A stretch of 64,000 nucleotides of DNA from Mucilaginibacter tolerans (GTDB taxonomy: Bacteria > Bacteroidota > Bacteroidia > Sphingobacteriales > Sphingobacteriaceae): the NCBI RefSeq assembly GCF_030519375.1, contig NZ_JAUMKB010000025.1:1-64000 (forward strand), read 5' to 3'. Positions 1 to 64,000 of the stretch are shown here, piece after piece (position 1 is the stretch's first letter; the number at the start of each line of letters is the position of its first letter). The notes under the pieces were generated by a model. That model did not search any database and was not told the origin of the DNA. It worked only from the letters and a program-made list of their open reading frames with translations. Made by a program: the position numbers and the translations under genes.

Positions 1-284
1 AATTCACCTACAAAAGCAGCTTTTCCAACTTTCTTTTTTAAGCCCAGGTCAACCATTCCGATTGATACAGAGTTTTGGTCAGAGGCAAAGCTGGTCCCGA
101 TATTATTGTGACCTGAAAAGTCATATTTATAATAGGTATCTACCGAACCTGAGAAAATCAGCGGCGGATCTTTTGGATCAGCTGTGGTGCCAACCTTGCC
201 GGTATCGGCAACTGCTGATGTAGAGGCTTTGGCTGACGCGACAGCAATAACGAATAGTGATAGTAGTAAAAGTATTTTTTTCAT
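1..284 (-). CDS. Outer-membrane beta-barrel porin, partial (3' end outside window)
   Basis: The first 94 codons are visible; the gene runs off the left edge. It starts MKKILLLLSLFVIAVASAKA, a typical Sec signal peptide, followed by a short polar linker and FSGSVDTYYKYDFSG. That strand pattern (a GSVDxYY-type first strand) is what I know from the OmpL-like beta-barrel porin-2 family of Bacteroidota. It lies downstream of amtB on the same strand, 234 bases away, so it may serve uptake of small nitrogen compounds across the outer membrane; that role is inferred from position only. A terminator-like inverted repeat lies between the two genes. Family assignment is moderate because only the N-terminus is seen. 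Confidence 0.65.
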   Translation of the reverse strand, partial: MKKILLLLSLFVIAVASAKASTSAVADTGKVGTTADPKDPPLIFSGSVDTYYKYDFSGHNNIGTSFASDQNSVSIGMVDLGLKKKVGKAAFVGE

Positions 285-292
285 GACAATTG

Positions 293-342
293 TTGTTTGA
301 TTGATTTGATTTGAACTATTTGGTTTGATTTGATTGATTTGG
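293..342. repeat. TTTGATT/TTTGATTTG degenerate short repeat
   Basis: Just upstream of the porin start, the words TTTGATT, GATTTGA and GGTTTGATT recur over about 50 bases (for example TTTGATTGATTTGATTTG). This is one member of the locus-specific short-repeat clusters found at many junctions in the window. It lies in the presumed 5' UTR of the porin, so it could affect mRNA structure or translation; nothing in the sequence proves this. Confidence 0.5.
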
Positions 343-423
343 AACATAAAATCCCCAGTAAGCATAAACTTCATGTTTTAGCAGTTATTAAGATCCTGGG
401 AATTTTACTAAAGACTTAGAAAA

Positions 424-489
424 ATCCCGTGCGGTCAATTTTATCCTGGTTGTAAAATCTCAGACTATGTTTTAGCAACCGCACGGGAT
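424..489 (-). terminator. Long-loop inverted repeat, probable amtB terminator
   Basis: ATCCCGTGCGGT (424-435) and ACCGCACGGGAT (478-489) are a perfect 12-bp inverted repeat with a 42-base loop. Read on the minus strand, the second arm runs straight into TTTTTC, as in an intrinsic terminator. It begins about 30 bases past the amtB stop, so it would end the amtB message or limit read-through into the porin. The loop is unusually long for a simple terminator. Confidence 0.55.
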
Positions 490-518
490 CTATGAAGAAT
501 TACAGTGCTTATTATCTA

Positions 519-2147
519 TTAAGCTTCTGCAGGTAATTTAACACCTTTGTCGAATAAGCCGGTCAGGCTTACATCGTCATCCTGAGCAGGATAAACTTCG
601 ATACCATGATCGAATACATCCAGGCCGCCCAATCCTGTTTCGCCATGTTCTTCAACACGCAGTTTCCAAGGATTTGGAAGTTTATTTATAATAAACATCA
701 TGATCCCTGTAACAACAAATACAGCAGCAGCAATAGTAAATGTACCTATAGCCTGAGCTTCGAATACGCTCCAGCCACCACCGTAGAATAGACCAGTTAC
801 AGGAGCTGAGTTATCCGGACCAGTTGGGCCAGTTGCACCAAATTGACCAGAAGCGAACAGACCTAATGATAAAGTACCCCAGATACCAGCGAAACCGTGT
901 ACTGAAACAGCACCTACTGGATCGTCAATTCTGAACCACTCGATAAGGTACATACCGCCAAATACAACTAAACCTGCAACAGCACCCAATATGGTAGCAC
1001 CAAGTGGGCTTACCCAGTAACAAGGACAGGTAATAGCAACCAGGCCACCAAGACAGCCGTTCAGCGTGTACCCTAAGTCAAATTTACCCTTAGTATCACC
1101 CCACCACAATGCAGCGATCATAGCAAACATACCGCCTGAGCAGGCCGCCAGAGTTGTATTGGTAGCAACACGACCAATACCTTGTACGTCCATAGCAGAA
1201 AGTGTACTACCAGGGTTAAATCCATACCAGCCGAACCATAAGATAAATGTACCTACAGCGGCAACTAACATGTTATGTCCCGGTGGCATGCCGCCTTTCT
1301 CTTTATTATCACGTTTGAATATACGTCCAATACGAGGTCCTAAAACAACTGCACCGGCTAATGATGCTATACCACCAATAGTGTGCACAACTGTTGAACC
1401 TGCGAAATCGCGGAAGCCTTGACCTAATGATTCAAAGAAGTTGCCTTTAGAACCCATTAGTGCTAAAAACCCATCAGGTCCCCAAGCCCAGTGACCTATG
1501 ATTGGGTAAATAAAGCCGGTAATACCTATACTGTAAAGAATATCTCCACGGAAGCTTGTACGACCGATCATCGCACCAGAAACGATAGTTGAACAGGTGT
1601 CAGCAAAAGCGTACTGGAATATCCAGTGTGCAATTACCGGGATACCGGTGCTGCCATAAGTCTCAGGTGTGTTTTGAAGGAAGAACCATGATCCGCTGAT
1701 CTTTCCTGTAGGATCTCCATGCCATCCGATGAAGCCATTGCCCCATCCGAACATGAAGGCATAGCCTACAGCATAAAACAGGATACCGCAAAGGCAGGTA
1801 TCAAACACGCACTCCATCAACACATTCACTGTTTCGCGCTTGCGGGCAAAGCCTGCTTCAAGCATTACGAAACCAGCCTGCATCCCAAAAACCAGAAATG
1901 CGGCCACCAATGTCCACACTGTATTCATCGTATTCATCATCGATGTTTCCAGGTCAGTTGGTTTAGCCGGTGCGGTAGCAGCATGGGCAGCGGTAGGTAA
2001 TAGTCCTGGAATAGTCATCATGGCTACCAGCACTAAACCTAATCCGATCATTTTTCCAGAAAAAATGGTCGCTCCGAGCGCCCACCTTTCACGCGTCAGT
2101 TGTCGGAGAAGACTGAACAAGTTCACTTTTGGAGATTTTACTTTCAT
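519..2147 (-). CDS. amtB: Ammonium transporter AmtB
   Basis: Inner-membrane ammonium channel of the Amt/MEP/Rh family, 542 residues. The N-terminus is long and basic (about 30 residues) before a hydrophobic stretch ending TAAHAA, which looks like an extended signal peptide. The family signature appears as DFAGSTVVHTIGG, and the two pore histidines are in TVVHTIGG and SVHGFAGIWGT. It is about 115 residues longer than E. coli AmtB, partly from the N-terminal leader and partly from a C-terminal tail ending in VSLTGLFDKGVKLPAEA. It is divergent from glnN across 556 AT-rich bases, which suggests shared nitrogen control. No glnK (PII) gene adjoins it, unlike the common glnK-amtB arrangement. Confidence 0.95.
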   Translation of the reverse strand: MKVKSPKVNLFSLLRQLTRERWALGATIFSGKMIGLGLVLVAMMTIPGLLPTAAHAATAPAKPTDLETSMMNTMNTVWTLVAAFLVFGMQAGFVMLEAGFARKRETVNVLMECVFDTCLCGILFYAVGYAFMFGWGNGFIGWHGDPTGKISGSWFFLQNTPETYGSTGIPVIAHWIFQYAFADTCSTIVSGAMIGRTSFRGDILYSIGITGFIYPIIGHWAWGPDGFLALMGSKGNFFESLGQGFRDFAGSTVVHTIGGIASLAGAVVLGPRIGRIFKRDNKEKGGMPPGHNMLVAAVGTFILWFGWYGFNPGSTLSAMDVQGIGRVATNTTLAACSGGMFAMIAALWWGDTKGKFDLGYTLNGCLGGLVAITCPCYWVSPLGATILGAVAGLVVFGGMYLIEWFRIDDPVGAVSVHGFAGIWGTLSLGLFASGQFGATGPTGPDNSAPVTGLFYGGGWSVFEAQAIGTFTIAAAVFVVTGIMMFIINKLPNPWKLRVEEHGETGLGGLDVFDHGIEVYPAQDDDVSLTGLFDKGVKLPAEA

Positions 2148-2703
2148 TGTTTGTTTAATTTAGTTTGATTGATATGAACGAATTTTATGATATTTTGAAT
2201 GTTTAACGCATTTAATATTAAATATATCACCTAAACTTTTAATAGAATCATACATTTTTTAAATTTTAAATATGATTTTATTAATTTTTTATGAAATTAT
2301 GTATGTTTTTCAAAAAAAACAAATTTTTAATTGCCATTTTTACATAAAAACATGAAGAATTATGAAAATCATAAAAAACATGGTAAAAAATATACACATT
2401 TTGCATTATTTTCAATTAAAAAAGATCAATATCAAAGCACATCACACAAATCTGATGTAAAAATTACACCTTTTTAAATTTCAGCGGCCAACTTCTGGCT
2501 ATTTTTCAAAATTTCATCAAAAAACACTTCTCAAACAGACACTTTTTGAAAAAAATTGCAAATTTTTAGCCCTTTGACGTGCCAATACCATTAAAAAGCA
2601 TTGTTTGGACATGCTTTTTTTAAATTATCAGATATTTTGGCCAAATATTCTGTGTATTCTCACAGATAATTTTACTTTTGAGATAACCTTTAATTCGATA
2701 AAG
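2148..2703. other. 556-base AT-rich intergenic region, amtB/glnN divergent control region
   Basis: No gene is supported here; the only extended frame is an upstream in-frame extension of glnN with no homology-like content. The DNA is very AT-rich, with A and T runs. The glnN-proximal end carries a TACTTTTG box. I saw no sigma-54 type TGGC-N8-TTGC element on either strand. Both flanking genes assimilate ammonium, so this is the likely site of nitrogen-responsive control. Confidence 0.6.
2673..2680 (+). promoter_or_regulatory. -7 promoter box of glnN (TACTTTTG)
   Basis: TACTTTTG matches the Bacteroidota -7 consensus TAnnTTTG exactly and lies 23 bases before the chosen glnN ATG. No TTG is seen at 17-23 bases upstream, so the -33 element is weak or absent, which would fit an activated promoter. 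Confidence 0.5.
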
Positions 2704-4878
2704 ATGTCAAACATTCGATTTCAGGCTTTGCGGGCTGTACTAAATAGAACCATGCCCGATGTAAAGCTACCCTCAACTAAAATCTCAGATTATTTCAATT
2801 CCAACGTATTTGACAAGCTGAAAATGAAAGAATATCTTTCAAAAGAAGCTTACCAGGTTATTATCAACTCTATTGAAAAAGGTGAGCCTATCCCCAGGGA
2901 TATGGCCGAGCAGGTAGCATCGGTAATGAAATCGTGGGCAATGAGCAAAAACGCTACGCATTATACACACTGGTTTCAGCCGCTTACCGGCTCGACGGCT
3001 GAAAAGCATGATGCTTTTTTTGAACCGACCGGTGATGGCGGAGCTATCGAAGTCTTCTCGGGTGATGCTTTAGCGCAACAGGAGCCGGACGCTTCCAGCT
3101 TCCCAAGCGGGGGCATACGCAATACTTTTGAGGCGCGAGGTTACACTGCATGGGATCCTTCGTCACCTGCATTTATTATGGGGCGTACCTTGTGTATACC
3201 TACCGTATTCGTTTCTTATACCGGCGAGGCATTAGATTATAAGGTACCATTATTAAAGGCATTAAGCGCGCTGGATAAGGCTGCGGTGGATGTATGCCAT
3301 TATTTCGATAAGAGCATAGAAAAAGTTAATGCATCATTAGGTATTGAGCAAGAATATTTCCTGGTTGATATAGCCTTATTTAATGCACGGCCAGATCTGT
3401 ATCTAACGGGCCGTACCTTATTCGGGCACATGTCGGCAAAAAACCAGCAATTGGAAGATCATTATTTTGGTTCGATCCCTGAACGTGTATACGCCTTTAT
3501 GCAGGACATGGAAACTGAAGCCCTTCAATTGGGTATTCCGCTAAAGACCCGCCATAATGAAGTTGCGCCATCGCAGTTTGAGTGCGCACCTATATATGAA
3601 GAGATCAACCTGGCGATAGATCATAACCAGTTATTGATGGACCTGATGGATCGTGTAGCAAAACGCCATAACTTTAAGGTGTTACTGCACGAAAAACCTT
3701 ATGCGGGCATCAACGGATCGGGCAAGCATAATAACTGGTCAATGATCACCAATACAGGTAGAAACTTGTTGTCACCTGGCAAGACACCAAAAAACAACCT
3801 GATGTTCCTTACCTTCTTTGTAAATACCATCAGGGCCGTTTATGAACACGCCGATTTATTGCGTGCTTCTATTGCATCAGTGAATAATGATCACCGTCTT
3901 GGCGCAAATGAAGCGCCGCCTGCTATTATATCTATATTCCTGGGCAGCCAACTGAGTGATGTGCTTGATGAGATCGAAACCTCAAGAATCAGTAAGAAGA
4001 TAAAGGACGATGCTTTGTTATGGCAGGGCATCCCGAAGATACCCGTAATATTAAAGGATAACACCGACCGGAACCGCACCTCTCCTTTCGCCTTTACAGG
4101 AAATAAATTTGAGTTGCGCGCCGTAGGTTCGTCAGCAAATTGCTCTGGTCCGATGACCATCTTAAATATGATAATGGCAGATCAGCTCAGAAAATTCAAG
4201 TATGACGTGGATAAGCTGATAAAAAAAGGTGAAAAGAAAGATGTTGCCTTACTAATGGTTATCAAAAAGTATATCAAGGAATCAAAAAATATACGCTTTG
4301 AGGGCAACGGTTATAGTGAGGAATGGGAAAAAGAAGCCGCAGCGAGAGGTTTGTCCAATTTTAAAACTACTCCGAAAGCACTTGATGCTATACTTTCTGA
4401 AAAATCGACCATCTTATTTGAAGACACCGGAGTATTCAGCAAAAGAGAAGCACATGCCCGTCATGAAATATTATTGGATAGCTTCTATAAGAAGTTACAG
4501 ATAGAAGCCCGTGTAATTGGCGAAATAGTAACCAACGTTATCATACCGGCAGCAATAGCTTATCAAAGCAACCTGGTTGAAAATGTAAAAGGATTAAAAG
4601 ATATAGGTTTGAAAGAATCCAGTTATTCTGCCCAATTGGACATTATTACAAAGATATCCGAGCATGTCAACTTTATTAAGTCAAACGTGGAGGCAATGGT
4701 GACCGAGCGAAAAAAAGCAAACATTATTGAAGATGTCCGCGAAAAGGCTATGGAGTACGATGAAAAAGTAAAAACTTTTTTTGATCCTATCCGCTATCAT
4801 GTAGACAAGCTGGAGCAATTGATTGATGACGAACTTTGGCCTCTTCCTAAATTCAGAGAGCTGATATTTATTAAATAA
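2704..4878 (+). CDS. glnN: Glutamine synthetase type III
   Basis: ATP-dependent ligation of ammonia to glutamate, by the large GSIII type common in Bacteroidota; 724 residues from the chosen start. The frame is open 99 bases further upstream, but that extension is AT-rich, crosses the TACTTTTG box and has no family character, whereas MSNIRFQALRAVLNR is the usual GSIII beginning. Visible motifs are GIEQEYFLVD (metal/glutamate site), RHNEVAPSQFECAPIYEE and the ATP/glutamate loop GINGSGKHNNWSM. The C-terminal third is helical, as in other GSIII proteins. It is divergent from amtB and ends at a strong hairpin. It supplies the glutamine that the neighbouring transporter's ammonium would feed. Confidence 0.95.
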   Translation: MSNIRFQALRAVLNRTMPDVKLPSTKISDYFNSNVFDKLKMKEYLSKEAYQVIINSIEKGEPIPRDMAEQVASVMKSWAMSKNATHYTHWFQPLTGSTAEKHDAFFEPTGDGGAIEVFSGDALAQQEPDASSFPSGGIRNTFEARGYTAWDPSSPAFIMGRTLCIPTVFVSYTGEALDYKVPLLKALSALDKAAVDVCHYFDKSIEKVNASLGIEQEYFLVDIALFNARPDLYLTGRTLFGHMSAKNQQLEDHYFGSIPERVYAFMQDMETEALQLGIPLKTRHNEVAPSQFECAPIYEEINLAIDHNQLLMDLMDRVAKRHNFKVLLHEKPYAGINGSGKHNNWSMITNTGRNLLSPGKTPKNNLMFLTFFVNTIRAVYEHADLLRASIASVNNDHRLGANEAPPAIISIFLGSQLSDVLDEIETSRISKKIKDDALLWQGIPKIPVILKDNTDRNRTSPFAFTGNKFELRAVGSSANCSGPMTILNMIMADQLRKFKYDVDKLIKKGEKKDVALLMVIKKYIKESKNIRFEGNGYSEEWEKEAAARGLSNFKTTPKALDAILSEKSTILFEDTGVFSKREAHARHEILLDSFYKKLQIEARVIGEIVTNVIIPAAIAYQSNLVENVKGLKDIGLKESSYSAQLDIITKISEHVNFIKSNVEAMVTERKKANIIEDVREKAMEYDEKVKTFFDPIRYHVDKLEQLIDDELWPLPKFRELIFIK

Positions 4879-4890
4879 ACACCCATCAAA

Positions 4891-4940
4891 GCACCAATTT
4901 GATTAACCGCAATCAAATTGGTGCTTCTTATTTTCCTTTT
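4891..4940 (+). terminator. Intrinsic terminator of glnN
   Basis: GCACCAATTTGATT (4891-4904), loop AACCGC, then AATCAAATTGGTGC (4911-4924): a perfect 14-bp stem starting 12 bases after the glnN stop, followed by a T-rich tail (TTCTTATTTTCCTTTTTTT). Confidence 0.85.
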
Positions 4941-5014
4941 TTTACAAGAGCCATTTGCGGGCGATAAATAATTTTCTTTCATGAAAATTATTTAATCACT
5001 TTTGCAAAGTTGAG

Positions 5015-6868
5015 ATGTCGTTAAAAAAGCATAAAAACCTAAAAAAATACCTCGAATTTGTTGAGCTGGTAAAAAAATCACGCAAATACAGCTTGAGGAA
5101 AGTTAAAAGCTACGAGATTGTTATCCATTGGCTCAACGCTAAATTATCGCATAATCAATTTCTTATTTTTTCGGGCATACTGGTTGGATGTTCTGCTGGC
5201 CTGGCCGGAGTTGTTCTAAAATCGCTCGTTCATTATATACATTTCATCATTACCAGTAAAGTACATTTCAGTGAACAGATTATTTTTTACGGTCTGTTCC
5301 CTTTTCTGGGTATTGTGCTGACGACGCTTATTGTTATCTATTTTTTCAAGGGACAGGATCGCAAAGGCATACCGGCTATTCTCTTTGAGATTGCCCGCAA
5401 CTCAAGCTTTGTATCATCTGTAAAGATGTATTCGCAGGTTATACAGAGTGCTGTAACTGTAGGTTTGGGTGGATCAGTTGGTCTCGAAAGCCCTATCGCT
5501 GTAACCGGATCGGCAATAGGTTCAAACTTCGCACAAACTTACCAGCTAAATTATAAGGACCGCACCCTATTGCTGGCCTCGGGCGCAGCAGCCGGAATTG
5601 CAGCAGCCTTTAATGCCCCGATAGCCGGGATTATGTTTGCTTTCGAGATACTATTAACCGGCGTAGTTTTTACTGATTTTATTCCGCTTGTTGTTGCAGC
5701 AGTATGCGGGAGTTTACTCTCACGTGTTATATTAAAGGAAGAAGTATTATTCAATTTCAGGGCGCGGCACGATTTTAATTACCATAATGTTCCATATTAT
5801 CTTATCCTTGGCATCTTGTGTGGCTTGTATGCGAGGTATTTTATTGTGATCTCGCAACGGGTTGAGCATTTCTTTCATAGTATAAAGGTATCCAGAATTC
5901 AAAAAGCCCTTATTGGTGGTATTATTCTTTCCTTGCTTTGTCTGCTGTTGCCGCCCCTTTTCGGCGAAGGCTATGAAAGTATCAAATCATTTACCAACGG
6001 CGATATACACCATATTATAGAGCATAGTTTTTTTGACTTCATTGGTTATCAAGAGTGGGTTGTGGTAAGTTTTCTCGGACTGGTTTGTCTGTTAAAAGCC
6101 TTTGCTACCTCTGTAACCTTGTATAGCGGCGGTAACGGTGGCAACTTTGCGCCCTCATTATTTGCCGGGGGAACGCTGGGTTGCCTCTTTGCCTTTATTT
6201 GTTCGTGGATGGGAATTCAGAATGTTCCTACCATCAACCTGATCATTGTTGGAATGGCGGGGGTAATGAGTGGCGTATTATATGCCCCATTAACCGCTAC
6301 GTTTCTGATAGCTGAGTCGAGCTCAGGTTATGATCTTTTTATCCCTTTGATGATCGTTTGCGTAATATCGTTCCTGATAGGCAAATGGTTTTCTCCTATC
6401 TCTCCTGACTTGAAAAAACTAGCGGATGAAGGTAAAATATTTACACGGGAGCATGATAAAAATCTTCTTTTATTGATCAATGTTGAAGAACTGATCGAAC
6501 AACATGCGCTCACACTGGATATCAAGGCAACATTTCAGGATTTGATGGAAGTAGTAAAACATGGAAAACGAAACATCATTGCTGTGCTTAATGAAGGAGA
6601 GCTGGCCGGTGTAATTTTCCTCGACGACTTAAGACCTGTCCTGTTCAACCCTGATTTTCGGGAAACCGATATACTTACATTCATGAAAATACCTGTACAG
6701 GTAATAAGCAATCACGAGAATATGGTTTCTGTTATCAATAAGTTTGATGAAACATCAACCTGGGTATTGCCAGTTGTTGACGATCGGAATCAATTTCTGG
6801 GTTTTATTTCTAAATCGGCTGCTTTAAATAAGTATCGCCAGTTACTAAAAGAGTACTCTGATTTATAA
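5015..6868 (+). CDS. ClC-family chloride channel/antiporter with C-terminal CBS pair
   Basis: Integral inner-membrane ClC protein, 617 residues. The ClC selectivity segments are visible: RKGIP (116-120) at the GSGIP position, GLESP (156-160) at the GREGP position with the gating glutamate kept (E158), and GGNGGNFAPSLFAGG around residue 375. After the membrane domain, residues from about 485 to the end look like two CBS domains (INVEELIEQHALTLDIKAT, then a second copy ending FLGFISKSAALNKYR). The first segment has Lys where many transporters have the central Ser of GSGIP, so ion preference cannot be read off. A TTTG box ends at 5004, close to the ATG. It stands alone between glnN and purM. Confidence 0.9.
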   Translation: MSLKKHKNLKKYLEFVELVKKSRKYSLRKVKSYEIVIHWLNAKLSHNQFLIFSGILVGCSAGLAGVVLKSLVHYIHFIITSKVHFSEQIIFYGLFPFLGIVLTTLIVIYFFKGQDRKGIPAILFEIARNSSFVSSVKMYSQVIQSAVTVGLGGSVGLESPIAVTGSAIGSNFAQTYQLNYKDRTLLLASGAAAGIAAAFNAPIAGIMFAFEILLTGVVFTDFIPLVVAAVCGSLLSRVILKEEVLFNFRARHDFNYHNVPYYLILGILCGLYARYFIVISQRVEHFFHSIKVSRIQKALIGGIILSLLCLLLPPLFGEGYESIKSFTNGDIHHIIEHSFFDFIGYQEWVVVSFLGLVCLLKAFATSVTLYSGGNGGNFAPSLFAGGTLGCLFAFICSWMGIQNVPTINLIIVGMAGVMSGVLYAPLTATFLIAESSSGYDLFIPLMIVCVISFLIGKWFSPISPDLKKLADEGKIFTREHDKNLLLLINVEELIEQHALTLDIKATFQDLMEVVKHGKRNIIAVLNEGELAGVIFLDDLRPVLFNPDFRETDILTFMKIPVQVISNHENMVSVINKFDETSTWVLPVVDDRNQFLGFISKSAALNKYRQLLKEYSDL

Positions 6869-6875
6869 AGCGGAA

Positions 6876-6960
6876 GTGTAGTTGTAAATGTTGTATTGGT
6901 TGTAGAAGTTGAAATAATTGACCGTTCACCACTAGCTATTCACCACTCATCACTATTCAC
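6876..6960. repeat. Degenerate short repeats upstream of purM
   Basis: Two word sets follow each other: GTTGTA-type (GTAGTTGTAAATGTTGTATTGGTTGTAGAAGTTG) units, here described as GTAGTTG/GTTGTATTGGTTG, and TTCACCACT/TTCACTA units. The 13-mer GTTGTATTGGTTG at 6890-6902 occurs again at 30007-30019 before the KirBac gene. Part of the locus-specific repeat class. Confidence 0.55.
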
Positions 6961-6968
6961 TATATTTG
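6961..6968 (+). promoter_or_regulatory. -7 promoter box of purM (TATATTTG), leaderless mRNA predicted
   Basis: TATATTTG is an exact TAnnTTTG match ending three bases before the purM ATG at 6972. A start site a few bases downstream of the box would fall at or next to the A of the ATG, giving a leaderless message. Confidence 0.55.
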
Positions 6969-6971
6969 CCC

Positions 6972-8153
6972 ATGATTTCTTCGCAACGATATGATCAAAG
7001 GGGCGTATCAGCCTCAAAAGATGATGTTCACAATGCTATAAAAAACATTGACAAAGGCATTTTCCCCAAAGCTTTCTGTAAAATAATTCCAGATATATTA
7101 AACGGCGATCCGGCTTACTGCAATATTATGCATGCTGATGGAGCCGGAACCAAATCATCCCTGGCCTACAGTTACTGGAAAGAAACCGGAGACCTATCAG
7201 TTTGGCGCGGTATAGCCCAGGACGCCATTATCATGAATCTTGATGACCTGCTCTGTGTAGGCGCCATCGATAATATTCTGCTTTCATCCACTATAGGCCG
7301 TAATAAAAACCTGATACCGGGCGATGTAATCGCTGCTATTATTAATGGTACCGAAGAAATTTTAACCGAACTACGTGACGCCGGAATAGGAATATACTCT
7401 ACAGGCGGCGAAACGGCTGATGTTGGCGACCTTGTGCGGACTATCATTGTCGACTCGACGGTAACCTGTCGGATGAAACGTGAAGATGTAATCTCGAACG
7501 ACCGCATAAAACCGGGAGATGTAATTGTCGGTCTGGCTTCGTATGGTAAAGCCACTTACGAAAAGGAATACAATGGCGGCATGGGCTCTAATGGTTTAAC
7601 ATCTGCCCGTCATGATGTATTCAATAAAACTACTGCCGAAAAATTCCCCGAAAGCTACGATCATGCTGTGCCATATGAATTGGTATTCTCGGGCAGCAAA
7701 AACCTGACTGATAAAATCTCTATAGGTAATGGCGAAAGCGTAACGGCAGGTAAACTGGTTCTTTCCCCTACCCGCACCTATGCACCAATTATCAAAAAGA
7801 TATTGGATACTTACCGCAGCCAGATTCATGGCATGGTGCATTGCAGTGGTGGTGCACAAACCAAAGTGCTGCATTTTATCGATAATCTGCATGTAATAAA
7901 AGATAACCTGTTCCAGGTTCCGCCACTATTTAAATTGATATACGAAGAATCCGGAACCAGCTGGCAGGAAATGTATAAAGTGTTTAATATGGGTCACCGT
8001 ATGGAATTATACGTTCCGCAAGAGATCTCGTCTGACCTGATCAGCATATCCAAAAGCTTTGGCGTTGACGCACAAATTATTGGCTGTGTGGAGGCAGCCG
8101 AAAAGAAACAAGTGACCGTAAAATCGGAGTTTGGAGAGTTTGTATATAACTAA
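6972..8153 (+). CDS. purM: Phosphoribosylformylglycinamidine cyclo-ligase (AIR synthase)
   Basis: ATP-dependent ring closure of FGAM to aminoimidazole ribotide in purine synthesis; cytosolic; 393 residues, the length of the Bacteroidota form (about 390) rather than the 345 of E. coli. Visible are the PurM-type loops MHADGAGTKSSLAY, IAQDAIIMNLDDLLCVGA and STGGETADVGDLVRT, and later YEKEYNGGMGSNGLTSARH and LSPTRTYAPI, SGGAQTKV, NMGHRMELYV. The ATG at 6972 was chosen over the in-frame TTG at 6966 because that TTG lies inside the -7 box. It ends at a bidirectional hairpin facing the TonB receptor gene. No other pur gene is adjacent. Confidence 0.92.
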   Translation: MISSQRYDQRGVSASKDDVHNAIKNIDKGIFPKAFCKIIPDILNGDPAYCNIMHADGAGTKSSLAYSYWKETGDLSVWRGIAQDAIIMNLDDLLCVGAIDNILLSSTIGRNKNLIPGDVIAAIINGTEEILTELRDAGIGIYSTGGETADVGDLVRTIIVDSTVTCRMKREDVISNDRIKPGDVIVGLASYGKATYEKEYNGGMGSNGLTSARHDVFNKTTAEKFPESYDHAVPYELVFSGSKNLTDKISIGNGESVTAGKLVLSPTRTYAPIIKKILDTYRSQIHGMVHCSGGAQTKVLHFIDNLHVIKDNLFQVPPLFKLIYEESGTSWQEMYKVFNMGHRMELYVPQEISSDLISISKSFGVDAQIIGCVEAAEKKQVTVKSEFGEFVYN

Positions 8154-8180
8154 TCCGATATAAGGAGCTTATATTTTTTA

Positions 8181-8223
8181 ACAACAAAAAACCCCGGTCC
8201 ATTGGAGCGGGGTTTTTTGTTGT
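8181..8223. terminator. Bidirectional intrinsic terminator, purM / TonB receptor
   Basis: ACAACAAAAAACCCCG (8181-8196) pairs with CGGGGTTTTTTGTTGT (8208-8223) over 16 bp, with an 11-base loop. The A-run and T-run flank the GC core, so it works on both strands for the convergent genes. Confidence 0.92.
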
Positions 8224-8238
8224 CATGATTAATCAATA

Positions 8239-11200
8239 TTAGTTAAATATATAACGTAAACCTAACTGAGCTTGCCAGCGCGATAATTGGCTGATATCAG
8301 TTTTGTATGAGCTGGTAACAGGTATCAGGTTGTTGGCGTCAAGATACGGGAATGAATATTTAGCCTGACCTGTAGCAGCGTCAATTCCCTGGTATTTCAA
8401 CACTGCTACTGAACCATTGTTAAATCCGTTAAATGAAGTCTGGTATAAACCCCAGTTACGATTCAGGAGGTTACCAACGTTGATAATATCAAATGTTACC
8501 TCTAAAGTATTCTTTACCTTACCTGATTGTATAAAGAAATCTTGTGCAAGGTGCAAGTCTGCTCTTTTATAAGTTGGCAATATAGCTCCGTTCCTTTTAG
8601 CAAATTGACCTCTGTGTTTGCTTAGATATGGATCTTGATTGATAAAGTTATTTAACTGTGTCCATAACTGATCTGGTGTACGCAAGTCCTTTGCATCATT
8701 AGCAACTAAAATGATATCTCCTTTGCTTCTAGGGATATACATTAAATCATTATTAGCGCCATCGTTGTTAAGATCGCCGATAGCACCTGTATTACTAGCT
8801 GTTGTATAAGAAACTGCACCGTTATTTGCTGCTTCGAATATCAACCCAACAGTTGTTGCTGCATGCTTAAAGTATTCCTTTTTATAAGCAAAGGATGCAA
8901 TAACACGGTTTGGTTGTACATAAGAGCTATTTGACAGATTATCAGCATTAGGGTTACCTGCAACATACCTTGTGCTCCAGATGGTTGATGCTGTTGAACC
9001 ACCATCGTTCACGTCTTTAGATACCGTATGAGTATATGCTACGTTTGCATACAAGCCATTGCTGAAGCTTTTTTGCAACTGGCCGGTAATGAACCATGAA
9101 TACCCTTTGTTGGTATTGGTCATGTAATAAAGACCGGTGATTGAAGGATTTTGCGCGGTTGCAGCAGAAGCAGCAGGCGTAGTATTCTTAGAATTATAAC
9201 GAATCTGCCCTTCAGTTCCAGGTAATATGGTATACCCATCAGAAAGCACCAAATTTTTATGGTATATGGCATTGATGTCTTTGCTATAAGCACCTTCGAT
9301 AGTTGCGATAACGCCGCCGGGTAATTTTTGGTCAACAGCCAAATTTGTTCTCCAAATTTTAGGGTATTTCAGATTTGGATCCGCAATGTCTAACTCATAC
9401 GATGTGTTTGCAACAGCATTCGCTGGCCTGTTCGCATTTACGTTCGGATTGAATATCAGCTGTGCGTTTTGCGCCGGGGTATTATTTATATTACCTTTAT
9501 TTATAGTATAAGAACCGAATAATACTCCATTATTTGAAGCCTGGTTAGATATCCATACAAAAGGTACTGTACCCGTGAATAATCCTGTTCCACCCCTAAC
9601 TTGAGTACTTTGGTCACCTTTCACATCCCAGTTGAAGCCTAAACGAGGTGATAATTGCACCCTGTTTTTTGGTAAAACCGACGGATCAACGTGTGTTCCA
9701 CCCTGGAAGGTTAAAGCAGTTGCGTTTGCGTTTTGTTGCAAAGTAGTTGGGAAATCATCGTAATCGGCCCTTATGCCGTAAGTTATACGAAGATTATCAG
9801 TTGCGTGAAATTTGTCCTGAGCATATACGCTGTAAATACCCGCCTTAATTTTTGCATAAGGGAAAGCTCCTGTTACAGAAAACCTGGTTGAATAAGCTGC
9901 CGCTGGTAAACCATTTAGGAAATCGTAAGCAGAGTTATAGGTATACAACCCATTGTAGTTTGGAGCAAAACCATTTTTATAGCTCTGGATTTGGTCGTTT
10001 GTACCAATAGTAATCTCATGCCTTCCAGCATATATCGTAAAGTCGTCAGAAAACTGTGCAATGTTTGTATTTAATATGTTATTCGCGGTAAATAACTCAT
10101 AACCGAAACTAGTCATAACTGCTGATGCAGTAGTTTCAGTGACGATTCCGGTAACCGGATCACTAGTAGCAACACCATTGCCAATATCAACCATTGGAAT
10201 TGCAGCGCCACCCAACGAAGCACGGTAATCGCGCAAAGCTGAGTAACCTACAGTTAATCTGTTTGACATGCTGCTGCTGATACGGGTATCCAACTCAATA
10301 ATACCTATATTGAAATTATTGTTGATACGATAACCAGAACCATAAAATGGCAGGGTAGTCACACCCGGAGCACGCGTAGTATTGCTAATACCCACGATAC
10401 CTGAATTACTTGCCGGCTGATCTTTATAAGATTTCAGATAGAAGTATTTTGCACTCAGCGTATTGTTCTTGTCAATATTCCAGTCAATCTTAGCTGTTAA
10501 TTTGTCGCTATGAGTTTGATAGCTATAACCCTGATATGCGCCCGGGTTGTAGTGATATTTGGTGAGCAAGGTATCTCTGATCTGATTAAGCGTAGCAGCA
10601 TCCGCCTGGGATACATTTGCCCCGCTTACACCCGGTGCACTTGCAACATAAGAAGTTGCAGGAGCACTAATTCTTTCCTGCTCACCAGATAAGAAGAAGA
10701 ATAACTTGTTTTTGATGATCGGACCGCCAACGCTTAAACCAGTTTGACGATAAGTAAATGGCGTTTTTGTAATGTCGGTAACGCCGGCGTGATAACCAGT
10801 AAGACCAGTGCTGCGGATGTAATCATAAACGGTTCCTTTGAACTCGTTAGTGCCTGATTTAACCACAGTGTTAACCCCTGCGCCTGTAAAGTTACCCTGA
10901 CGAACGTCATATGGTGCAATATCAACTTGTATCTGGTCGATAGCATCCAACGAAATTGGTTGCGAGTTAGCTTGGCCGCCTAATGTGCCTGATAACCCGA
11001 ACGAGTTATTGAACAATGCACCGTCAACAGTGATGTTGTTATAGCCACTGCTGCGTCCACCAAAGTTCAACCCGTTTGCAGAAGGAGTTAATTTTGTAAA
11101 GTCCTGCAATGAACGGTTGATGGTAGGCAGACTTTCGATCTGAGCACGTGTTATGGTTTCGCGTGCACCTGTACGTGAAGAATTGATCACTTTACCCTGG

Positions 11201-11577
11201 GTACCAGTGATAGTCACCTCTTTAAGGTTGGTGTTGTTCTCTTCAATCCTGGCATCAATACGTTGATCCTGGCCAATTGAAAGGGTTATGCCTTCCTGGA
11301 CAAAATCTTTGTAGCCAATAAATGTTATTTTAACTGTGTACGGACCACCTACTCTTAGGTTGGGTAAGTTGTAACGTCCGTCGCCGCGGCTAACGGTAGC
11401 ATATACCGTTCCGGTAGGGATGTGTGTGACTGTTACAGTTGCTCCAGGTATTGCTCCCTTGCTATCGGAAACGATCCCGTTAACTGACGCAGTCGTCACA
11501 CCTTGTGCATTTGCGTTCCTTATCCCAAGGAAACTGATGCTGGTTAATAATAAGGTTAAAAGTAAAAACTTCCTCAT
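8239..11577 (-). CDS. Oar-like TonB-dependent outer-membrane receptor
   Basis: Outer-membrane protein of 1112 residues. Order of parts: signal peptide (1-25, ending NANAQ); a carboxypeptidase-regulatory-like beta domain (about 30-115, with GIVSDSKGAIPGATVTV and GRYNLPNLRVGGPYTVKITFIGY); a TonB plug (about 125-235, with TRAQIESLPTINRSLQDFTKLTP and ITVDGALFNNSFG); then a large beta-barrel ending in LGLRYIFN. The plug wording is that of the Oar group first named in Myxococcus. No SusD-like gene follows, so this is not a SusCD polysaccharide pair. The substrate is unknown; Oar proteins have been linked to adhesion and protein or signal export. Its promoter is a good TTG-N17-TATCTTTG. Confidence 0.9.
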   Translation of the reverse strand: MRKFLLLTLLLTSISFLGIRNANAQGVTTASVNGIVSDSKGAIPGATVTVTHIPTGTVYATVSRGDGRYNLPNLRVGGPYTVKITFIGYKDFVQEGITLSIGQDQRIDARIEENNTNLKEVTITGTQGKVINSSRTGARETITRAQIESLPTINRSLQDFTKLTPSANGLNFGGRSSGYNNITVDGALFNNSFGLSGTLGGQANSQPISLDAIDQIQVDIAPYDVRQGNFTGAGVNTVVKSGTNEFKGTVYDYIRSTGLTGYHAGVTDITKTPFTYRQTGLSVGGPIIKNKLFFFLSGEQERISAPATSYVASAPGVSGANVSQADAATLNQIRDTLLTKYHYNPGAYQGYSYQTHSDKLTAKIDWNIDKNNTLSAKYFYLKSYKDQPASNSGIVGISNTTRAPGVTTLPFYGSGYRINNNFNIGIIELDTRISSSMSNRLTVGYSALRDYRASLGGAAIPMVDIGNGVATSDPVTGIVTETTASAVMTSFGYELFTANNILNTNIAQFSDDFTIYAGRHEITIGTNDQIQSYKNGFAPNYNGLYTYNSAYDFLNGLPAAAYSTRFSVTGAFPYAKIKAGIYSVYAQDKFHATDNLRITYGIRADYDDFPTTLQQNANATALTFQGGTHVDPSVLPKNRVQLSPRLGFNWDVKGDQSTQVRGGTGLFTGTVPFVWISNQASNNGVLFGSYTINKGNINNTPAQNAQLIFNPNVNANRPANAVANTSYELDIADPNLKYPKIWRTNLAVDQKLPGGVIATIEGAYSKDINAIYHKNLVLSDGYTILPGTEGQIRYNSKNTTPAASAATAQNPSITGLYYMTNTNKGYSWFITGQLQKSFSNGLYANVAYTHTVSKDVNDGGSTASTIWSTRYVAGNPNADNLSNSSYVQPNRVIASFAYKKEYFKHAATTVGLIFEAANNGAVSYTTASNTGAIGDLNNDGANNDLMYIPRSKGDIILVANDAKDLRTPDQLWTQLNNFINQDPYLSKHRGQFAKRNGAILPTYKRADLHLAQDFFIQSGKVKNTLEVTFDIINVGNLLNRNWGLYQTSFNGFNNGSVAVLKYQGIDAATGQAKYSFPYLDANNLIPVTSSYKTDISQLSRWQAQLGLRYIFN

Positions 11578-11619
11578 ACTTGTTCTTTAGTTAATTATTG
11601 TGAATGAACTGATGTGGCG

Positions 11620-11647
11620 CAAAGATAAATAACAGACCACTCACCAA
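11620..11647 (-). promoter_or_regulatory. Promoter of the TonB receptor gene (TTG-N17-TATCTTTG)
   Basis: On the minus strand TTG (11647-11645), 17 bases, then TATCTTTG (11627-11620). Both elements and the spacing fit the Bacteroidota -33/-7 promoter. The box ends 42 bases before the ATG at 11577. Confidence 0.65.
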
Positions 11648-11872
11648 TGTTAATTTAATATTAATATTTTTTATGAATTTCTCAACATTTAATACAATTA
11701 ACACACAACTATTTAATGATATGAAAATATCCAGATCATTTTCGCATAAAACATTCATTTTTAAACCGTTGGTTAATCTATTATTTTGATAGAGTTAATA
11801 TTATTTTATCTGTTCAATATGTAAAAAAAGAAGCCCCCAACGGCGGTTTTTTTCTATTCCCGCCTTTTTATT

Positions 11873-11880
11873 TAGCTTTG
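11873..11880 (+). promoter_or_regulatory. -7 promoter box of lpdA (TAGCTTTG)
   Basis: TAGCTTTG is an exact TAnnTTTG match 28 bases before the lpdA ATG. A purine-rich AAAAAAAGGA lies 8 bases before the start and could serve as a weak ribosome-binding site. Confidence 0.55.
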
Positions 11881-11908
11881 GCATCGAATTCAAAAAAAGG
11901 ATAAAAAC

Positions 11909-13297
11909 ATGGACTACGATTTAATTGTAATAGGGTCTGGCCCCGGAGGATATGTAGCTGCTATACGTGCCTCACAGCTTGGCCTGAAAACTGCTATAGT
12001 TGAGAAAGAATCATTAGGTGGCATTTGCCTTAACTGGGGTTGTATTCCGACAAAGGCTTTATTAAAAAGCGCACAGGTATTTGAGTATTTAAATCATGCT
12101 CCTGATTACGGCGTGAAGGTCGCAGGTGGTGAGGTTGATTTCGAATCAGTAATAAAAAGAAGTCGTGGTGTTGCAGACGGAATGAGCAAAGGCGTTCAGT
12201 TCCTGATGAAAAAGAATAAAATTGAAGTAATAATGGGTACCGGCAAGCTAAAAGCAAAAAATACCGTTGAGGTAAAAGCTGCTGACGGTGCTACCAAATC
12301 ATACACTGCAAAGCATATTATTTTAGCTACTGGCGGCCGCTCACGCGAACTTCCTAACATCAAACAGGATGGCGTAAAAGTGATCGGTTACCGTCAGGCT
12401 ATGAACCTTCCAAAGCAGCCAAAGACGATGATTGTGGTTGGCTCCGGTGCTATCGGTATCGAATTTGCCTATTTTTATAATACTATTGGTACCAAAGTAA
12501 CCGTTGTTGAATTCCTGGATAATATTGTTCCTTTAGAAGACGAAGAGGTTTCAAAAGGCTTAAGCCGTATCCTGAAAAAACAGGGTATCGAGATCATGAC
12601 CAGTTCAAATGTTGAATCGGTAGACAGCACCGGAGATATTTGCAAAGTGAGTGTTAAGACCCCTACTGGCAATGTTTCTTTAGAAGCCGAGATCGTATTG
12701 TCCGCGGTAGGTATCAGCACTAACATTGAGGGCATTGGCCTTGAAGAGTTAGGTGTAAAAACCGACAGAGGCAAAGTTATTGTTGACGATTTTTACAAAA
12801 CTAATGTAGAGGGCATTTATGCTATTGGTGATATCGTAAAAGGTCAGGCGCTGGCACACGTTGCTTCTGCAGAAGGCATCATCTGCGTAGAAAAAATAAC
12901 AGGCCATAACCCTGAACCATTAAATTATAATAATATACCGGGCTGTACTTATTGCAGTCCTGAAATTGCTTCGGTTGGTTATACTGAAAAAGCCGCTAAA
13001 GAAGCCGGCTATGAGATTAAAGTGGGTAAATTCCCATTCTCTGCATCAGGAAAGGCGTCCGCCGCAGGCGCTAAAGATGGCTTTGTAAAAGTGATCTTTG
13101 ATGCAAAATACGGTGAGTTCCTTGGCGCACACATGCTGGGCCATAACGTAACTGAAATGATTGCAGAAGTGGTTACCGCCCGCAAACTGGAAACTACCGG
13201 TCACGAGATCATCAAATCGGTTCACCCTCACCCAACCATGAGCGAGGCAGTGATGGAAGCTGCTGCAGAAGCTTACGGTGAGTGTATTCATTTATAA
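11909..13297 (+). CDS. lpdA: Dihydrolipoyl dehydrogenase (E3)
   Basis: FAD-dependent reoxidation of dihydrolipoyl groups with NAD+, the E3 subunit shared by 2-oxoacid dehydrogenases and the glycine cleavage system; 462 residues. FAD-binding GSGPGGYVAAIRASQLG is at the N-terminus, and the redox disulfide is in GGICLNWGCIPTKA (C40 and C45). The NAD Rossmann segment is VVGSGAIGIEFA, the second FAD segment is GIYAIGDI, and the C-terminal catalytic His-Glu pair is in HPHPTMSEAVMEAA. It is monocistronic here; E1 and E2 genes are not in the window. It is followed by a hairpin-forming short repeat, not by a T-rich terminator. Confidence 0.96.
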   Translation: MDYDLIVIGSGPGGYVAAIRASQLGLKTAIVEKESLGGICLNWGCIPTKALLKSAQVFEYLNHAPDYGVKVAGGEVDFESVIKRSRGVADGMSKGVQFLMKKNKIEVIMGTGKLKAKNTVEVKAADGATKSYTAKHIILATGGRSRELPNIKQDGVKVIGYRQAMNLPKQPKTMIVVGSGAIGIEFAYFYNTIGTKVTVVEFLDNIVPLEDEEVSKGLSRILKKQGIEIMTSSNVESVDSTGDICKVSVKTPTGNVSLEAEIVLSAVGISTNIEGIGLEELGVKTDRGKVIVDDFYKTNVEGIYAIGDIVKGQALAHVASAEGIICVEKITGHNPEPLNYNNIPGCTYCSPEIASVGYTEKAAKEAGYEIKVGKFPFSASGKASAAGAKDGFVKVIFDAKYGEFLGAHMLGHNVTEMIAEVVTARKLETTGHEIIKSVHPHPTMSEAVMEAAAEAYGECIHL

Positions 13298-13309
13298 GAG
13301 CTGATAGTT

Positions 13310-13369
13310 GATGGTTCATAGTTCATGGATTGTTCCTGCTATGAACCATCGACTATGATCTATGAACCA
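13310..13369. repeat. Inverted short repeat (CTATGAACCATC family)
   Basis: GATGGTTCATAG (13310-13321) and CTATGAACCATC (13339-13350) form a perfect 12-bp stem, with GTTCATGG in the loop. A further copy, CTATGAACCA, lies at 13360-13369. The repeat reaches to within 4 bases of the ATG chosen for the next gene and supplies a false in-frame ATG at 13362. Confidence 0.7.
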
Positions 13370-13373
13370 ATCT

Positions 13374-14213
13374 ATGAAACTCCACACCATCGATACCGGC
13401 TTTTTTAAACTAGATGGCGGGGCTATGTTTGGCGTCGTTCCTAAAACTATCTGGAACAAAACAAATCCGGCTGACGAGAACAACCTGTGTACCTGGGCCA
13501 TGCGTTGTTTACTGGTTGAAGACGGAGACCGGTTGATATTAATCGATACAGGAATCGGTGATAAGCAGGACGCAAAATTCTTCAGTTACTATTATCTTCA
13601 TGGTGATGCAAGTTTAACCTCGTCTCTCGCCAAACTTGGTTTTACAACGGATGATATTACCGATGTTTTCCTCACCCACCTGCATTTCGATCATGTTGGC
13701 GGTGCGGTAAAGAGACAGGGCGAAAAACTGGTGCCCACTTTTAAAAACGCCACCTATTGGAGCAACCAACAGCATTGGGATTGGGCCATTAACCCTAACG
13801 ATCGGGAAAAAGCGTCCTTTTTAAAAGAAAACATATTGCCTATACAGGAGAGCGGACAGCTAAAGTTTATTGACGCCAGAGATGGTACCCATTTTATGAA
13901 AAGTTTTGATGTCCGCTTTGTTTACGGTCACACCGATGCTATGATGCTGCCGTTGGTGAGTTACAATGGCAGAAAAATATTGTATATGGCTGATCTTCTG
14001 CCATCTGTCGGCCATCTACCTCTACCCTATGTGATGGCGTACGATATGTTTCCTTTAACAACCCTCAATGAAAAGAAAATATTTTTAACCGAAGCCTTGG
14101 AAAAGGAATATATTTTGTATTTTGAGCACGATCCTGTGAACGAATGCTGTACATTACAACAGACTGAAAGAGGTATAAGGGTTAAAGAAACTTTCAAGCT
14201 AAACGAACTGTAA
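13374..14213 (+). CDS. MBL-fold metal-dependent hydrolase
   Basis: Metallo-beta-lactamase-fold protein of 279 residues. The metal site THLHFDHVGG supplies H102, H104, D106 and H107; further ligands are likely in FVYGHTDAMM (His) and YMADLLPS (Asp). The fold resembles quorum-quenching lactonases and alkyl-phosphonate/AHL-type hydrolases, but the substrate cannot be read from sequence. I chose the ATG at 13374 (MKLHTIDTGFF) because the in-frame ATG at 13362 is part of the inverted short repeat. It is cytosolic, with no signal peptide. It lies between lpdA and rpoD without an obvious operon partner. Confidence 0.85.
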   Translation: MKLHTIDTGFFKLDGGAMFGVVPKTIWNKTNPADENNLCTWAMRCLLVEDGDRLILIDTGIGDKQDAKFFSYYYLHGDASLTSSLAKLGFTTDDITDVFLTHLHFDHVGGAVKRQGEKLVPTFKNATYWSNQQHWDWAINPNDREKASFLKENILPIQESGQLKFIDARDGTHFMKSFDVRFVYGHTDAMMLPLVSYNGRKILYMADLLPSVGHLPLPYVMAYDMFPLTTLNEKKIFLTEALEKEYILYFEHDPVNECCTLQQTERGIRVKETFKLNEL

Positions 14214-14287
14214 ACCAAATAGTTAACAAATCAATTTTTAAGTTTAAAAAGCTACTTATTTTAATTTGAATGTAAAGATAGGTTAGG

Positions 14288-14346
14288 TTGTTTTTTTTTC
14301 ATAACAATTTTGTACCTTTGCGCGTTCAATTCTAAATTAAGAATTG
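14288..14346 (+). promoter_or_regulatory. rpoD promoter and 5' UTR hairpin
   Basis: TTG (14288-14290), 22 bases, then TACCTTTG (14313-14320): a good -33/-7 pair. Downstream, CAATTCT (14327-14333) and AGAATTG (14340-14346) form a 7-bp hairpin with a 6-base loop in the short leader, 15 bases before the ATG. Confidence 0.6.
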
Positions 14347-14361
14347 AGGTAATAAATATAG

Positions 14362-15222
14362 ATGAGACAACTCAAAATAACCCAATCTATTACCAATCGC
14401 GAATCACAATCGCTTGATAAATATCTTCACGAAATTGGTAAAGTTGACTTAATCACTGCTGAAGAAGAAGTAATTCTGGCACAAAAGATCAGAGAGGGCG
14501 ATCAGGCGGCTCTTGAAAGACTAACAAAGACCAATCTGCGCTTTGTTGTGTCAGTTGCAAAACAATATCAGAATCAGGGCCTTACACTAGGCGACCTGAT
14601 AAACGAAGGCAATTTGGGCCTTATTAAAGCGGCAAAGCGTTTTGACGAAACTAAGGGTTTCAAGTTCATCTCCTATGCCGTATGGTGGATTCGTCAGTCC
14701 ATATTACAGGCTATTGCAGAGCAATCTCGTATTGTTCGTTTACCATTGAACCAGGTGGGTTCATTGAGTAAGATCAGCAAGGCGTTCTCAAAACTTGAAC
14801 AAGAGTATGAGCGCGAGCCATCGCCCGAAGAATTGGCCGATATGCTGGAAACTACTGTGGACAAGATCTCTGATACATTAAGTAATTCAGGGCGTCATGT
14901 TTCTATGGATGCTCCGTTTGTACAAGGCGAAGAAAATACTTTGCTTGATGTATTGGAAAACCAGGAACCGAACACCGACTCTATTTTGATCAACGAGTCG
15001 CTGTCTGAAGAGATTAAACGTTCGCTTTCAACGCTTACCGAGCGTGAGCGCGAGATCATCGTATTATTCTTCGGACTAGGTACCAACCATCCGCTTTCGC
15101 TGGAAGAAATTGGCGAGAAATTCAATCTGACACGCGAACGCGTTCGTCAGATAAAAGACAAAGCGCTGCAACGATTGAGACATACGTCCAGAAGTAAAAT
15201 TCTGAAATCATATTTAGGTTAA
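14362..15222 (+). CDS. rpoD: RNA polymerase primary sigma factor RpoD/SigA
   Basis: Housekeeping sigma factor, 286 residues, the short Bacteroidota form that begins directly with region 1.2 ([20 protein letters not shown]) and lacks region 1.1 and the large non-conserved insert. Region 2 is clear ([38 protein letters not shown], with the -10 reading helix [17 protein letters not shown]). Region 3 follows, then region 4 with [16 protein letters not shown] and the helix-turn-helix [28 protein letters not shown]. This is the factor expected to read the TAnnTTTG promoters noted throughout the window. It has its own promoter and terminator, so it is monocistronic. Confidence 0.97.
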
Positions 15223-15232
15223 TCCTTTGAGG

Positions 15233-15258
15233 CCCCCGGCAAACCACCGGGGGTTTTT
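15233..15258 (+). terminator. Intrinsic terminator of rpoD
   Basis: CCCCCGG (15233-15239), loop CAAACCA, CCGGGGG (15247-15253), then TTTTTATTT. It starts 11 bases after the stop. Confidence 0.9.
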
Positions 15259-15456
15259 ATTTCTATTGTATAAATATCCTTTCTCCTCGATTTGTATTGG
15301 GGCATGTTCAAATAAGATCATTTGCTAACCAATAAATTGCACAATTTACCTCAATTAACCCGTGCTATTTTTGATTCTTGAAACCTCAATTTAGCTTCAA
15401 TCACATTGAATAATTGATAATTTAAAAGTACATTTATCAGCTAAACATAATTTGTT

Positions 15457-16242
15457 ATGACTATCCCTATTTACCAGGCTGATGCTTTTACAAATCGCCT
15501 TTTCGGAGGGAATCCGGCCGCTATTTGTCCGCTTAATGAATGGCTGCCTGACGAAACAATGCAAAAGATAGCCGCGGAAAATAACCTGGCCGAAACAGCC
15601 TTTTTTGTAAAGAATGATGATGGTTATAAACTTAGATGGTTTACGCCAGCTTATGAGATCGACTTGTGCGGACATGCTACACTGGCCTCAGCACACATCA
15701 TATTTACGGAACTGGAGTACAAAGGCGATGTCATAAATTTTGAGACGGTAAAGGCAGGGACCTTGACTATAAAAAAGGATGGCAGCAAGTACACTATGAA
15801 TTTCCCGTCACGCCCACCTATTCCTATTGAATTGCCTAATGGTCTGTCAGAAGCATTAGGGGAGAAAACTCCTGTTGCGGCCTATCGTTCGAGGGATTAT
15901 TTTGTAGTTTATCAATCGGAGGATGATATCGTGGATATCTCTCCTGATTTCTTTGCTTTATCAAAACTGGATACAGTTGGCGTAATAGTGACCGCCCCCG
16001 GTAAGACTGTCGATTTTGTTTCGCGCTTCTTTGCTCCAGGTGCCGGCATACCCGAAGACCCGGTAACAGGTTCGGCCCATTGCAACCTTATACCCTATTG
16101 GGCCAGCAAATTGGGAAAAGATAAATTACACGCTTACCAACTATCATCGCGTAAAGGTGAACTCTGGTGCGAAAACAAGGGTGAACGCGTGCTAATGAGC
16201 GGCAATGCCGTCACCTATTTAAAAGGAGAAATATTTATTTGA
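15457..16242 (+). CDS. PhzF-family isomerase/epimerase
   Basis: 261 residues of the PhzF fold (two-domain, diaminopimelate-epimerase-like). The catalytic glutamate is in NLAETAF (E46). The second-domain loops are IDLCGHATLASAH and PEDPVTGSAHCNL. PhzF itself isomerises a dihydro-hydroxyanthranilate in phenazine synthesis, but most family members, including this one, lie outside any phenazine cluster and their substrates are unknown. No signal peptide. The upstream 234 bases hold the rpoD terminator and otherwise nothing clear. Downstream, an 11-bp inverted repeat separates it from smc. Confidence 0.88.
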   Translation: MTIPIYQADAFTNRLFGGNPAAICPLNEWLPDETMQKIAAENNLAETAFFVKNDDGYKLRWFTPAYEIDLCGHATLASAHIIFTELEYKGDVINFETVKAGTLTIKKDGSKYTMNFPSRPPIPIELPNGLSEALGEKTPVAAYRSRDYFVVYQSEDDIVDISPDFFALSKLDTVGVIVTAPGKTVDFVSRFFAPGAGIPEDPVTGSAHCNLIPYWASKLGKDKLHAYQLSSRKGELWCENKGERVLMSGNAVTYLKGEIFI

Positions 16243-16264
16243 GCTTAAAGCAAAAAGGTAAAAT

Positions 16265-16318
16265 CTGAAAGCTAAGAATTTTAAAAAAACCTTTCAGCTT
16301 TATGCTTTTAGCTTTCAG
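16265..16318. repeat. Inverted short repeat between phzF-like gene and smc
   Basis: CTGAAAGCTAA (16265-16275) and TTAGCTTTCAG (16308-16318) are a perfect 11-bp inverted repeat, with CTTTCAGCTTTATGC copies in the loop. One of the junction-specific repeat clusters. Confidence 0.65.
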
Positions 16319-16337
16319 CGTATAAAAAAGCAGGTTA

Positions 16338-19300
16338 ATGCAGCTTAGCAAATTAGAGATTAAGGGATTTAAGAGCTTCGGCGATAAGATAACGATCAAT
16401 TTTAATGAGGGCGTTACGGCTATTGTGGGTCCGAATGGCTGCGGTAAATCCAATGTAGTTGACGCTATCCGGTGGGTATTGGGCGAACAAAGTACCCGTA
16501 TGCTCCGTTCCGAAAAAATGGAGAACATTATATTCAATGGTAGCAAAAATCGCAAGGCCGCTAACCTGGCCGAGGTTTCGCTCACTTTTGATAATACCAA
16601 AAACATACTTCCTACAGAGTATTCGCAGGTTACTGTAACCCGTAAGCTTTATCGCGCGGGTGAGAGTGAATACCGGCTGAATGACGTTCAATGCCGTTTA
16701 AAGGACATCACTGATCTTTTCCTTGATACAGGTATCGGGGCTGACTCTTACTCTATTATCGAGTTGAAAATGATCGACGAGATCATCAATAACAAGGAAG
16801 GTTCTCGCCGAAATCTATTTGAGGAAGCATCCGGCATATCCAAATATAAACTCCGCAAAAAACAAACTTTCAATAAACTGAAAGATACCGAAGCCGATCT
16901 GGAGCGTGTAGAGGATTTGTTGTCAGAGATCGAAAAAAATCTTAAAACCTTAGAGAACCAGGCAAAAAAGACAGAACGCTATTACAGGCTTAAGGAGCAA
17001 TATAAAACCTTGAGCGTCATGCTGGCTTCTTTCAAGATCATCTCTTTTAGCGAATCGCTGAATAAGATCGACGAACAGGAGCAGAAACAACATGGTGAGA
17101 AACTGGGTATCGTAGCCCAAATAGATAGCCTGGAGGCAGGTCTGCAACAGCAAAAACTGGATAGTCTGACAAAAGAAAAAAATCTATCGACCCAACAAAA
17201 AGCTACTAACGAGTATGTTTCCAAGATCAGGGCTTATGAGAGCGAGAAAAAGATCAAAAACGAGCATCTTAAATTCCAACAGGACAAAGAAGGAAGGTTA
17301 AATGAAGAGTTAGAACGTGACCGCAATCAATTGAATCACGTTTTATATAATATCAAACGCCTTGCCGAAGAAAAGGCACAGGAAGATGAGAACCTTGAAG
17401 TTATACGAGTTTTGGTGAGCGATCTGAAACTAGCTGTTGACGAACTGCGCGAGCAACAAGGATCAGCCCGCGCAGAACTAAATGAGCTGACCAGCATTAA
17501 TAACCGCTTGCAAAACCAGATCTACAAAACCGAAAAAGACATCGATATTTTGCAGATACAGGAGCAGGCCTTAGAGCAGGAAAGTCAACGGAACATTGAG
17601 GATGCGACCAGTAAAGAGGCGGAACTTTCGCATTTTACCCAGGTAGTTGCAGGGCTGCAAAGCCGGGCCGAGTCGATGGAAAAAGACCTGGAAACACTTG
17701 TCGAATTTGAGAATAAACTACAACAACAAATAAAAGATACTGTAGCTGAATCGGAAATTGCAAAGGACACCATCATTAAAGAAAGTCGTAAACTGGATGC
17801 CAAACAAAACGAGTATAACCTTACCAAAAGCATGGTGGACAGCCTGGAAGGCTTCCCTGAATCCATCCGTTTTCTGAAAAAGACTGCAGGCTGGGCTAAA
17901 AGTGCTCCCTTGTTCAGTGATATACTTTTTTGCCAGGAAGAATACCGGGTTGCCATAGAAAACTACCTTGAGCCATTGATGAACTACTATGTAGTTGAAA
18001 ATTATGACGAAGCAATTTCAGCTATCAATCTATTGAGCAATTCATCAAAAGGCCGTGCCCAGTTTTTTGTACTAAGCAATTACGACAATTCAGGTATTAC
18101 TCCTGCACCAATTGCAGATGCCATACCTGCTTTAAGTGTAATAGAAGTTGAAAAACGATACCTCGGTCTCTGCAATCATTTATTGAAAAATGTTTACCTG
18201 GTAAATGATTCAACGGAAAATGACCTGAATAATACTGCAATTCATGGTGATCTTGTTCTGATTGGCAAGAGTGGTAAGTTCAATAAATCGAAATTTACTA
18301 TGGCCGGCGGCTCCGTTGGCTTGTTTGAGGGTAAGCGTATCGGTCGCGCTAAAAACCTGGAAAATCTGGCTAAAGAGATCAAAACTATTGACAATGGGTT
18401 GATCAATCTTCGCCATAAAGCGGAAGAACTGCAGAGTAAACTGACGGCATTAAAAGCCGCAGGCAAAAGTAGTGAGATCAATCAGCAGCAACAAGACCTT
18501 AATCGTCTCAATACAGAGTTGATCACCGTAAAAACGCGGCAGGAACAATACCAGGCCTTTATTGAGAACAGCCGCAACCGGAAAGAGGATATAGCACAAA
18601 AGATAAATAGCATTAAAGACGACATGCTGCGTTTACAGCCCGAGCTTGCGGAACTGAAAACACAAAAGGATATTCAAAGCGATCTGCTTAATGAAAAGCA
18701 ATTGACGTTTAATGAGTTGAACGAATACACCTCCGTGCAATCAAACCGATACAATCAGGAAAATATCCGTTTTCATCAGCAGCAGAATAAAGTGTCTGGA
18801 TTGGTGAAGGACATGGACTATCGCGAAACTCAGAAAGAAAGTCTCGAAAGCCGGATTACACAAAACAGTACAGAGCTGGAGAAAGTAAAGCAGGCAATCG
18901 GCGAAAACCTGGCACAGGCAGGGCATTCCGATGAAGATCTACTGGAAATGTATAGCCAAAAGGACGAACTTGAAAAAGCCACTCAGCAAGCTGAACAGGA
19001 ATATTATACCTGGCGCGGCAAAATCACCGAAACAGAAAATGATATAACAGCACTGCGTCGTAAAAAGGATCAGGCGGAAGTGATTGAAAATGAGCTGAAA
19101 GATCAAAAGAATAACCTGAAGATTGAGCTGAACGCATTAAAGGAAAGGTTATCAGTAGAGTTTAATATCGACATCAACGAATTGCTGGACACTGGAGCGC
19201 CCGAAAATGAAAATGAAGGTGATCTGCGTGAAAAAACCGACAAGTTAAAACGGCAACTGGATGAATTCGGGCCAATTAACCCATTAGCTGTTGAAGCTTA

Positions 19301-19874
19301 TAATGAGATGAACCAGCGTTTTGAGTTTATTCAATCGCAGAAGAAAGACTTACTCGAAGCAAAAGCATCATTACTGAAGACTATCCAGGAAATTGATGAC
19401 ACAGCGCGAGAAAAATTCATGACAGCATTTACCAATGTGCGGGAAAACTTTATCAAAGTATTCCGTTCACTGTTCAATGAAGAGGACTCTTGCGATCTGA
19501 TATTAACTGATCCTGAAAATCCATTAGAATCTGATATCGATATTATAGCCCGTCCAAAAGGGAAACGGCCGTTATCCATCAATCAACTTTCGGGCGGTGA
19601 GAAAACATTGACCGCGACTGCTATTCTTTTTTCGCTTTATCTGCTCAAACCTGCCCCATTCTGTATTTTTGATGAGGTGGATGCACCATTGGATGATACC
19701 AATATTGATAAATTCAATAATATCATACGCGAATTCTCGGGACAATCACAATTCATCATCGTATCCCACAATAAAAGAACCATTGCCAGCACCGATGTAA
19801 TTTACGGAGTGACAATGGTTGAACAGGGAATATCACGGGTTGTTCCTGTAGATCTCAGGGAGCTTGCTGATTAA
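16338..19874 (+). CDS. smc: Chromosome partition protein SMC
   Basis: Condensin-type ATPase that compacts and segregates the chromosome; 1178 residues, normal for bacterial SMC. The N-terminal ATPase half has Walker A GPNGCGKS (31-38). Two long coiled coils (roughly 170-500 and 690-1010) flank a hinge near 515-680 (FLKKTAGWAKSAPLFSDILFC to FTMAGGSVGLFEGKRIGR). The C-terminal half has the ABC signature LSGGEKTLTATAILF and Walker B PFCIFDEVDAPLDD. The kleisin partners scpA and scpB are not in the window. It is flanked upstream by a repeat hairpin and downstream by a hairpin facing the S41 protease gene. Confidence 0.97.
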   Translation: MQLSKLEIKGFKSFGDKITINFNEGVTAIVGPNGCGKSNVVDAIRWVLGEQSTRMLRSEKMENIIFNGSKNRKAANLAEVSLTFDNTKNILPTEYSQVTVTRKLYRAGESEYRLNDVQCRLKDITDLFLDTGIGADSYSIIELKMIDEIINNKEGSRRNLFEEASGISKYKLRKKQTFNKLKDTEADLERVEDLLSEIEKNLKTLENQAKKTERYYRLKEQYKTLSVMLASFKIISFSESLNKIDEQEQKQHGEKLGIVAQIDSLEAGLQQQKLDSLTKEKNLSTQQKATNEYVSKIRAYESEKKIKNEHLKFQQDKEGRLNEELERDRNQLNHVLYNIKRLAEEKAQEDENLEVIRVLVSDLKLAVDELREQQGSARAELNELTSINNRLQNQIYKTEKDIDILQIQEQALEQESQRNIEDATSKEAELSHFTQVVAGLQSRAESMEKDLETLVEFENKLQQQIKDTVAESEIAKDTIIKESRKLDAKQNEYNLTKSMVDSLEGFPESIRFLKKTAGWAKSAPLFSDILFCQEEYRVAIENYLEPLMNYYVVENYDEAISAINLLSNSSKGRAQFFVLSNYDNSGITPAPIADAIPALSVIEVEKRYLGLCNHLLKNVYLVNDSTENDLNNTAIHGDLVLIGKSGKFNKSKFTMAGGSVGLFEGKRIGRAKNLENLAKEIKTIDNGLINLRHKAEELQSKLTALKAAGKSSEINQQQQDLNRLNTELITVKTRQEQYQAFIENSRNRKEDIAQKINSIKDDMLRLQPELAELKTQKDIQSDLLNEKQLTFNELNEYTSVQSNRYNQENIRFHQQQNKVSGLVKDMDYRETQKESLESRITQNSTELEKVKQAIGENLAQAGHSDEDLLEMYSQKDELEKATQQAEQEYYTWRGKITETENDITALRRKKDQAEVIENELKDQKNNLKIELNALKERLSVEFNIDINELLDTGAPENENEGDLREKTDKLKRQLDEFGPINPLAVEAYNEMNQRFEFIQSQKKDLLEAKASLLKTIQEIDDTAREKFMTAFTNVRENFIKVFRSLFNEEDSCDLILTDPENPLESDIDIIARPKGKRPLSINQLSGGEKTLTATAILFSLYLLKPAPFCIFDEVDAPLDDTNIDKFNNIIREFSGQSQFIIVSHNKRTIASTDVIYGVTMVEQGISRVVPVDLRELAD

Positions 19875-19883
19875 CCAAAAACG

Positions 19884-19912
19884 AAAGGCGTAAAGTAATA
19901 CTCTATGCCTTT
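19884..19912 (-). terminator. Hairpin between smc and the S41 protease gene
   Basis: AAAGGCGTA (19884-19892) pairs with TATGCCTTT (19904-19912) over 9 bp including one G-T. On the minus strand it is followed by CGTTTTTGG, so it fits a terminator of the minus-strand protease gene; on the plus strand the T-run is missing. Confidence 0.55.
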
Positions 19913-19935
19913 GTGACACCTATCAATCAAAAATC

Positions 19936-21495
19936 TTATTTTTTCTTCTTGATGTTATTAAAGATCATGCCAGTAAATTTATGCTGATCCATTTTATGCG
20001 CTGCAGCAGTTTGTACAGCCATGGAGAAAGTACCATATTTTGCCTGAACGCTTTGTATTGCCTGAGTTTTTACGGCATAGGTGCCTGTTTTAACATAATT
20101 TAAAACGTGCGCCAAAAGCCCCTCTGTCGGATCACCAAAGTCTTTAGTCACATCGTCGTAGTCTGCTACACCAGGATAGGTACTTGTGCCAGGCGTAAAT
20201 CCACCATAATATCCTCCCTGACCTGCTGAGTTTTGAGTATAAAATTCGGGAACATACATTTGGTACTTATTAATATCTATGTCGAAGAAACCTACTGGTT
20301 TGCCATAGCTTGTTTCACCTATAAACTGTACGTCCATAACCGGGCGCAGATTGTTAATGGTCAACTCACTTGCTGATGCGGTTGACCCGGTGATGATAAA
20401 GAATACCCTGTTCACATTTAATGATCCTGCCTTGGTGAAGTTAACCGCATTATCTGCAACAGAATAGCTAAACTGACCATAATTGTAATCCTGGCCTGTT
20501 GTTTGATCCTTTCGCCATTGGTTTTTCAATAAAACTTCTTTCCCATTGGTTAGTATATCATTATAGTAAGTGTTATACATTAAAGTACCTGATTTTGAAG
20601 AAGGGACGATCAGGTTATCAATATGCTCTGCAGTCGATACATATCCACCGCCATTATAACGAAGGTCAACTACCAGGTCCGTAACACCCTGCGCTGCAAA
20701 ATCAGCAAACACTGGATCAAGTTTTGGATCAGCGTTAGCACCTGAAGTAAAACTGTTGAATACGATATAGCCTACTTTATGCCCGTTGCCCTGATCAAAT
20801 ACGGTATCTTTTAAAACAGGGTTAACTGTATAAGTAGATACATTCATATTTGCAACAGTGAGTGTGGTACCATCCGGCTTCTTTAAGGTCATTGAGATGG
20901 TATTACTATTGGAATAAGCATTGATTACGAAATTAAGATTGGTACTGTTTCCATAACCAGGTCCATCATATGATACGCTTGAATTGCCGTTGATGCTGGT
21001 TATCTGGTAACCGCGTTTGATACCTGCCAGATCAGCAGGAGAACCCGGGTAAACATATTTTACACGCAAGTCATTAACCAGATTATAAAATGGAGCAAAG
21101 CCAAAATCACCATGAACGCCGTTTAATTCTCCCGAAACAGTTCCGTCGTCTATAAAAGAATATTTGGCTTCTCCGGGGCCGTCTGAATAATATTCATAGG
21201 GCTGGCTCGTAGCAGGGTTGATCGCATACTGTGAGATAGCGTTAACCTCGTTGGTTAATGCAGTAATATCATCGGCTCCAGTAAATGATCTTGGGTTAAA
21301 TGTTGCATATGTAGGTAAAGAATTGTACCACAAATAATCTTCTTTAGCATACAAAAACACCGAATCTTTAATCTTATCAAGTGTGGTTCCGGGAGCATCT
21401 GGCCCCACAGGTGATGGGTTACTTTTCTTATTGCTCTTACAAGCAGTAAAAAACAAAACGCCAAGAGCAAAAGTTAAGTAAAAAAATCTTTTCAT
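19936..21495 (-). CDS. Lipoprotein S41-family carboxy-terminal processing protease
   Basis: 519 residues with a lipoprotein signal (LGVLFFTAC, lipid Cys at 19) and a low-complexity Lys/Ser/Pro spacer, so it is anchored in a membrane and acts in the periplasm or at the surface. Next come a helical cap region, a PDZ-like domain (about 125-215, with YVYPGSPADLAGIKRGYQITSING) and the S41 core with DLRYNGGGYVSTAE. The catalytic serine is in GSTASASELT (370-379) and a lysine is in ETSYGKPVGF, giving the Ser-Lys type centre of CtpA/Tsp proteases. Substrates are unknown. Its upstream neighbours on the same strand are 64 bases away, so an operon with the HAD gene is possible. Confidence 0.9.
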   Translation of the reverse strand: MKRFFYLTFALGVLFFTACKSNKKSNPSPVGPDAPGTTLDKIKDSVFLYAKEDYLWYNSLPTYATFNPRSFTGADDITALTNEVNAISQYAINPATSQPYEYYSDGPGEAKYSFIDDGTVSGELNGVHGDFGFAPFYNLVNDLRVKYVYPGSPADLAGIKRGYQITSINGNSSVSYDGPGYGNSTNLNFVINAYSNSNTISMTLKKPDGTTLTVANMNVSTYTVNPVLKDTVFDQGNGHKVGYIVFNSFTSGANADPKLDPVFADFAAQGVTDLVVDLRYNGGGYVSTAEHIDNLIVPSSKSGTLMYNTYYNDILTNGKEVLLKNQWRKDQTTGQDYNYGQFSYSVADNAVNFTKAGSLNVNRVFFIITGSTASASELTINNLRPVMDVQFIGETSYGKPVGFFDIDINKYQMYVPEFYTQNSAGQGGYYGGFTPGTSTYPGVADYDDVTKDFGDPTEGLLAHVLNYVKTGTYAVKTQAIQSVQAKYGTFSMAVQTAAAHKMDQHKFTGMIFNNIKKKK

Positions 21496-21558
21496 GTTGT
21501 AGTAGTTATGACTCTGAAATATCTTGACTTAAACGAAATATACAAAATTATGTTATAG

Positions 21559-22176
21559 TCAGACCTCTGAAAACTCTATTGGTTTAATTAAATCTACACC
21601 GGAAGCATCTGCGCATTGTCGGTCCACATCTGAATTTCCGATCATCAAAATATTTCGTCGTTGTAAGTTATGGTTTTTTATCAGTAAATCCAAGCTATCG
21701 GTTTCGGGCTTGGGCGCTATCTCATCCGCAAAATAACAGGTAAGATAAGGCTCGAGCCCATGCCATTCCGTTTGTTTTATCTTATTTAGCTGCTGTTCAG
21801 GAGTACCATTGGTAAGGATAAAAATCTTCTTACGGTCAATCACTATATCCTGCATAAAAACAAGCAAAGCTTCATCCAGTAACAGTTTTAAAGGTAATTT
21901 GGCAGTAATATTCAAATGCTTAAAGTTTTGCCTGTATTTCTCATCAAGCCCCAGTTTTTCCTTCAGGCGATCAAAAACGACCTCCTTCCCTTCTGCTAAG
22001 TACGTATCCACCATAAATGAGGTTGCTTCTTTAGCGTCGATCATCTCCGTGTATTCCAAAAAAGCAGTAAAGAGGTAGTAAATTTGATACAAGTAGTCTT
22101 TCTCTGGATAAAGAACATCATCCAGCTCAAATATAAAGGCATCTTTGCGTGGATCGATCTCGCTATATTTTATCAT
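21559..22176 (-). CDS. HAD-superfamily protein with altered catalytic aspartates
   Basis: 205 residues of the haloacid dehalogenase fold. Motif I normally reads DxDxT/V; here it is FELDDVLYPEKDYL, so the nucleophilic Asp is Glu17 (codon GAG, checked on the strand). Motif II ILTNGTPEQQ and motif III lysine (APKPETD) are kept. Motif IV reads MIGNSDVD, with Asn where the first Asp of GDSxxD is expected. Loss of both acids argues against a normal phosphatase. It may bind a phosphorylated ligand or have other chemistry; that is inference. It overlaps the upstream 102-residue gene by 14 bases, and that gene follows lolD by 6 bases, so the three form an operon. Confidence 0.8.
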   Translation of the reverse strand: MIKYSEIDPRKDAFIFELDDVLYPEKDYLYQIYYLFTAFLEYTEMIDAKEATSFMVDTYLAEGKEVVFDRLKEKLGLDEKYRQNFKHLNITAKLPLKLLLDEALLVFMQDIVIDRKKIFILTNGTPEQQLNKIKQTEWHGLEPYLTCYFADEIAPKPETDSLDLLIKNHNLQRRNILMIGNSDVDRQCADASGVDLIKPIEFSEV

Positions 22177-22471
22177 CAGCAGTCTCTATTTGTATATCGT
22201 ATTCGCCAAACAATTGTTTTGCATTCTGTAACAACTCTTTTTCTTCTTCGCGCAGAGCGTATACATTACTGATACCTTTATCAAGGCATAAAGCCAACAC
22301 CTGGTGTGTATAGGCAGAATTTTTAGGATTGGGCAGGGCAATCACTTTACCCGATCTAACCAATATATCAGGCAATTCGATATAATCACCCAATATCACA
22401 TCATCTTTATTCAACGCGTTTTTCAATCGGTATGCTTCTGCTGTTGCGGCTGCTGTAATAAGCGTATACAC
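22163..22471 (-). CDS. Orphan 102-residue protein, pre-ATP-grasp-like fold (hypothetical)
   Basis: No confident family match. The pattern is strand-helix-strand of a Rossmann-like unit: a first strand YTLITAAATAEAYRLKNAL, a second DVILGDYIELPDIL, then KVIALPNPKNSAYTHQVLALCLDKGISNVYALREEEKELL and a final strand YDIQIETAD. This order, with a serial Tyr/His spacer then a C-K-GI-x-x-V strand and an acidic helix, resembles the pre-ATP-grasp domain of carbamoyl-phosphate-synthase-like ligases, but the ATP-grasp domain is absent. The start is GTG at 22471; there is no internal Met. It sits 6 bases after lolD and overlaps the HAD gene by 14 bases, which implies translational coupling. Confidence 0.6.
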   Translation of the reverse strand: MYTLITAAATAEAYRLKNALNKDDVILGDYIELPDILVRSGKVIALPNPKNSAYTHQVLALCLDKGISNVYALREEEKELLQNAKQLFGEYDIQIETADDKI

Positions 22472-22477
22472 TTTTGT

Positions 22478-23131
22478 TTATTGAACAATTAAACCATCTT
22501 TCATCAGCACTTTCCTGTCGGATAACTCGGCCAGATGTTCGTTATGCGTAACTATCACAAAGGTTTGATGAAACTCATCCCTTAATTCACTGAATAAATG
22601 ATGTAATTCGTTGGCATTGGTTGAATCCAGGTTACCTGATGGCTCATCTGCAAAAATCATTGCCGGATTATTAACCAATGCACGCGCAACGGCCACTCTT
22701 TGCTGTTCGCCGCCCGAAAGCTGACCAGGCTTATGTGTCATCCTGTCTTTTAACCCCAACCTATTTAGTAATAGCTGTGCTTTTTTTTCGGCGACTACCC
22801 GGTTATCACCAGCTATCAATGCCGGGATACATACGTTCTCGAGCGCATTAAATTCGACAAGCAGGTGGTGAAATTGGAATACAAAGCCGATCTGTTTGTT
22901 CCTGAACGCACTCAGATCTTTGTTATTAAGCTTACTAACATCCGTATTACCAATAACCACACTTCCCGAATCAGGTTTATCGAGCGTACCCAATATATTT
23001 AATAATGAGCTCTTCCCTGCACCTGACGCTCCGACAATAGTAACGATCTCTCCTTTTTTTACTTCAAAATCTACCCCTTTCAATATCTTAAGCTGTCCGT
23101 ATGATTTATGTATAGCGTGGGCCTTGAGCAT
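22478..23131 (-). CDS. lolD: ABC transporter ATPase, LolD-like
   Basis: 217-residue nucleotide-binding subunit of the MacB/LolD class, which drives lipoprotein release from the inner membrane toward the outer membrane. Walker A GASGAGKS (34-41), Q-loop [15 protein letters not shown], signature [15 protein letters not shown], Walker [14 protein letters not shown] and H-loop [10 protein letters not shown] are all intact. The phrase FQFHHLL and PSGNLDS are typical of LolD. The LolC/E-type permease is not adjacent, which is common in Bacteroidota. It is the first gene of an operon with the 102-residue protein and the HAD protein. Upstream, a repeat-rich region separates it from divergent sucC. 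Confidence 0.88.
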
Positions 23132-23140
23132 GGGTAATTC

Positions 23141-23280
23141 GTTGTAAAGTTGGAACGTTTTAAGGTTGTAAAGTTATTTTTTTTGCCTCAATTTTCGCTA
23201 TTTGTTAATGTAAATCCATTTTTTCAAGTTATTCTGATCTCTTCCGAGATTTCAGCCTTTCAACTTTACAACATTTCAAC
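23141..23280. repeat. GTTGTAAAGTT direct and inverted repeats, lolD/sucC
   Basis: GTTGTAAAGTT occurs at 23141-23151 and 23165-23175, and its reverse complement AACTTTACAAC at 23262-23272, followed by ATTTCAAC. The long-range inverted repeat lies between two divergent genes, so here it cannot be a simple terminator for a gene end. Confidence 0.65.
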
Positions 23281-23289
23281 AAAAAGAAT

Positions 23290-23297
23290 TAGCTTTG
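23290..23297 (+). promoter_or_regulatory. -7 promoter box of sucC (TAGCTTTG)
   Basis: Exact TAnnTTTG match 20 bases before the sucC ATG. No TTG at the right distance upstream. Confidence 0.5.
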
Positions 23298-23317
23298 GCG
23301 CAAATTCTTCACACAAC

Positions 23318-24511
23318 ATGAATATTCACGAATACCAGGGTAAAGCCATTTTAAAAAGCTTTGGAGTAAGGGTGCAGGAAGGCATTGTTGCCGATACTGT
23401 TGAACAGGCAGCCGCAGCCGCTCAAAAATTAAAGGGAGATTTAGGATCAAGTTGGGTAGTAATTAAAGCGCAAATACATGCCGGCGGTCGCGGTAAAGGC
23501 GGTGGCGTTAAGCTGGCAAAAAACATGGATGAGGTTAGGGAAAAAGCAGCAGCCATTTTAGGCATGCAATTGGTAACCCCGCAAACCGGCCCTGAAGGCA
23601 AAAAAGTACATAAGGTATTAGTAGCCCAGGATGTTTATTATCCGGGAGAAAGTGAAACGAAAGAATTCTACGTAAGTGTATTGCTTGACCGCGCAAAAGG
23701 CCGCAATATTGTAATGTATTCTACAGAGGGTGGTATGGATATCGAGCATGTAGCTGAACATACCCCTCACCTGATATTTAAAGAAGAAATTGATCCGAAA
23801 GTAGGTTTACAGCCATTTCAGGCACGTAAGATTGCTTTTAATCTAGGCCTTTCGGGTGATGCCTTTAAAGACATGGTGAAATTTGTGACTGCTTTGTATA
23901 AAGCTTATGATGCGACAGATTCATCTCTGTTCGAAATCAACCCTGTTTTAAAAACATCTGACAATAAAATATTAGCTGTGGACGCTAAAGTAAACCTGGA
24001 TGATAACGGTTTATTCCGTCACCCGGATTTTGCTGACCTGCGCGACTTCCATGAAGAAGATCCTAACGAAGTTGAAGCCAGCAAATCAAACCTTAACTAT
24101 GTGAAACTTGACGGAAACGTTGGTTGTATGGTAAACGGCGCCGGTTTGGCAATGGCTACAATGGATATAATCAAGCTTGCCGGTGGTGAGCCTGCCAACT
24201 TTCTTGACGTAGGCGGTACGGCCAATGCTGAAACTGTTAAGGCTGCTTTCAATATTATCCTTAAAGATCCGAATGTAAAAGCTATCCTGATCAACATTTT
24301 CGGAGGTATCGTTCGTTGTGACCGTGTGGCACAAGGTGTGATTGATGCTTATAAGGAATTAGGAAATATCAAGGTTCCTATCATCGTTCGTCTGCAAGGT
24401 ACAAATGCTGAAGAAGCTAAAAAGTTGATCGATGAATCAGGTTTGAAAGTGTACTCTGCTATCCTGCTGAAAGAAGCTGCTCAACGTGTAGAGGAAGTGT
24501 TGAAGAAGTAG
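23318..24511 (+). CDS. sucC: Succinate-CoA ligase, beta subunit
   Basis: ADP/GDP-forming succinyl-CoA synthetase beta subunit of the TCA cycle; 397 residues. The frame is open 168 bases upstream, but that part crosses the promoter box and repeat, while [17 protein letters not shown] is the standard start. The ATP-grasp part has [23 protein letters not shown], and the CoA-ligase part has [37 protein letters not shown] and [16 protein letters not shown]. The alpha subunit sucD is not next to it; in many Bacteroidota the two genes are separate. It ends at an intrinsic terminator preceded by short repeats. Confidence 0.96.
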
Positions 24512-24514
24512 TAG

Positions 24515-24613
24515 TTAGAGATCAGTTAACTAGTTAATCAGAGATTAGTTTCTATAGTCGAAATTCAACATTCGAAATCCGATATTAAAAAGAGCCCTTA
24601 ACGGGCTTTTTTT
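24515..24613 (+). terminator. sucC terminator with short-repeat spacer
   Basis: AGCCC (24593-24597), loop TTAAC, GGGCT (24603-24607), flanked by A5 before and T7 after: a compact intrinsic terminator. Between it and the sucC stop, the words GTTAACTAGTTAATC, GAGATTAGTT and GAAATTCAACATTCGAAATCC recur degenerately, as at other junctions. Confidence 0.8.
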
Positions 24614-24775
24614 ATTGCCTTCATGTTCAGGTAATATTTAAAATAAAGATTTGTTCTATTAACTGATTTCATTGTTTCATATGAACAAAAACCACACTGA
24701 TGGGTTAAAGTCTATACGATTTGTCGACAAAATGTAATCTTCGAAAATAAAATAGATGTTTAAACATATATTATT

Positions 24776-24783
24776 TACCTTTG
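24776..24783 (+). promoter_or_regulatory. -7 promoter box of the yceI gene (TACCTTTG)
   Basis: Exact TAnnTTTG match 25 bases before the ATG at 24809. The 160 bases upstream of it hold nothing else recognisable. Confidence 0.55.
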
Positions 24784-24808
24784 ATTCATAAAACAATCAT
24801 TAAAGATC

Positions 24809-25351
24809 ATGGAAACACAAACAGCAACAAAATGGGCAATTGACCCAATGCATTCCGAAGTACAGTTTAAGGTTAAACACCTTGTTATCTCAACTGTAAG
24901 TGGTTTCTTCAAAAGTTTTGAAGGAACAGTAGAATCTGAAAATGAAGATTTCCAGGACGCGAAAATCAACTTCTCTATTGATATCAATAGCATCGATACC
25001 AACCAGACCATGCGTGATGAGCACCTGAAAGGTCCTGAGTTTTTTGAATCTGAAAAATATCCACATATCAAATTTCAGTCAACTTCTTTCAAGAAAACTG
25101 ATGATGACGAATATGAATTAAAGGGCGATCTGACTATTAAAGACGTTACTAAGCCAGTTAAACTTGATGTTGAATTCGGCGGTTCAGCTACTGATTTTTA
25201 TGGTAACACCAAAGCTGGTTTCGAAATCACTGGCAAAATCAATCGTAAAGAGTTTGGTTTAACCTGGGACGGCGTAACAGAAGCAGGCTCAGTAGTAGTT
25301 GGCGAAGATATTAAGCTGACCATCAACGCACAGCTTACAAAACAACAGTAA
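24809..25351 (+). CDS. YceI-family polyisoprenoid-binding-like protein
   Basis: 180-residue lipocalin-like beta-barrel of the YceI family. The usual family landmarks are visible: WAIDPMHSEVQFKVKHLVISTVSGFFKSFEG at the start, then MRDEHLKGPEFFESEKYPHIKFQSTSFKK, LTIKDVTKPVKLDVEF and KINRKEFGLTWD. Relatives bind isoprenoid chains or amphiphilic molecules; the ligand here is unknown. Unlike E. coli YceI, there is no signal peptide, so this copy looks cytosolic. It is a single-gene unit with its own promoter; a TTGATTGA-type short repeat follows. Confidence 0.9.
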   Translation: METQTATKWAIDPMHSEVQFKVKHLVISTVSGFFKSFEGTVESENEDFQDAKINFSIDINSIDTNQTMRDEHLKGPEFFESEKYPHIKFQSTSFKKTDDDEYELKGDLTIKDVTKPVKLDVEFGGSATDFYGNTKAGFEITGKINRKEFGLTWDGVTEAGSVVVGEDIKLTINAQLTKQQ

Positions 25352-25360
25352 TTTTAGTTA

Positions 25361-25400
25361 GATTGAGTTGATTGGTTGATTAAGTTGATTGATTGACTTA
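25361..25400. repeat. AGTTGATTGATT short tandem-like repeat
   Basis: The words GAGTTGATTGGTTGATTAAG and TTGATTGATTGAC repeat imperfectly over 40 bases just after the yceI-type gene. Same class as the cluster at 61496-61554, which shares the words AGTTGATTGG and TTGAC. Confidence 0.55.
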
Positions 25401-25466
25401 CATAAGATTATTTGAAGGCCATTTGTGAAAACAATTGGCTTTTTCTTTTTTAAAGCTGTCAGAGGG

Positions 25467-25474
25467 TATATTTG
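25467..25474 (+). promoter_or_regulatory. -7 promoter box of yciO (TATATTTG)
   Basis: Exact TAnnTTTG match ending 10 bases before the ATG at 25485, so the message should have a leader of only a few bases. Confidence 0.55.
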
Positions 25475-25484
25475 TTAAATCACT

Positions 25485-26105
25485 ATGCTAATAAAGATAT
25501 ATCCCGAAAACCCAAACCCGAAAGCAATTGAACAGATAGCCGACGTACTTCGTCGCGGTGGATTGATCATCTATCCTACTGATACCGTTTACGGTTTGGG
25601 CTGCGATATTACCAATCAAAAAGCTATTGAAAAGATATGCCAGATCAGGCGGATCAAACCGGAGAAAGCCAATTTCTCATTTATCTGCTATGACCTGAGC
25701 CATATATCGGATTATATCAAACCAATTGACAATGCCACGTTTCGCGTACTTAAAAAGGCTTTACCGGGACCATTTACCTTTATTTTTAATGCAAATCACA
25801 ACGTACCGAAGCTATTAAGTTCTAATAAAAAAACAGTGGGTATCCGCGTTCCGGACAATAGTATAGCACGCGAGATAGTAAGAGTGCTGGGCCATCCGAT
25901 ACTTTCAACATCTATCCACGATGATGATGATATCATTGAATATTCTACCGATCCTGAACTGATTGAAGAGAAATATGAAGATCAGGTTGATATTGTAATT
26001 GATGGTGGTTATGGTGGAAATATACCATCAACTGTTGTGGATTGTACCCAAGGTGAATTTGAAGTTGTTCGTGAGGGTAAGGGGGATTTGGAGTTGTATT
26101 TGTAA
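25485..26105 (+). CDS. yciO: YciO-type Sua5/YrdC family protein (threonylcarbamoyl-AMP synthase-like)
   Basis: 206 residues of the YrdC fold, which makes threonylcarbamoyl-AMP for the t6A modification of tRNA. Start and order match E. coli YciO rather than TsaC: IIYPTDTVYGLGCDI, ICQIRRIKPEKANFSFICYDLS, LPGPFTFIF, VGIRVPDNSIAREI, HPILSTSIHDDD and IVIDGGYGGNIPSTVVDCT. The KxR/SxN residues of TsaC are replaced, as in YciO, so whether it is the cell's main t6A enzyme is open. tsaB, another t6A gene, lies at 50.6 kb in the same window but is not linked. It is convergent with trpA across a perfect hairpin. Confidence 0.85.
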   Translation: MLIKIYPENPNPKAIEQIADVLRRGGLIIYPTDTVYGLGCDITNQKAIEKICQIRRIKPEKANFSFICYDLSHISDYIKPIDNATFRVLKKALPGPFTFIFNANHNVPKLLSSNKKTVGIRVPDNSIAREIVRVLGHPILSTSIHDDDDIIEYSTDPELIEEKYEDQVDIVIDGGYGGNIPSTVVDCTQGEFEVVREGKGDLELYL

Positions 26106-26115
26106 GAATTACTTG

Positions 26116-26148
26116 AGAATTACGAAGTTTTGAAAACTTCGTAATTCT
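26116..26148. terminator. 33-base near-perfect palindrome between yciO and trpA
   Basis: AGAATTACGAAGTTTT (26116-26131), one base, AAAACTTCGTAATTCT (26133-26148): 16 paired bases with no mismatch. It fills the gap between two convergent genes and lacks a T-run on either side. It may stop transcription from both directions; GAATTAC also occurs at 26106, so it belongs to the short-repeat class. Confidence 0.75.
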
Positions 26149-26150
26149 AC

Positions 26151-26921
26151 TCAAAGTCTAATTGCCTTTACAAACTCCGGTATCTTCTCCAAGTAATTCT
26201 CAGTCTCCAAAAACTTCACAAACGCACTGCCAACAATAGCGCCACGGGCATATTCACAAGCTTTTGTAAAGGTTTCGTTGTTGGAAATACCAAAACCAAT
26301 TACTGCCGGATTTTTCAGTTGCATGGATTTAATGCGTTTGTAATAATCCTCGATAGCATTGGATACCTGAAGGTTTTTCCCAGTGATGGATGAGGAAGAC
26401 AACAGGTAAATAAAGCTATTGGTCAGGCCGTCGATCTTTCTGATGCGGTCCTCAGATGTTTGCGGGGTAACCAGGAAGATATTGCTCAGGCCATTTTCAG
26501 TGAAGTATTTGGAGTACAAAGCTTCATATTCATACATCGGCAAATCGGGTACGATGACACCATCCACTCCAACTTCAGCTGCTTTTTTGCAGAACCTTTC
26601 GATACCATACTGAACCATAGGGTTTACATAACCCATTAACAAGATAGGTATGCTGATACGCTTGCGTAAATCTTTCAGCTCTTCAAACAATTGGTTTAGG
26701 TTCATTCCATTTTCCAACGCCTTTTCAGAGCTATGCTGAATGGTAGGGCCATCAGCAACCGGGTCCGAATATGGGAAACCTATTTCCAGGAAATCCACAC
26801 CCGCTTTTTCCAATGATTCCGCAATGTCAAGCGTTGTATTCAGTTCTGGATACCCCGCAGTAAAATAGATGGATAACAGGTTATCTTTTTTTGATTCGAA
26901 GAGTTTGTTCAGTCGGTTCAT
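26151..26921 (-). CDS. trpA: Tryptophan synthase alpha chain
   Basis: Cleaves indole-3-glycerol phosphate to indole, which passes to TrpB; 256 residues. The ATG at 26921 was chosen over an in-frame TTG nine bases upstream. The catalytic glutamate is in FLEIGFPYSDPVADGPTIQ and the catalytic aspartate in GVIVPDLPMYEYEAL; the phosphate-binding part is VIGFGISN and GAIVGSAFV. It is the last gene of trpDFBA and is separated from trpB by 77 bases of short repeats, wider than the other gaps in the operon, so the trpA level could be set separately. Confidence 0.96.
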   Translation of the reverse strand: MNRLNKLFESKKDNLLSIYFTAGYPELNTTLDIAESLEKAGVDFLEIGFPYSDPVADGPTIQHSSEKALENGMNLNQLFEELKDLRKRISIPILLMGYVNPMVQYGIERFCKKAAEVGVDGVIVPDLPMYEYEALYSKYFTENGLSNIFLVTPQTSEDRIRKIDGLTNSFIYLLSSSSITGKNLQVSNAIEDYYKRIKSMQLKNPAVIGFGISNNETFTKACEYARGAIVGSAFVKFLETENYLEKIPEFVKAIRL

Positions 26922-26925
26922 TTTG

Positions 26926-26998
26926 GTCAATAGTCAATGGTCAATAGACCACAGTAAAACAAAAAGACCATGGACTATCGACCATGGTCCATGGACAG
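26926..26998. repeat. TCAATGG / ACCATGGAC repeats between trpB and trpA
   Basis: GGTCAATAGTCAATGGTCAATAG shows three near copies of GTCAATAG/GTCAATGG, then after a short spacer GACCATGGAC, CGACCATGGTCC and ATGGAC. GACCATGGTC-type words are self-complementary, so a hairpin can form within the operon between trpB and trpA. Confidence 0.65.
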
Positions 26999-28180
26999 TT
27001 AATATCCGAAATATTTAATATATGTACTCAAATCCTTATCCCCCCTGCCCGAAATGCAGATCACTACATTATCATCGTTTTTAAAAGTCATCTTTTCTAA
27101 ATAGGCCAGCGCATGTGCTGTTTCTATAGCCGGGATAATTCCTTCAAGTTGCGAGCACAATAAACCTGCTTGCAGAGCTTCGTCATCAGTGATATTTACA
27201 TATTGCGCACGCTTTATTTTGTATAAATGGGCATGCTGCGGACCGATTCCCGGATAATCCAAACCCGCCGAGATAGAATAAGGTTCTACTACCTGTCCAT
27301 CATCAGTTTGCATTAGAATAGTACGACTGCCATGCAAGACCCCCTCACGGCCTAGGAAAGTTGTAGCTGCTGAGTGCCCGCTTTCTACGCCCTTCCCTGC
27401 GGCTTCAACTGCGATCAACTGAACAGATTCATCATCCAAAAAATGGTAGAACATTCCCATCGCATTGCTGCCACCGCCCACACAGGCCATTACATATTGA
27501 GGTAATTCATTTCCGGTATGCTCCAATAATTGCTTTTTTGTTTCCAGTGAAATGATCGATTGGAACTGCGCCACCATCTCCGGATAAGGATATGGCCCCA
27601 CAACCGAACCAATAATATAATGCGTATCAACCGGGTTATTGATCCAGTCGCGCATAGCCTCGTTCGTAGCATCCTTCAATGTTTTACTGCCTGATGTAGC
27701 CGGAACCACCTTTGCGCCCAGCATTTTCATACGCGAAACGTTTGGCGCCTGGCGTTCCATATCCACCTCACCCATATATACTACGCATTCAATACCCATT
27801 AAAGCGCAAACAGTCGCAGTAGCCACACCATGCTGACCTGCACCGGTTTCAGCGATGATTCGTTTTTTACCAAGGCGGCGCGCCAGCAATATCTGCCCGA
27901 TAGCGTTATTAATCTTATGTGAACCTGTATGGTTCAGGTCCTCGCGCTTGAAAAATATATTGGCACCATATTTCTCAGAATATCTTTTTGCCGGATATAG
28001 TGGTGAAGGCCGACCTACATAGTCCCTTAAAAGCTGATCAAACTCAGCCTTAAACCCAGGATCATTAAGTATCTGGACATATTGCTGTCTTAGTTCTTCC
28101 ACATTAGGATACAGCATTTCGGGGATATAAGCCCCGCCAAAATCGCCGTAATACCCGTGCTCGTTAACTCCGTATTTCAT
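26999..28180 (-). CDS. trpB: Tryptophan synthase beta chain
   Basis: PLP enzyme that joins indole with serine to give tryptophan; 393 residues. The PLP lysine is in [18 protein letters not shown], the activating glutamate is in [13 protein letters not shown], and the phosphate loop is [27 protein letters not shown] and [13 protein letters not shown] are standard. The length and the 28-residue start ([20 protein letters not shown]) are those of the TrpB1 type that pairs with TrpA. It overlaps trpF by 4 bases. Confidence 0.97.
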
Positions 28181-28791
28181 CGTAATAGTTCGAATGCGTT
28201 TTTTAATTTTTCAATATCTTTTAATCCCGGTTCAATTTCAAAGCGACTGTTCAGGTCAACTCCATAAAATTGAGGGTGCTTGATCGATTTCACCTCCTCC
28301 AGATTATCCATGCCCAGTCCCCCGCTTAAAAAGAAAGGGACATCCAGTTCGTATTTATCCAGTAATGACCAGTCAAAGCTTTTCCCAGAGCCGCCATGCT
28401 TATCTGTTTTGGTATCGAACAGAAAAAAGTCGACACTACCAACGTACGGATTCAGTCTTTCAAAATCAAAATCCCCGTCAATACCAAAAGCCTTCAGCAC
28501 AGTTACATCGCCTTTAAATCTTGCGCAAAAATCAGGGTCTTCATTACCATGCAATTGAATCGCATCAAAATGATATTTGTCGATCAACTGGTCTATCGTT
28601 TCTGCCGTCTCATTGACAAAAACAGCTGTCTTAGCAATTGTTTCGGGCACAACAGCCAATACTTCATCATCCAGTTCGGCAGCAAAACGCGGTGAAGGCG
28701 CATAACAGATAAACCCAACATAATCAGGCTTAAATGCTGCAATGGCTTCAATATTGTCCCGGTGTTTCAGTCCGCATATCTTTATCTGCAT
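28177..28791 (-). CDS. trpF: Phosphoribosylanthranilate isomerase
   Basis: Amadori isomerisation of phosphoribosylanthranilate in tryptophan synthesis; 204-residue TIM barrel. The general-base Cys is in the opening [11 protein letters not shown], with the general acid Asp in [30 protein letters not shown] and [17 protein letters not shown] bind the phosphate. Its ATG shares one base with the trpD stop (TAATG) and its stop overlaps trpB by 4 bases, so the three genes are translationally coupled. Confidence 0.95.
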
Positions 28792-29783
28792 TAGTTGCTG
28801 CTGATCAATGTTTTAAAACTGTTTAATGCTCTCTTGCTCAACAAAGCCCCATCGGCCTCATAAAAGCAGTCGCCAAATGTTCTCTCTGGATGAATTGTCT
28901 TAATGGCCAAAGCCGCATTACATATCACTACATTGTTCTGAGCAGTAGTGCCATCTCCATTTAACACATTCATAAATATATCTGCCGATTCTTTCACAGT
29001 ACTCCCCCCTCCTATCTCTGCCGGATCAAGTCGTTCAAAACCCAGACTTTCAATGCTGTTGATTCTCTCACCTTCGGCAGAGAACGTTTTGAAGTCGCCG
29101 GTTAATGATATTTCGTCATAACCATCCAATGCATTCAGGATAGTGTATTTTACATCTGATTTCTGATACAGATAGGCATATATACGAGCTAATTCCAGGT
29201 TAAATACCCCTACCATCTGGTTCTTTGGTTTGGCTGGATTCACCATCGGCCCCAGCATGTTAAAGAAGGTTTTTACACCCAACTCCCTTCGTATTGGCGC
29301 GACCGTTTTCATTGCAGGGTGAAATAACGGTGCATGCAGAAAGCATATATTGGCTTTATCAATGCTCCGGTTGAGTTTATCGCTTTCATTAGTAAACTGA
29401 TAACCCAGAAATTCCATCACATTGGATGAGCCACAGCCCGATGATACACCATAATTACCATGTTTAGCTACTTTATACCCTGCACCTGCCACAATAAATG
29501 AGGCGAGTGTAGAAATATTAAAGGTATCCTTTCCGTCTCCTCCTGTTCCGCAAAGATCGACTAACTCATTTGTCTCCAGGTTAGCAGGCAAACACAAGTC
29601 AAGCATTGCGTCCCGGAAGCCTTCCAACTCATCAACCGTAATTGTACGCATGCAATAGGCTGTCATAAATGCCGCCATTTGCGAATTATTATATTTTCCC
29701 TGCGCAATGCTGGTCAAAATTTCCTTCGACTGTTCGCGGGTAAATGTTTTATGCTCAAATAAATGGTTTAATATTGCTTTCAT
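28791..29783 (-). CDS. trpD: Anthranilate phosphoribosyltransferase
   Basis: Transfers phosphoribosyl from PRPP to anthranilate; 330 residues. The ATG at 29783 (MKAILNHLFEHKTFTREQSKE) was chosen; the open frame further upstream runs through the attenuator terminator and is not coding. The PRPP loop is DLCGTGGDGKDTFNIST, followed by KHGNYGVSSGCGSSNVMEFLG and the NMLGPMVNPAKP loop. It is the first structural gene of trpDFBA. trpE, trpG and trpC are not in the window, so the pathway genes are split and this part has its own leader control. Confidence 0.95.
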   Translation of the reverse strand: MKAILNHLFEHKTFTREQSKEILTSIAQGKYNNSQMAAFMTAYCMRTITVDELEGFRDAMLDLCLPANLETNELVDLCGTGGDGKDTFNISTLASFIVAGAGYKVAKHGNYGVSSGCGSSNVMEFLGYQFTNESDKLNRSIDKANICFLHAPLFHPAMKTVAPIRRELGVKTFFNMLGPMVNPAKPKNQMVGVFNLELARIYAYLYQKSDVKYTILNALDGYDEISLTGDFKTFSAEGERINSIESLGFERLDPAEIGGGSTVKESADIFMNVLNGDGTTAQNNVVICNAALAIKTIHPERTFGDCFYEADGALLSKRALNSFKTLISSN

Positions 29784-29796
29784 GCTAATAGCTAAT

Positions 29797-29878
29797 AAAA
29801 AAGGGCTGCCTTGTGGCAACCCTCTTGTATATATCATTTTTAAACAAACACGGGACTGCCTTACGATTACTCGTTAAG
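29797..29878 (-). promoter_or_regulatory. trp attenuator: competing hairpins and intrinsic terminator
   Basis: Reading the minus strand: a 1:2 hairpin CTTAACGA-GTAA-TCGTAAG (29878-29860, seven pairs, one bulged A) just after the Trp codons of the leader. Segment 2, GGCAGTCCC (29860-29852), can instead pair with segment 3, GGGTTGCC (29822-29815), as an antiterminator. Segment 3 also pairs with segment 4, GGCAGCCC (29810-29803), with loop ACAA, followed by TTTTTT (29802-29797): an intrinsic terminator ending 14 bases before the trpD ATG. A ribosome stalled at the Trp codons would cover the 5' arm of 1:2 and free segment 2, while one at the stop would cover segment 2. This is the classical ribosome-mediated layout. 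Confidence 0.88.
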
Positions 29879-29911
29879 CCACCACCAATTGTTGTTTAAT
29901 ACTTTATTCAT
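29867..29911 (-). CDS. trpL: trp operon leader peptide
   Basis: A 14-codon frame, MNKVLNNNWWWLNE then TAA, with three consecutive TGG codons (29887-29879). It begins about 12 bases after a promoter box and ends inside the loop of the first attenuator hairpin. Trp is the rarest residue in proteins, so three in a row directly upstream of the trp genes and a terminator are very unlikely by chance. Known trp leaders of enteric bacteria use the same logic with two Trp codons. The peptide itself is not expected to have a function after translation. Confidence 0.88.
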   Translation of the reverse strand: MNKVLNNNWWWLNE

Positions 29912-29923
29912 GGTCTTGTGTGA

Positions 29924-29954
29924 CAAATATGGAAATAGTTTTTACTAAAAGCAA
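29924..29954 (-). promoter_or_regulatory. Promoter of the trp operon (TTG-N20-CATATTTG)
   Basis: On the minus strand TTG (29954-29952), 20 bases, CATATTTG (29931-29924): seven of eight matches to TAnnTTTG with correct spacing. Transcription would start about 9 bases before the leader ATG. It is divergent from the KirBac gene. Confidence 0.6.
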
Positions 29955-29994
29955 GGGGAATGATATTTTTACTGAAAATTGGGGTGAAGTTGCA

Positions 29995-30095
29995 GTGGTT
30001 GGAGAAGTTGTATTGGTTGAAATATTTGATTTTTTCTTCCAATTTCTGCAACCTTTATAACCTTTAAAACCAATACAACAACTACAACCAACCAC
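29995..30095. repeat. Nested 100-base quasi-palindrome upstream of the KirBac gene
   Basis: GTGGTTGG (29995-30002) pairs with CCAACCAC (30088-30095), and inside it GTTGTATTGGTT (30007-30018) pairs with AACCAATACAAC (30068-30079), both perfect. The structure ends 3 bases before the KirBac ATG. Its 13-mer GTTGTATTGGTTG is shared with the cluster before purM. Confidence 0.7.
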
Positions 30096-30098
30096 AGC

Positions 30099-31070
30099 AT
30101 GGCTATCCACAAACGTAAATTTAATCCCGAAGATGACCTTGGATTTGGCACGCAGCCTGTTCTCAAAAATCAGCCGCTCATCAGGCAGGATGGATCAGTC
30201 AATGTAAAACGCAAAGGTCTACCATTTTATAATACCGCAGATAATTACCATAAGCTGATTACCATGAGCTGGGGCAAATTCTGGCTGATTGTATTGTGTG
30301 GCTACTTGATTATTAATACTTTATTTGCTTTTATTTACCTTTTTATAGGTGTACAAAACCTTAACGGGGCTGAAGGAGCCAACACCTATCAGCATTTTTG
30401 GGACGCTTTTTTCTTTTCAGCGCAAACTATTTCGACAGTTGGCTATGGGCACATCAGTCCAAAGGGGATGGCCGCAAACAGTGTTGCTGCCTTAGAATCT
30501 ATGATGGGATTGCTCGCCTTTGCTCTCGCTACAGGTTTATTATACGGCCGTTTTTCAAGACCAACAGCCAAAATCGTTTACAGCCAAAACCTATTGATCT
30601 CACCATATAAAGATGGAGGTAAAGGAATTATGTTCCGGCTCGCCAACTTACGCCGCAGTACGCTGATAGATCTTCAAATGGAGATCACATTTTCTTATAA
30701 TGAAGATGTCGACGGAAAAAAGGTGAGAAGGTTCTTCCCGCTCGAACTGGAAAGGAAAAGGGTAAGCATACTAACTTTAAGCTGGACCGTTGTGCATCCG
30801 CTTGACGAAAACAGTCCGTTGAAAGATATTACTCTTGATGATTTAAAAAACTCTCAGGCAAGTTTTGCCATCTTATTAAAGGCGTTTGATGATACTTTTT
30901 CGCAAACAGTACATTCACGAACATCCTATCAATGTGAACATTTGGTATGGGACGCCAAATTCAACCCGGCATTTGACCGCGAAGAGGATGGCAGGATTGT
31001 ATTAGATTTGAGCAAGATCAGTGATTTTTCAAAACTGGAGCCGAGTTTAACGCAACAGAGCCCGGCTTAA
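30099..31070 (+). CDS. Inward-rectifier-type potassium channel (KirBac family)
   Basis: 323-residue inner-membrane potassium channel. A cytosolic N-terminus with a slide helix (NTADNYHKLITMSWGKFWLIVL) leads into TM1 (about 60-83), a pore helix with selectivity filter TVGYG (113-117) and TM2 (about 130-150). The C-terminal half is the Kir immunoglobulin-like cytoplasmic domain (VYSQNLLISPYKDGGKGIMFRLANLR, then SILTLSWTVVHPLDENSPL, ending VWDAKFNPAFDREEDGRIVLDLSK). These phrases match KirBac1.1 and 3.1. It is convergent with the mce gene with only one base between the coding ends, so no separate terminator exists there. Confidence 0.94.
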   Translation: MAIHKRKFNPEDDLGFGTQPVLKNQPLIRQDGSVNVKRKGLPFYNTADNYHKLITMSWGKFWLIVLCGYLIINTLFAFIYLFIGVQNLNGAEGANTYQHFWDAFFFSAQTISTVGYGHISPKGMAANSVAALESMMGLLAFALATGLLYGRFSRPTAKIVYSQNLLISPYKDGGKGIMFRLANLRRSTLIDLQMEITFSYNEDVDGKKVRRFFPLELERKRVSILTLSWTVVHPLDENSPLKDITLDDLKNSQASFAILLKAFDDTFSQTVHSRTSYQCEHLVWDAKFNPAFDREEDGRIVLDLSKISDFSKLEPSLTQQSPA

Positions 31071-31071
31071 C

Positions 31072-31473
31072 TTACAGTTTGGTCTGACAAAGCTCGATCA
31101 GCACGCCATTAGCGCCTTTTGGATGCAGGAAACAAATTAATTTATTATCTGCGCCTTCTTTGGGTTGATCATTTAATAATACAAAACCTTCCTTTTTCAA
31201 CCGTGCCATCTCGGCTACAATATCCTCTACATCAAAGGCTATGTGGTGTATCCCCTCGCCCCTTTTTTCGATAAATTTATGGATAGGGCTATCGGCAGAT
31301 GAGGGCTCGAGCAATTCTATTTTATTTGGACCGGATTTCAGGAACGCAGTTCTAACTCCCTCTGATGCAACATCTTCTATTTTATATACCGTTGTATTTA
31401 AAAGCTTTTCATAAATCATGCCTGCCCCAGCAATATCCTTTACAGCAATACCAATGTGCTCGATCTTTCTCAT
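31072..31473 (-). CDS. mce: Methylmalonyl-CoA epimerase
   Basis: Interconverts R- and S-methylmalonyl-CoA in the propionate/succinate route; 133 residues, vicinal-oxygen-chelate fold. Metal ligands are expected at the His of IEHIGIAVKDI, at GIHHIAFDVEDI, and at the Glu of NGVLIELCQ; all are present. EGVRTAFLKSGPNKIELLEP is typical. The ATG at 31473 (MRKIEHIG) was taken over an upstream in-frame TTG. Mutase genes (mutA/B) are not in the window. Its stop is 1 base from the KirBac stop. Confidence 0.92.
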   Translation of the reverse strand: MRKIEHIGIAVKDIAGAGMIYEKLLNTTVYKIEDVASEGVRTAFLKSGPNKIELLEPSSADSPIHKFIEKRGEGIHHIAFDVEDIVAEMARLKKEGFVLLNDQPKEGADNKLICFLHPKGANGVLIELCQTKL

Positions 31474-31549
31474 ACCCAAATATTGCAAATAATTACCTTT
31501 ATCTGATTATTCGTCCTTGTTTTGAATGATTTTAAATAAAAACTTTGCA

Positions 31550-31557
31550 TATCTTTG
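31550..31557 (+). promoter_or_regulatory. -7 promoter box of iscS (TATCTTTG)
   Basis: Exact TAnnTTTG match 25 bases before the ATG. A TTTTG lies 25 bases upstream of the box, slightly wider than usual. Confidence 0.55.
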
Positions 31558-31582
31558 TATTGTTAATAATTAGATATAAAAT

Positions 31583-32794
31583 ATGAACATTCCTATATAC
31601 CTGGATAATAATGCCACAACGCCCATGGACCCACGGGTACTGGATGCGATGGTGCCCTATTTTACCCAGAAATTTGGTAATGCCGCGAGCCGCAATCATG
31701 CATTTGGATGGGTGGCAGAAGAAGCTGTTGATTACGCACGTGAACAGGTAGCCAAAATTATTGGTGCAACTGAAAAAGAGATCATCTTTACCTCAGGCGC
31801 TACCGAAGCCGATAACCTGGCTATAAAAGGTGTTTTTGAAATGTACCAGGACAAAGGCAACCACATTATAACTGCGGTTACCGAGCATAAAGCTGTACTG
31901 GACACCTGTAAACACATCGAAAAACTAGGCGGAAAGGTTACTTATTTACCGGTTAAGGAAGATGGCATGATCGACCTGAACGAGTTGGAAGCTGCTATGA
32001 CCAAAGAAACTATTTTGGTTTCCATAATGTATGGCAACAACGAGATCGGCGTAATTCAACCTATAAAAGAAATTGCCGCTATTGCACATAAATATGGTGC
32101 GCTGTTCATGACAGACGCTACACAAGCTGTTGGTAAAATCCCTGTTGATGTAAATGCTGACGGAATTGACCTGTTAGCTTTTAGCGCACATAAAATATAC
32201 GGTCCTAAAGGTGTAGGTGCATTATATGTACGTCGTAAAGGACCACGTGTTAAAGTTACTGCACAAATGGACGGCGGCGGCCACGAGCGCGGTATGCGGT
32301 CTGGCACCTTGAATGTTCCGGGCATTGTTGGTTTTGGAAAAGCCTGTGAACTTTGCATGCAGGAAATGGAAAGCGAAGCAAAACGTTTATCTGTTCTGCG
32401 CGATAAACTACAAAAATCACTTTTAGTGCTGGAAGAAAGCTATGTGAACGGTAATATTGAACATCGTTTGCCGCATGTAGCCAATATATCATTCAAATAC
32501 GTAGAAGGTGAAGGATTAATGATGGCAATGAAAGATCTGGCCGTTTCGTCAGGTTCTGCCTGTACATCAGCATCACTTGAACCATCATATGTATTGAAGA
32601 GTTTAGGCTTGTCCGATGACCTGGCGCATTCATCTATCCGTTTCGGATTAGGTCGTTTTACCACCGAAGAGGAAGTTGATTATGCTGTTGAAGTAACCAA
32701 AAAATCGGTTACTCACCTGCGCGAACTTTCACCACTATGGGAAATGTTCAAAGAAGGTATCGACCTTAACTCAATTGAGTGGGCGGAACACTAA
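31583..32794 (+). CDS. iscS: Cysteine desulfurase IscS
   Basis: PLP enzyme that removes sulfur from cysteine for Fe-S clusters and thio-modifications; 403 residues. [14 protein letters not shown] opens the fold, [15 protein letters not shown] and HAxNNEIGV-type [12 protein letters not shown] follow, the PLP lysine is in [12 protein letters not shown], and the persulfide cysteine loop is [23 protein letters not shown]. The long loop around that cysteine marks it as an IscS (group I) type, not SufS. It is first in an iscS-iscU-iscA cluster. There is no iscR, hscA, hscB or fdx next to it. Gaps inside the cluster are about 120-130 bases and consist of short repeats. Confidence 0.96.
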
Positions 32795-32812
32795 GATAAT
32801 TTGAAGATGCTG

Positions 32813-32891
32813 CAATTTGAAGATTTGAAAATTGCAGTATAATAATTAAAAAATTAACTGGATTTGAATTCATTTTCAAATCTTCAAATTG
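32813..32891. repeat. 20-bp perfect inverted repeat between iscS and iscU
   Basis: CAATTTGAAGATTTGAAAAT (32813-32832) and ATTTTCAAATCTTCAAATTG (32872-32891) are fully complementary over 20 bp, with a 39-base loop holding further TTAAAAAATTAA words. There is no T-run, and the genes on both sides point the same way. Confidence 0.75.
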
Positions 32892-32912
32892 ACAAATTAA
32901 AAAATTAAAGCT

Positions 32913-33326
32913 ATGGCTTATTCAGATAAAGTAATTGATCACTATACCAATCCGCGCAACGTTGGTACTTTGGATAAAAGCAGCGACAAAGTTGGCACTG
33001 GCTTGGTTGGTGCCCCTGAGTGCGGCGACGTTATGCGCCTGCAGATCCAGGTTGATGATAACAATGTCATCACTGATGCTAAATTCAAAACATTTGGCTG
33101 CGGTTCAGCTATCGCCTCTTCGTCACTGGCAACCGAGTGGCTTAAAGGTAAATCCATCGACGATGCGATGAAGATCGATAATATGGATATCGTTGAAGAA
33201 TTGGCTTTACCACCGGTAAAAATTCACTGCTCCGTATTGGCGGAAGATGCGATCAAAGCAGCTATTAACGATTATCGCGTAAAAAATGGCTTAACGCCAA
33301 TTGTAAGCGAAAAAACACATCACTAA
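32913..33326 (+). CDS. iscU: Fe-S cluster scaffold IscU
   Basis: 137-residue scaffold on which IscS builds [2Fe-2S] clusters. The three ligand cysteines are present: C37 and the stabilising D39 in GAPECGDVM, C63 in FGCGSAIASSS, and C106 in HCSVLAEDAIK. The chaperone-binding LPPVK motif appears as ALPPVKIHC although no hscA gene is nearby. It begins MAYSDKVIDHYTNPRNVG, the family norm. It lies between iscS and iscA. Confidence 0.97.
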   Translation: MAYSDKVIDHYTNPRNVGTLDKSSDKVGTGLVGAPECGDVMRLQIQVDDNNVITDAKFKTFGCGSAIASSSLATEWLKGKSIDDAMKIDNMDIVEELALPPVKIHCSVLAEDAIKAAINDYRVKNGLTPIVSEKTHH

Positions 33327-33387
33327 TCAGATGTGAGATGTTAGATATGAGATGTGAAACTCTTGTATCTGGCCTAGTTGTGAACTG

Positions 33388-33455
33388 ATTTGAGCTTGAA
33401 AATTTGAGTCTATCTCAAATCTCAAATCTCAAATCTCAAATCTCAAATCTCAAAA
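33388..33455. repeat. CTCAAAT heptamer array abutting the iscA start codon
   Basis: Five perfect CTCAAAT units (33414-33448) plus a partial sixth run directly into the ATG at 33456. Two inverted copies ATTTGAG lie upstream (33388-33394, 33402-33408) and can pair with the array, enclosing a 5-base loop. GATGTGAGATGTTAGATATGAG words precede them. Slippage in the array would change the distance or structure in front of iscA. Confidence 0.8.
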
Positions 33456-33782
33456 ATGGTAACTATAACAGATAAAGCAAAAGGAAAGATAGATCACCTG
33501 ATGCGGGATTCGAACCTGGATGGTTCTTATTTTCTGCGGGTATCGGTGCAGGGAGGTGGATGCTCCGGCTTGTCTTATAACCTTGATTTTGATAATGAAA
33601 TAAAAAAGGGTGACCAATTTTTTGAAGACAAAGGAATTCGTTTGGCTTTAGATATGAAGTCGTTCCTGTACCTTGCCGGCACTGAGCTTGATTTTTCAGA
33701 CGGGTTGAATGGCAAAGGCTTTAACTTTCACAACCCTAATGCAACCCGTACTTGCGGTTGCGGTGAAAGTTTCTCAGTATAA
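33456..33782 (+). CDS. iscA: A-type Fe-S carrier protein (IscA/HesB family)
   Basis: 108-residue A-type carrier that passes Fe-S clusters to target enzymes. The three conserved cysteines are C36 in QGGGCSGLSYNLDFD, and C100 and C102 in RTCGCGESFSV. The start follows a heptamer array with no visible ribosome-binding site. It is the third gene of the isc cluster and ends at a long hairpin. I cannot tell from sequence whether it serves as IscA, ErpA or SufA, since the three are very alike. Confidence 0.93.
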   Translation: MVTITDKAKGKIDHLMRDSNLDGSYFLRVSVQGGGCSGLSYNLDFDNEIKKGDQFFEDKGIRLALDMKSFLYLAGTELDFSDGLNGKGFNFHNPNATRTCGCGESFSV

Positions 33783-33812
33783 TATTATTGTTGATTTCGC
33801 AGATTTATTCCG

Positions 33813-33852
33813 ATTACACCGGTTCTATAAAATAGAATCGGTGTAATTGCTT
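33813..33852 (+). terminator. Terminator-like hairpin after iscA
   Basis: ATTACACCGGTTCTAT (33813-33828), loop AAA, ATAGAATCGGTGTAAT (33832-33847): 16 pairs with one G-T, then TGCTTTTATAAT. It closes the isc cluster before the acyl-CoA synthetase gene. Confidence 0.8.
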
Positions 33853-33915
33853 TTATAATTCGGTATAATCATCCTATATTTATCTGGAAAATCAATTTTA
33901 CAACCTGATTATTTA

Positions 33916-35829
33916 ATGAATACAGTAGCTGGTCGATCGACTGTTCCGAGTCTAATACGCAACGTTGTTGCCAATATCCATCCCGACACTCATACATTTA
34001 TGACACATAAAGTAAAGGATGGCTGGGTAAGTATTTCCTATCGTGAAACCATAGAGAAGGCTGATGCTATATCCGCCTGGTTTTTGGATATGGGTATCAT
34101 GAAAGGTGACCGTTTGGCTCTAATTATTGAAAACGGTCCTGATTACGTATATTATGATCAGGCATTACAGCAAATCGGCGCTGTAAATACCTCGATATAT
34201 CCTACTCTTTCAGAAAGCGAAATTGAGTATATTTTAAATGATTCCGGTGCAAAAACCATTCTTGTCGGCAACCCGTTTTTATTCAGAAAAGTAATTAAAG
34301 CAGCCAACAATTGCCCTGATCTTATACGCATCCTACCTGCTTTTGATGACTATGAGAAATATACTGAGAAAGTAAGCCTCAACGCCGGGGTTATCGGGTT
34401 TCATGAAGTAATTGAAGAAGGCAAACAAATAGTTGACAAATATCGCCATGCTATCAACAGCGCGCGCGAGGCTATTTTACCGTCCGATTTATCATGCCTT
34501 ATTTATACTTCGGGTACTACAGGTATTCCTAAGGGCGTCATGCTAACTCATCACAACCTTACGGAAAATGTTCGGGCCAGTCTTGAGCAAATTCAGGTCT
34601 TGGAAAAGACAGATATATTCCTGTCCTTTTTGCCACTTTCACACGTATTTGAGCGCACGGCCACATACCATATCTGTTTACATGAAGGCTGCCAGATCGC
34701 ATTCGCCCAAAGCTTAGACTTGTTGGCCAAAAACATGGCAGAGGTAAGACCAACCATTATGTGCTGTGTACCCCGTTTGCTGGAGCGTATTCACGACAGG
34801 GCCATGAAAAATGGTTTGTCAGCTGGTGGCGCAAAAACTAAAATTTTCCTCTGGGCGCTTGGTATTGGCAAAAAATACAGGTTACAGTATGAGGGTGGGA
34901 AAAAGCCAGGACTAATACTTCGCGGCCAGCACAGGATTGCAGAAAAGCTGGTATTCAGTAAAATAAAAGAAAAGACCGGCGGGCGGTTAAAGTTCCTTAT
35001 ATCCGGCGGAGGCGCATTACCAAAAAACATTGGAGAATTTTTTGGAGACCTGGGAATCAAAGTATTAGAAGGATTTGGATTAACAGAAACTTCACCTGTA
35101 ATGGCTGTTACAGAAAATGAACGGGTGATCTATGGAACGGTGGGCCGCATAATACCACGTATTGAGGTAGCGATACAAAACGTAGATACAAAAGAGATCT
35201 ACACTGTCCAAACGCATCATACTTTTAAGCAAGATTTTCAGTCAGAAGAAGGCGAGATCATTGTTCGCGGGCATTGCGTAATGAAAGGTTACTGGAACAA
35301 ACCAGAGGAAACTGCCAATGTAATTGACCCCGATGGCTGGTTCCACACGGGTGATATAGGCCGCTTTTACAAAGGCAATCTGCAAATTACCGACAGGCTG
35401 AAAAACATGCTGGTAAACGCTTATGGTAAAAACATTTACCCTACTCCTGTTGAGAACACTTATTTAAAAAGCTCACGGATAGAACAGATATTTTTAGTGG
35501 GTGATAAACGCGAATATATCACAGCCATTATTGTACCCGCCAAAGAGATTATGCAAGAAACATTTGGCCTTACGGAAGAGTTTTTCACTAATCCTGATCT
35601 GTTTATAGAAGATTCGGAAATAGTCGACTGGATCGCCCGCGACGTCAAACGTTTATCAATCGAACTGGCCAAGTTTGAGCGGATCAAAAACTTCAAGGTG
35701 AAGCGCAATCCGTTCAGTATGGATGAGGGCGAGATCACTCCTACCATGAAGGCTAAGCGCAAAGTAATAGAGAAAAAATACGCCGAAGCTATTGATGATA
35801 TGTATTTACAGGAGGCCGAGGTAGATTAA
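33916..35829 (+). CDS. fadD: Long-chain fatty acid-CoA ligase
   Basis: AMP-forming acyl-CoA synthetase, 637 residues. The P-loop-like AMP motif is CLIYTSGTTGIPKGVMLTHHN, followed by FLPLSHVFERTATYH. The adenylation motif is EGFGLTETSPVMAVTEN, and the C-terminal domain has GWFHTGDIGRFYKGNLQITDRLKNMLVNAYGKNIYPTPVEN. That last part carries Asn/Ala where many ligases have the K-G pair (DRKKDLI), as in the FadD15/long-chain branch. It has no signal peptide and acts at the inner face of the membrane on free fatty acids. Chain-length preference cannot be read. A small helical protein gene follows within 34 bases. Confidence 0.92.
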   Translation: MNTVAGRSTVPSLIRNVVANIHPDTHTFMTHKVKDGWVSISYRETIEKADAISAWFLDMGIMKGDRLALIIENGPDYVYYDQALQQIGAVNTSIYPTLSESEIEYILNDSGAKTILVGNPFLFRKVIKAANNCPDLIRILPAFDDYEKYTEKVSLNAGVIGFHEVIEEGKQIVDKYRHAINSAREAILPSDLSCLIYTSGTTGIPKGVMLTHHNLTENVRASLEQIQVLEKTDIFLSFLPLSHVFERTATYHICLHEGCQIAFAQSLDLLAKNMAEVRPTIMCCVPRLLERIHDRAMKNGLSAGGAKTKIFLWALGIGKKYRLQYEGGKKPGLILRGQHRIAEKLVFSKIKEKTGGRLKFLISGGGALPKNIGEFFGDLGIKVLEGFGLTETSPVMAVTENERVIYGTVGRIIPRIEVAIQNVDTKEIYTVQTHHTFKQDFQSEEGEIIVRGHCVMKGYWNKPEETANVIDPDGWFHTGDIGRFYKGNLQITDRLKNMLVNAYGKNIYPTPVENTYLKSSRIEQIFLVGDKREYITAIIVPAKEIMQETFGLTEEFFTNPDLFIEDSEIVDWIARDVKRLSIELAKFERIKNFKVKRNPFSMDEGEITPTMKAKRKVIEKKYAEAIDDMYLQEAEVD

Positions 35830-35862
35830 CATCATTTAATTCATTTGTTCAAATCACATACC

Positions 35863-36081
35863 ATGGACATATCACCTAACAATAATTTTTACGCAAAAAT
35901 TTTGCCCGATTTTACAACAGCACTTTCTGCGACCAAAGCTGAGGTGAAGAAAAAAATTGATCGGTTAAATCGTCCGGGGATGGAGAATGAATTTAATAAA
36001 TTAGTCAGCCTGACAAATTTCCTTGCCGAGCTTGAGCAAATTGAGAGAAGCATAAATCAGTTAAAAATATTAAAAGCATAA
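35863..36081 (+). CDS. Small hypothetical helical protein (72 residues)
   Basis: I do not recognise it. It starts MDISPNNNFYAKILPDF, followed by two predicted helices (ALSATKAEVKKKIDRLNRP and EFNKLVSLTNFLAELEQIERSINQLKIL) with heptad-like leucines, so a short coiled-coil protein. The ATG at 35863 was chosen over a TTG 18 bases upstream. It lies 34 bases downstream of the acyl-CoA ligase gene, so the two may be co-transcribed. After it come a 6-bp hairpin (TAGGCA-TATC-TGCCTA, 36109-36124) and the lysS promoter. Confidence 0.65.
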   Translation: MDISPNNNFYAKILPDFTTALSATKAEVKKKIDRLNRPGMENEFNKLVSLTNFLAELEQIERSINQLKILKA

Positions 36082-36172
36082 GTTTTTTCGACCGTATTAG
36101 ACATGTTCTAGGCATATCTGCCTAAATACAAAGTCATATCGCAAATCTCACCTCGCAAATCTAAAAAAACGC

Positions 36173-36180
36173 TATTTTTG
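36173..36180 (+). promoter_or_regulatory. -7 promoter box of lysS (TATTTTTG)
   Basis: Exact TAnnTTTG match ending 17 bases before the ATG at 36198. Confidence 0.55.
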
Positions 36181-36197
36181 CAGCCTTAATAAAGACT

Positions 36198-37922
36198 ATG
36201 AGTATCGTTTTATCCGAACAGGAAATTTTGCGCCGCGAGAAGCTAAATCAACTCCGCGCGCTGGGCATCAATCCTTACCCGCCCGAAGAGTTTAAGGTCA
36301 CTGCCACCGCGCAGGATATTTTGGAAAACTTTGAAAAATTTCCGGATACCTATAAACAGGTCACTATCGCCGGCAGGATAATGAGTTTCAACGTGATGGG
36401 AAGCGCCTCATTTGCTAAATTGCAAGATTCTACCGGGCGTATACAGATTTATCTTAAACGTGATGATATCTGCCCGGGTGAAGATAAAACGCTCTACAAT
36501 ACTGTATTTAAAAAACTGCTGGATTTAGGAGACTACATCGGGGTAAAAGGTTATGTTTTCACCACTCAAACCGGTGAGGTTTCTGTTCATGTGCAGGAAT
36601 TTACATTACTATCTAAATCGTTAAAACCACTGCCGATCGTTAAACGGGATGAAGAAGGAAATATTCATGATGCCTTTACTGACCCTGAATTGCGCTATCG
36701 TCAGCGTTACGTCGATCTGACAGTAAACCCAGAGTTTAAGCAGATATTTATGAAACGCTCGAAAGTAATCAGCTCAATGCGCGATTACTTTAACTCGCAG
36801 GGATGGATGGAGGTAGAAACCCCAATTCTGCAGGCAATACACGGCGGCGCAGCGGCACGGCCTTTCAAAACACATCACAATACGTTAGATATGCAGCTTT
36901 TCCTGCGTATCGCTAATGAATTATACTTAAAAAGGTTGATCGTAGCCGGATTTGACGGTGTGTATGAATTCGGTAAGATGTTCCGTAACGAAGGTATGGA
37001 CCGCACCCACAACCCTGAGTTTACCTCGGTCGAGATCTACGTTGCTTACAAGGATTATATCTGGATGATGGAGATGGTTGAAAACTGCCTGGAGTATGTA
37101 ACCCGTGCGGTTAATGGTATTCCGGTAGTTCAGGTAGGCGAAAACGAGATCAACTTTGCGGGACCTTATACCCGATTAACCATGTATGAATCTATCCAGA
37201 AATATACCGGGATAGACGTATCTGCAATGGATGAGGCTGCTCTGAGGAAAACCTGCGCCGATCTAAATATCGAGATCGATGATACCATGGGCAAAGGCAA
37301 ATTGATCGACGAGATATTCAGTGCCAAAGTAGAAGCTAACTTGATACAGCCAACCTATATTACCGATTATCCTATCGAGATGACGCCACTTGCTAAAAAG
37401 CACCGCAGTAAAGAAGGTTTGGTTGAACGCTTTGAGCTGTTTGTAAACGGCAAGGAAATAGCCAATGCCTATTCAGAGTTGAATGACCCAATAGATCAGC
37501 GCCAGCGTTTTGAAGAGCAATTGGAACTGGCCGGTCGTGGTGACCAAGAAGCGATGGCAATGGATGATGACTTTTTACGCGCGTTAGAATATGGCATGCC
37601 GCCCACATCCGGTTTGGGTATTGGCATCGACCGCTTTGTAATGCTAATGACCAACCAACACACCATACAGGAAGTATTATTCTTTCCGCAAATGCGTCCG
37701 GAGAAAAAAGCTAAAGTGGCTACAGCAGATGATTTTATTAAAATAGGCGTTCCTGCTGAATGGGTGCAGGTGCTTAACCAAATGGGCTTCAACACCATTG
37801 AAGAGCTAAAAGCTGCAAATCCCAATAAAGTATTTAACGATCTGGGGGGTATGCGCAAAAAACTGAAGCTTGACATTACCATGCCGGCAAAAGAAGTGGT
37901 AATGGCCTGGTTTGAAAAATAG
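36198..37922 (+). CDS. lysS: Lysyl-tRNA synthetase, class II
   Basis: Charges tRNA-Lys; 574 residues. The N-terminal OB-fold anticodon domain has [31 protein letters not shown]. Class II motif 2 is in [23 protein letters not shown] and motif 3 in [34 protein letters not shown] and [17 protein letters not shown] are typical. It is about 70 residues longer than E. coli LysS because of a C-terminal tail (about 508-574) with [35 protein letters not shown], which looks like a helix-hairpin-helix unit. That tail is probably an extra tRNA- or protein-binding part. Confidence 0.96.
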
Positions 37923-37928
37923 TTGACA

Positions 37929-38000
37929 GTTACCGGTTAGCAGTTTGCACTATTATACCGCAGACTGCCAACTGCGCACCACAAACCGACTTCCGGTAAC
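37929..38000. repeat. Quasi-palindromic short repeats after lysS
   Basis: GTTACCGG (37929-37936) pairs with CCGGTAAC (37993-38000); inside, CAGTTTGC, GCAGACTGC and CAACTGCGC words are mutually near-complementary. It fits the junction-repeat class and is the only terminator-like structure after lysS. Confidence 0.55.
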
Positions 38001-38087
38001 AATTTGTTAATGAAATCATAAAACAAATAAAACTTTTGTATCAATTTCTCTGTATAATTTTATAATTACACAAATTATGCAGAAATC

Positions 38088-38300
38088 ATGACTAACTCGA
38101 TATTAGAAATTACTGAAAACGAATACCTGATAAAGCTAAACCGTAGCAATTTCGATCTGTCGTTTATCAGAAGCCTATTGAAAATTGTAGAAGTAGCCAA
38201 TCCTTCTTCTGATGATCACTCTATAACCGAGCGATATATGTCGCCGAGACAGAATAATTCGCCTGAGCCAGACTACTATAGCTTTATTGACGAAAAATAG
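38088..38300 (+). CDS. Small hypothetical protein (70 residues)
   Basis: Unknown function. The start is MTNSILEITENEYLIKLNRSN, followed by a short helix FDLSFIRSLLKIVEVA, then a polar, probably disordered tail rich in Ser, Pro and Asp that ends in YYSFIDEK. No signal peptide and no metal-binding Cys/His. The N-terminal half (strand-strand-helix) has the look of the DNA-binding half of small antitoxins, but no toxin gene is next to it, so I do not press that. Its own intrinsic terminator supports it as a real gene. Confidence 0.6.
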   Translation: MTNSILEITENEYLIKLNRSNFDLSFIRSLLKIVEVANPSSDDHSITERYMSPRQNNSPEPDYYSFIDEK

Positions 38301-38301
38301 G

Positions 38302-38337
38302 CTTTAAAAGTGTTCTCTTTTAAAGGCTGTTTTTTTT
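38302..38337 (+). terminator. Intrinsic terminator after the 70-residue gene
   Basis: CTTTAAAAG (38302-38310), loop TGTTCT, CTTTTAAAG (38317-38325), then GCTG and eight T. The T-run overlaps the stop codon of the convergent TPR-like gene. Confidence 0.82.
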
Positions 38338-38884
38338 AGAACTGGCGGTATCCACCACGAACCACCTGTTTATCCATTTGAGCAAGCTGGCCTTTCATCA
38401 TCTTTATCTGGTCAGCAAGCAATTTGTTTTTATCATCCTTTGTTGCTTCCTGCAAATACATCTGCGCTTCGCGCTTGTTGCGTTTGGCCATCGCAATACC
38501 TGCCAGGCTTAATTTAGCCAATGCCACATTGTGCGACATCTTCATCCCTAACGAAAGCGCTTTCTTAAAGTATTTTTCTGATTTCATCGGCGCCTTGCGC
38601 GATTCCAGCAAACCAATCAATAAGTTATAATAACCATGCTGGCTCTTGTTTAACTGGTTTTCGTAATTGGTGATCTTATTTAACCACTGTTCAGCTTTAG
38701 CTGTATTATCTTTACGCAGATAAAACTGTGCAATCAGCATATTTTCATTGAAAAAGAAAGTAAGCAGGATAAGTCCGCCTAAAAGAAATACCGATATACC
38801 CCAACCCCAAAAACCAAAGCCACAAAGCGTTACGCCCGCTCCTGCCACGACGCAGGCAATAATTAATCGTACTAGATTCGACAT
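38336..38884 (-). CDS. Membrane-anchored TPR-like protein (hypothetical)
   Basis: 182 residues from the ATG at 38884. Two adjacent membrane helices form the N-terminus (LVRLIIACVVAGAGVTLCGF and WGISVFLLGGLILLTFFF). The rest is helical with TPR-style spacing: AQFYLRKDNTAKAEQWLNKI, GYYNLLIGLLESRKAPMKSEKYFKKALSLG and NVALAKLSLAGIAMAKRNKREAQMYLQEA, each a helix pair with Ala/Gly at packing positions. It ends in basic, Gln-rich sequence. It probably presents a protein-binding TPR domain to the cytosol. Partner unknown. It is divergent from ung with 75 bases between starts. Confidence 0.7.
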   Translation of the reverse strand: MSNLVRLIIACVVAGAGVTLCGFGFWGWGISVFLLGGLILLTFFFNENMLIAQFYLRKDNTAKAEQWLNKITNYENQLNKSQHGYYNLLIGLLESRKAPMKSEKYFKKALSLGMKMSHNVALAKLSLAGIAMAKRNKREAQMYLQEATKDDKNKLLADQIKMMKGQLAQMDKQVVRGGYRQF

Positions 38885-38959
38885 AATTTTATATGCTATA
38901 AAAATAGAATGCAAATATCCGTTTATTTGTATTCTTAACCAATATCCACGCGCATATTT

Positions 38960-39637
38960 ATGGCATTAAATTTCGAACCATCCTGGGTGGAAGTTTTACA
39001 CGACGAATTTGAAAAAGACTATATGAAAAAACTCAGGCATTTCTTGAACGAGGAGCAAGATGCCGGTCATCGCACCTATCCCCGAAATGCTGATATATTT
39101 AATGCCTTCTGGAAAACGCCCTTTGATAAATTAAAGGTGTTAATATTGGGGCAGGACCCCTATCACGGCCCAAACCAAGCACATGGGCTGTCCTTTTCGG
39201 TGCAAAGGGGTATTACCTCTCCACCGTCACTTAAAAATATTTACAAAGAACTATCAGCTGACATTCCCGGTTTTGTTATTCCTAACCATGGCGAGTTAAC
39301 CGAATGGGCCGAGCAGGGCGTGATGCTGCTTAACGCTACCCTAACTGTTCGCGCCGGAACCCCAGGGTCACACCAGAAAAAAGGATGGGAAGAGTTTACT
39401 GATAAAGTAATCCAAACCATCTCCGATAAAAAGGAAGGCATTGTATTTATTCTTTGGGGAGCTTATGCGCAGGCAAAGGCCGAGCTGATCGATAAATCCA
39501 AACACTTTATAATTAAATCGCCCCACCCTTCACCTTTTTCAGCTGATCGCGGTTTTTTTGGTTCAAAGCCATTTTCAAAAACAAACGAAATATTAATAAG
39601 AGAAGGGAAAAAGCCGATTGACTGGCAAATTCATTGA
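38960..39637 (+). CDS. ung: Uracil-DNA glycosylase
   Basis: Removes uracil from DNA by base excision; 225 residues, family 1 UDG. The water-activating motif GQDPYHGPNQAHGLSFSV is intact (catalytic Asp), LLNATLTVRAGTPGSHQKKGW is the uracil-recognition part, and the minor-groove loop is HPSPFSADRGFFG with the catalytic His. Cytosolic. It is a monocistronic gene between two divergent/convergent neighbours; a 10-bp inverted repeat follows the stop. Confidence 0.97.
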   Translation: MALNFEPSWVEVLHDEFEKDYMKKLRHFLNEEQDAGHRTYPRNADIFNAFWKTPFDKLKVLILGQDPYHGPNQAHGLSFSVQRGITSPPSLKNIYKELSADIPGFVIPNHGELTEWAEQGVMLLNATLTVRAGTPGSHQKKGWEEFTDKVIQTISDKKEGIVFILWGAYAQAKAELIDKSKHFIIKSPHPSPFSADRGFFGSKPFSKTNEILIREGKKPIDWQIH

Positions 39638-39652
39638 TATGCAAATGCGAGG

Positions 39653-39724
39653 ATGTGCGGATGCTTTGACTATCGATTATTGTAAGATTCCATCTGCACA
39701 TTTACACATCTGCAATCCGCACAT
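39653..39724. repeat. Inverted repeat between ung and lrp-type gene
   Basis: ATGTGCGGAT (39653-39662) and ATCCGCACAT (39715-39724) are perfect complements over 10 bp; CATCTGCACATTTACACATCTGCA repeats the same words between them. It lies between two convergent genes and reaches the lrp stop codon. Confidence 0.65.
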
Positions 39725-40194
39725 TAATATTCGAGCGGAACTATAGGTTCCTTCTTACTGGTCGACATGATCATCATGGTCTGAAATGTTTTCACAACCG
39801 GGATACGGCTAATTTTTTCCATGATCAGTTGCTCGTACGATTTGATATCGCGGACATAAACCTTCAACAGAAAATCGCACTGACCGGTTACATGGTGGCA
39901 TTCGGTAACCTCTTTGATATTTTTTATCTCGTCCAGAAACACCTGGATGGTGTTATTTTTATGAAAGTCTAACGATACCTGGATAAACGTTTTGATTCCT
40001 AAACCAAGTTTTTCTTCATCTACCAGCGCGTGATAGCTTTTGATATACTCTGCATTTTCCAGTTTACGCACACGCTCGAGGGTTGGAGCCGGCGAAAGGC
40101 CAATCTCATTTGATAGCTGCAAATTAGTAATTCTGCCGTTTTCCTGTAAAGTTCTAAGGATCTGGAGGTCTATTTTATCGAGTTCAGCTGCCAT
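39724..40194 (-). CDS. Lrp/AsnC-family transcriptional regulator
   Basis: 156 residues. N-terminal helix-turn-helix (LDKIDLQILRTLQENGRITNLQLSNEIGLSPAPTLERVRKLE) and a C-terminal ligand-sensing RAM domain (GIKTFIQVSLDFHKNNTIQVF, then VTECHHVTGQCDFLLKVYVRDIKSYEQLIMEKIS). Members sense amino acids and bind DNA as octamers. The ATG at 40194 was chosen because two exact TAnnTTTG boxes lie just upstream of it. It is divergent from the mntR-mntH operon, but a regulatory tie to that operon is not shown by the sequence. Confidence 0.9.
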   Translation of the reverse strand: MAAELDKIDLQILRTLQENGRITNLQLSNEIGLSPAPTLERVRKLENAEYIKSYHALVDEEKLGLGIKTFIQVSLDFHKNNTIQVFLDEIKNIKEVTECHHVTGQCDFLLKVYVRDIKSYEQLIMEKISRIPVVKTFQTMMIMSTSKKEPIVPLEY

Positions 40195-40202
40195 GGTAAG
40201 TA

Positions 40203-40251
40203 CAAATATAGTTTTTCCTGCATCAGCAGAATAAAATTTCTCACAAATGTA
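40203..40251 (-). promoter_or_regulatory. Two -7 promoter boxes upstream of the Lrp-type gene
   Basis: On the minus strand TATATTTG (40210-40203) ends 8 bases before the ATG, and TACATTTG (40251-40244) lies 41 bases further up. Both are exact TAnnTTTG matches. The proximal one predicts a leader of about 5 bases. Confidence 0.5.
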
Positions 40252-40282
40252 CTTAAACAAAAATAAATTTTTTGAATAAAAT

Positions 40283-40315
40283 TTTTAGATTAGTCTAAAA
40301 TTATTATTAGATTTG
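40283..40315 (+). promoter_or_regulatory. mntR operator palindrome and -7 box
   Basis: TTTTAGATTAGTCTAAAA (40283-40300) is an 18-base palindrome with 7-bp arms. The arms TTTAGA/TCTAAA and the TTAG centre resemble the TTAGGTTAGCCTAA type sites of DtxR-family repressors. TAGATTTG (40308-40315) is an exact -7 box, ending 5 bases before the mntR ATG. The palindrome sits where polymerase contacts the region upstream of the box, so repressor binding would block transcription; autoregulation is inferred. Confidence 0.65.
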
Positions 40316-40320
40316 TTTAA

Positions 40321-40971
40321 ATGAATACTTTTACTGAAGAGAATTATTTAAAAGCAATATATCATCTATCCTTACAATCTGAGAGCGTAAGTACTAATCA
40401 GATTGCGGCTGCGCTGAATACAAAAGCAGCGTCAGTGACGGACATGCTCAAGAAACTGGCTGACAAGGAACTGATCAACTATGCCAAATATCAGGGCGTT
40501 ACCCTTACGCCTTCCGGCGAAAAAATTGCCATTAGCATTATCCGTAAGCACAGGCTCTGGGAATATTTTTTGGTCGAGAAGCTCAACTTTAAATGGGACG
40601 AAGTGCACGATGTAGCGGAGGAACTCGAACATATTTCATCAAAAGAGTTAATCGACCGGCTGGACAACTTTATGGGTAATCCCAGATATGATCCGCACGG
40701 AGATCCTATACCAGACAGCAATGGATTATTTAAAACACACGAATTAAAACCTGTATCAGCACTTACCACAAACGAGAAGGGCATTATTTCGGGTGTTAGG
40801 GACCATTCGTCTGCATTTTTGCAATACCTGGAGAGAATGCAATTAACCATTGGCAAAACGATAAAGGTAGCCGAGATAAATGACTATGATCATTCGGTTA
40901 TTTTATTAGTAGAAGATAAAAAAATTCATATCAGCCGTGAAGTGGCTAATAATCTGCTTATATCTATATGA
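40321..40971 (+). CDS. mntR: Metal-dependent repressor, DtxR/MntR family
   Basis: 216 residues in the three-domain DtxR plan. The winged helix (about 1-65) has TNQIAAALNTKAASVTDMLKKLADKELI as its recognition part. The metal-binding dimerisation domain (about 66-140) has IIRKHRLWEYFLVEKLNFKWDEVHDVAEELEHISS with Glu/His ligands, and a C-terminal FeoA/SH3-like domain follows (about 150-216). The stop overlaps the mntH start by 4 bases, so the repressor and transporter are one operon. Manganese is the likely signal because the partner is an Nramp transporter, but iron cannot be ruled out. Confidence 0.9.
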   Translation: MNTFTEENYLKAIYHLSLQSESVSTNQIAAALNTKAASVTDMLKKLADKELINYAKYQGVTLTPSGEKIAISIIRKHRLWEYFLVEKLNFKWDEVHDVAEELEHISSKELIDRLDNFMGNPRYDPHGDPIPDSNGLFKTHELKPVSALTTNEKGIISGVRDHSSAFLQYLERMQLTIGKTIKVAEINDYDHSVILLVEDKKIHISREVANNLLISI

Positions 40972-42866
40972 ATACCGAACAACATCAATCACTAAGTAAT
41001 GTACATAGCAGCGTAGCCACAGAGAATAAGATAGGCTGGCGCAAATTACTGGCATTTATTGGCCCTGCTTATTTAGTAAGTGTCGGCTACATGGACCCGG
41101 GTAATTGGGCAACTGATATTGCAGGCGGCAGCGCCTTTGGATACAAATTGATATGGGTGCTATTCGTTTCAAACCTGATTGCATTGTTATTGCAATCATT
41201 AAGTGCACGATTGGGAATAGTGCGCGGGCTCGATCTGGCCCAGGCCTCTAAAAATACTTATCCGCGTTTTGCAAATTTCTGTCTTTATATCCTGGCTCAG
41301 ATTGCGATCATCGCCTGCGACCTGGCCGAAATTATAGGTATGGCCATCGGTTTACAGCTATTGTTTCATTTGCCATTGATATGGGGTGTCTCTCTGACTA
41401 TTACGGACACTGTATTAATGCTCTTCCTGATGAACAAAGGCATGCGAAAACTGGAAGCTTTTATTATCGCAATGATATCTATCATTGGGGCCTCTTATCT
41501 AATCGAGATGTTTATAGTTGGACCTGATTTTCAGGGTATAGCTAAAGGATTTATCCCCAGCAATTTATTTAAAGGTGATAAGGTGAGCCACGAAATGCTC
41601 TATATAGCAATCGGGATAATCGGTGCAACAGTAATGCCGCATAATCTGTATCTGCATTCTTCATTAGTACAGACGCGCCAGATCACCAGAACGGATGAAG
41701 GAATTAAGTCAGCCATCAAGTTCAACCTTTTCGACACGACCATAGCTCTTAATCTTGCCTTTTTTGTAAACGCAGCTATATTAATATTGGCTGCAAGTGC
41801 TTTTTTTAGAAACGGATATTTCGAGGTGGCCGAAATCCAGGATGCCTACAAATTACTGGAACATATTTTTGGAGCTCTTGCGCCTACCCTGTTCGCTATT
41901 GCCTTAATTGCATCCGGACAAAGCTCTACCATTACCGGCACCCTGGCAGGGCAGATCATTATGGAAGGGCACATCAACCTTCGTATTGAGCCCTGGCTGC
42001 GCCGCCTGCTTACACGATTGCTGGCAATTATTCCGGCAATGTTAACCATCGTTTACTTTGGCGAAGGTGGTTTAGGCAGCCTCATTATATTAAGTCAGGT
42101 GGTACTTAGTCTGCAATTGGGATTTGCCATTGTACCTTTGATCCATTTTACGTCAGACCGCAAAAGGATGGGTAAATTTGCTATAAGCTTAAAGGTTAGA
42201 ATATTGGCGTGGGCATGCGCTATTTTGATCATTGGATTAAATGGCAAATTAGTGGTCGACCAGATCACCGATTGGATAAAGCAATATCCATCTGCTTCCG
42301 GATGGATATATGGGCTGGTTGTGCCTATAACAATCGGCGTTGCAGCATTACTGATTTATGTATTTTTAAGGCCACTATTATTTAAACATTACGACCGTCC
42401 GGCACAGGTACCGCATGGCCTGGCAACCACCATTACCGATCTGACGGCAATCTCTTATAATCATATCGCTGTTACCATAGATTTCTCAAAAAATGACCGG
42501 GAGTGCATCAGACATGCCATTATGCAAGGCCACAAGCATGCCAAATATACACTGATACATGTGGTTGAGACAGCCGGGGCGCGTTATTACGGCACCGAGG
42601 TAATGGACCATGAAACGCAAAGTGATGTAGATAACCTGAATAAATATGTCTCGGCACTAGAGGAGCTCGGTTATAAAGCTGAGGCAAGAATAGGTTATGG
42701 CACAGCCGCCAGCGCCATTGCAAAAATTGTGAATGAAGAAAGAATTGATTTTATTGTGATGGGCTCCCATGGTCATAAAGCGATCAAAGACCTGATTTTT
42801 GGCACTACAGTAAATTCTGTCAGGCACAAGGTGAATGTTCCGGTGCTTGTGGTCAAACCACAATAA
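40968..42866 (+). CDS. mntH: Nramp divalent-metal transporter fused to a universal stress domain
   Basis: 632 residues: an Nramp proton-coupled Mn2+/Fe2+ importer (about 1-480) followed by a UspA domain (about 497-632). The metal site is present in both halves: [13 protein letters not shown] in TM1 and [12 protein letters not shown] in TM6. After the last membrane helix (about 450-478), the Usp domain begins [14 protein letters not shown] and has the ATP-binding pattern GSHGH-x8-GTTVNSV, so it may bind ATP. E. coli MntH is about 412 residues and lacks this domain. Fusion suggests nucleotide-responsive control of transport; that is inference. It starts inside the mntR stop and is followed by a promoter for smpB. 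Confidence 0.93.
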
Positions 42867-42876
42867 ACTATATTTG
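42847..42876 (+). promoter_or_regulatory. smpB promoter (TTG-N19-TATATTTG)
   Basis: TTG (42847-42849), 19 bases, TATATTTG (42869-42876): both elements and spacing fit. The -33 half lies inside the end of mntH. The box ends 16 bases before the smpB ATG. Confidence 0.65.
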
Positions 42877-42892
42877 CGTCAAAATAGCAGGG

Positions 42893-43345
42893 ATGAGCCA
42901 GCAGGATATCTATATAAAAAACAAAAGAGCTTATTTTGAATACTCGATTCTCGACAAATACACAGCGGGCATAAAACTGCTGGGCACCGAGATCAAGTCT
43001 ATTCGTGACGGCAAAGCCAACCTGAATGACGCCTTTTGCACGTTTATCGACAACCAACTATATGTACGCAATCTGCATATCTCCGAATATTCCTACGGTT
43101 CATTTTATAACCACGAAGCCAAGCGAGACCGCGTGCTGCTGCTTAACAAAAAAGAGCTAAAGAAGCTACAAACACGAGGCGAAGAAAAGGGCTTGACCAT
43201 TGTTCCGCTTGCCTTGTTTATTAGTGAGCGTGGTTTTGCTAAGCTGGAGATCGGTTTGGCCCAGGGTAAAAAGACTTACGATAAGCGTGATACTTTAAAA
43301 GAGCGCGACACAAAGATCGAGATGGATAGGGCGATGAAAAGATAG
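42893..43345 (+). CDS. smpB: SsrA-binding protein SmpB
   Basis: Delivers tmRNA to stalled ribosomes; 150 residues. [37 protein letters not shown] is the standard start, followed by [22 protein letters not shown] and [19 protein letters not shown]. The basic C-terminal tail that enters the mRNA channel ends [21 protein letters not shown]. The tmRNA gene ssrA is not in this window. It is convergent with pcm across a hairpin repeat. Confidence 0.96.
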
Positions 43346-43384
43346 TGGCAGTTGCAGTCAATTACTGCTACTTGCTGCTGCCAC
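43345..43384. repeat. Inverted repeat between smpB and pcm
   Basis: GTGGCAG (43345-43351) pairs with CTGCCAC (43378-43384); between them TGCAG and CTGCT words repeat. Same junction-repeat class, between convergent genes. Confidence 0.55.
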
Positions 43385-43395
43385 TGCTGCTTACC

Positions 43396-44052
43396 TCACC
43401 ACGCTCTATCTCCCACGAGTGGCACAAACCGAAATGTATCCAAAACGTGCCTTTCGTAATCATTCTCGGCTGTTTTTAATATGGTGACCATCTTTTGGGT
43501 TTCGGCATCGCCTACGGGGATTACCAATATGCCGCCAATAGCTAATTGCCTTAACAATTCTTCGGGTACCATGGGTGCGCCGGCGGTAACGATAATTTTA
43601 TCGTATGGCGCATGTTCAGGAATGCCCTTGGAGCCATCGCCTAAAAAGAAATGTGCTTTATACCCCATATAAGGCAAAACCTGCACAGTTCTTTCATACA
43701 ATTTTTCCTGGCGTTCTATTGTATAAACCTTAGCGCCAAGTTCCATCAATATACAAGCCTGGTAACCCGACCCTGTACCGATCTCAAGCACCTTATTCCC
43801 TTTTTTAATGTGCAGTAGTTGTGTTTGATAAGCAACAGTATAAGGCTGCGAAATAGTTTGTCCTTCGCCTATCGGGAAGGCGATATCTTTATAAGCCTGG
43901 TTCCAGAAAGTTTCATCAAAAAAGTAATGGCGTGGAACTTTCCCTATAGCTTTTAGTACTGATTCATCGTCAATGCCCTTCTTTTTTAGAATATCAACTA
44001 ACTGTTTACGGGCACCTTTTTCGCGGTAATTATCAACAAATTTATAAGCCAT
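43396..44052 (-). CDS. pcm: Protein-L-isoaspartate O-methyltransferase
   Basis: Repairs isoaspartyl residues with S-adenosylmethionine; 218 residues. SAM motif I is NKVLEIGTGSGYQACILMELG and the preceding substrate part is GEGQTISQPYTVAYQTQLL; later VIPVGDAETQKMV. The open frame continues 51 bases upstream to another ATG at 44103, but an exact -7 box (TAACTTTG) lies between them, ending 8 bases before 44052, so MAYKFVDNYREKG is the better start. Cytosolic; single gene unit. Confidence 0.93.
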   Translation of the reverse strand: MAYKFVDNYREKGARKQLVDILKKKGIDDESVLKAIGKVPRHYFFDETFWNQAYKDIAFPIGEGQTISQPYTVAYQTQLLHIKKGNKVLEIGTGSGYQACILMELGAKVYTIERQEKLYERTVQVLPYMGYKAHFFLGDGSKGIPEHAPYDKIIVTAGAPMVPEELLRQLAIGGILVIPVGDAETQKMVTILKTAENDYERHVLDTFRFVPLVGDRAW

Positions 44053-44060
44053 TACACAGG

Positions 44061-44068
44061 CAAAGTTA
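44061..44068 (-). promoter_or_regulatory. -7 promoter box of pcm (TAACTTTG)
   Basis: Exact TAnnTTTG match on the minus strand, 8 bases before the chosen ATG. It decides the start and predicts a leader of about 5 bases. Confidence 0.5.
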
Positions 44069-44183
44069 TACAAAAAGCGGGTTTTAGCATTTGTGAAATT
44101 CATTCAATTTGTCCACAACTAAATTATTACCGGTATAATTGTATCGTTACAACTCTCCATCACGTAAAGCTAAAAAAGTCGTT

Positions 44184-44528
44184 ATGAGAAAGTGCAGGAT
44201 TTTAATATCGCCGGCTATTGCTTTTGGGGTATTTACTATGATTGCTTTAAGCTGTCATAAGGGAAACACAATCTCGATTAAACCAACCATGTCGGGCATT
44301 AAAGCCACTATCATTAATACAGGCCCTGTTGCTGCTGACGGATGCGACTATCTGGTACAAACAGATTCGGTGACTTTTTATCACGCTGATAACCTTCCCA
44401 CAGAATTTCAAAAAGACAAATTAAATATTACGGTCAATTTTGAGCTTTCGGACGCCGCATTTCAATGCGGAATGAACCCGAACACTCGTATTCCGGTTAT
44501 TCATATCACCGATATCAAGGGCAGATAA
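44184..44528 (+). CDS. Hypothetical secreted lipoprotein (114 residues)
   Basis: I do not recognise the family. From the ATG at 44184, MRKCRILISPAIAFGVFTMIALSC gives a signal peptide ending in a possible lipobox cysteine. The mature part is about 90 residues with alternating strands (SIKPTMSGIKATIINTG, CDYLVQTDSVTFYHAD, LNITVNFELSD) and two more cysteines (in DGCDYL and FQCGMNP) that could form a disulfide. It ends IPVIHITDIKGR. It looks like a small beta-sandwich lipoprotein. An upstream in-frame TTG at 44139 was rejected as start. It is convergent with priA, with 4 bases between. Confidence 0.65.
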   Translation: MRKCRILISPAIAFGVFTMIALSCHKGNTISIKPTMSGIKATIINTGPVAADGCDYLVQTDSVTFYHADNLPTEFQKDKLNITVNFELSDAAFQCGMNPNTRIPVIHITDIKGR

Positions 44529-44532
44529 TAGC

Positions 44533-47019
44533 TTAGTACGGATCGACGTCAGGCTGAATGATACTCCCTTTGCTAAGTTTGACAGTTTGAAACTGCGTGA
44601 TAATATCCCGGATAGCTGCTTTGGCGCGATTAATCGACACTCCATCCTTCTCAAATTTGAGCATAATAGATTTGATATAATAGTTGCGGATACGACTGAT
44701 CAGCGGCACTTCCGGGCCAATTACCCGGTCACCAAAATTCTTCCGGAGCTCTGCTGCCAGGTATTCGGCCTGGTTGTATAAAATATCTGCATTTTTGTGC
44801 TTAATATCCAGGTTGATGATGCGGTAAAACGGGGGATATTTAAAACTTCTTCGTTCCTCCATCTCGGTCAGGTAAAGATCTTTGTAATCATTTTCGATCA
44901 CTTGTTTGATCACCCGATGATTGGGGTCATAAGTCTGAATCACAACCTTTCCTTGTTTGCCCCTGCGCCCTGCCCGACCACTTACCTGCGCCAGCATCTG
45001 GAAACTACGTTCATTAGCCCGGTAGTCGGGATATTTTAATAAACTATCGGCATTAATGATTCCTATTACTGTAATATCTGAAAAATCCAGTCCCTTTGCT
45101 ACCATTTGTGTACCAACCAAGATATCAATCCGCTTCTCTTCCAGATCATTCAGGATATTTTGCAGGGAGTTTTTGGAGCGTGTAGTATCCAGATCCATCC
45201 TGCTAATTCTGGCTTCAGGGAGCAACATAGCGAGCTCGTCTTCTACTTTTTCAGTACCAAATCCTTTGTATTCCAAATGTGTCGAACCACATGCTGGACA
45301 AATGGATGGAGCATCTTCCTTATATCCGCAGTAATGGCAATGCAGCTTCCCGCTGCTTTTATGATAAGTAAGGCTTACATCGCAATTAATACACTTGGGT
45401 GTATAGGCGCAGCTTCGGCAAATTAGCAATGGCGCATAGCCTCTGCGGTTCTGAAAGAGAATTACCTGCTCTTTGTTTGAAAGCGCCTTTACCATATCTT
45501 CCATCAGCACACTGGTAAAATGCGACTGCATGGTTTTCTTTTTGATCTCCTCAGATATGCTTACGACTTCAGTTTGTGGTAACTCTACACCACCAAATCG
45601 TTCCAGCAATTCAACCAAGCCATATTTGTGCATACGAGCATTGTAATACGTCTCAAACGAAGGTGTAGCCGAACCTAAAAGCACTTTGCTGTGATAAGTA
45701 TTGGCCAAATAAATAGCTGCATCGCGGGCATTATAGCGGGGAGCGGGGTCAAATTGCTTGTACGAGGTTTCGTGTTCTTCATCCACAATGATCAATCCCA
45801 GATCATCAAAAGGTAAAAACATCGATGAACGTGCACCTAACACCACTTTATATTCGTGGTTCAATACCTTTTGCCAGACCTCTACCCTTTCATTATCATT
45901 AAACCGGGAATGGTAAACACCAATACTGCTTCCGAAATATTGCCGAAGACGCTCAATGATATGGGTTGTAAGTGCGATCTCCGGCAAGAGATAAAGCACC
46001 TGCCTGCCCGAGTTGATCATATCTTCTATCAACCGAATATAGATCTGCGTTTTACCCGATGAGGTTACCCCATGCAGCAGCACCACATCTTTTTGTTCAA
46101 ACTGCTCCTTAATTTCATTCAGTGCAGTTTGTTGATTCTGACTTAATAAAAAATCGCTGCTAAATTCCTCTTCATCAAAATATAAACGGCTGACATTCTT
46201 CTCTTCGGCAATAAATACCTCTTTCTCAATCAATGACTTAATACTCGCATCACCCGCTCCACTTTCCTCTGCCAATTCACTTTTCGAAATATTTTTTTGA
46301 TGACGCGCCAGTTTAATATAGGCCAGCAAAGCATCTGCTTGCTTAGGTGCACGCTTTTCCAGTATCGGGAACAGTTCCTTTAAATTTTCAGGATCGTTAT
46401 AAATCGGGTTAAGTTTAATAAACGTCTTCTTGCGTGGTTTGTAACGCCCGCTTACCTCTTCTGAAATATTGATAATGTTCTTTTCGAACATTAATTTCAA
46501 AATAGGCATCACTGTTTTTTGGCCAAGCAATTTGGCAATATCGCCAACCGTAAGTTCTGATTGCAGTTCAAGCGCCTCGACGATCATGAATTCCTTATCG
46601 TGCAGAGCAGTTCTATCAAATTCAAAACCCTTATTCAGAACAACCCTTGTCTCGCTGGCTAGTTTCAGTGCCGACGGCAGCGCGGCATTCATCACCTCGC
46701 CTACCGTACACATATAATACTCGGCCAGCCATTGCCAGAACTGCAATTGACGTTCAGAAACAACCGGACGATCGTCCAGAATTTCCATCAGATATTTGGC
46801 CTCGTATTTTTCGGGGGCCTGGATACCAATTGAGGCGATTATCGCAGTATATAACTTGCTCTTGCCGAATTGCACTACCACCCTTTTGCCTGGTACCACC
46901 TCATTATTCAGATGAAAAGGGACGCGATAGGTGTAGTTTTTCGCTATTGCCAAAGGCAAAATCACCTCGACAAAAAGCGTCTCCCGATCGGTATGTTGTA
47001 CTTCGGCAAATTCGAGCAT
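44533..47019 (-). CDS. priA: Primosomal protein N' (replication restart helicase PriA)
   Basis: 828-residue superfamily 2 helicase that reloads the replisome at stalled forks. The N-terminal DNA-binding domain starts LFVEVILPLAIAKNYTYRVP. Walker A is LLHGVTSSGKTQIYI, Walker B is LIIVDEEHETSYKQ, and LGSATPSFETYYN and VGTQMVAKGLDF are helicase motifs. The zinc-binding insert shows eight cysteines in CRSCAYTPKCINC and CHYCGYKEDAPSICPAC. It is longer than E. coli PriA (732) mainly before the Walker A. Its ATG overlaps the DUF423 stop by one base, so the two genes are coupled. Confidence 0.96.
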   Translation of the reverse strand: MLEFAEVQHTDRETLFVEVILPLAIAKNYTYRVPFHLNNEVVPGKRVVVQFGKSKLYTAIIASIGIQAPEKYEAKYLMEILDDRPVVSERQLQFWQWLAEYYMCTVGEVMNAALPSALKLASETRVVLNKGFEFDRTALHDKEFMIVEALELQSELTVGDIAKLLGQKTVMPILKLMFEKNIINISEEVSGRYKPRKKTFIKLNPIYNDPENLKELFPILEKRAPKQADALLAYIKLARHQKNISKSELAEESGAGDASIKSLIEKEVFIAEEKNVSRLYFDEEEFSSDFLLSQNQQTALNEIKEQFEQKDVVLLHGVTSSGKTQIYIRLIEDMINSGRQVLYLLPEIALTTHIIERLRQYFGSSIGVYHSRFNDNERVEVWQKVLNHEYKVVLGARSSMFLPFDDLGLIIVDEEHETSYKQFDPAPRYNARDAAIYLANTYHSKVLLGSATPSFETYYNARMHKYGLVELLERFGGVELPQTEVVSISEEIKKKTMQSHFTSVLMEDMVKALSNKEQVILFQNRRGYAPLLICRSCAYTPKCINCDVSLTYHKSSGKLHCHYCGYKEDAPSICPACGSTHLEYKGFGTEKVEDELAMLLPEARISRMDLDTTRSKNSLQNILNDLEEKRIDILVGTQMVAKGLDFSDITVIGIINADSLLKYPDYRANERSFQMLAQVSGRAGRRGKQGKVVIQTYDPNHRVIKQVIENDYKDLYLTEMEERRSFKYPPFYRIINLDIKHKNADILYNQAEYLAAELRKNFGDRVIGPEVPLISRIRNYYIKSIMLKFEKDGVSINRAKAAIRDIITQFQTVKLSKGSIIQPDVDPY

Positions 47020-47411
47020 TACGACTGTTTATTTCTGAAAGCGGCCAAAGCCATCGTTGCCCATCCGGCTATGAACATCAAACCGCCCAGTGGTGTTACC
47101 GGCCCCATTGCAATTATCCATCCCCAACCCAGCAGTTCGCGGCAGGCTAATAAATATATCGAACCGGAAAAGCAGATTATGCCAAAAGTAAAAAGATAAT
47201 AAGCCGCATCCGTCAACCTGCTTTCGGGTTTAGCAAACATAGCTAAAAACAGCAACGCAAATACATGATAAAACTGGTATTGAACGCCCGTATGCCATAT
47301 TTCTAATTGCGATGGAGATAAATACTGTTTTAATCCGTGAGCGGCAAAAGCACCTGAGATTACCGCCAACAGGCCAAATATCGAAGCGGTAATAATAATT
47401 CGTCTGTTCAT
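47019..47411 (-). CDS. DUF423 small membrane protein
   Basis: 130 residues with four membrane helices, from the ATG at 47411. It begins IIITASIFGLLAVISGAFAAHGLKQYLSP, the DUF423/YgdD signature (GAFGAHGL type). WHTGVQYQFYHVFALLFLA, AAYYLFTFGIICFSGSIYLLA and GPVTPLGGLMFIAGWATMALAAF complete it. Function is unknown across the family. It overlaps priA by one base (TAATG), and an in-frame upstream extension to 47489 was rejected because it crosses the divergent promoter. The gene is divergent from the following plus-strand gene. Confidence 0.85.
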   Translation of the reverse strand: MNRRIIITASIFGLLAVISGAFAAHGLKQYLSPSQLEIWHTGVQYQFYHVFALLFLAMFAKPESRLTDAAYYLFTFGIICFSGSIYLLACRELLGWGWIIAMGPVTPLGGLMFIAGWATMALAAFRNKQS

Positions 47412-47473
47412 GTAGATATAAAGTGCTAAGTTACCAATTGAAAGTATTACTTTACGGCTATACGGTAAAAATC

Positions 47474-47481
47474 TACCTTTG
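47474..47481 (+). promoter_or_regulatory. -7 promoter box of the 47493 gene (TACCTTTG)
   Basis: Exact TAnnTTTG match ending 11 bases before the ATG. Confidence 0.55.
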
Positions 47482-47492
47482 TAATACACAAG

Positions 47493-49076
47493 ATGAAGCG
47501 ACTCATATTTGCCACCATAATATTGCTTATAGCTACTGTGCTGGTAACCGTGGTCTATTTCAAAAACCTGGGCGGCGTTTCACAACAAACCACCCAGGCC
47601 CTTCGGACAATCCCCAATGATGCTTCACTGATACTTGAGTTCAACAACGAAAAAAGCTTATACGACATTTTTACCGGCAATAAGCTTTTTATGAGCCTGA
47701 TTGGTGAGGATAAAATGACCGAACTAATAGCGCTTAAGAAAAGAATACTGCAAAACCCAGTAATCGAGCCGCATTTATCGGGTCAAAACCTATACATATC
47801 CATTCACCCGCAAAAAGGGGATGATATTGATTTTCTGGTCACTATATCTATCCCGAAAGGCTTCGAGCCGGAGCTGTTTGATGAGCTATCGAAACAAAAG
47901 AAAAATGGTTTAGTACTCAACACTTTTAGTATTGGTGAAAAACAAGGCTATGTTATTTACCTGAGTGATATTAAGCGCCGGTTTTATTTGATTAACAAAG
48001 ACGATCAGACACTTTCCGGGAGCTTTTCAAAACCATTGATCGAAGAATGTTCAAAATATGATTATCAGAAAGAGAAGCAGGCTTTCGTTTTACTTTCCGA
48101 TAGGCAAAGCTCCAATTCCCTGGCCAATTTATATATCAACTATAAGGCATTATCACCCCTGTTCTCGCAGATATTTGCAAACAAGAACCCAGACCTATTC
48201 AGATCCTTCCGACAACTTCCAGCATTTGCAGCATTAAGTTTAAACTATAAGAACGACGCCTTGATGTTCAATGGATCGACTAAGTTACAAGACAGCCCGG
48301 ATGACAGTTACCTTGGTATTTTTAGCTATCAACAGCCTATAGAGACCCGCCTGAAAGAGATTTTCCCTTCCACAACCGCATACAGCACCAGTTTTGCGGT
48401 TTCTGATCCGGAAAAATTCGAATCCGATCTGAGCGACTGGCAGTCCAGGGCCAATTTAAAAGATGAAAGGTCAAAACTCATCAATAAAGTTAAATCAGAG
48501 ACCGGTATCTCACTGAAAAAAGAATTTACAAAATTACTTAGCAACGAATTTGCAGAAATCACAACCCGTTTTCATGAGCGGATTGCCATTATCCAGGTAA
48601 AAGACGGATCACGGGCACGAACCTTGCTTAGCAATATCAGCCAGATGGGTGACAACAATACAGGATTATTCAATTACGAGAAAATACCCCAATTGCTATT
48701 GGGTGAGGCATTTAGCGCCTTTAAAAAACCTTATTTTAAGGTATTTGATAATTATCTTGTTTTAACAAATAGTATCCTGGAAATGAAAAGCTACGATGAC
48801 AGCTATAACAACAGGAAATTTCTTAATAAAACAGACGGTTATAGCCAGTTTGATAAATTGCTTTCCGAGCGAAGTAACCTGTCGTTTTTTATACAGTTCA
48901 AGAATGCACTGCAACTTTTTAAAGAAGATATGAAACCAGCATTTTATGAAGCCTTTGAGCGTACTTCACCTGGCTGGAAAGACTACTATGCTGCTGCCTG
49001 GCAACTCACATCATCCGACAAAAATTACTACACCAATTTTTGTATGCAGTTAAGTACCGATACTACGGCCCGATAA
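47493..49076 (+). CDS. Membrane-anchored periplasmic protein, DUF3352-like (hypothetical)
   Basis: 527 residues with one N-terminal membrane helix (LIFATIILLIATVLVTVVYF) and a large extracytoplasmic part. The opening TLRTIPNDASLILEF-type segment (here QALRTIPNDASLILEFNN) and later repeats such as PAFAALSLNYKNDALMFNGSTKL and LGIFSYQQPIETRLKEIFPSTT are in the style of DUF3352 proteins, which begin with a pattern of Pro-x-Asp-ala-shaped strands. I hold the family name loosely. Two similar halves may exist (residues about 40-250 and 260-520). No enzyme motif seen. It stands alone, with an outer-membrane protein gene 153 bases downstream. Confidence 0.65.
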   Translation: MKRLIFATIILLIATVLVTVVYFKNLGGVSQQTTQALRTIPNDASLILEFNNEKSLYDIFTGNKLFMSLIGEDKMTELIALKKRILQNPVIEPHLSGQNLYISIHPQKGDDIDFLVTISIPKGFEPELFDELSKQKKNGLVLNTFSIGEKQGYVIYLSDIKRRFYLINKDDQTLSGSFSKPLIEECSKYDYQKEKQAFVLLSDRQSSNSLANLYINYKALSPLFSQIFANKNPDLFRSFRQLPAFAALSLNYKNDALMFNGSTKLQDSPDDSYLGIFSYQQPIETRLKEIFPSTTAYSTSFAVSDPEKFESDLSDWQSRANLKDERSKLINKVKSETGISLKKEFTKLLSNEFAEITTRFHERIAIIQVKDGSRARTLLSNISQMGDNNTGLFNYEKIPQLLLGEAFSAFKKPYFKVFDNYLVLTNSILEMKSYDDSYNNRKFLNKTDGYSQFDKLLSERSNLSFFIQFKNALQLFKEDMKPAFYEAFERTSPGWKDYYAAAWQLTSSDKNYYTNFCMQLSTDTTAR

Positions 49077-49228
49077 AAGTTTTTCAAAAAAATGTATATT
49101 TAAGATAACTATCGGGTTTAAAATTCGTTTAACGCACTAGCGCTTAATTTAAATTTCATTATATAATAAAGTTTAAAAAGCTTATATTTAATACTTTTAC
49201 GCTAATAAAAGCCCCCTTATTCACTTTA

Positions 49229-50650
49229 ATGAAGAAGATTTTACTTATTTCTTGTTTCTTGTTAATAGCAGCTACGGGCTTTTCGCAACAATATTCGTTG
49301 TACAATACGGGTACTTTATTCGATTCATTCGAGAACCCTTCACAACGATCTTTTATACCTGATACGAGTAAAAAATATGCCTTTAATTTCCTAGTTCCCA
49401 ACTTTGATGGCAATTTTTTCCTGACTGGCAACGCTCAGTCAACTCTGCTGAGCAGGGCATTCAGCTCAAAATATGATAACTCCTCACTTCAAATTGGCAG
49501 TGGTGCTTTAAACCGGGTAAATGCGAATGCTTCAGCATATACCCTGATGTTTAAAATGTTTGCCAGTTTGAACGGTTATGAAGAACTGGGCTTTTTTTTC
49601 GAAACCAAATCTGAGGGCAGAGGCGTATTTACTGATGAATCAATCGGCTTATTTAACGGGCCTTCTACTTTTCCGGACAATATTTATGATAATGTCCTCA
49701 ACAACCACTTTTATAACCAGATATATCATGATCTTGGTTTTACTTATCGCGAAAAAATAAGTAATCAGGTTGCTGTAGGTTTTAAAGTGGGTTTGCTAAT
49801 GGGGATAGATTATACCAAACTGGATATTTACGAATCCCATTTGAGTTTTGACAGGCTAAATGATGCTGCAACTATTTCGCTCAGAGGAAAATATTCGTAT
49901 AGTAAAGGCCCTGGCGCTTTTGACAAGCAGAGCTTTTATCCGACATCGCGCAGCCCCGGATTACAATTCAGCGCCGGTCTGTCATATACAACCGATGATA
50001 ATATTACCTTCCAGGGAAACCTGAAGGACCTTGGATTTATTCATTGGTATAGTAATTCGGTCGTTAGCAATTTTGATAATACAACAACCATAACCGGCCT
50101 ATCTTCAGCCAAACGCGAAAAGAATATATATGGTGCCGTTTATGATTTATTCACATCAGGGTCTCAAACCACCTCTTTTAATTCATCCACTAACGGTCGT
50201 GCAGAACTAAGCGCAACTAAATCGTATTATCTCAACGACGACAATACGCTAAAATATTTGCCGACACTCATTGTAGCAAAGGACCTGTTTTATGATGGTT
50301 TTGCCGGGGCAATGGTCAACCATTTTCAATACAAAGCGTTCAATGGCAGTTTAATGGCTTCATATGACAATTTAAACTTGTTTAATATCGGTTTACAATT
50401 GATGTATAAGCCCAATAATATGGAGATCTTTATTGGTAGCGATCGTTTAACACGTACACTCTCTTTTGCCAGTTCAACAAGCAAAACGGCTACGTACGCT
50501 AATAGTTCATTTACCGGGGCTGATTTCTATCTGGGATTCGCCCTAAAATTCGGACCAGTGATTGAACATCCATTAAATGCAAATACCATCCCTGATGGCA
50601 ACAAAGGTTTCCTGGCCCGGCTGTGGAACAGAATATTTAAAGCATATTAA
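49229..50650 (+). CDS. Putative outer-membrane beta-barrel protein (DUF5723-like)
   Basis: 473 residues, signal peptide MKKILLISCFLLIAATGFSQ, then QYSLYNTGTLFDSFENPSQRSF, long amphipathic strands with alternating aromatic residues and a C-terminal FYLGFALKFGP strand followed by a short basic tail. This order (a Gln-start mature end with NPS motif and repeated YxxKxS strands) resembles the DUF5723 barrels of Bacteroidota, a family I know only as uncharacterised. It likely resides in the outer membrane. It lies in the same direction after the DUF3352-like gene. A partial TACTTTTA box (seven of eight) lies near 49191-49198. Confidence 0.65.
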   Translation: MKKILLISCFLLIAATGFSQQYSLYNTGTLFDSFENPSQRSFIPDTSKKYAFNFLVPNFDGNFFLTGNAQSTLLSRAFSSKYDNSSLQIGSGALNRVNANASAYTLMFKMFASLNGYEELGFFFETKSEGRGVFTDESIGLFNGPSTFPDNIYDNVLNNHFYNQIYHDLGFTYREKISNQVAVGFKVGLLMGIDYTKLDIYESHLSFDRLNDAATISLRGKYSYSKGPGAFDKQSFYPTSRSPGLQFSAGLSYTTDDNITFQGNLKDLGFIHWYSNSVVSNFDNTTTITGLSSAKREKNIYGAVYDLFTSGSQTTSFNSSTNGRAELSATKSYYLNDDNTLKYLPTLIVAKDLFYDGFAGAMVNHFQYKAFNGSLMASYDNLNLFNIGLQLMYKPNNMEIFIGSDRLTRTLSFASSTSKTATYANSSFTGADFYLGFALKFGPVIEHPLNANTIPDGNKGFLARLWNRIFKAY

Positions 50651-50656
50651 TATCGC

Positions 50657-51343
50657 TTAAACAGACTTTTTCCCGGCTATAAAGTCTTTCAGGTAATACG
50701 GCTCGAAGTAAGCTGTATCCTCAAAATCCTTATTTATAAATTTTTCAGTTGCCTTTTCGGTAAGGTGTAGTGCTGAATTCTGGAAATCTGGGATAATCTG
50801 AACATGGGGATTTGCACCTAATACTTCACTGCATTTAGCTGCACCATCACCAAAAAATATGATCTTATTGGTTTTGAGTAAGTCTGAAAAGCTATATTGA
50901 TCTATTATCTCGGCTGAGGTGGATCTTATCCTTTGGCCTTCCGCATCAAAAATGGCAGTAAACACTTCCATCCTGCGAGCGTCAATCATCGGGCAAAACA
51001 GCACATCGTTATCTGAGGTTTCAGCAATCATCCCGTCAGTCATTGCTTCGAGCGTTTCAACAGCGATAAATGGGATATCCAATGAATAGCATAAGCCTTT
51101 TGTAACCGATATGCCTATCCGCAATCCAGTGTACGAGCCAGGACCACAGCTTACAGCAACTGCGTTCAACTGTCTATATTGCTTTCCGGCCATTTTCAGC
51201 ACCTCATCAATAAATAAGGTAATCACCTCGGCATGAACATTCCGTTGTTGTATTTCTTTATGCGCCAATACGCTTCCATTTTCTGAAAGCGCTACCGAAC
51301 ATACGGTAGTAGCGGTTTCTATTTGTAATATCAGGCTCATCAT
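50657..51343 (-). CDS. tsaB: tRNA threonylcarbamoyladenosine complex protein TsaB
   Basis: 228 residues of the ASKHA fold; the non-catalytic partner of TsaD in t6A synthesis. The start is LILQIETATTVCSVALSENG, with FIDEVL, VSCGPGSYTGLRIGISVTKGLCYSLDIPFIAVETLEA in the middle and PMIDARRMEVFTAIFD later. Two ATG codons in a row (51343 and 51340) leave the start open by one residue. It follows the yidD gene by 3 bases on the same strand, at the end of the rpmH-rnpA-yidD cluster. yciO lies elsewhere in the window. Confidence 0.93.
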   Translation of the reverse strand: MMSLILQIETATTVCSVALSENGSVLAHKEIQQRNVHAEVITLFIDEVLKMAGKQYRQLNAVAVSCGPGSYTGLRIGISVTKGLCYSLDIPFIAVETLEAMTDGMIAETSDNDVLFCPMIDARRMEVFTAIFDAEGQRIRSTSAEIIDQYSFSDLLKTNKIIFFGDGAAKCSEVLGANPHVQIIPDFQNSALHLTEKATEKFINKDFEDTAYFEPYYLKDFIAGKKSV

Positions 51344-51346
51344 ATT

Positions 51347-51589
51347 TTAAGGTACCGGGTCGTGGCCATGCCCTCCCCATGGATTGCAACTGGCAATACG
51401 TTTTAAAGTCAACCAGCCCCCTTTAAAGGCTCCGTATTTTTTTATGGCCTCAACGCCATATTGCGAACAAGTTGGTGTATAACGGCACGAAGCGCCGGTG
51501 AGTGGCGAGATAAAGTATTGGTATATTCTGATCAGGATAACGAAAAAGCTACCTACTATCTTTTTCAATATGTCAATAATTATCTTCAT
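51347..51589 (-). CDS. yidD: Membrane protein insertion efficiency factor YidD
   Basis: 80 residues, small peripheral membrane protein that helps YidC insertion. An amphipathic start ([28 protein letters not shown]) leads to the conserved [46 protein letters not shown], with the three family cysteines. It overlaps rnpA by 4 bases and is followed by tsaB after 3 bases. Confidence 0.95.
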
Positions 51590-51978
51590 TTGGTCACCTG
51601 CTCCGAAAGCTGCGATAACAATTTGAGCATCTTCTTTTCAATAAAGTCATATGGGGCTATTTCTTTCCCTATAAAGCTAATTGAAAAAACAATGTTTTTG
51701 CCGGCATCACTCAGTAACGAATATAAGGATTGGTGTTTGTTCAGGCGGTAAGCCTCACGCAGGCGTCGCTTTATCAGGTTACGGTCGACTGCTTTTTTAT
51801 ATCGCTTTTTGGATACAGAGAATAATACCTGCGCCGGAAATGGCTGCGGATCAGCAGACAAGGCCCACGAAACCTTAAAAGGATAACATAAAAAAGAAGA
51901 ACCGTTATGATAAAGCTGATCGATCAGCTTCTTATTACATAAACGTTCTTCTTTTGTAAAAGTATATGTTTTGCTCAT
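51586..51978 (-). CDS. rnpA: Ribonuclease P protein component
   Basis: 130 residues; protein cofactor of RNase P. It starts [21 protein letters not shown] and has the RNR motif region [23 protein letters not shown] (basic RNA-binding helix), then a hydrophobic [29 protein letters not shown]. It overlaps yidD by 4 bases and follows rpmH by 70 bases, the conserved bacterial order. No rnpB RNA gene was found in the window. Confidence 0.95.
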
Positions 51979-52048
51979 GATCAGAACCGCAATTGTAAAA
52001 ACAGCCGGCCCCCACCCCCATATGGAGGAATAAGCAATTTAGTCTAAA

Positions 52049-52207
52049 TTATGCTTTGTGGCTGCGTTCGTCAGAAACTGTTAATTTCTTTCTGCCTTTG
52101 GCTCTTCTTGCTGCTAATACTCTTCTGCCATTGGCAGTTGCCATGCGCTCACGGAAACCGTGTTTATTTCTTCTTTTTCTTTGAGAAGGCTGGAACGTTC
52201 TTTTCAT
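52049..52207 (-). CDS. rpmH: 50S ribosomal protein L34
   Basis: 52 residues, read directly from the strand: [20 protein letters not shown], then a very basic remainder ending [11 protein letters not shown]. That is the L34 family from end to end. It has a near-perfect promoter and heads the rpmH-rnpA-yidD cluster. It is too short to be picked up by length alone, and an antisense frame over it is a shadow. Confidence 0.97.
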
Positions 52208-52247
52208 TGTATTTTTATTCTATTCGTCGCTTTTAAAAACAAGAGTG

Positions 52248-52278
52248 CAAATGTAGCGTATTTTTTAAACTTGTCAAA
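52248..52278 (-). promoter_or_regulatory. rpmH promoter (TTTG-N19-TACATTTG)
   Basis: On the minus strand TTTG (52278-52275), 19 bases, TACATTTG (52255-52248): an exact match to the full -33/-7 consensus and spacing, the best in the window. The box ends 40 bases before the rpmH ATG. Confidence 0.8.
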
Positions 52279-52376
52279 TACAAATTACTTATTTGTTGAA
52301 TAGGTTATTTTGCAACAAACTAAAGGTGCAATTTAAATATATACAGCGTTATTTACTTAAATTTACTCGCATTGTT

Positions 52377-53258
52377 ATGAAGATCAGCATTATTTTATCA
52401 CTCCTGTTACTGCCGTTGTTTGCCTTTTGCCAGGAAGATTTTTCTCGTCATTACAAAATTTACGACACCCGAAATCAGAAAATAATATCCGTCGATGATA
52501 TCATTAGCGACATGAGCAATGCAGGCGTCCTTTTCTTTGGAGAAGAACACAATGACTCCACCTGCCATGTTCTTGAGCTGACTTTTCTAACCAAATTAGC
52601 AGCAAGTTATCCCGGTAAAACGGCGCTGTCAATGGAAATGTTCGAAACTGATTGTCAGAATGTACTAAACGAATACCTGGAAGGCTTGATACGTGAAAAG
52701 AATTTTATTTCGGAAGCGCGCGCCTGGCATAATTATAAAGATTACCGTTCACTAATAGAACTGGCAAAAACACAACAAATACCCGTTTTAGCAGCAAATG
52801 CACCTGCCCGGTATGTAAATATGGTGAACAGGATGGGATTAACCAGTTTAGAAAAGCTAAGCAAGACAGGTCAAGCGTGGCTTCCGCCGCTGCCAATAGA
52901 TACTGCAACAGGTGCCTATTACGAAAAGTTTCTGCAGATAATGGGTGGGCATAGCAGTAATATGGGCGGGATGCAAATGTACCAGGCGCAAAACCTGTGG
53001 GATGCAACCATGGGTTGGTCTATCGCACAATTCTTAAAAAAACATAAGGATTATAAAATACTACAGTTAAACGGAGGTTTTCACAGCGAAGAAAAATTGG
53101 GCGCAGCAGCGCAGCTAAAGAAATATTCATCAAAGGTCAGAATAATGAATATAGCTATATTTTCAGATGAAAACTTCGACAACCCCGACTGGGTCAAATT
53201 CAGCAAGAATAACGACTACATTATTTTGACCGATCCGAAACTTCCCAGGACTTATTAA
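52377..53258 (+). CDS. ChaN-like heme/iron-regulated lipoprotein-family protein
   Basis: 293 residues from the ATG at 52377, signal peptide MKISIILSLLLLPLFAF then CQED, which makes lipid anchoring possible but not certain. The ChaN/TIKI-type landmarks are VLFFGEEHNDSTCHVLELTFL, TALSMEMFETDCQNVLNEYL, and ILQLNGGFHSEEKLGAAAQLK near the end, with Glu and His residues that could bind metal or heme. E. coli-type ChaN relatives bind heme in pathogens; the role here is unknown. An upstream in-frame start at 52293 was rejected because it precedes the signal peptide. It is divergent from rpmH. Confidence 0.8.
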   Translation: MKISIILSLLLLPLFAFCQEDFSRHYKIYDTRNQKIISVDDIISDMSNAGVLFFGEEHNDSTCHVLELTFLTKLAASYPGKTALSMEMFETDCQNVLNEYLEGLIREKNFISEARAWHNYKDYRSLIELAKTQQIPVLAANAPARYVNMVNRMGLTSLEKLSKTGQAWLPPLPIDTATGAYYEKFLQIMGGHSSNMGGMQMYQAQNLWDATMGWSIAQFLKKHKDYKILQLNGGFHSEEKLGAAAQLKKYSSKVRIMNIAIFSDENFDNPDWVKFSKNNDYIILTDPKLPRTY

Positions 53259-53342
53259 TTCAATACAAAATCACTCAATAAACATACCCCGACCAGCATA
53301 AACCAATCAGGGCATGAGCATATTTCTGTTATTAAACTATTA

Positions 53343-53756
53343 TTATTTCCCTTTCGCCAGTAAATCTCTTATCTCAGTCAATAAAACTTCTTCTTTGGTA
53401 GGCCCTGGATCAGGAGCAGGCGCTGGCGCCTCTTCCGGTTTCTTAAGAGAATTAATCGCTTTCACTATCATAAAAATACAGAAGGCAACGATCAGGAATT
53501 CAATAAGCGTATTGATGAAGTTACCGTAGTTGATAGAAACATCAGCTATCTTTTTAGCAGGATCCCCCTCTTTAATAATAACCTTCAGATTTTTGAAATC
53601 AATTCCACCGGTGAGATAGCCTATCGGCGGCATTATGATATCATTTACAAGAGAAGTAACGATCTTTCCGAAGGCAGCACCGATGATGACACCGACAGCA
53701 AGATCGACTACATTGCCGCGCATGGCGAACTCTTTAAATTCTTTTACAATAGCCAT
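53343..53756 (-). CDS. mscL: Large-conductance mechanosensitive channel MscL
   Basis: 137 residues; opens on membrane stretch to release solutes after osmotic downshock. TM1 is [34 protein letters not shown], the second helix [25 protein letters not shown], then a charged Pro/Ala linker ([13 protein letters not shown]) and a final helix [15 protein letters not shown]. Length and order match the family. Single gene; the 187 bases upstream hold it and the rpoN promoter. Confidence 0.96.
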
Positions 53757-53890
53757 AGTAAAAAAAGGATTTAGTGAATAGGATTGTTAGTTAATTAAAG
53801 ATATTAAAATATTCTTTTCAAAAAAATATTATTACCCCGGCAAGGTAAACACTTATAACCAGATTACGTTAAAGGGATGTAAGCCGAATC

Positions 53891-53932
53891 AAAAAGTTAA
53901 CTTTTTAGTTAACATTAATTGATGTATTTTTG
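53891..53932 (+). promoter_or_regulatory. rpoN promoter box with upstream palindrome
   Basis: TATTTTTG (53925-53932) is an exact -7 box ending 11 bases before the rpoN ATG. AAAAAGTTAACTTTTT (53891-53906) is a perfect 16-base palindrome 18 bases upstream of it, and GTTAAC occurs again at 53908-53913. The placement suggests an operator; no regulator is known from the sequence. Confidence 0.5.
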
Positions 53933-53943
53933 GCCGTCTAATT

Positions 53944-55419
53944 ATGTTAAAACAGAATCTTCAACAGAAACTTTTACAAAAGCTCTCCCCGCAGCAGATA
54001 CAGTTTATTAAGCTGTTGCAGGTACCTACAGTATCGCTTGATACGCGCATAAAAGAAGAGCTGGAGGAAAATCCCGCGCTTGAAGATTTAAGTTTAACCA
54101 ATCTGAACGAGCCCGAAGAACAATACCCTGACCGCGATCCGGAAGAAGAATCCTACAATAGCGATGAAAATGAAGGGCCGGCGGACGAATTCAATATCGA
54201 CGACTACTTACAGGAAGACAATCTGAACGAATACGGTTCACGCTATGATCAAAATGGGGATGATGAGGATGACCGTAAAGAAATACCGATAGCTGTGCAG
54301 AGTTCGTTTTTTGAAAACTTACAGGCACAGCTCGACTTGCTTCCTTTATCAGATAAAGATTTCAGGATAGGTCAGCAAATTATCGGCAGTCTTGACGATG
54401 ACGGATACCTTCGCCGTTCTACTACTTCACTTACAGATGATCTTGCCTTCTCGCAAAATATATTTGCTGAGGATGAAGAAGTAGAGGAAATGCTGAAGGT
54501 GATACAATCCTTTGATCCTCCGGGTGTAGGGGCGCGCAGTTTACAGGAATGTTTGCTGATACAACTTAGGCGGAAAGAAAACGGAGATCCAATCATAAAA
54601 AAGGCCATCCAGGTAGTTGAAAATTATTTGGAAGAGTTTACCCGTAAACACTACGATAAACTGGAAAAATCGCTAAATATGAACTCTGTTGAGCTCAGGG
54701 GCGTGATCAATGAAATACTAAAGCTCAATCCTAAGCCCGGTGATTCCAGCGAAGTTAACACCAAGCAAATGCAGGTGATACCTGATTTTCATATTTCCAA
54801 TAACGATGGCACACTGGTATTGACCTTAAACGCAAAAAACGCACCCGAACTCCGGGTAAGCCGTTCATACCAGGAAATGTTTGAGCATTACGACAAGGCA
54901 TCTCAAAAAGATAAAAAACTAAAAGAAGCGGTTCAGTTTGTAAAACAAAAGCTCGATTCGGCAAAATGGTTTATAGATGCTATAAAACAACGTCAGCAAA
55001 CGTTGTTAAAAACAATGAATGCCATCATGCAGTATCAGTACGAGTTTTTCCTGACCGGTGATGAAAAGAACCTGAAGCCAATGATCCTAAAGGATATTGC
55101 CGACAGGATAGGTATGGATATCTCGACCGTATCACGGGTGGCCAACTCAAAATATGTACAAACCGAGCACGGCACTTTTCTGTTGAAATCCTTCTTCTCA
55201 GAGGCCATACAAACTGAAAGCGGCGAGGAAGTATCTAACAAAGAGGTGAAAAAGATACTGGAAGAACATATTGGCCGGGAAGACAAGCGACATCCATTGG
55301 CTGATGAAAAGCTGACAGAGATTTTGAAAGATGCCGGCTATAATATTGCCCGCAGAACGGTTGCCAAATACCGTGAGCAAATGAATATTCCGGTTGCAAG
55401 ACTACGCAAAGAGCTCTAA
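53944..55419 (+). CDS. rpoN: RNA polymerase sigma-54 factor
   Basis: 491 residues. Region I (KQNLQQKLLQKLSPQQIQFIKLLQVPTVSLDTRIKEELEENPALE) is the activator-binding start. An acidic region II follows (about 45-115, DPEEESYNSDENEGPADEFN), then the core-binding part, and region III with the helix-turn-helix LKDIADRIGMDISTVSRVANSKYVQTEHGTFLLKSFF. The RpoN box is ARRTVAKYREQ, near residue 476. Sigma-54 genes need an enhancer-binding activator; no such gene is in the window. It is convergent with the PorP/SprF gene, with 4 bases between. Confidence 0.96.
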   Translation: MLKQNLQQKLLQKLSPQQIQFIKLLQVPTVSLDTRIKEELEENPALEDLSLTNLNEPEEQYPDRDPEEESYNSDENEGPADEFNIDDYLQEDNLNEYGSRYDQNGDDEDDRKEIPIAVQSSFFENLQAQLDLLPLSDKDFRIGQQIIGSLDDDGYLRRSTTSLTDDLAFSQNIFAEDEEVEEMLKVIQSFDPPGVGARSLQECLLIQLRRKENGDPIIKKAIQVVENYLEEFTRKHYDKLEKSLNMNSVELRGVINEILKLNPKPGDSSEVNTKQMQVIPDFHISNNDGTLVLTLNAKNAPELRVSRSYQEMFEHYDKASQKDKKLKEAVQFVKQKLDSAKWFIDAIKQRQQTLLKTMNAIMQYQYEFFLTGDEKNLKPMILKDIADRIGMDISTVSRVANSKYVQTEHGTFLLKSFFSEAIQTESGEEVSNKEVKKILEEHIGREDKRHPLADEKLTEILKDAGYNIARRTVAKYREQMNIPVARLRKEL

Positions 55420-55423
55420 AATT

Positions 55424-56440
55424 TCACCACCCATGTCGTGGCGACACTACCCGATCCTGGTTATTCAGCATCAAACCTATTACAATCTCGTGCGTGCCGT
55501 TGCTTACTGTACGCAAGGCAGAGGTCGTATAGTCGTAAGAATAGCTGATATTGATCAGCGAACTGATATTAAGACCCATAAGTCCGGCAACTGAATCCTG
55601 ATTCCGGTAAGCCCCTCCTATCCAGAATCTATCTCTGAAAGCCAGCTTCATATTAACGTCAAAAGCAACTGGCTCTGGTTGTATAATTTTCAGCAGAGCC
55701 GACGGCATTAATGTTATATCATCAGATAAATACATTTTGTAACCAGCAGTCACAAAATATTGAGGCACAGTTTTGCTTTGGTTATAGCTTTTATTAGTAG
55801 TAGTAAAATATCGATTTTGAGATAACAATTGCTGGGCCGAAATACCGAAATAATAATCTGCCGAGTACCCCCAAACACCTATGCTTAAGTCGGGTTTCCA
55901 TTGACTGTTGTTCCCATTTGTAATTGCCGGATCATTGGGGTTCTCCAATAATAGCTGAGAAGTATTAAGGCTAATATGATTCAGACCTCCTGCAACGCCA
56001 AGTGATAAATTAAAGTTGCTTGCCAAACCAAGATGATAAGCATAAGTTGCATTGATATTGGTGGTACTAATCGGACCGGCCTGATCGGATACCATCATAA
56101 AACCAATACCATGGTGTGGCTCGGCAGCTTCGTAGTTCTGGCTGTACAAACGGCTATAAGGGTTTGCTTCGTTGCCGGGCGACATCGAGGCTGCATCACC
56201 ACGCACAAAATCCGATCCGAACGGCGCACTGACAGTCAGGTAGCTCGTTATCGGTGCTCCCTGGAGCCCTGTCCATTGGCTGCGGTAACCTGCTTTCAGA
56301 TCAATATAATTTTCAATGCCTGTAACCGCCGGATTTAGTAAGATATTATTAAATACATATTGTGTGTATTGCGGTTTTTGCTGTGCATTGCTTAACTGAA
56401 ATAGCAAAAGCAGAATAAACGTATGTAAAAGTTTTTTCAT
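55424..56440 (-). CDS. PorP/SprF-family type IX secretion-associated outer-membrane protein
   Basis: 338 residues, signal peptide MKKLLHTFILLLLFQLSNAQ, then QKPQYTQYVFNNILLNPAVTGIENYIDLKAGYRSQWTG, the standard PorP/SprF opening. Beta-strand-rich after that, ending HEIVIGLMLNN. Members are associated with type IX secretion and are usually encoded just downstream of a large secreted adhesin gene; here the neighbour is rpoN, so it is an orphan copy. It belongs in the outer membrane. Confidence 0.88.
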   Translation of the reverse strand: MKKLLHTFILLLLFQLSNAQQKPQYTQYVFNNILLNPAVTGIENYIDLKAGYRSQWTGLQGAPITSYLTVSAPFGSDFVRGDAASMSPGNEANPYSRLYSQNYEAAEPHHGIGFMMVSDQAGPISTTNINATYAYHLGLASNFNLSLGVAGGLNHISLNTSQLLLENPNDPAITNGNNSQWKPDLSIGVWGYSADYYFGISAQQLLSQNRYFTTTNKSYNQSKTVPQYFVTAGYKMYLSDDITLMPSALLKIIQPEPVAFDVNMKLAFRDRFWIGGAYRNQDSVAGLMGLNISSLINISYSYDYTTSALRTVSNGTHEIVIGLMLNNQDRVVSPRHGW

Positions 56441-56584
56441 CCCTGATCAGCAATACCACACTATGTAAAAATGGACTTGGTGTTAATAAGGTTCTAAAAA
56501 TATAAGGGCAACAACAAAAAGTAAAGTCGCTAAGCGAATATACCAAAACCTATTATCCCGGTTATCAGTAAAGGAAATAAAAAA

Positions 56585-57034
56585 TTATTGCTTTTGTTTA
56601 TTCAACTGAGCCAATTGTAGATTAGCCTGGTGCAATTTTTGAGCCAGGTCCTTGTTTTCACGACGCAGGTGATAAATTTCCAATGCGTTCTGGATGTAGA
56701 GCTTCAACTCGTCATTCTGCCAGGGTTTTACGAGGTACTTATAAACCTGCCCCCTGTTGATTGCATCCATTACTGCATTCATGTCTGAAAACCCGGTGAG
56801 AAGAATCCTGATTGTATCAGGATACACAGGTAAAATAGATTCCAGAAACTCAATACCGGTCATACCCGGCATACGCTGATCAGTAATGATTACTCCGATC
56901 TCATTAGTATCCAAAACTTTTCGTCCTTCTCGGGCCGATTGAGCCGTATATATGTCAAAATCGCGCCGGAACGCTGCCTTAAAACTATTCAGATTATTAA
57001 TCTCATCGTCAACGTACAGTACTCCGAAAGACAT
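56585..57034 (-). CDS. Stand-alone response regulator receiver
   Basis: 149 residues: a receiver domain (about 1-120) and a coiled-coil tail rich in Gln and Leu. The acidic pair is D9/D10 in LYVDDE, the phospho-acceptor D52 in VIITDQRMPGMTG, the switch Thr80 in ILLTGFSD, and K103 in YLVKPW. There is no output domain, so it probably acts through its coiled coil or on a partner. It is divergent from the 7TM histidine kinase gene, with 121 bases between starts, so the kinase is the likely partner. Confidence 0.88.
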   Translation of the reverse strand: MSFGVLYVDDEINNLNSFKAAFRRDFDIYTAQSAREGRKVLDTNEIGVIITDQRMPGMTGIEFLESILPVYPDTIRILLTGFSDMNAVMDAINRGQVYKYLVKPWQNDELKLYIQNALEIYHLRRENKDLAQKLHQANLQLAQLNKQKQ

Positions 57035-57155
57035 ACAATTAATTTTTTTAGAGTTTTAGGTATACAAACTTTAACTGAAAATATTCTTAAAAGTTTAATT
57101 TTCTGTGCATTTTTAATGGTAAATCATACCAATTGCGAAAAAGCCATTTGTAAAA

Positions 57156-59300
57156 ATGAGAAAAATATTCCTAATCATATACCTTATCGTACAAAATACT
57201 TTGCTTTTTGCCGCTCAGGTAGATACTTTAACTATTCACGAAAAGGAAACAAAGCTTTTAACTCACAATTATTTTTTTGAGTTGGAAGACACTGCAAGTC
57301 GTTATAAAATCAATGATGTTATATCTAATCCCAATTTCCACCCCATTAGTTCCTCATTGCCCATACTGAATTACTCAAAACCGACAACCTGGCTTAAGTT
57401 TATACTAAAGAACAAAACAACAAGAGCATTTGTACCAATTAACATTGGCCCGGGCGTAATTGACAATTTTGACATTTATTATACCGACCCGGAGAAAAGC
57501 AAACATATAATTAGTTTGACCTCAGATATCCCGTCCCGCGATTCAAAACTTATTAAGCAAAATAACACCTTTATTAATTGTATCATTTTCCCTGATTCAA
57601 TCCGTACAATTTATCTCAGGGTGAAAAGCAGCTCTCCAGGCGTTATACCAATTCAGATAAGCAGCGCTAACGAATATTTCAGAAGCGCAGATTTTAATAA
57701 TATAGTTGCTGGGGGCTTTATGGGTATCGTATTAATAATGGCCTTCTATAATTTAATGCTTTACACCATTGTCAGAGATCTAAGCTATTTGTACTATGTT
57801 TTCTATATTATTTTTTTGGGTCTTTCCCAATTATTCCTGCGTGGCTATGGTATTACTTTCTTTTTAACAAAAAAGGCCATCTTAAATAACTATTTCATAC
57901 CCTTCACCAGGATATTTTTCGGGTATTCAGTATTGCTATTTACATCTGAATTTCTTCAGCTCAAACAAACGCTTAAATCTTATTTTAAATTCTATTACCT
58001 GCTTTATGCTTTGTATACGGCAGCCTTTATCGCAATTATAACCGGGTTTGTATTATTTGCTTACAATATCATCACCTACTCGAGCGTGATAACCGCTGTC
58101 TGTTTATTATTTATAGGCGGGATACTATACTTCAGAGGTTTTAAGCCAGCAAAATATTTCATGATTGGCTGGGGCATTTTTTTGGTGTCGGTACTGATAG
58201 CTGTAGCCCGAAGCAGGGGGTTTATTAAGCATAATGATTTTACAGCCAATATTGTGCTTTATAGCGCTTCTGTTGAATTAATGCTCTTCTCAATAGCCCT
58301 TGCAGACAAGATCAGGTTTTACCGCAAACAAACAATTGAAATGCAGCAGCTTTCTCTTACGATAGCCAGGGAAAATGAACGGCTGATCACTGAGCAGAAT
58401 ATTCTGCTTGAATCAGAAGTCAATGCGCGGACCAATCAATTGATAAAAACCAATCAAAACCTTTCAGCGACAATCGAAGATCTCCAGTCGACCCATACAA
58501 AGTTGTTAGAAACCGAGAAGATGGCCTCTTTGGGCCAACTCACAGCCGGAATTGCGCACGAGATTAATAATCCGATCAACTTTGTCAGTTCAAACGTAAA
58601 ACCATTGCGGTTAGATTTTCTGGAGATATTTTCTCTGCTGGATAAATACAAAGAAGCAGGAGAAAAACCTGATAAAAAAGAATTACTCGACCTTGCCAAT
58701 CAATATAAGGAAAATATAGATGTTGATTTTCTGAAGAGTGAGATAATGAGCCTGCTCGACGGAATTGAAACAGGGGCTCATCGTACTACAGAAATTATAC
58801 AAAGCCTGCGTACGTTTAGCCGCACAGACGAAAAAATACTTAAACTAACAGACATCAACAAATCCGTACTAAGCACGCTGATATTGTTAAGGAGTTCGAT
58901 ACCCTACAATATTGAGATTAAACCAGTGTTGAGTAAACTTCCTTTATTGAATTGTTATCCGAGCAAGATCAATCAGATAATGATGAACCTTATTAACAAT
59001 GGCATACAGGCCATAAAAGCCAAAGAAAGTCAGAATAATGAATGCATATCGATTACCACTTTCGACAGTACAGAGAATATCATTATTCAGATAACCGATA
59101 CAGGAATTGGTATGAATAAAGAAGTAAAACAAAAAATATTCGACCCATTCTTTACCACTAAGGAAGTTGGAGAGGGAACTGGCCTTGGCCTGTCGATTGT
59201 ATTTGGCATAATCGAAGACCACCGCGGGAAAATTGAAGTACAATCTGAACCCGGCGAAGGAAGTACATTTACTATTATTCTTCCTAAAGACCTGGAGTGA
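57156..59300 (+). CDS. Sensor histidine kinase with 7TMR-DISM sensor
   Basis: 714 residues. A signal or first helix (1-21) precedes an extracytoplasmic beta domain (about 25-170) of the 7TMR-DISMED2 type. Seven membrane helices follow (about 180-390, FMGIVLIMAFYNLMLYTIV to LFSIALADKIRF), then a coiled coil, then HisKA with H468 in GQLTAGIAHEINNPINFV. The ATPase domain has the N box NQIMMNLINNGIQA, the G1 box DTGIGM and the F box FDPFFTTKEVGEGTGLGLSIVFGI. All kinase boxes are intact. The sensor type is known from many Bacteroidota kinases that detect carbohydrates or small molecules; the signal here is unknown. It is divergent from a lone receiver. Confidence 0.93.
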   Translation: MRKIFLIIYLIVQNTLLFAAQVDTLTIHEKETKLLTHNYFFELEDTASRYKINDVISNPNFHPISSSLPILNYSKPTTWLKFILKNKTTRAFVPINIGPGVIDNFDIYYTDPEKSKHIISLTSDIPSRDSKLIKQNNTFINCIIFPDSIRTIYLRVKSSSPGVIPIQISSANEYFRSADFNNIVAGGFMGIVLIMAFYNLMLYTIVRDLSYLYYVFYIIFLGLSQLFLRGYGITFFLTKKAILNNYFIPFTRIFFGYSVLLFTSEFLQLKQTLKSYFKFYYLLYALYTAAFIAIITGFVLFAYNIITYSSVITAVCLLFIGGILYFRGFKPAKYFMIGWGIFLVSVLIAVARSRGFIKHNDFTANIVLYSASVELMLFSIALADKIRFYRKQTIEMQQLSLTIARENERLITEQNILLESEVNARTNQLIKTNQNLSATIEDLQSTHTKLLETEKMASLGQLTAGIAHEINNPINFVSSNVKPLRLDFLEIFSLLDKYKEAGEKPDKKELLDLANQYKENIDVDFLKSEIMSLLDGIETGAHRTTEIIQSLRTFSRTDEKILKLTDINKSVLSTLILLRSSIPYNIEIKPVLSKLPLLNCYPSKINQIMMNLINNGIQAIKAKESQNNECISITTFDSTENIIIQITDTGIGMNKEVKQKIFDPFFTTKEVGEGTGLGLSIVFGIIEDHRGKIEVQSEPGEGSTFTIILPKDLE

Positions 59301-59305
59301 AGATT

Positions 59306-60010
59306 TTAAAAAAATTTATCCGGATTTGGTACAAGATTCAAAAATGATTCGATGTTTTCCTGATAATGTGATTGATCCAGCCGATAGTAGAATGCACCTT
59401 TTTTAGACGATGCTTTATCTTTTTCCGGCAATTTCACCAGCAAACCTGTTGAAAGCAACTTACGGCTAAAGTTGCGGTCATCAAACTCGGCTTGATATAC
59501 ACCTTCATACAATGCCTGCAATTGTGGTATCGTAAATTTCTCGGGCAATAATTGAAACAAAATAGGGTGCAAAGCAGCTTTATAACGCAGTTGCCGTAAT
59601 GCCAGTTTTACCATTTCAGCATGGTCAAATATGAGGTCAGGCAATTCGTTTAGTAAAAACCATTCAGGATGGTACTCGTCGCTTATCTGCTGTTCATACT
59701 GATGTATATCGATCAAAGCATAATAAGCCACTGACAGTGTTCTTTCAACGGGGTCACGGTTGGGCTTACCAAAAACATGGAACTGATCCATGTATACATT
59801 TTTCAAGCCTGTACGCTGTTCCAGCACACGTATAGCGGCATCTTCAGGCGATTCATCCGGTTGAATAAACCCTCCCATCAAACTCCACTTGTTTCTTTCA
59901 GGCTCAATAGCCCGTTGCACCAACAGCAGTTTTATATTCCAGCCATCGAATCCAAAAATGATACAATCTGTTGCAACTAAAATTCTTTTGGCGCCGGTAT
60001 ATCTCTGCAT
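59306..60010 (-). CDS. Nudix-fold winged-helix regulator (NrtR/AraR type)
   Basis: 234 residues: Nudix domain (about 1-150) followed by a winged-helix domain (about 155-230, HPILFQLLPEKFTIPQLQALYEGVYQAEFDDRNFSRKLLSTGLLV). The Nudix box should read GX5EX7REUXEEXGU; here it is GFIQPDESPEDAAIRVLEQRTGL, where the Glu after Arg is Val and the EE pair is Gln-Arg, so hydrolysis is unlikely. This is the usual state in Nudix-related repressors such as NrtR and the Bacteroides AraR. The adjacent divergent gene is a Gfo/Idh oxidoreductase, so it may control sugar use. Two palindromes lie just upstream of its start. Confidence 0.85.
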   Translation of the reverse strand: MQRYTGAKRILVATDCIIFGFDGWNIKLLLVQRAIEPERNKWSLMGGFIQPDESPEDAAIRVLEQRTGLKNVYMDQFHVFGKPNRDPVERTLSVAYYALIDIHQYEQQISDEYHPEWFLLNELPDLIFDHAEMVKLALRQLRYKAALHPILFQLLPEKFTIPQLQALYEGVYQAEFDDRNFSRKLLSTGLLVKLPEKDKASSKKGAFYYRLDQSHYQENIESFLNLVPNPDKFF

Positions 60011-60023
60011 AAAAAGTGTTTGG

Positions 60024-60066
60024 TTTACAATTGTAAAAATAAATTCGAAGTATTAAAAATTAATAC
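60024..60066. promoter_or_regulatory. Two candidate operator palindromes next to the Nudix regulator start
   Basis: TTTACAATTGTAAA (60024-60037) is a perfect 14-base palindrome, and GTATTAAAAATTAATAC (60050-60066) is a perfect inverted repeat of 7-bp arms with a 3-base spacer. They lie 14 and 40 bases upstream of the regulator ATG. On the minus strand the first contains TACAATTG, one mismatch from a -7 box, so binding would block it. Confidence 0.6.
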
Positions 60067-60189
60067 GTTACCCTTTTTCTAATATTAATCTAATCCGAAA
60101 TTAAAACAATTTTCAAAGAAAGGTTATATAAAATAGATTGTAATATGATAGATTTAACTTGTAAACCACTTAGATGCCTTTTAGCTGTT

Positions 60190-60197
60190 TAACTTTG
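60190..60197 (+). promoter_or_regulatory. -7 promoter box of the Gfo/Idh gene (TAACTTTG)
   Basis: Exact TAnnTTTG match 97 bases before the ATG, so this gene would have a long leader in which ATCTAACTAAATC words repeat. Confidence 0.5.
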
Positions 60198-60294
60198 GCC
60201 AGATAGTAGCTCAACATAAGATAAGAACCTGTTCAAAATGTCCGAAAACATATTCAACTAAATCAACATAATCTAACTAAATCTCACTCCTAAA

Positions 60295-61482
60295 ATGAAA
60301 ATTGCTATGCTTGGTTCGGGCTTTATCGCCCGCTTTTATGCTGACTCGCTGAATGCACAGCGTAGAAAAGATACCCTGGTCAGCGTGTATTCACGCAGTA
60401 TGGAAAGAGCCGAAAAATTTGCTAAAGATTACGGTCTGCCCCATTACAGTAACAGCCTGGCTGAAGTAGTAGAACACCCTGATGTTGATGTGGTGGTGAT
60501 TGCTTTATCCAATGACCTGCATTTAGAAGCCGTTGAGGCATGTGCCAAAGCCGGCAAGCATGTTCTTTGTACCAAACCATTAGGCCGTACTGGCCAAGAA
60601 GCTAAAAAGATGATGCAACTGGTAGAAAAAGCTGGCATTATGGGCGGCTACCTGGAAGACCTTTGTTATACCCCTAAGTTCCTGAAATCACTTAATAGTG
60701 TAAAGGCCGGAAGCATTGGCCGCGTGCTGTGGGCAAAATCAAGAGAAACCCACCCCGGCCCGCATAGCGACTGGTTTTGGAATATAGAACAGTCAGGTGG
60801 CGGCGCTATTGTCGACCTGGGCTGTCACTGTATTGAGATAGCAAGAAATTTCATTGGAAAAGATATAAAACCAGTTGAGGTGATGTGCTGGGCAGCAACA
60901 CAGGTACATCCCATCGCAGCTGAAGACCATGCAATTGGTTTAGTAAAATATGCCAATGGCGTGATCGGTCAGTTTGAAGTAAGCTGGTGTTTCCGTGGCG
61001 GAATGGACTTGCGCGACGAGGTAATGGGTAGCGAAGGCACTATCTGGCTGAACAACTTCCTGCGTACAGGTTTTGAAATGTTCAGTACAGGAAAAGGCAC
61101 TAATTATGTTGCCGAAAAAGCTGAATCGAGCAGCGGCTGGTTATTCCCTGTTGGCGATGAGGTACATGAACTGGGCTATAGCCATATGTTTACCGATATG
61201 TTTGAGTCAATTGAACAAAAACGTGAGCCGATGGAAAGCTTTTATGATGGCTATGTGGTAAATTGTATCATCGATGCAGCGTACCGCTCAGCAAAATCGC
61301 GCAACTGGGAACCAGTGCAATTAGATGTATGGCGCGGCCGGACTGATGTGACCGAAGGACATGACTTCGCTTCATATGATGAACAGTATTATCTCATTAA
61401 AGAAGAGATCCTCCCAAATGGCGAAAAGAAACTAATCCTAAAAGACAAGAAAACCGGGGCAGTTGAGCGAAGGGACTTGTGA
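60295..61482 (+). CDS. Gfo/Idh/MocA-family oxidoreductase
   Basis: 395-residue NAD(P)-dependent dehydrogenase of the Gfo/Idh/MocA family; no signal peptide. The nucleotide motif is MLGSGFIARFYADSL. The usual EKP catalytic loop is here TKPLGRTGQEA, so the Glu is Thr, and the C-terminal half has SGGGAIVDLGCHCIEIARNFIG, where the His may act as the catalytic acid/base. Substrates in the family are mostly sugars or inositols; here it is unknown. The Thr in the EKP position occurs in other family members and does not prove loss of function. It is divergent from the Nudix regulator. Confidence 0.88.
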   Translation: MKIAMLGSGFIARFYADSLNAQRRKDTLVSVYSRSMERAEKFAKDYGLPHYSNSLAEVVEHPDVDVVVIALSNDLHLEAVEACAKAGKHVLCTKPLGRTGQEAKKMMQLVEKAGIMGGYLEDLCYTPKFLKSLNSVKAGSIGRVLWAKSRETHPGPHSDWFWNIEQSGGGAIVDLGCHCIEIARNFIGKDIKPVEVMCWAATQVHPIAAEDHAIGLVKYANGVIGQFEVSWCFRGGMDLRDEVMGSEGTIWLNNFLRTGFEMFSTGKGTNYVAEKAESSSGWLFPVGDEVHELGYSHMFTDMFESIEQKREPMESFYDGYVVNCIIDAAYRSAKSRNWEPVQLDVWRGRTDVTEGHDFASYDEQYYLIKEEILPNGEKKLILKDKKTGAVERRDL

Positions 61483-61495
61483 TAATTAGTTAAGT

Positions 61496-61554
61496 AGTTG
61501 ATTGGGTTGACTGAGTTAACTCAATCAACTATTCTCTGTTCAACTCAATCAACT
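61496..61554. repeat. AGTTGATTGGGTTGA inverted short repeat
   Basis: AGTTGATTGGGTTGA (61496-61510) pairs with TCAACTCAATCAACT (61540-61554) over 15 bp with one G-T, and GAGTTAACTC (61513-61522) is a perfect palindrome in the loop. It lies between convergent genes and overlaps the end of the ABC gene. Confidence 0.65.
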
Positions 61555-63309
61555 AACTCTTTTGCCCTGCAACAACATATTGATTGCATGATCCAACGAT
61601 CCGGCTGGTATTACCTCACCTGAGTTAACAAAGTATATTTCATCAGCGTTCTGAATAGTATTGAGTCTGTGCGCGATGATGACACGGGTGGTAGTTTTTG
61701 GTAGTTTTTCGAGGATATCACTCAGTAAACGCTCTGTGATGGTGTCAATATTTGCCGTGGCCTCGTCCAATATCAGCACTTCTGGGTTACGCAAAACCGC
61801 ACGCATAAAAGCAATTAATTGCTTTTGACCTAGGCTGATGCTATCACCAGATGACAATACCTTTGTTTCAAGTCCGTTCTCAAAAATAGCCAGTAAACTG
61901 TCTAAACTTGCCTCACCAAGTGCCTGTTCCAGTTCTTCATTGGTTGAGTCTTTATACAGTTCATTACCATAAAGAATGTTTTCTTTAACAGTGCCGGTAA
62001 ACAGGAACGGCTCCTGCAAAATAAAACCGATCTTTCGAGTCCGCACCTCGGCGTCATAAGAGCGTATATCTTTCCCATCAAGAAAGACCGTGCCCTGTGT
62101 CGGGTCATATAAGCGGGCAATCAGAGAAGCTGTCGTTGTTTTACCGCCACCGGTCGGGCCTACCAATGCGTAAGTTTTACCCCGTTCCAATTTGAAATTG
62201 ATATTATGCAGTATCTCATTGCCACCCGGGTATGCAAAGCGTACGTTTCTGAATTCCAATAATGCGTCCGACGTTTCTTTAAATTTCTCAGTCACCGTTA
62301 CAAGGTTGGTTTCCAATGAAAGTATTTGCGATACTCTATCCCACCCCGCCATAGCAGTCTGAAAGCTTGTCCATAAGGTAGCCAATTGTCTTAATGGGTT
62401 ATAAAAGCTGTTAGCGTAAGAAAGATAACTCACCAGCAAACCCACACTAAAATCACCTATTGATATTAAATAAATACCATAAGCTAAAACAATCAATTGA
62501 GCCGCACCAGCAAGTAAGCTATACACCGGTAAAAAAATATTATTGGCGATTCCGGCTTTTAAGGAGGTGGCATAATTGTCTTTATTCGCCTCGTCGAAAC
62601 GTTTGCGGAAATAATCGCGCCGGTTAAAGGCGATGATCACTTTAAAATTGTTCAGGCTCTCCTGTATCTCCGCACTCATCGCTCCCACACTCTTTAGGTT
62701 GACCGCATTCTTTCTTTTTATCCATGGAGATAATATTTTAGTAAATATCCAGGCTAATGCTGCCGGAGCAACAGTTGCGGCCCCCAGTTTAAGATTGATA
62801 CACAATAAAAATATACCAGCCCCGATCATTATGGAAAGGTTGCCTATGAACTGCATCAGAGACTGACTGAAGAAGGTATTTATCTTATCCGTATCGTTAT
62901 TCACGCGCGAGATCAGGTCACCGGCTTTGTTTTGATTAAAGAAAGCAACCGGCAGCTGCTGTAGTTTGTTGAATATGGCGTTTCGCAAAGTATAAAGCAT
63001 TCGCTGCCCCACTCCACCCATCAATTTAGTTTGAAGGTAACTCGCTACCAAACCACAGAAATACATTCCCAATAGAATAGCCGAATAGACTAATACACCA
63101 TGATAATCGTGAGGAATCACATATTTATCGATAGCATGCCCGATCATTAATGGTCCAAGCAAATTCACCCCCGAGTTAATAAGAATAGCTATCAACGCAA
63201 ACCACAGAATTTTGCGCTCATGCCTGATCAGCTCCAGCAGCCTTTTCAGTGCTGCCAGGGTGGATGTTTTTTCCTGCTGCGCCGAAAATTTATTTAGATC
63301 GTAATTCAT
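61549..63309 (-). CDS. ABC exporter half-transporter with non-canonical signature motif
   Basis: 586 residues: six membrane helices (about 35-320) and an ATPase domain. Walker A is GPTGGGKT (384-391), Walker B ends ILDEATANID with the catalytic Glu516 kept, and the H-loop is IIAHRLNTI. The signature LSGGQ is replaced by SLGQKQL (492-495 SLGQ). The upstream half-transporter has the complementary change, so the two fit the asymmetric heterodimer known from TM287/288 and BmrCD. Its start overlaps the upstream gene by 20 bases. Substrate unknown: drug or lipid export is typical for this class. Cytosolic N-terminus, inner membrane. Confidence 0.92.
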   Translation of the reverse strand: MNYDLNKFSAQQEKTSTLAALKRLLELIRHERKILWFALIAILINSGVNLLGPLMIGHAIDKYVIPHDYHGVLVYSAILLGMYFCGLVASYLQTKLMGGVGQRMLYTLRNAIFNKLQQLPVAFFNQNKAGDLISRVNNDTDKINTFFSQSLMQFIGNLSIMIGAGIFLLCINLKLGAATVAPAALAWIFTKILSPWIKRKNAVNLKSVGAMSAEIQESLNNFKVIIAFNRRDYFRKRFDEANKDNYATSLKAGIANNIFLPVYSLLAGAAQLIVLAYGIYLISIGDFSVGLLVSYLSYANSFYNPLRQLATLWTSFQTAMAGWDRVSQILSLETNLVTVTEKFKETSDALLEFRNVRFAYPGGNEILHNINFKLERGKTYALVGPTGGGKTTTASLIARLYDPTQGTVFLDGKDIRSYDAEVRTRKIGFILQEPFLFTGTVKENILYGNELYKDSTNEELEQALGEASLDSLLAIFENGLETKVLSSGDSISLGQKQLIAFMRAVLRNPEVLILDEATANIDTITERLLSDILEKLPKTTTRVIIAHRLNTIQNADEIYFVNSGEVIPAGSLDHAINMLLQGKRVS

Positions 63310-64000
63310 AATTGCTGGTACTTTGCTGTGAGTTAAATATCTGTACGTACTCTGTGCAGGTATGTATCAGTTGGTCATGTTTGCCTGTAGCTACTATTTC
63401 GCCTTCCATCAACAGGATGATCTGATCATATTGCTCAACCGAAGCTATTTTCTGTGTTACTGAGATCAATGTCAGTCCCGGATAATTCTTGTGTACATTC
63501 TCCAGGATCTTCTTCTCGGTATTGGTATCTACGCGAGCGGTAAAATCATCCAGCAATAAAATCTTCGGATTTACAGCCAATGCCCGTGCCAGCATAATAC
63601 GCTGCTTTTGCCCACCTGAAAGACTTGCGCCACGTTCTGAAACTACAGTGCTCAATTTTTCAGGTAATGCATTAATAAAATCGTGCAACTCGGCAGTATC
63701 AATGGCTTTTTGCAGCGATTCGTCGGTCACCGTATCACTAAAGGCAATATTCTCACGAATACTCATATTGAATATAATACTATCCTGGAACACAAATCCA
63801 ACCTGGCTGTGAAAGGCTTCGCTCTTATAAGCGTCGATCGGCCGGCCATCAAATTCTATCGTACCGGAATTGGGTTTTATCAGACCGGTCAGCAGATATA
63901 ACAACTGTGATTTGCCAGCCGCGGTTGGGCCTATGATTGCTATTTTTGATCCGGCTTCAACCGAAAAAGAAATATCTTTTAAAGCCGGCTTTTGACCATA
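63290..64000 (-). CDS. ABC exporter half-transporter, C-terminal ATPase part (5' end outside window)
   Basis: About 236 residues are visible; the frame is open to the right edge, so the membrane part lies outside. Walker A is GPTAAGKS, the signature LSGGQKQR is canonical, and Walker B is ILLLDDFTARVD, with Asp in place of the catalytic Glu. The H-loop position reads SVTQKIAS, with Gln where His is expected. Those changes make one ATP site of the dimer degenerate. It is translated ahead of the 586-residue partner, whose start lies 20 bases inside this gene, so the two are made together. Confidence 0.88.
   Translation of the reverse strand, partial: YGQKPALKDISFSVEAGSKIAIIGPTAAGKSQLLYLLTGLIKPNSGTIEFDGRPIDAYKSEAFHSQVGFVFQDSIIFNMSIRENIAFSDTVTDESLQKAIDTAELHDFINALPEKLSTVVSERGASLSGGQKQRIMLARALAVNPKILLLDDFTARVDTNTEKKILENVHKNYPGLTLISVTQKIASVEQYDQIILLMEGEIVATGKHDQLIHTCTEYVQIFNSQQSTSNYELRSK

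Follow-up and report, generated by a model that had tools for sequence, protein, structure and literature searches.

A conserved tryptophan attenuator of the Bacteroidetes kind predicted ahead of trpDFBA in Mucilaginibacter tolerans, and a separate Trp leader ahead of trpE

In the trp attenuator of E. coli, the Trp codons of the leader overlap pairing segment 1, the pairings 1:2, 2:3 and 3:4 exclude each other and the stop codon lies between segments 1 and 2. Its Rfam family is RF00513 (Trp_leader). The abstract of a 2004 survey by Vitreschak et al. reportedly mentions Bacteroidetes/Chlorobi, and a prediction of such a leader earlier than 2010 is likely. A Trp leader RNA of Bacteroidetes is RF01692, 'Bacteroid-trp', which Weinberg et al. 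2010 (PMC2864571) list under this name in a table and which was mentioned ahead of the trp operon of Flavobacterium psychrophilum in 2019 (PMC6414381). The element analysed here lies on the minus strand of the window, that is, the whole stretch of 64,000 nucleotides of Mucilaginibacter tolerans DNA under study, directly upstream of trpDFBA. Judged from its sequence, it appears to be a real, conserved Trp attenuator of this known Bacteroidetes kind, and its mechanism is predicted to be classical. It has the same logic as the E. coli trp attenuator, but the promoter is of a different type and the element precedes trpD rather than trpE. RF00513 gave no gathering-score match in the window and was absent among the 24 matches to E = 10 around the element.

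The comparison with RF01692 gave a match at 29931-29815 with 42.7 bits, which in a search of the whole 5.2 Mb genome (32 contigs) was the best of 3 places at E <= 10 (E 0.0024, full length, model positions 1-131). Because this falls short of the gathering score of 49 bits, the element was filed as a below-threshold relative and not as a member of the Rfam family. The AUG and UGG codons of the model are in register with the window leader, and the element stands upstream of tryptophan biosynthesis genes, as expected for the family. The model stops at segment 3, without the 3' half of the terminator, and the element here has its place ahead of trpD. Among the 24 matches around the element at relaxed threshold RF01692 alone was plausible, and no riboswitch, T-box or other known RNA reached the gathering score of an Rfam family anywhere in the window. 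An all-Rfam search of 15 loci (E <= 0.05), of which L006, L018, L094 and L106 hold trpD leaders, did not list RF01692; by our estimate so strict a cut-off would miss a match of about 42 bits in a search of this size, and the result was taken neither as evidence of absence nor as support. The original prediction had called a full attenuator in a Bacteroidota split trp operon noteworthy. That point is weaker than thought, as RF01692 has been known since 2010; what was not found described in the open-licence literature searched is a split operon whose second half is preceded by an attenuator while the first half carries a separate one. No dedicated report of trp attenuation in Sphingobacteriaceae was found in the same literature.

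The promoter, leader, pairings and terminator were read directly in the minus-strand sequence where the prediction had placed them, and the stop codon does lie within the loop of the first hairpin (Table 1). The gap from the T run to the trpD ATG (from 29783) is 13 bases instead of the predicted 14. The hairpin placed just after the Trp codons is there, but segment 1 includes the Trp codons, which can themselves pair with segment 2 (alignment columns 22-28 with 56-65). Folding of the leader RNA, suggested as a check, gave -39.2 kcal/mol, where shuffles gave -26.0 (sd 3.6); it was better than 199 of the 200 shuffles, with one as good. The TGGTGGTGG run is unique in the window, yet at least one was present in 26 of 100 window shuffles, so this run alone is weak evidence. 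The form TTG, 18-23 bases, NANNTTTG, which we take to be the Bacteroidota promoter type, stands ahead of 71 of the 74 leaders aligned below, which are related and not independent, against 11 of 1480 mononucleotide shuffles. A simple consensus scan of the window, which covers sigma-70 promoters only, did not list this promoter. The terminator of the trpD leader was likewise absent from that scan, presumably since its stem may extend into the T run.

Table 1. Features of the leader and of the trp genes behind it, with positions in the window
Feature	Position	Strand	Basis
Promoter: TTG 29954-29952, 20 bases, CATATTTG 29931-29924	29924..29954	-	read directly
Leader peptide ORF MNKVLNNNWWWLNE, 14 codons + TAA; stop 29869-29867	29867..29911	-	read directly
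Three Trp codons TGG TGG TGG, also within pairing segment 1	29879..29887	-	sequence; pairing with segment 2
Segment 1: Trp codons + CTTAACGA (CTTAACGA at 29878-29871)	29871..29887	-	helices on 74 leaders
Loop GTAA of hairpin 1:2, holding the stop codon; TCGTAAG 29866-29860 next		-	read directly
Segment 2: TCGTAAGGCAGTCCC, partner of segment 1 or segment 3	29852..29866	-	folding and alignment
Segment 2 core GGCAGTCCC	29852..29860	-	read directly
Segment 3: GGGTTGCC; with segment 2 the predicted antiterminator, with segment 4 the predicted terminator	29815..29822	-	
Segment 4 GGCAGCCC 29810-29803 + T run 29802-29797: 3' half of predicted intrinsic terminator	29797..29810	-	
trpD, anthranilate phosphoribosyltransferase, predicted first gene controlled	28791..29783	-	TIGR01245 302.7 bits, cut-off 199
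trpF, phosphoribosylanthranilate isomerase	28177..28791	-	best model NF002298 163.6 bits, under cut-off 215
trpB, tryptophan synthase beta	26999..28180	-	TIGR00263 591.6 bits, cut-off 392
trpA, tryptophan synthase alpha	26151..26930	-	TIGR00262 241 bits, cut-off 102

The best models for trpF all scored under their cut-offs. The genes trpE, trpG and trpC, which had been noted as missing, are indeed away from this locus, but they are present elsewhere in the genome with a Trp leader of their own: trpE and trpC stand together on another contig with trpG between them. The TrpE protein scored over the Pfam cut-off and under that of the best NCBIfam TrpE model (419 vs 517.7 bits). A divergent gene upstream of the attenuator (30099-31070, plus strand) showed weak matches to potassium channels (24 bits, cut-off 300).

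The conservation of the leader was analysed in a same-genus set and a family set, which we took as Mucilaginibacter and Sphingobacteriaceae. A trpD match was present in 18 of 19 same-genus genomes, own genome included, the exception (G009) being 58% complete. By eye, trpD is preceded in all 18 of these loci by a terminator and by a leader in which two or three Trp codons follow one another (two in L004 and L015). In several relatives, as in the window genome, 5-13 bases separate the terminator from trpD; at L005, L009, L010, L011 and L013 there are 93-118 bases, in which inverted repeats rich in C and G were noticed by eye. The named loci were the 80 best of 588, and 59 of them have a Trp leader ahead of trpD. 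In 18 of the other 21, trpG is directly upstream of trpD and there is no Trp leader, apart from a chance WW ORF 451 bases upstream at L144. The remaining three (L125, L130, L134) have neither Trp leader nor trpG directly upstream of trpD; at L130 and L134 trpE and trpG are farther upstream, the locus sequence starting inside trpE, and L125, with no leader within the 600 bases scanned upstream of trpD, is an exception. The same detector found leaders in 60 of the 80 real upstreams (the 59 and L144) against 52 of 4000 shuffled ones, and three TGG in a row in 57 of 80 against 0 of 4000.

At E <= 0.01 a model built from trpD leaders (R1) had a match in 22 of 25 genera and in 187 of the 201 family genomes, some of which may have served in its training; the gene following the match was checked at the fetched places. 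Twenty places from 20 genomes were fetched: trpD follows in 19, while one runs off the contig, and 19 have a consecutive-Trp leader, L177 reading W-L-W instead. RF01692 matched 26 of 101 family genomes (E <= 0.01), 4 of them over the gathering score, and by eye all 26 places, including these four, overlap R1 places. The results suggest that this Bacteroidetes Trp leader, little discussed in the literature searched, spans most of the sampled Sphingobacteriaceae, mostly under the Rfam threshold. The prediction had pointed to relatives as a comparison; in these the Trp codons and hairpins are kept, so relatives lacking both were not seen.

The pairing was analysed on 74 leaders, the 59 named ones less 3 duplicate contigs (56) plus 18 same-genus ones, which form 73 distinct rows; the structure was set from what RNAalifold gave for 18 leaders. 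In this structure 1:2 and 3:4 together are paired in 92.4% of cells, against 26-51% when slid. Both sides are changed in 72 cells, compared with 25.5 (sd 3.7) in shuffles and 6-13 in slid versions, and the covariation score is 0.289 against 0.219 in shuffles and 0.037-0.096 in slid versions. The pairs changed on both sides number 7 vs 6.3 in shuffles (reached by 199 of 500) and the further pair types 25 vs 25.6 (reached by 398 of 500), these two being the covariation measures that relatedness inflates least. One Pedobacter group (L106 and the like) was seen by eye to be misaligned by a base in 1:2, which lowered the counts. As read from the alignment, 1:2 and 3:4 are supported by compensating changes on three of the five measures. 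The two helices of segment 1 are paired in 90.3% and 88.2% of cells. The pairing 2:3 is present in 88.6% of cells against 20-52% slid and 87.7% in shuffles, none of the 500 shuffles reaching it. Its covariation score is not above that of shuffles (reached by 134 of 500), and its cells changed on both sides number 4, a count exceeded by four of the six slid versions. Our reading is that segment 3 varies so little because both 2:3 and 3:4 depend on it. The exclusive pairings 1:2, 2:3 and 3:4 are all kept on the 74 leaders.

The most strongly kept part is the 3:4 helix, paired in 98.0% of cells, and this would fit a Trp-independent terminator with an incidental ORF, which would lower expression or insulate trpD from upstream transcription. 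Such a terminator was considered improbable: the 74 aligned leaders keep the Trp codons, the leader frame and helix 1:2, and the Trp leader is absent ahead of trpD at the 18 trpG-trpD loci described above, the chance ORF excepted. The element has the features of the attenuator class, namely a conserved leader ORF with Trp codons, exclusive pairings and a terminator of hairpin and T run. It is very probable, on the evidence of sequence comparison, that a ribosome-mediated transcription attenuator controls trpDFBA via charged tRNA-Trp.

From this arrangement we infer the start of transcription, stalling, termination and the response to tryptophan as follows. RNA polymerase would start just upstream and a ribosome would translate the leader peptide. 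With ample Trp-tRNA, the ribosome at the stop codon in the 1:2 loop would cover segment 2, and after it has gone 1:2 would re-form; either way segments 3 and 4 would pair and transcription would end before trpD. With scarce Trp-tRNA, the ribosome would stall at the run of three TGG codons, which itself belongs to segment 1, leaving segment 2 free to pair with segment 3, so that no terminator would form and trpDFBA would be transcribed. For trpEGC the same logic would apply at their own Trp leader, which is distinct from the one ahead of trpD.

The effect of the ribosome was analysed by constrained folding: the nascent RNA was taken as far as segment 3, no pairing was allowed for bases covered by the ribosome or lying behind it, and the ribosome edge was set at +13. 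Without a ribosome, 13 of 74 leaders had at least 4 expected pairs of 2:3, their free RNA already favouring this pairing. With the ribosome stalled on Trp the number was 73 of 74 for each of the three positions, and with the ribosome at the stop codon it was 0 of 74. The absence of 1:2 under the mask follows by construction, while the presence of 2:3 does not. When stalled at Trp, segment 3 pairs upstream by a median of 7.45 bases against 4.75 with shuffled spacers, of which 57 of 1480 attain the value of their own leader. The predicted masking logic was thus reproduced by constrained folding, but its stop-codon part depends on the assumed ribosome footprint. Blocking at the stop codon requires an edge of at least +12; 2:3 was still formed there in 19 of 74 leaders with a +8 edge and in 15 of 74 with a +10 edge, the window leader giving 7.9 and 5.6 pairs, respectively. 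According to Korolev et al. 2016 (PMC4833913), the footprint extends as far as 12 nt beyond the stop codon.

The same paper reports that leader ORFs of Bacteroidetes peak close to the gene, at 11-14 bp, which would suit translational or re-initiation control, the leader ORF tuning the translation of trpD instead of termination. Here 83 nt lie between the leader stop and the trpD ATG, a distance that rises to as much as 471 nt in some Pedobacter, with the terminator and sometimes long inserts between leader and gene, whereas attenuation needs at least 40 bp according to that source; control of this type was judged very improbable. Scarcely credible is an action in trans of the leader peptide or a short leader RNA, besides or instead of the action in cis, as reported for peTrpL of Sinorhizobium meliloti (PMC7298713): the peptide LNNNWWWLNE around the Trp codons is unusually constant within the genus, but the flanking residues vary widely across the family and the nucleotide constancy is largely accounted for by pairing.

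The attenuator ahead of trpDFBA has a counterpart on the other half of the pathway. The second Trp leader, which precedes trpE on the minus strand of L033 in this genome, reads MIKTNKNTSWWHHENGVRIYFW and has a G+C-rich terminator; its sequence differs from that of the trpD leader and R1 gave just 17.8 bits. When folded (L038), it formed 2:3 when Trp-stalled and none at the stop codon, as in the trpD leader; in contrast to the latter, the free RNA too favoured 2:3, with 6.2 expected pairs. A WW leader precedes trpE at all 18 same-genus loci, whose genomes are those that also gave the 18 trpD leaders. At least 4 pairs of 2:3 were formed in 18 of these 18 when stalled, 0 of 18 at the stop codon and 9 of 18 free; the free state of the trpE leaders is therefore less clear. 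A leader with TGG-TGG or TGG-NNN-TGG was found at 24 of 28 further family loci (two same-genus), these 28 being the new ones among 30 fetched from 50 genomes with a match, compared with 12 of 1400 shuffled upstreams. The four misses (L190, L191, L192, L204) showed a terminator-like hairpin before trpE and no such leader; the sensor may possibly have been lost or changed in these two genera.

The relation of the two leaders was analysed with R1. Of the 21 named loci that lack a Trp leader ahead of trpD, 14 were scanned; a plus-strand match was present in 9 and missing in 5 (L125, L128, L129, L130, L134). In all 9 the match and a Trp leader stand ahead of trpE, with trpG and trpD behind, and in these relatives with trpE-trpG-trpD together the scores were 22.5-40.7 bits. 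On 25 trpE loci (E <= 1), 14 of the 18 same-genus leaders were matched at 16.9-27.2 bits, with no match for L050, L053, L054 and L055; the six class-level loci gave 45.1 (L057), 41.2 (L061), 25.5 (L058) and 17.5 bits (L060), with no match for L056 and L059. These scores lean towards the trpD leader being nearer to the ancestral form, but the evidence is mixed and shared constraint could do the same. A tentative account is that a split of the trp operon in an ancestor of the Sphingobacteriaceae might have duplicated the attenuator, the trpD copy keeping the Bacteroid-trp form and the trpE copy diverging, with set points that may differ. If this is so, each half, trpEGC and trpDFBA, would be under its own ribosome sensor of tRNA-Trp. 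The arrangement suggests that a split pathway can keep its halves in step with one attenuator on each, and split and unsplit relatives offer a natural test of the fate of an attenuator when an operon breaks up.

Some further observations were made in the course of these searches. In Fulvivirga marina (L131:147-430), a tandem attenuator appears to stand ahead of trpE, with the leaders MKNNSLNNAWWWHYTKTW and MRTLIYINKVWWWHFSHIGE in series and a separate terminator-like hairpin and T run behind each. In a class-level relative (L058:1408-1518, minus strand) there is a weak match to the Rfam Phe_leader (34.9 bits, gathering 55, E 0.05), which is antisense to trpE around its start. In the own genome R1 had one strong place (104.6 bits), the next best scoring 32.1 bits. 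Two candidates for further copies of the element (C7 59296-59484 and C22 310931-311068) were rejected as terminator-like hairpins in which no Trp leader was seen. The former (G000:C7:59296-59484; L216, L218) has a similar stem, AGGGTTGCCAAC..., with weak R1 matches on both strands.
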